From Anaerolineales bacterium (GTDB lineage Bacteria > Chloroflexota > Anaerolineae > Anaerolineales > UBA4823): 13,717 nucleotides of DNA. Of this stretch, positions 1-13,717 are shown one piece after another (position 1 is the stretch's first letter; the number at the start of each line of letters is the position of its first letter). A model generated the notes under the pieces. The model was given only the letters and a program-made list of their open reading frames with translations, made no database searches and had not been told where the DNA came from. The position numbers were made by a program, and so were the translations under genes. Location of the stretch: NCBI GenBank assembly GCA_022865865.1, contig JALHTN010000301.1, forward strand, positions 1-13,717. Reading direction: 5' to 3'.

Positions 1-60
1 GCGGCGGTGCAGGTTCAGGTAGGCTTCTTCTGCTGAGATCGGAATTTGATCATTCATCAT
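1..60 (-). CDS. 5' end of an unidentified leftward gene (partial)
   Basis: Reading leftward from ATG at 60-58, the frame stays open to the window edge and encodes MMNDQIPISAEEAYLNLHRR. An AAAGGA ribosome binding site lies about 12 bases upstream of the first ATG (about 73-78), and a TATAAT-like -10 lies at 135-140 on the same strand. Twenty residues are too few to name a family. The existence of a gene here rests on the start codon, the ribosome binding site and the upstream -10. Confidence 0.5.
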   Translation of the reverse strand, partial: MMNDQIPISAEEAYLNLHRR

Positions 61-134
61 TGGTTATGCTTTTCCTTTGGGGTGAGATGATAGGATTTTT
101 CGTGGCTTGATTTTGAGTTCAAAATATTGGTTCC

Positions 135-140
135 ATTATA
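135..140 (-). promoter_or_regulatory. Possible -10 element for the leftward gene at the window start
   Basis: On the minus strand this reads TATAAT. The predicted transcription start is near 128, giving a leader of about 68 nt to the ATG at 60. I see no convincing -35 at 16-18 bp spacing, so this rests on the -10 hexamer and its position between divergent genes. Confidence 0.3.
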
Positions 141-221
141 TATCAGGATTGTTGAGGGGAACTTTTATCGATAGCTAACAGTAGTATAAGCAAGGATTCC
201 GATCGTATGTAAAGGTAAAGC

Positions 222-743
222 ATGTTCCTTCAAAAATTGATTCCTGGAAATCGTCAGCTCAAATTAGCGATGCTCGTGCTGGTTATGATGGTCTTGGCCT
301 GCCTGGCAGGTGCATGCCAGGTGATCCCTACCAAGCAAACTACGGGTACAGTTGAAAAAACCAACCCAACGCAAGAATTGGCTGATCCGACCGAATTTCC
401 GCCTGGCTTCCCAACCCCGGATGCGGTATTGTATGCAGCTTGTTTGGCGGAAGGGGGTCGCTGGGAAGTGCTGGGTTTCAGCGGACCGGGCTGCAATTTC
501 CCCACCACAGATGGTGGCAAAGCCTGTCGTGATAGCGTGGATTGTGAGAGTGGCTGCCTGGCGGACCCTGACCAGGTTATGAAAACAGATGAGACAGGCA
601 GGCTGATCCCAGATGGGGATCGGATTTCTGAATCGAATTCTCAAGACATTGAGCAGGTGGGTCTCTGTTCACCATGGAAAGAAAATTTCGGCTGCCGGGT
701 GTGGCTCGAAAAGGGTCGCTACGTGGAAATTTGTATCGATTAA
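222..743 (+). CDS. Cysteine-rich secreted lipoprotein of unknown function
   Basis: The 173-residue protein starts with a basic N-terminus, a hydrophobic stretch (about residues 15-30) and the lipobox LAGAC at residues 28-32. It is therefore predicted to be lipidated on Cys32 and anchored outside the cytoplasmic membrane. A Thr/Pro-rich linker follows to about residue 67. The rest holds eight cysteines, an even number that could form four disulfides. These include a GGRW segment and the cluster ACRDSVDCESGC, and the last cysteine is near the C-terminus (EICID). I recall a similar cysteine spacing in uncharacterised bacterial lipoproteins, but I know no function and cannot verify the link. The start is supported by AAAGG at 211-215, six bases before the ATG. 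The next gene begins 59 bp downstream on the same strand and also encodes a cysteine-rich exported protein, so the two are probably cotranscribed. Confidence 0.8.
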   Translation: MFLQKLIPGNRQLKLAMLVLVMMVLACLAGACQVIPTKQTTGTVEKTNPTQELADPTEFPPGFPTPDAVLYAACLAEGGRWEVLGFSGPGCNFPTTDGGKACRDSVDCESGCLADPDQVMKTDETGRLIPDGDRISESNSQDIEQVGLCSPWKENFGCRVWLEKGRYVEICID

Positions 744-802
744 GAAGTTGTGTTTGCCCCATTATCCATCGAAACAAGATTAGAGCAGGAAGGGCCATTA
801 CT

Positions 803-1285
803 ATGAAGCGTGTGCGCTGGAGAAGAGTCTGGATATTTGTATTGGGTATGCTGACCTTTGCTATTGGATTTGTTTTGGTCAGCTTTTTTCAGGGTTTTCG
901 CAGATCCACTCAACAGGGGATTATTGAGGATTGGGGGACGATGTGCTTCTGGTATGACGACCAGGGCAGCATGCAGGCGGAGGTTTCCCCTCAGGGTTGT
1001 TATTCCAGTACCTGCACCCGGCCCGTCTCGCAAACAGGCACTGTGGTCATTGAACAGGATAAGTATCAAATCCGCTTTGAATCAAAATTTGTTTTGACAG
1101 AAACCTCACGCTTTCCGCTGCCCTGTACGGAAAATTGTTCCGGGGGAGGTTCGGTAAATTTTGATCTTGGTGTGCTGCAGGTTGGGGAATATGGTGTCTG
1201 GTTCAAAGACGAAGAGGTTGGCAATTTGAATATATACTCCGGACTCCCCACCCCGAGACAGTGCTTCGAAAATTATAGTGAGTAG
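803..1285 (+). CDS. Membrane-anchored cysteine-containing extracytoplasmic protein, unknown family
   Basis: I start this gene at ATG 803 because AGGAAGGG (787-794) lies eight bases upstream. Starting further upstream in the same frame would overlap the preceding lipoprotein gene. The 160-residue product begins MKRVRWRRVW and continues into one hydrophobic segment (about residues 10-28). This is an N-in signal anchor under the positive-inside rule, leaving about 130 residues outside the membrane. That part has six cysteines, including pairs in GCYSSTC and PCTENC, consistent with disulfides. No enzyme motif is visible and I do not recognise the family. It follows the lipoprotein gene by 59 bp with its own strong ribosome binding site, so a two-gene operon is likely. 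No terminator is evident after the stop; the repeat array begins about 200 bp downstream. Confidence 0.75.
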   Translation: MKRVRWRRVWIFVLGMLTFAIGFVLVSFFQGFRRSTQQGIIEDWGTMCFWYDDQGSMQAEVSPQGCYSSTCTRPVSQTGTVVIEQDKYQIRFESKFVLTETSRFPLPCTENCSGGGSVNFDLGVLQVGEYGVWFKDEEVGNLNIYSGLPTPRQCFENYSE

Positions 1286-1492
1286 GGCTTGATTCTCGTT
1301 CATCCGATACGAATACCTTTGATCCATTGACGATACCTTTGAGTTTTTACCCTCTGATCTAATACTAAATATCAAATTTACTTTTAAACTCGTGGATGAA
1401 GGTTCTTTCTCCAATAAAATCTGACTTCAGAAGAACTAGTAAAGAACTCTTGCCATTGGCCCTGTTCCGGGATCTGTCCACCAGGGACGAGG

Positions 1493-2073
1493 CTTATGCT
1501 CAGAGTGACAATAAAAGATTTGTCATTCTGAGGAGCCGGAGGCGACGAAGAATCCCCCTCACCTGGGGACTACATCAAATCTGCGCTGCTGAGACTCTTC
1601 GCCTGTGGCTCAGAGTGACAATAAACGAAATTTTATTCTGAGGAGCCAACGGCGACGAAGAATCTTCCATACCTGGGAACCACATGAAATCTGCGCTGCA
1701 GAGACTCTTCGCCTGCGGCTCAGAGTGACAATAAACGAAATTTTATTCTGATAAGCCGATAGTAACGAAGAATCTCGCATACTTGGGAACCACATGAAAA
1801 CTTGGTTGAAGAGACTCATCACCTGTGGTTCAGAGTGACAACAAACCTAATGTCATTCTGATGAGCCGTTAGGCGACGAAGAATCCCCCTCACCTGGGAT
1901 CCACATGAAATCTGAGCTGTAGAGACTCTTCGCCTGCGGCTCAGAGTGACAACAAATGCAATGTCATTGTGATGAGCCAACGGAGAGGAAAAATCCCCAT
2001 TGGATAAGTAATTCCCTACACCATCCTTTCAAGCGACGCGTTGATATTGAGACTCTTTTCACTCAGTCTGTCC
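1493..2073. repeat. Tandem array of about 110-bp palindromic (MITE/REP-like) units
   Basis: The segment CAGAGTGACA recurs at 1501, 1611, 1721 and 1831, and again from 1942, a period of 110, 110, 110 and 111 bp. Each unit begins with TGTCATTCTGAG or a variant (1521, 1631, 1741, 1851, 1962) and ends with CTCAGAGTGACA. These ends are inverted repeats of each other with one mismatch. Inside them, a GGCGACGAAGAATC segment is complementary to GACTCTTCGCC further along, so each unit could fold into a long hairpin with a loop of about 40 nt. Units are joined by AT-rich spacers of about 10 bp. There are four good units, a partial unit on the left and a degenerate fifth on the right (about 1962-2073). 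No transposase or long convincing ORF is present. The flanks 1286-1492 and 2074-2184 hold no gene; the former has a 10-bp direct repeat (ATACCTTTGA at 1313 and 1333). Confidence 0.9.
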
Positions 2074-2184
2074 GATCAAGGACAGGACCTGCGACTTTGC
2101 CTGACAAGAAGCTGACATCCTGCCTCCCATGGAAATCAATCAAGAATTTCGCCCAGAACAAGCTATCTGTCGCCCATAATTTCA

Positions 2185-2213
2185 TTGACACCCTATATAA
2201 TTACGATTATGAT
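2185..2213 (+). promoter_or_regulatory. Sigma-70-type promoter of rnpB
   Basis: TTGACA at 2185-2190 and TATGAT at 2208-2213 are separated by exactly 17 bp. Transcription would start near 2220, which coincides with the first base of the RNase P P1 helix. This agreement between two independent predictions makes the call strong. Confidence 0.85.
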
Positions 2214-2220
2214 CCCCTCA

Positions 2221-2599
2221 CCACAGGCCGGCTGAGTGGTCGCGGTTCTGCTTGCCAGAGCCGAGGAAAGTCCGCACTCCACAGAGCACTTTGCCGGGTA
2301 ACTCCCGGGGCGGGGCAACCTGCCGCATAGGGCCGCAGAAACATACCGCCGGTTTCCGGTAAGGGTGAAAAGGTGGTGTAAGAGACCACCGGCGTCCTCA
2401 GCAATGAGGGCGGCCAGGCAACCTCCAAAGGGAGCAAGGCCAAGCAGGGACCAGAGGCTGCTCGCCTCACTTCCCCAGCAATGGGGATGTAATCCCGGGT
2501 AGGCTGCAAGAGCTGCAAGGAGACCTGCAGCCCAGATAGATGGCCACTCAGGCGGTTCATACCGCTGGACAGAATGCGGCTTACAGGCTGGTCTGTGGG
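2221..2599 (+). ncRNA. rnpB: RNase P RNA, bacterial class A
   Basis: This is the catalytic RNA of ribonuclease P, which removes 5' leaders from tRNA precursors. The universally conserved P4 5' strand GAGGAAAGTCCG is at 2263-2274. The 3' conserved segment AGAATGCGGCTTACA is at 2571-2585. Between them are GGGTGAAAAGGTG, the GGTGTAAGAGACCACC hairpin, GGAGCAAGGCCAA, and CCCGGGTAGGCTG with the GGU that pairs with the tRNA CCA end. The ends are set by helix P1: CCACAGGCCGGC at 2221-2232 pairs, with G-U wobbles, with GCTGGTCTGTGG ending near 2598. A length of about 380 nt is usual for class A. No U-tract terminator is evident directly downstream. Any leftward reading frame across this stretch is an artefact of the RNA gene. 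Confidence 0.97.
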
Positions 2600-2621
2600 A
2601 TGATTTATCAATCGGATTTAC

Positions 2622-2650
2622 TTGATTCTATCAAGAGCTACTGCTATACT
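2622..2650 (+). promoter_or_regulatory. Promoter for the LiaF-like gene, with extended -10
   Basis: TTGATT at 2622-2627 is followed, after 17 bp, by TATACT at 2645-2650. The TGC before it (2642-2644) makes an extended -10. The predicted start is near 2657, giving a 5' leader of about 110 nt before the ATG at 2768. The -35 lies just after the rnpB 3' end, so read-through from rnpB is also possible. Confidence 0.65.
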
Positions 2651-2767
2651 TTTATGGGGGAAGTGACTTAAAATGTTATGGTTGATGTAATTATTGGTGC
2701 CGTTCCCGTATAGGTATGCTGTCAATATAAAGATTGTTCACTGCAGGGAAACAGAAGGGAGGGCACG

Positions 2768-3232
2768 ATGCCTGACGAGAAAACTGAAGAAAAGAACGAA
2801 AAAGAACTAGAAAAGCGCGAGGAGAAATCACCCGACGAAAAGTACCGCCGCGATCCGCTGGGGTCGATAATCTGGGCCTGCATATTGATTTGGGCAGGAG
2901 CGGTCTTGCTGCTCAACCAGCTCGGTTACCTAGACCAGATCAAGGAGATCCTTTTTGCCAACCAGGCTGAATGGACGCTTGGATTTCCAGGCGACTTTTC
3001 TGTTTGGGGTTTGATCTTCCTGGGTGCGGGCGTGATCCTGCTCTTCGAAGTGCTGCTGCGCTTGTTGATCCCAGCCTACCGTAAACCGGTCACCGGTACC
3101 ATCATCCTGGCCTTTGTCTTTATCGGCATCGGTCTGGGTAATGTGCTGCGCTGGGAGTTCATTTTCGCCCTGGTGCTGATCGCCGTCGGTTTATCAATCA
3201 TCGTCGGCAGCTTCACCCGCAAGCGAGAATAA
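2768..3232 (+). CDS. LiaF/LiaI-like four-helix membrane protein
   Basis: The 154-residue protein has a very charged N-terminal 30 residues (EKTEEKNEKELEKREEK) followed by four hydrophobic segments at about residues 32-52, 76-96, 105-123 and 128-147. It ends in a basic tail. The GSIIWACILIWAGAVLLLNQ segment resembles the LiaF/LiaI transmembrane domain (DUF5668-type). In Firmicutes such proteins modulate cell-envelope stress responses, but many homologues elsewhere have no assigned role. The start is clear: GGAGGG lies a few bases upstream of ATG 2768, and a TTGATT/TGC-TATACT promoter lies at 2622-2650. The gene stands alone in its orientation. Its stop is only 2 bp from the stop of the convergent GH3-family gene, with no terminator between them. 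Another small envelope-type protein (PspC) lies at 8259-8486, but no direct link is shown. Confidence 0.75.
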   Translation: MPDEKTEEKNEKELEKREEKSPDEKYRRDPLGSIIWACILIWAGAVLLLNQLGYLDQIKEILFANQAEWTLGFPGDFSVWGLIFLGAGVILLFEVLLRLLIPAYRKPVTGTIILAFVFIGIGLGNVLRWEFIFALVLIAVGLSIIVGSFTRKRE

Positions 3233-3234
3233 AC

Positions 3235-4383
3235 CTACAACCGACCCAAATTGAAAGACATAAATTCGTCCCAGCCATAGCGCAGGGGAACCCACCATTC
3301 CTCGCGCCCAATGCAGCGGAAATAAGGCGCTTCCTTGGCTAAAACCAGGTCGCCAATCCGGTAGCGCGGCAGGATAGGAGTGGAGACGATCAGTGAACCT
3401 CGCTCGCCGGGACGCATTTCGTGCAGTAATATTATTTTATTACCCACCTGTACTTCGAAGAAGAACAGGTCGTAATTGGGCACCCAGGCACGTTTTTCAT
3501 CCAGCTGCTGACCAAACATTCCTTCTGTAGCGCCGTAAATCTCCCTGATCACTGCGGGGCCGTACATGGCATTTAAAGCCGGTTGGTACTTGGTATTGAT
3601 GCCTGCCACACTGCCCAGGGTCATGATCTGGGTTTGCCATAAGTCCTTAGGATAGACCTTGTGGTTCTTGTTCAGGTAGCGGCCAAATCGCAGCGCAGTA
3701 GGGCATACCCCTCCCACCAGGGTGACATTTTGCTCCTTGCAGGTTGTATAAGCCAATTCAAAGCGGCGGTTCCAGTCGCTTTCGGTTTTGCCGCCACCCA
3801 GGGCGTCGATCTCATCCTGGGTGGGAGCAGATTTGATGGGTGTGGTTTTGGAAACGAACTTAGTGTAGATGCCGGAGCTGTAGCCGTACTCCACCTGGCG
3901 CTCGCCAACAGAAACCGTACCCACCACGGAGGGGAAATTAAGGTTCAGGTTGACCCCGGCGAATAAATCAAAACGCTGGGATGTCGCCACATAATTCATC
4001 ATCGCCCGGCCTGCGCTGGTGCGCAAGCCCATATCGGTGGGGGTCACGGGGATGAACTTGGATTCACCTTTGGTTGTGCCGCGGGTGATCGCCCACCCGA
4101 TTGGTTCTTCCCACAAAAGCAGGTCGACCTCTCCTGCCATAACCCTCTCGATGATGGCTTTGTAATCGTCATCATAAGTGGCTACCGGGAAGGCGCGCTG
4201 GTAATCTTCCAGCGTCTCGATATTCCCAGCCCCATGATCCTGACCGTACTTTGTCTTGGCATAATCGACGATCAGGTTATGAAGGACCGCATCTTGGGCG
4301 GATGCGGGATCGGCGATTGAGCGATGCCAGGGTTCCAAAAAAGATTGGAGCAGCTGTGCTCCACTTTGAGGATCGATATTCAT
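3235..4383 (-). CDS. GH3-family adenylate-forming enzyme, short form
   Basis: GH3 proteins belong to the acyl-adenylate-forming superfamily and activate carboxylic acids with ATP; plant members conjugate hormones such as auxin to amino acids. Three nucleotide-binding motifs are visible: TRGTTKGESK (residues 100-109, the P-loop), YGATEG (283-288) and YRIGDLV (341-347). The start at 4383 is chosen because AGGAGG lies six bases upstream, which is better than any ATG further upstream. The product is 382 residues. Full GH3 proteins are usually about 500-600, and here only about 35 residues follow the YRIGD motif, so the C-terminal lid domain that completes the active site is missing. The stop lies 2 bp from a convergent gene, which leaves no room for a frameshifted remainder. 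The bacterial substrate is unknown. A divergent acyltransferase gene starts 171 bp away, hinting at lipid or acyl metabolism. Confidence 0.8.
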   Translation of the reverse strand: MNIDPQSGAQLLQSFLEPWHRSIADPASAQDAVLHNLIVDYAKTKYGQDHGAGNIETLEDYQRAFPVATYDDDYKAIIERVMAGEVDLLLWEEPIGWAITRGTTKGESKFIPVTPTDMGLRTSAGRAMMNYVATSQRFDLFAGVNLNLNFPSVVGTVSVGERQVEYGYSSGIYTKFVSKTTPIKSAPTQDEIDALGGGKTESDWNRRFELAYTTCKEQNVTLVGGVCPTALRFGRYLNKNHKVYPKDLWQTQIMTLGSVAGINTKYQPALNAMYGPAVIREIYGATEGMFGQQLDEKRAWVPNYDLFFFEVQVGNKIILLHEMRPGERGSLIVSTPILPRYRIGDLVLAKEAPYFRCIGREEWWVPLRYGWDEFMSFNLGRL

Positions 4384-4422
4384 GACTGACCTCCTAGGAT
4401 GTGTCGTAGATCTAACTACTCC

Positions 4423-4451
4423 ATTGTATAGTCGATTCGCCAATGGGGCAA
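4423..4451 (-). promoter_or_regulatory. Promoter of the GH3-family gene
   Basis: On the minus strand TTGCCC (4451-4446) and TACAAT (4428-4423) are separated by 17 bp. The predicted transcription start is near 4416, giving a leader of about 33 nt with AGGAGG at 4395-4390 before the ATG at 4383. Confidence 0.55.
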
Positions 4452-4513
4452 GAATTTGGTGATCGTTCAACAGCAATATTTTTGTTTAGATCGCGCTTTG
4501 CTTTCCTAGGATT

Positions 4514-4522
4514 TGATATACT
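4514..4522 (+). promoter_or_regulatory. Extended -10 promoter of the plsC-like gene
   Basis: TGATATACT is a TGn-extended -10 with hexamer TATACT at 4517-4522. No good -35 is present, as is common for extended -10 promoters. The predicted start near 4529 leaves a leader of about 26 nt containing GAAGGGG. Confidence 0.5.
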
Positions 4523-4554
4523 AAGCCAGTCCAACCCATTTGAAGGGGTAGGTG

Positions 4555-5244
4555 ATGATCGATCGCATCGTTCGTTTTCTTAATCGAATGTTGGTCAAAG
4601 CAATCCTGGATATCAAGTTTTACAATTTGGATTCACAACCCAGGGAGGGGGCATTGATTGTGGCTGGAAATCACCTGGGCGTGTTGGATGCCTTGATGGT
4701 CTTTTCTGTGATCGATAAGCGGGATTACATCGTCATGGTGGCGGAATATCACAAGAACTATGCTTTCCGCCGCTGGCTCGGAAAAATTGTAGGTGCCATC
4801 TTTGTAGATCGGTACCAGGCCGATTTCGCTGCCCTGAGAGAAGTGATGAAGCGTCTCAACCAAGGGGGGGTTTTGATCATCTCTCCCGAGGGTACGCGCA
4901 GCAAAACTGGCGGGCTCCTTCCTGGACAACCTGGGACTGCTTACCTGGCTTCAAAAACCGGCATCTCGGTGCTGCCGGTGAGCATCGTAGGAAGCGAAGA
5001 TCGATTGATTTTGGCAAATCTGAAGCGCTTGAGACGTTCTCCGGTGAAGGTTGTGTTCGGCGAAGCGATCAGATTTGCACCTGTCTCGAGGGAAGGAAGG
5101 GAACAGGCCCTGCAGGGCTATACCGACGAGATCATGTGCCAGATTGCATCCTTACTTCCCGAGGAATACCGCGGTGAATACGCAAACCACCCGCGCTTGA
5201 AGCAGCTGCTAGATGATAAAGCGCTCGAAATGAAGGTGGAATAG
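4555..5244 (+). CDS. plsC: PlsC-type 1-acylglycerol-3-phosphate acyltransferase family protein
   Basis: PlsC-family enzymes transfer a fatty acyl group to lysophosphatidic acid to make phosphatidic acid, at the cytoplasmic face of the membrane. The diagnostic motif I, NHLGVLD, has catalytic His40 and Asp45 (HX4D). Motif II-like AIFVDR is at residues 81-86, and motif III is PEGTRSK (111-117). A hydrophobic stretch with VLPVSIVG follows at about 145-152. At 229 residues it has the family's usual length. ATG 4555 is preferred to the overlapping GTG 4552 because GAAGGGG (4542-4548) is then six bases away. Closely related enzymes acylate other lipids or sugars, so the exact substrate is not settled. 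It is divergent from the GH3-family acyl-adenylating gene, which could be functionally related. Confidence 0.88.
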   Translation: MIDRIVRFLNRMLVKAILDIKFYNLDSQPREGALIVAGNHLGVLDALMVFSVIDKRDYIVMVAEYHKNYAFRRWLGKIVGAIFVDRYQADFAALREVMKRLNQGGVLIISPEGTRSKTGGLLPGQPGTAYLASKTGISVLPVSIVGSEDRLILANLKRLRRSPVKVVFGEAIRFAPVSREGREQALQGYTDEIMCQIASLLPEEYRGEYANHPRLKQLLDDKALEMKVE

Positions 5245-5326
5245 TAAAGGATCCCGAAATTCGTTTGCCTGAATTTGTAACCTTTTTACGTTTGCGCATC
5301 TAAAACTGAAGAAAAGCATTGCAGTT

Positions 5327-5361
5327 ATCAAACCACGCTGGATATTTCTGTCAGGTTTGAT
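5327..5361 (+). promoter_or_regulatory. 8-bp inverted repeat just before the FmdB ribosome binding site
   Basis: ATCAAACC (5327-5334) and GGTTTGAT (5354-5361) are perfect inverted repeats separated by 19 bases. The stem can be extended by GTT/AAC with one bulge. The ribosome binding site AAGGAG follows at 5366-5371. It could be an operator or a leader hairpin. It has no T-tract, so it is not an intrinsic terminator. Confidence 0.4.
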
Positions 5362-5377
5362 CAACAAGGAGAAATAA

Positions 5378-5587
5378 ATGCCGATTTTTGAATTTGTCTG
5401 CCAGGATTGCGGGACACCCTTCGAGGAGCTGGTACGCAGTGCGAACTCAGTGGGTGAAGTTTCATGCCCTTTCTGTGAGAGCAGCCAGGTAGCGAAGCAG
5501 ATCTCGACCTTCGCATCAAGGGTCAATGGAACAGGCAGCTCTTATTCAAGCGCCCCAGCAGCCTCCTGCAATTCAGGCAGCCTTTGA
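5378..5587 (+). CDS. FmdB-family zinc-ribbon protein
   Basis: The 69-residue protein starts MPIFEFVCQDCG, the signature start of the FmdB family. It has two CXXC knuckles, CQDC at residues 8-11 and CPFC at 30-33, that together should bind one zinc ion. The tail is Ser/Ala-rich and probably disordered. FmdB was named as a putative regulator of formamidase expression in Methylophilus; the function of most members, including this one, is unknown. AAGGAG lies six bases before the ATG, which fixes the start. A second FmdB protein is encoded at 8611-8838. The two share the N-terminal knuckles but differ in the tail: this copy keeps only one cysteine there, where the other has four. No terminator is apparent downstream. 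Confidence 0.88.
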   Translation: MPIFEFVCQDCGTPFEELVRSANSVGEVSCPFCESSQVAKQISTFASRVNGTGSSYSSAPAASCNSGSL

Positions 5588-5720
5588 GGGATATAAACCG
5601 CTATCGGCCGTGGGTCGATAAAAATTCTCAAACTGCAAACAAGAAGCTAAGGTGCAAAGTTTCAGCATTCTATCTTCTTAACCAGGTTCAGGTCTGAAAA
5701 CCCCATTTACGAACATCACC

Positions 5721-5729
5721 TGATAGAAT
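5721..5729 (+). promoter_or_regulatory. Extended -10 promoter of the dam-like gene
   Basis: TGATAGAAT is a TGn-extended -10 with hexamer TAGAAT at 5724-5729. The predicted start is near 5736, only about nine bases before ATG 5745. The hexamer contains a TAG (5724-5726) in frame with the gene, so translation cannot begin upstream of it. Confidence 0.55.
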
Positions 5730-5744
5730 ACCGGCAGTGTAGCG

Positions 5745-6689
5745 ATGCAAATGCCGGTCAATTCTGATCATACCCAAGCACATCCATTTCTAAAATGGGC
5801 GGGCGGTAAACGCCAGCTACTGGCGCAGCTGGAAGCCCACTTCCCTCCCCAACTGCTCAGCGGAGAGATCTCTCGCTATGCAGAACCTTTTGTAGGCAGC
5901 GGTGCGCTGTTCTTCAAGGTTCTCCAATCTTTCGCAGTCCGTGAGTGCCTGCTGGCGGATGTCAACCCGGAGCTGATCCTGGTCTATAAAACCATCCAGA
6001 AAGATGTGGATAGGTTGATTGCTTGCTTGGGGGAGATAGAGACACGCTATTCGGATTTGGATCACGACCACCGCCAGGATTTCTATTACCAGATCAGAGC
6101 GAAATATAACCAGCAGCGAAATACGGTGAAGTACCAGGAGTATGATCATCGTTGGGCCAGAAGGGCAGCTTACATGCTGTTCTTAAACCGCACCGGTTAT
6201 AATGGTTTATTTCGCATGAATTCAAAAGGTGAATTCAATGTGCCCTTTGGGAGATACAAGAATCCGCGCTTATTGGATGCCGACAACCTCCACAATGCCG
6301 CGGCTCTGCTCCAGGGAGTATCCATCCAATATGGTGATTTTGAAGAAATTGCGGATTTTGTGGATGATACCACCCTGGTGTACTTTGACCCGCCATACCG
6401 CCCGCTCAGCACCACTGCTCATTTCACATCTTATTCGAAGGAAATCTTTGACGACAGCCAGCAGCTGCGCTTAGCAGAATTCTACCGTACCCTGAATGCA
6501 AAAGGTGGGAAGCTCATGTTGAGTAATTCCGATCCACACAATGTGGACCCACAGGACGATTTTTTTGAAAGGGCATATCAAGGTTTTCGTATTGAACGCT
6601 TAAAAGCCAGAAGAAATATCAATCGGGATGCCGCAAAACGCGGTCTCATATCTGAGCTGTTGGTTCTGAATTACGGAACCGGCCAGTAA
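5745..6689 (+). CDS. dam: Dam-type (DpnIIA-like) N6-adenine DNA methyltransferase
   Basis: This enzyme transfers a methyl group from S-adenosylmethionine to adenine in DNA. It belongs to the D12 class. Motifs in order are FLKWAGGKRQLL (from residue 15), AEPFVGSGALFF (the SAM-binding FxGxG), the recognition block NRTGYNGLFRMNSKGEF followed by NVPFGRYKNP, and the catalytic DPPY at residues 215-218. The recognition block closely matches that of E. coli Dam and M.DpnII, so GATC is the predicted target. At 314 residues it is slightly longer than E. coli Dam, and intact. No restriction endonuclease gene is adjacent, so it looks like an orphan methylase for epigenetic control or mismatch-repair-like roles. 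No Shine-Dalgarno sequence precedes the ATG, and a -10 box 16 bases upstream suggests a nearly leaderless mRNA. ATG 5751 is an alternative start. Confidence 0.93.
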   Translation: MQMPVNSDHTQAHPFLKWAGGKRQLLAQLEAHFPPQLLSGEISRYAEPFVGSGALFFKVLQSFAVRECLLADVNPELILVYKTIQKDVDRLIACLGEIETRYSDLDHDHRQDFYYQIRAKYNQQRNTVKYQEYDHRWARRAAYMLFLNRTGYNGLFRMNSKGEFNVPFGRYKNPRLLDADNLHNAAALLQGVSIQYGDFEEIADFVDDTTLVYFDPPYRPLSTTAHFTSYSKEIFDDSQQLRLAEFYRTLNAKGGKLMLSNSDPHNVDPQDDFFERAYQGFRIERLKARRNINRDAAKRGLISELLVLNYGTGQ

Positions 6690-6695
6690 TCCCAG

Positions 6696-6701
6696 TATAA
6701 T
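6696..6701 (+). promoter_or_regulatory. -10 element of the CDF transporter gene
   Basis: A perfect TATAAT begins seven bases after the dam stop codon. The predicted start near 6708 leaves a leader of about five bases before ATG 6713. The best -35 candidate, TTACGG at 6671-6676, is at a poor 19-bp spacing. The hexamer contains TAA (6698-6700) in frame with the downstream gene. Confidence 0.5.
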
Positions 6702-6712
6702 CGAATCTTATT

Positions 6713-8149
6713 ATGGCTGATCGAAAATGGATTGACGATGGTTACCAGGCAACAGAGCTGCGTGATTTACGCAGGATCCGCTGGGTGCTGATCATCACCA
6801 TGTTGTTGAATTTCCTGGCCACGGCGATCAAGTTGGCTGCGGGGTTGGCAACGGGTGCACTCAGCGTGGTAGCGGATGGCCTGGACAGCTTATTCGATGG
6901 CATCTCAAACCTGGTGGGATTGGTAGGGCTAAACCTGGCTGCCAGACCACCGGACAGCAACCATCCCTATGGACATCGCAAATTCGAGACGATCGCCGCC
7001 CTGAGCATCGCCTTTCTATTGTTTCTAACCAGCTGGCAGCTGCTGCAGACCGCCTGGGCTCGCTGGTGGAGTGATGAAGTCCCGGAAATTAACCTGTGGA
7101 CCATCGCAGCCATCGTGGTCAGCATGCTGATCCAGGGTGGGACCAGCTATTACGAACTGCGGCAGGGAAGGAAATTGAGGAGCGAAGTACTGGTAGCGGA
7201 TGCCCTGCACACCCGGGCCAGCATCCTGATTTCTCTCTCGGTATTAATCGGGCTCTTGTTGGTTGGTCTTGGGTTCCCGAAAGCTGATCCACTGCTGGCA
7301 GCCTTTGTGGCGTTAATGATCGCCAAGATCGGGGTGGATATCTTGCGTGAAATACTGCCGGTGCTGGTTGACCAGGCCGCCTTTGACCCGAGCCAGATCG
7401 CGCAGGTAGTGGATGATGTGGGAGGGATTGAATCGTTTAACCGGGTACGCAGCCGGGGGGCAGCTGGTAGTGCAGCCATAGACCTGCATGTACGTGTTTC
7501 AGCGGAGAAGACGGTGCGTGAAGCCAATGTGATCGCTGATGAAGTCCGGCGGCGTTTGCTATCATTGGATGGGGTCAGCGACGTGACTGTCCAAATCGAA
7601 GCCGCACGCCAGTCGGAACTAGATGCAGGTGACCTTTTTTCCACGGTCAAACATGCTGCAGCAGACCTGGATCTGACGGTGCACGAGATCTGGGCGCACC
7701 GCTATAATGATGATCTGGCGTTGGAAGTTCATATCGGAGTGGACCCGCAATTATCTCTGGGAGAGGCGCACACACTGGTTGATCAATTAGAACAGGACAT
7801 TCTTCAGCGCCGTCCGGAAATCAAATGGGTTCACACGCATATAGAATTGGCCTCCACTCAGGTTCAGCAGTTAAGCGGGGAATCAATTCGAGTAAGCAGC
7901 GCTGTGCGCTCCGAGGTGGAATCTGCGGTCGCAGACATCCCTCACCTGTCCAATCCACACAATATCCGCATGCAGCGCAACCCAGCAGATGGCAATCTGA
8001 TCTATATGTCTTTGGAATGCACCGTCGAGCCTGATTTGCCGGTCACCCAGGCCCATCAGCTTGCATCCCAGCTGGAAAACGAGCTAAGCCGCCGGCTGCC
8101 AGAAATTGCGGATGTTTCCGTCCATATTGAGCCGCATGACCAGGTTTAA
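6713..8149 (+). CDS. Cation diffusion facilitator (CDF) transporter with three C-terminal dimerisation-like domains
   Basis: CDF proteins export Zn2+, Fe2+, Mn2+ or related ions from the cytoplasm in exchange for protons. Six membrane segments lie in about residues 22-215. Visible family motifs are DSLFD in TM2 (Asp58, Asp62), HPYGHRKFE (84-92) and ADALHTRAS in TM5 (162-170). The TM5 site normally reads HxxxD; here His166 is kept but the Asp position is Ser170, so one ligand of the transport site is missing. The family is usually about 300 residues. This protein has 478, because the cytoplasmic dimerisation domain appears about three times (about 224-297, 305-380 and 392-474), each ending in a VxIE or HIE strand. 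These extra ferredoxin-like domains may sense metal. No Shine-Dalgarno sequence is present, and TATAAT lies 12 bases before the ATG, so translation is probably nearly leaderless. It starts 23 bp after dam but with its own -10. Confidence 0.92.
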   Translation: MADRKWIDDGYQATELRDLRRIRWVLIITMLLNFLATAIKLAAGLATGALSVVADGLDSLFDGISNLVGLVGLNLAARPPDSNHPYGHRKFETIAALSIAFLLFLTSWQLLQTAWARWWSDEVPEINLWTIAAIVVSMLIQGGTSYYELRQGRKLRSEVLVADALHTRASILISLSVLIGLLLVGLGFPKADPLLAAFVALMIAKIGVDILREILPVLVDQAAFDPSQIAQVVDDVGGIESFNRVRSRGAAGSAAIDLHVRVSAEKTVREANVIADEVRRRLLSLDGVSDVTVQIEAARQSELDAGDLFSTVKHAAADLDLTVHEIWAHRYNDDLALEVHIGVDPQLSLGEAHTLVDQLEQDILQRRPEIKWVHTHIELASTQVQQLSGESIRVSSAVRSEVESAVADIPHLSNPHNIRMQRNPADGNLIYMSLECTVEPDLPVTQAHQLASQLENELSRRLPEIADVSVHIEPHDQV

Positions 8150-8165
8150 TGATGGTGAATGATTG

Positions 8166-8201
8166 AAAAAATACATCCGGCAGACAGGCTACCGGATGTA
8201 T
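8166..8201 (-). terminator. Intrinsic terminator downstream of the PspC gene
   Basis: A perfect 10-bp stem, ATACATCCGG (8171-8180) with CCGGATGTAT (8192-8201), encloses an 11-base loop. On the minus strand it is followed by a T tract (8170-8166 read leftward). It lies about 58 bp after the PspC stop. On the plus strand there is no T tract, so it does not act as a canonical terminator for the CDF gene. Confidence 0.85.
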
Positions 8202-8258
8202 GGGGGAGGAGCAACGCGGTGGGCTCGAGTTCATACCCAGCCGGGTTACATGACAACG

Positions 8259-8486
8259 TTATGCGGCTTGGACCTCAGTCACCACCTGTGACTCTTGGGG
8301 CACCATGATCAACATGACCAGGTAAATCAACACCAGCGCACCTGGAACTCCGAGAAAGGCTCCGAAAACGAAGAGCACACGCACCAGGGTCGGATCGATA
8401 TCGAAGTATTCGCCCAGGCCACCACAGACACCACCAAGCATACGATTATCACGCGAACGGTAAAGCTTATTATATTGGTTAGACAT
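8259..8486 (-). CDS. PspC-domain small membrane protein
   Basis: The 75-residue protein carries the full PspC signature: KLYRSRDNRMLGGVCGGLGE (residues 7-26) and YFDIDPTLVR (27-36). These are followed by one or two hydrophobic segments (about 37-62) ending in MVPQE. In enterobacteria PspC is an inner-membrane sensor of the phage-shock response and is larger; short stand-alone versions like this are widespread and mostly uncharacterised. AGGAGA lies a few bases before the ATG. A terminator follows the gene, and another lies upstream between it and the FmdB gene. It is therefore probably its own unit, with a weak promoter candidate at 8512-8539. Confidence 0.92.
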   Translation of the reverse strand: MSNQYNKLYRSRDNRMLGGVCGGLGEYFDIDPTLVRVLFVFGAFLGVPGALVLIYLVMLIMVPQESQVVTEVQAA

Positions 8487-8511
8487 TTTATTCTCCTGTT
8501 TATCCTTTTCT

Positions 8512-8539
8512 ATTATGGTCTACGCAAATCAGGGCCAAA
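8512..8539 (-). promoter_or_regulatory. Possible promoter of the PspC gene
   Basis: On the minus strand TTTGGC (8539-8534) and CATAAT (8517-8512) are 16 bp apart, placing the start about 20 bases before the ATG at 8486. The match to consensus is modest. The main support is that an intrinsic terminator lies just upstream, so the gene needs its own promoter. Confidence 0.35.
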
Positions 8540-8545
8540 GGTTGC

Positions 8546-8577
8546 AAAAAACCCGCAGGTCTTATATCCCACGGGTT
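8546..8577 (-). terminator. Intrinsic terminator downstream of the second FmdB gene
   Basis: On the minus strand AACCCGTGGG (8577-8568) pairs with CCTGCGGGTT (8559-8550), using two wobble pairs, around an 8-base loop. A T tract follows immediately (8549-8546). It lies about 34 bp after the stop of the FmdB gene at 8611. Confidence 0.75.
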
Positions 8578-8610
8578 CAGGAGAACAGGTATATTAATTA
8601 AAGAAGGGGA

Positions 8611-8838
8611 TCAGTTCACCCCGCACGTGCTGCAGGCATGGGTGCTGCAGGAGGTGCAGGCAGGAGCGCTCTGTGTGATCGTGCGCCCATCTGAATGAGC
8701 GAAAAACAGGGAGAGCAGGCGCGCTGTATCCATGCTCTCACAGTCAGGACAGGCGATCAATTCATCAGCTTCCTTGAACGTGCGCAAAGCGTCAAATTTG
8801 GTATGGCAATCTAAGCATGAATATTCATAAAGCGGCAT
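8611..8838 (-). CDS. FmdB-family zinc-ribbon protein with a cysteine-rich tail
   Basis: The 75-residue protein begins MPLYEYSCLDCHTKF and has the two family knuckles, CLDC at residues 8-11 and CPDC at 30-33, predicted to bind zinc. Its tail holds four more cysteines (CTSC and CSTC, spaced CX2CX4CX2C, about residues 61-72). These could bind a second metal or form disulfides; such tails occur in several FmdB proteins. Function is unknown, as for most of the family. AGGAA lies about eight bases before the ATG. An extended -10 promoter lies at 8902-8930, after the polymerase stop, and an intrinsic terminator follows the gene. It may therefore be monocistronic despite lying directly downstream of the DNA polymerase gene (107 bp gap). 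It is a paralogue of the protein at 5378-5587. Confidence 0.9.
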   Translation of the reverse strand: MPLYEYSCLDCHTKFDALRTFKEADELIACPDCESMDTARLLSLFFAHSDGRTITQSAPACTSCSTHACSTCGVN

Positions 8839-8901
8839 TTTTTATTCCTGATGCCAGCATAATTTTAGCCTGCCGAATGCTCCGGCTGGCTGGGTGAACC
8901 A

Positions 8902-8930
8902 AGTATAGCATAACCCAGGATAGTATCCAA
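8902..8930 (-). promoter_or_regulatory. Promoter of the second FmdB gene, with extended -10
   Basis: On the minus strand TTGGAT (8930-8925) and TATACT (8907-8902) are 17 bp apart, and TGC directly precedes the -10. The predicted start near 8895 gives a leader of about 57 nt. That leader contains an imperfect hairpin (AGCCAGCCG/CGGCAGGCT) before the ribosome binding site. Confidence 0.65.
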
Positions 8931-8945
8931 ACCGCCTGCCAGGGA

Positions 8946-11240
8946 TCATCCTTCCAGCAGGTGAGGGGCATTCCACAGAGGTAAGGCGGTATGCGCCGCG
9001 CCGGGCAGCACACCTGGTGGGGCATTGTAGGCGGCATTGCTGAACAGCCACTGGCTGAGCAGCTGCTTGCTGACCCCGAATGGTTCCAGCAGGGTGGTGG
9101 CCGCGCGCAGCAGCAGCTCGCTGTAGCGATCCACATCCACACTGGCTGGGTCCGGGGGTTGGGGCAGGTTCCAGGCATAGACTCCCGGCTCGCCACGCGT
9201 ATACAGGTATCTAACACGCTCACCAGGGCTGGTAGACTTGCCCGCAGCCTGCAGCTGCGCCGCGGCATGTGCCACGGGGGAAGGGTTGCGGAATTCGTCC
9301 AGGGCGCGGCTGAGTTTTTGAGCAACCAGCATCTGCTCCAGAGGCAAACGCCCCGCACGCAGCGCGGCCAGATTGCGGCGCAGCAGGGCCAGCACACCAG
9401 GCAGATAGTTATCTGCTGGTGTATCCCGAGAGACGTGCGCCAGTTTGGCAAGCATCTCAGCCTGTAATTGGTTGATAAAGGCGGGCGTATCCCGCCGCCT
9501 GGCTTCGATGCCGCGTACTTTGACTGAGCCATCCTGGAAAATCCCGAAATAGCGATTAGCAACCGGCACGCGTGCATCCTGGCGAGACGATAAAAATGCC
9601 ATCCAGCGGTAAATGCCCTCCAGTGCGATGGGCAAACCGGTGCGCTGGCTGATGGCCTCCAGCACCGGCTGGAAATCGAGAACCTGGGAGGCACCGGGCC
9701 TGGCGACCCACATGCCGTCTACGTAGAGATGCAGCACCTCAAACCCCAGGTCTTCGGCAGCCTCTTTGGCACGCAGGAGCGCTTCCCGCCCGTAAGCGGT
9801 GACTGCCTCGTGGGCTTCGATGCGCCCGAAGCGGGCGTTCTTGTAGCCCAGGTAGCCAAAACAGGTGACCAGGAGCCATTTGTGGGCTGAGGCGCGCGCC
9901 TGGTAGATTTTGCGTTGGGGATGCCAGGCTGGCAGAGTCGCCAGGCTGGTCTTAAGGGCGAGACGCTTCTCAAGCAGTGGGGCCAGGGTTTGCGGCACCA
10001 GGCCCTGAGGCTGCGGGTCACCGGGGAAAGCGAGCTCAGGTGCCGCGTCTGCGATTGCCCGGCTGGAGCCGACCGTCTCCGGGGAGATGTTGAAGTGCAC
10101 CATGATGCTGGGGTACATGGAGATGAAATCGATCTCAGCCACATCGTAGTGCAAACCGATCGTGGGCTGGTAAACCAGGCCGCCCTGATCAGAACGCATC
10201 AGATCTAAGATGGATTTTGGGCGCTCTGCCTGCTGCTTGTGCCAGGGCACCAGGATTCCCTGGCGCAGAGCAGTCAGCATTTGCATCGCGGAAATACCGC
10301 TGCCGGGAGAAACACGAGCTACGGTTTGCACTGGCAAGGAGGTGACGCGCGCTAATTCGTAAATGCCGTGCATCCCGTAGTCATGGAAGAGCATGGCGTT
10401 ATATCTGTCGATATGCCAGCGACCGAAGAGCAGCACCTGGCGCCCCTGGTGAACCACCTGCCCGTAAGAGAAGTAAGTACGCTCAGGTTTGTGAGCGGGG
10501 GCCAGGCCAGGTTCGCGATTGAAAGGTAGAGCCAGATTGGCCTGGCTGGAAAGATCAAGCAGGTGGGGCATCAGCCAGGTATCGCCCCAGGAGGTGAGCA
10601 GCAGGTCAGGATCGTGTCGATTGATAATGGAACGCAGCCCAACCAACAAGGGGCGCACGGGTTCCAACGGCAGACGGTATGTAAAGCGCTCGAAGCGCAG
10701 GCGCAGGTGGGTGGGGGAGGCGTGTGCCGGATCGCTGTCGGGTTCGAGGTCCAGAATGCGCAGGGAAGGAGGAGCGGGGTCCAGTTTCCAGGGTAAATCA
10801 AGCGCGCTGATCTCTTCCACATCTCCAGTGTCGCTGACCCGCACCCGGCAGCGGGCAAGGGGAAAGACATGATGAACTGCCGCATAGCGCAGGGAGAGCT
10901 TTACATCAGCATCGTAATAAGTCAGTTCGGGGAAGCGCTTGGCTACCCGCTGAAAGAGGCGCGGCTGGCGTATGGGCTGAGCGACCTGAATGGCCAGCAG
11001 GCTGAGCGGCTGCGCCTGGAATAGATCGCGGCGTTCTGTCCTGGATAGAGTCAGCGGAACGGGCTGGTTCTCCAGGAAACGCCACAGGTCACGCAGGCGC
11101 GCTGGGGGTCCAGCCGCATAGAAGGTGATCGGGAAAGGCTGCTGAAAACGGTAGCGCCCGCCATCATCCCCCAGCAGCCAGAGGACCACCCCGCCCTGCG
11201 GGTCAGCAAACAGATCAAGCAGCCAGCCGGTGTGTTGCAT
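8946..11240 (-). CDS. Divergent family B DNA polymerase (PolB2/Dpo2-like candidate)
   Basis: The 764-residue protein has the layout of a family B polymerase: an N-terminal domain, a 3'-5' exonuclease-like domain (about 155-330) and a polymerase domain. Polymerase motif A, DFISMYPSI, has Asp371. Motif B, KWLLVTCFGYLGY, starts at Lys454. The KVRGIEARRRD region is also recognisable. Motif C normally reads YxDTDS but here reads YVDGMW (506-511). Asp508 is kept, but the second, metal-binding Asp is Met510. In the exonuclease part, exo I keeps DLE (Asp164, Glu166). Exo II, DPDLLLTSWGDTWLMPHLL from 210, lacks the Asn and Asp of GYNxxxFD, and I find no exo III YxxxD. The frame is intact, so this is not simple decay. 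The start at 11240 is fixed by AAGGA about five bases upstream. The promoter holds an SOS-box-like palindrome, suggesting induction by DNA damage. It may be catalytically altered or have a structural or translesion role. Confidence 0.9.
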   Translation of the reverse strand: MQHTGWLLDLFADPQGGVVLWLLGDDGGRYRFQQPFPITFYAAGPPARLRDLWRFLENQPVPLTLSRTERRDLFQAQPLSLLAIQVAQPIRQPRLFQRVAKRFPELTYYDADVKLSLRYAAVHHVFPLARCRVRVSDTGDVEEISALDLPWKLDPAPPSLRILDLEPDSDPAHASPTHLRLRFERFTYRLPLEPVRPLLVGLRSIINRHDPDLLLTSWGDTWLMPHLLDLSSQANLALPFNREPGLAPAHKPERTYFSYGQVVHQGRQVLLFGRWHIDRYNAMLFHDYGMHGIYELARVTSLPVQTVARVSPGSGISAMQMLTALRQGILVPWHKQQAERPKSILDLMRSDQGGLVYQPTIGLHYDVAEIDFISMYPSIMVHFNISPETVGSSRAIADAAPELAFPGDPQPQGLVPQTLAPLLEKRLALKTSLATLPAWHPQRKIYQARASAHKWLLVTCFGYLGYKNARFGRIEAHEAVTAYGREALLRAKEAAEDLGFEVLHLYVDGMWVARPGASQVLDFQPVLEAISQRTGLPIALEGIYRWMAFLSSRQDARVPVANRYFGIFQDGSVKVRGIEARRRDTPAFINQLQAEMLAKLAHVSRDTPADNYLPGVLALLRRNLAALRAGRLPLEQMLVAQKLSRALDEFRNPSPVAHAAAQLQAAGKSTSPGERVRYLYTRGEPGVYAWNLPQPPDPASVDVDRYSELLLRAATTLLEPFGVSKQLLSQWLFSNAAYNAPPGVLPGAAHTALPLWNAPHLLEG

Positions 11241-11273
11241 ATTTGTCCTTGCCTCTCCAAAGCAGGTGAATCG

Positions 11274-11302
11274 ATTATAAAATAGAACAAGTGTTCTGTA
11301 CA
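11274..11302 (-). promoter_or_regulatory. Promoter of the family B polymerase gene
   Basis: On the minus strand TGTACA (11302-11297) and a perfect TATAAT (11279-11274) are separated by 17 bp. The predicted start near 11267 leaves a leader of about 27 nt that contains the AAGGA ribosome binding site. Confidence 0.7.
11284..11297. promoter_or_regulatory. Candidate LexA (SOS) box overlapping the polymerase promoter
   Basis: The palindrome AGAACAAGTGTTCT has perfect 6-bp arms around a 2-bp centre. It contains GAAC-AAGT-GTTC, matching the core of the LexA box known from Bacillus and other Gram-positive bacteria (GAAC, four bases RNRY, GTTC). It sits between the -35 and -10 of the polymerase promoter, where a bound repressor would block RNA polymerase. 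About 40 bp separate it from the -35 of the divergent transglycosylase gene. LexA binding itself is inferred. Confidence 0.65.
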
Positions 11303-11335
11303 GGGTGGGTTGTCTAACAGCCGGATTGCCCAGGA

Positions 11336-11364
11336 TTGACACCCTTGATCGCTTGGGTTATAGT
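11336..11364 (+). promoter_or_regulatory. Promoter of the lytic transglycosylase gene (leaderless)
   Basis: TTGACA (11336-11341) and TATAGT (11359-11364) are exactly 17 bp apart. The predicted start at about 11371 is two bases before the GTG start codon at 11373. A TAG at 11361-11363, inside the -10, is in frame with the gene and excludes any upstream start. Confidence 0.8.
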
Positions 11365-11372
11365 TTTCCATC

Positions 11373-13717
11373 GTGGACAAAGTTAGAATTTGCATCCTTT
11401 TTTTGGTCCTGCTGGTGGGAATTGGGGCGTGCAGTTTGCCTGCCTGGTCAGCGGATCAAACTACGCCGCAGCCGCCAGCAAGTTCGTCTCCAGTGCCCAC
11501 GTTGCTGCCGACGAATACGCCTCTGCCTACAGCAACACCAACGCCGCTCCCATTTGTGCGAGTTGAGATGGGTGACCGGGCTATCTTTCTTGGTGATTGG
11601 GAAAGTGCTTTGACGGAATTTCGGCATGCCCTGGAGACCAGCCCGGATGAAGAAGTGCAGTTTGCTGCTCGTTTGGGAATCGCGCGCACTAATTTCCTGG
11701 CTGGGGAGCTGCTTAAAGCACAGGATCAGCTGGAGGCGTTGATCTCCCCGGGCAGCGAACTTCCGCAGCTGGCGGAGGTGTATTTTGTGTTAGGGCAGGT
11801 ATATGAAGCGCAAGGGGATTATCCTGCCGCAGCGGAGGAGTATGCAAAATACCTTGATCTGCGTCCTGGAGTAATCGACAGCTATGTGAGCGAGTTGCGT
11901 GGGGATGTACTCAGCGCGGCTGGGGATTACCAGGGTGCCATCGCGGCATACCAGGCTGCTCTGGGAGCGCCCCGTTTGGATTCCAGCTTGGATATCGAAT
12001 TTAAGATGGCGCAAGCCTATGATTTCTCAGGGGAACTGGCGACAGCTATTGTGGCATATGAGGATCTTTATTCCCGTACTGCAAATGATTATATGCGCGC
12101 TCAATTGGATTATTTGATTGGTCAGGCGTACATCTCCATTGGGGAAACTGAGCTGGCGCAAGCTGCATATCTGGACGCAGTAATGAACTACCCACTTTCC
12201 TACGATTCTTACTTAGCACTGGTGGATTTGGTTGAGGCCGGGGTGCTCGTGGACGAGCTGCAGAGAGGTTTGGTGGACTATTATGCAGCACAATATGCGG
12301 TAGCAATTGCTGCCTTCGACCGTACTATTCAGGCTGGCTCACCAGATATCGCCACAGCGATGTATTACAAAGGCCTGTCACAAAGTGCTCTTGGAGATCA
12401 CCAGGCTGCTCTGGATATTTGGGGTGAAATCATTCAATCCCATCCCGAAGCTGAAGTCTGGGATGATGCCTGGGAACAAACTGGAGAAGTATTATGGTTC
12501 CAGATGGGGGAATATCGTGATGCGACTCAAGTTCTTCTGGATTTCGTCGACCAGTTTCCTGCTCATCCCCGGGCAGCAGAGTTTCTTTTCCAGGCTGCCA
12601 GGATCGCAGAGCGCGGTGACCAGCTGGACCAGGCCGCCATAATATGGGCGCGAATTGTGTCCGAATACCCAGGATCTGAGCTGGCTGAAGAGGCTCTTCA
12701 CCTGGCTGGCATCACCCGATATCGGCTGGCAGATTATGTGGCTACGGAAAAGCTCTTCCAGAAGCTTTTAGCGTTTTCTACAGATATAGAAATACGCTCA
12801 GCAGCCTATTTCTGGATTGGTAAGTCAAGAAGTGCCATAGGTCAGGAAGAGGCTGCGAATGCTGCCTGGGAACAGGCAGTGTTGATCGATCCGACCGGTT
12901 ATTACAGCGAACGCGCAGGGGATCTCCTGGCCGAGATCGAACCGTTCACGCTGCCTCTAGAATACGATCTATCCATTGATTTAGATTCTGAGCAACAAGA
13001 GGCAGAAGAATGGATGCGGACGATATTCGGATTGCCAGAAGAAACGAACTTATCCAGCCCGGGGTCTCTTGCTGGAGATGTGAGATTCCAGCGAGGTAAC
13101 GAGTTCTTGCGCTTAGGGTTATATGAAGCTGCCAGAGCTGAATTTGAGGATTTGCGCTTATCGGTTGAAGCTGATCCAGCGAATTCTTACCGGTTAGCTA
13201 ATCACTTGTTGGAAAAAGGACTTTACAGGACAGCGATCTTTGCTGCCAGGCAGGTGCTTGACCAGGTTGGTATGGATGATGCTGAGACAATGAGAGCGCC
13301 AGTCTATTTCAATCATACCCGCTTCGGACCGTATTACCGGGAGCTGGTCATGCCAGCAAGCCAGGAATACAATTTTCACCCCTTGTTTTTGTTCAGTGTT
13401 ATGCGGCAGGAAAGTTTGTTCGAAGGTTTTGTGCGCTCCTCTGCTGGAGCGCGGGGATTGATGCAGATCATCCCCAGCACCGGTCGTGAAATTGCCGCGA
13501 ATGCTGATTGGCCTCCCAATTATACGGATGAGGACCTTTATCGACCGCTGGTGAGCATCAATTTGGGCAGCGATTACCTAAATCGACAACGGGGGTTTAT
13601 GAGCGGTGATCTTTACGGAGCACTAGCAGCTTATAATGGCGGTCCAGGTAACGCGATGACCTGGAAGAATCTGGTGCCGCCTGATCCGGATTTGTATGTC
13701 GAAGTGATCCGCTTCGA
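11373..13717 (+). CDS. Lipoprotein lytic transglycosylase with TPR-rich N-terminal region (3' end cut by window)
   Basis: Lytic transglycosylases cleave the MurNAc-GlcNAc bond of peptidoglycan, forming 1,6-anhydro ends. The frame is open from GTG 11373 to the window end (781 codons, stop not reached). The N-terminus has Lys3 and Arg5, a hydrophobic core and the lipobox GIGAC with Cys20, so it is probably an envelope lipoprotein. A Pro/Thr-rich linker (PTNTPLPTATPTPLP) lies near residues 48-62. Helical repeats of TPR type (for example GDYPAAAEEYAKYL) fill about 65-640, resembling the superhelical part of Slt70. The SLT domain begins near 665. It has MRQES with catalytic Glu680, SSAGARGLMQIIPSTG, SINLGSDYL and AYNGG at 753-757. 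The gene has a strong TTGACA/TATAGT promoter, no Shine-Dalgarno sequence, and a start within two bases of the predicted RNA 5' end. It is divergent from the polymerase gene. Confidence 0.92.
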   Translation, partial: MDKVRICILFLVLLVGIGACSLPAWSADQTTPQPPASSSPVPTLLPTNTPLPTATPTPLPFVRVEMGDRAIFLGDWESALTEFRHALETSPDEEVQFAARLGIARTNFLAGELLKAQDQLEALISPGSELPQLAEVYFVLGQVYEAQGDYPAAAEEYAKYLDLRPGVIDSYVSELRGDVLSAAGDYQGAIAAYQAALGAPRLDSSLDIEFKMAQAYDFSGELATAIVAYEDLYSRTANDYMRAQLDYLIGQAYISIGETELAQAAYLDAVMNYPLSYDSYLALVDLVEAGVLVDELQRGLVDYYAAQYAVAIAAFDRTIQAGSPDIATAMYYKGLSQSALGDHQAALDIWGEIIQSHPEAEVWDDAWEQTGEVLWFQMGEYRDATQVLLDFVDQFPAHPRAAEFLFQAARIAERGDQLDQAAIIWARIVSEYPGSELAEEALHLAGITRYRLADYVATEKLFQKLLAFSTDIEIRSAAYFWIGKSRSAIGQEEAANAAWEQAVLIDPTGYYSERAGDLLAEIEPFTLPLEYDLSIDLDSEQQEAEEWMRTIFGLPEETNLSSPGSLAGDVRFQRGNEFLRLGLYEAARAEFEDLRLSVEADPANSYRLANHLLEKGLYRTAIFAARQVLDQVGMDDAETMRAPVYFNHTRFGPYYRELVMPASQEYNFHPLFLFSVMRQESLFEGFVRSSAGARGLMQIIPSTGREIAANADWPPNYTDEDLYRPLVSINLGSDYLNRQRGFMSGDLYGALAAYNGGPGNAMTWKNLVPPDPDLYVEVIRF

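What the first reader, a model, noticed from the sequence alone, without database searches (positions are those of the whole stretch)
8946..11240. Family B polymerase with the second motif C aspartate replaced and a partly eroded exonuclease
Motif C reads YVDGMW instead of YxDTDS, so the usually essential second Asp is Met510. Motif A (Asp371) and motif B (Lys454) are well conserved. Exo I DLE is kept, but exo II has lost its Asn and Asp and exo III is not visible. Selective change in a full-length intact frame suggests a distinct subfamily rather than a decaying gene. A family of B polymerases with altered catalytic residues (PolB2/Dpo2) is known from archaea and reported sporadically in bacteria; this protein may belong to it.
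Basis: partly seen in the sequence, partly recalled or inferred. Interest (0 to 1): 0.75.

Follow-up and report, generated by a model that had tools for sequence, protein, structure and literature searches.

The report
Relocated SOS-controlled PolB2 DNA polymerase
This gene encodes a bacterial PolB2, a known kind of damage-bypass DNA polymerase, but in this group of Chloroflexota it stands apart from its usual partner genes while carrying its own SOS-type control site.

Summary
The gene is real and intact (minus strand, 8946-11240, 764 aa). Loss of the first Asp within HxxxD is the published PolB2/Dpo2 signature. So the guess "PolB2" is right and "second Asp lost" is wrong. The exonuclease site is disrupted. 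It is a bacterial (G2) PolB2 of Anaerolineales, most likely an active extender polymerase for translesion synthesis.

The context is less ordinary. In 22 of 24 class genomes holding the partner gene PPB2, polB2 lies beside it, usually as [box]-LuxR-type HTH-iRadA-PPB2-polB2. In the window and its two closest named relatives polB2 stands alone; in both relatives' genomes LuxR-iRadA-PPB2 lies elsewhere. Each unit has a GAAC-N4-GTTC box in its promoter, the type also found before lexA in 23 of 25 genomes. This looks like a PolB2 mutasome split into two LexA-controlled units. The window's own genome is not held, so its partner genes could not be checked.

The parts
8946..11240 (-). polB2, bacterial PolB2 (G2) catalytic subunit, 764 aa, ATG at 11240
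9708..9731 (-). motif C codons 504-511 HLYVDGMW: first Asp replaced by Tyr506, second Asp kept as Asp508
   Evidence: coordinates by arithmetic from the ATG
10101..10130 (-). motif A codons 371-380, catalytic Asp371
   Evidence: coordinates by arithmetic
9837..9881 (-). motif B region, codons 454-468, Lys454
   Evidence: coordinates by arithmetic
10737..10745 (-). remnant of exo I, codons 166-168 (E166, D168)
   Evidence: coordinates by arithmetic
10566..10592 (-). remnant of exo II, codons 217-225, Asn and Asp replaced by Trp218 and Leu223
   Evidence: coordinates by arithmetic
10404..10409 (-). codons 278-279 Asp-Arg, candidate for the published D(K/R) motif that contacts PPB2 in models
   Evidence: not discriminating in this alignment
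11284..11297 (.). palindromic AGAAC-N4-GTTCT box, putative LexA operator of polB2
11274..11279 (-). TATAAT, putative -10 element of polB2 next to the box
11373..13717 (+). divergent lipoprotein-like gene with TPR repeats and an SLT transglycosylase domain, cut by the window end; it stands where relatives have PPB2 and iRadA

Best explanation
The gene encodes the catalytic subunit of a bacterial PolB2 (G2) translesion mutasome. Shown here: motif A Asp371 and motif C Asp508, the metal-binding pair by homology, are kept; the first motif C Asp is Tyr506 within the PolB2 signature HxxxD; the proofreading site is disrupted. Inferred from archaeal Dpo2: it extends mismatched or lesion-opposite primer ends without proofreading. 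Shown: in most related genomes that hold PPB2, polB2 follows iRadA and PPB2, usually behind a LuxR-type HTH gene and a GAAC-N4-GTTC box. In the window's clade polB2 stands alone; in the two relatives whose genomes could be searched the LuxR-iRadA-PPB2 unit lies elsewhere and both units carry the box. Inferred: the box is a LexA operator, so DNA damage induces both units together and the PolB2-iRadA-PPB2 complex assembles in trans.
For: Motif C register and conservation: Asp at 508 in 160 of 162 rows, His at 504 in 158 of 162, Asp at 506 only in E. coli Pol II. PolB2 signature and meaning of the two Asp: PMC8764526 Discussion and PMC11791011 Results. NCBIfam best hits NF004416 and NF004418, as for a Halorubrum polymerase that follows an MGRT-type PPB2 (E=7e-21) and an iRadA match. 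Fold: AF2 model pLDDT 86.8, PDB matches to B polymerases. Context: PPB2 with polB2 beside it in 22 of 24 class genomes; LuxR-type gene in 22 and iRadA in 25 of 27 class loci. iRadA modelled with a RAD51/RadA fold and without Walker A. Split shown in the genomes of L001 and L002. Box in 3 of 3 split polB2 promoters (0.01 expected), 20 of 27 class loci (0.12 expected), before lexA in 23 of 25 genomes; the 14-base form only 4 times in 4.5 Mb, control 0.
Against: The window's own genome is not held, so iRadA and PPB2 were not seen for this species. No assay of activity, induction, LexA binding or assembly exists for it. The looser GAAC-N4-GTTC is not enriched genome-wide in the L001 genome (40 against 65 for the reversed control); 7 of 27 class loci (one with almost no upstream sequence) and 5 of 8 named loci showed no box within 300 bases; recA of the L001 genome has none, and no convincing LexA was found in the L002 draft. 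One relative, P0011, has Gly at 508. The polymerase scores below the curated NCBIfam cut-offs.
Confidence: 0.83

Rival explanations
1. One reading: a B polymerase that has lost the essential second motif C Asp (Met510), hence a catalytically altered or dead subfamily.
For: Only the raw letters YVDGMW when read with Y as the Tyr of YxDTDS.
Against: Sequence alignments to solved enzymes and to E. coli Pol II put Asp508 on the second Asp.
Confidence: 0.03
2. Canonical bacterial DNA polymerase II (G1).
For: Some sources name relatives 'DNA polymerase II' or 'DNA polymerase-2'.
Against: The Pol II equivalog models score at most 48.8 bits against cut-offs of 570 to 1435; no DTD, exo II and III lost; E. 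coli Pol II lies on a very long separate branch.
Confidence: 0.01
3. PolB2 works alone in this clade: after leaving the operon it no longer needs iRadA and PPB2, and the partner unit elsewhere is a leftover or has another job.
For: Isolated archaeal Dpo2 is active in vitro (PMC8764526). polB2 stands alone in the window, L001 and L002.
Against: In both genomes that could be searched the partner unit is open and headed by the same kind of box; PPB2 keeps the MGRT start there.
Confidence: 0.1
4. The box is the operator of the LuxR-type HTH protein rather than of LexA, giving a damage response of its own.
For: The box lies just upstream of the LuxR-type gene in most class loci and beside a LuxR-type paralogue in the L001 genome.
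Against: A box of this type precedes lexA in 23 of 25 genomes, occurs before an operon in which no LuxR-type gene was detected (L109), and has the LexA motif of Gram-positive bacteria (PMC3323433 passage).
Confidence: 0.15

Closest known systems
Bacterial PolB2 (G2) mutasome iRadA-PPB2-PolB2 (PMC11791011; also PMC4104785)
   Same: Polymerase signature, disrupted exonuclease, partner genes in relatives, link with LexA.
   Different: polB2 is not beside its partners in this clade, whereas the paper describes for bacteria only the order iRadA-PPB2-PolB2; a LuxR-type HTH gene precedes iRadA in 22 of 27 class loci; Tyr rather than Ile or Leu in place of the first Asp in the relatives nearest to the window.
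Sulfolobus Dpo2 (archaeal PolB2; PMC8764526)
   Same: HxxxD motif C, no working exonuclease expected, extender role inferred.
   Different: Archaeal, different residue (Ile) for the first Asp, regulation not by LexA; activity shown there, not here.
E. coli DNA polymerase II
   Same: Bacterial B-family polymerase fold.
   Different: DTD and complete exo motifs; different family models.
Pol V mutasome and eukaryotic Pol zeta (work-alikes)
   Same: Damage-induced multi-subunit translesion polymerases; Pol zeta is also a B-family extender (PMC11791011 Discussion).
   Different: Other subunits, Pol V is Y-family; an analogy of function, not membership.

Membership tests
PolB2 (bacterial G2) | motif C HxxxD: first Asp substituted, second Asp kept | tested here: met
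   H504, Y506, D508; family-wide; signature from PMC8764526
PolB2 (bacterial G2) | 3'-5' exonuclease motifs disrupted | tested here: met
   exo II Asn and Asp replaced by W218 and L223, exo III opposite a gap, exo I acids are E166 and D168
PolB2 (bacterial G2) | conserved D(K/R) motif in the loop that contacts PPB2 | tested here: inconclusive
   D278-R279; Asp in 161 of 162 rows, K or R next in 93 of 162; but E. coli Pol II also shows D-R at these columns, in a gapped stretch
PolB2 (bacterial G2) | gene beside iRadA and PPB2 | tested here: not met
   absent at the window, L001 and L002 loci; present in L003-L010 and 22 of 24 class genomes with PPB2; in the L001 and L002 genomes the partners lie elsewhere. 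Read as a moved gene, not as failure of the polymerase to be PolB2
PolB2 (bacterial G2) | iRadA and PPB2 encoded in the same genome | not testable with these tools
   no genome held for the window; met in the genomes of the two nearest named relatives
PolB2 (bacterial G2) | groups with PolB2 and not with Pol II | tested here: met
   52-row tree and NCBIfam scores; archaeal PolB1 and PolB3 not included, deep order unsure
PolB2 (bacterial G2) | extender polymerase activity without proofreading; induction by DNA damage | not testable with these tools
   needs experiments; a LexA-type box is present
DNA polymerase II (G1) | YxDTDS motif C and complete exonuclease motifs | tested here: not met
DNA polymerase II (G1) | score above the curated cut-off of a Pol II model | tested here: not met
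   48.8, 29.2 and 24.5 bits against 570, 1435 and 1103

The most novel reading that the evidence does not exclude
A B-family translesion mutasome split into two distant LexA-controlled units (solo polB2; LuxR-type HTH-iRadA-PPB2), with the HTH protein as a so far unreported fourth, conserved member of the Chloroflexota mutasome locus, and with Tyr in the place of the first catalytic Asp as a lineage-specific active-site variant.
Probability: 0.6. Interest if true: 0.5.

Novelty: new variant of a known kind. Interest (0 to 1): 0.42.

Why it matters
That PolB2, iRadA and PPB2 act as one complex rests so far on gene linkage, co-induction, fusions and models (PMC11791011 Discussion). A lineage in which the linkage is broken while a shared promoter box is kept is a natural test: co-regulation kept without co-location argues for joint action. 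It also offers a LexA-type operator as a handle to measure induction. Correcting which motif C Asp is missing matters, because it decides whether the enzyme is expected to be active. The Tyr variant makes the open question of how PolB2 works without the first Asp testable.

Tried and rejected
Loss of the second Asp: rejected by alignment. Lone mutation or decaying gene: rejected, the relatives share the change. Pol II: rejected. A missed PPB2 frame beside the window polB2: none found by MGRT-like motif or profile. A second PolB in the L001 genome: none (its two matches are pieces of this one gene). The LuxR-type protein as owner of the box: kept as a rival. The C-terminal QWLF of PolB2 as a beta-clamp motif: the Q is not conserved and the model makes the stretch helical, so not claimed. 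D(K/R) as a discriminating feature: dropped to inconclusive. Pfam gave no family for iRadA and only a match far under its cut-off for PPB2; the iRadA fold was shown by model and fold search instead.

Literature: (Anaerolineae, family B polymerase, translesion) listed 0 papers; (any two of PolB2, bacteria, iRadA, LuxR) listed 20 of 4,253 papers, of which only PMC11791011 holds PolB2 and it has no LuxR; (PolB2, operon, bacteria, lexA) listed 3. Of PMC11791011 I saw the outline, abstract, introduction and first methods, Results parts 1 and 2 of 3, the Discussion and a term search of the main text; Results part 3 and the supplements were not seen. Of PMC8764526: passages, one Results section and the Discussion. 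Of PMC4104785, PMC12926913 and PMC3323433: passages only. That the split and the HTH gene are unreported rests on these alone.

Full report
What is there. The frame at 8946-11240 lies on the minus strand and encodes 764 residues from an ATG at 11240. Pfam gives DNA_pol_B (E=1.9e-28), and the closest solved relatives by sequence are archaeal B polymerases. An AlphaFold2 model from 43 sequences has mean pLDDT 86.8 and pTM 0.84; the 50 PDB matches listed of 1193 are family B polymerases or engineered variants of them, first Pyrobaculum 5mdn (E=1.1e-37).

Motif C. HMMER alignments with 5mdn and the Pyrococcus enzyme put YVD of LHLYVDGMWV on DTD. In a 162-row alignment (121 proteins with the query, 39 locus translations, some of them the same genes with other ends, Halorubrum PolB2 and E. 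coli Pol II) Y506-V507-D508 fall on E. coli D-T-D. Position 508 is Asp in 160 of 162 rows, with one Gly (P0011) and one gap (L117, cut by a contig end). Position 506 is Tyr in 144, Ile in 8, Leu in 6, Ser in 1, Asn in 1, one gap, and Asp only in E. coli. The listed proteins are the 120 best of 6161, so Tyr is over-represented. PMC8764526 (Discussion) states that YxDTD becomes HxxxD in PolB2, that the second Asp binds the metal and that the first points away from the centre; here the stretch is H504-L-Y-V-D508, with His at 504 in 158 of 162 rows. PMC11791011 (Results parts 1 and 2) says that most PolB2 have the first Asp substituted.

Exonuclease. The columns of the exo I acids hold E166 and D168, those of exo II Asn and Asp hold W218 and L223, and the exo III stretch of E. 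coli stands opposite a gap. Proofreading is therefore probably absent (inference).

Family. The best NCBIfam models are NF004416 (370 bits) and NF004418 (307), both under their curated cut-offs; the three Pol II equivalog models give 49 bits or less, the broad superfamily model TIGR00592 99 bits, also under its cut-off. A Halorubrum plasmid polymerase scores best on NF004418 and next on NF004416, E. coli Pol II on its own models; the Halorubrum gene follows a PPB2 with the MGRT start (E=7e-21) and an iRadA match (E=5e-10; two-sequence search). In the tree of 52 rows the window, L001 and L002 fall with P0003 and P0008 in a set with 100/99 support, nested among Chloroflexota sequences; E. coli Pol II and Halorubrum are long branches and the deep order is unsure; archaeal PolB1 and PolB3 were not included. 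Two other B polymerases met in the class sample, L088 and L089, read DTD at their motif C (found by pattern).

Neighbourhood of relatives. Ten named loci were found. Eight (L003-L010) have PPB2, with the published MGRT start, and iRadA before polB2; L007, L008 and L009 also have a frame that looks like LexA by eye. In a sample of 298 genomes of the class of the L001 genome PPB2 is found in 24 and PolB2 matches in 29, three of them weak and some of the others fragments. In 22 of the 24 PPB2 and polB2 are neighbours by position. The exceptions are the L001 genome and G205. Profiles built here find a LuxR-type (GerE) HTH gene in 22 and iRadA in 25 of 27 class loci; L116 is cut by a contig end. 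iRadA has no Walker A in 24 of 24 sequences, and its model (pLDDT 88.8) has RAD51, RadA and DMC1 family chains as its 50 listed matches of 1695 (best E=4.4e-8).

The split. In the window, L001 and L002 polB2 is alone, facing a divergent gene with TPR repeats and an SLT domain. In the L001 genome (one 4.5 Mb contig) PPB2 lies at 187784 and polB2 at 4050843, with a LuxR-type gene and iRadA before PPB2. In the L002 genome the same unit lies on another contig. G205 is split differently: LuxR-type gene, iRadA and polB2 together, PPB2 alone on another contig. For the window's own genome this cannot be tested.

The box. AGAACAAGTGTTCT at 11284-11297 is the only AGAAC-N4-GTTCT in the window (0.02 expected; 4 of 200 shuffles had one); TATAAT follows on the minus strand at 11279-11274. 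Within 300 bases upstream GAAC-N4-GTTC is found in 3 of 3 split polB2 promoters (0.01 expected), in 20 of 27 class loci (0.12 expected) and in 3 of 8 named loci (0.02 expected); in L094 it lies between the LuxR-type gene and iRadA and was not counted. In the L001 genome AGAACANNTGTTCT occurs 4 times against 0 for the reversed control: before LuxR-iRadA-PPB2, before polB2, between a second LuxR-type gene and a lamin-tail gene, and beside an SLT gene. The looser GAAC-N4-GTTC is not enriched genome-wide (40 against 65). A box of the looser type lies within 250 bases before lexA in 23 of 25 genomes tested, the L001 genome among them; the exceptions are G272 and the L002 genome, whose weak hit is probably not LexA. 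recA of the L001 genome has none in the stretch fetched. GAAC-N4-GTTC as LexA motif of Gram-positive bacteria: PMC3323433, passage. LexA control is thus well supported but not shown.

Mechanism. Most likely DNA damage relieves LexA repression at two places; PolB2, iRadA and PPB2 are made together and assemble in trans as in the published heteropentamer model (PMC11791011), and PolB2 extends distorted primer ends past lesions as shown for Dpo2 (PMC8764526). Activity, induction and assembly are inferred for this protein.

Verdict. New is the separation of the gene from its partners with a conserved promoter box, and the LuxR-type fourth gene. PMC11791011 describes for bacteria only the adjacent order and does not hold the words LuxR or GerE in its main text; PMC4104785 (passages) already linked bacterial PolB2 operons with lexA.

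Noticed in passing
window 2224-2599, + strand: Complete RNase P RNA, bacterial class A (Rfam RF00010, 257 bits).
   Followed up: no
L012, L091, L093-L095, L097-L107, L111-L115, L117: A small LuxR-type (GerE) HTH protein, often ending in DWDFSAW, is encoded ahead of iRadA in 22 of 27 class loci; in L004 it is in one open frame with iRadA.
   Followed up: partly
L091 2253-5698 and L120 884-1138 (G205): A second, different break-up: polB2 stays with the LuxR-type gene and iRadA, PPB2 sits alone on another contig.
   Followed up: partly
L013 around 1501 (L001 genome): The same AGAACANNTGTTCT box lies between a LuxR-type paralogue and a lamin-tail domain gene.
   Followed up: no
L026 1343-1780 (L001 genome): A GAAC-N4-GTTC box precedes an alkyltransferase-like gene (Pfam DNA_binding_1), another candidate SOS gene.
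   Followed up: no
L102 and L103 (G224); L097, L115, L116 (G248): Some genomes hold two or three PolB2 loci, each with PPB2.
   Followed up: no
iRadA C-termini, alignment A5: Many iRadA end in RLF or RLL, 3 of 24 in QxxLF, like a beta-clamp motif.
   Followed up: no
window 3235-5244: A GH3-family gene (weakly like the lyso-ornithine lipid synthetase model, far below its cut-off) diverges from an acyltransferase gene, possibly a lipid pair.
   Followed up: no
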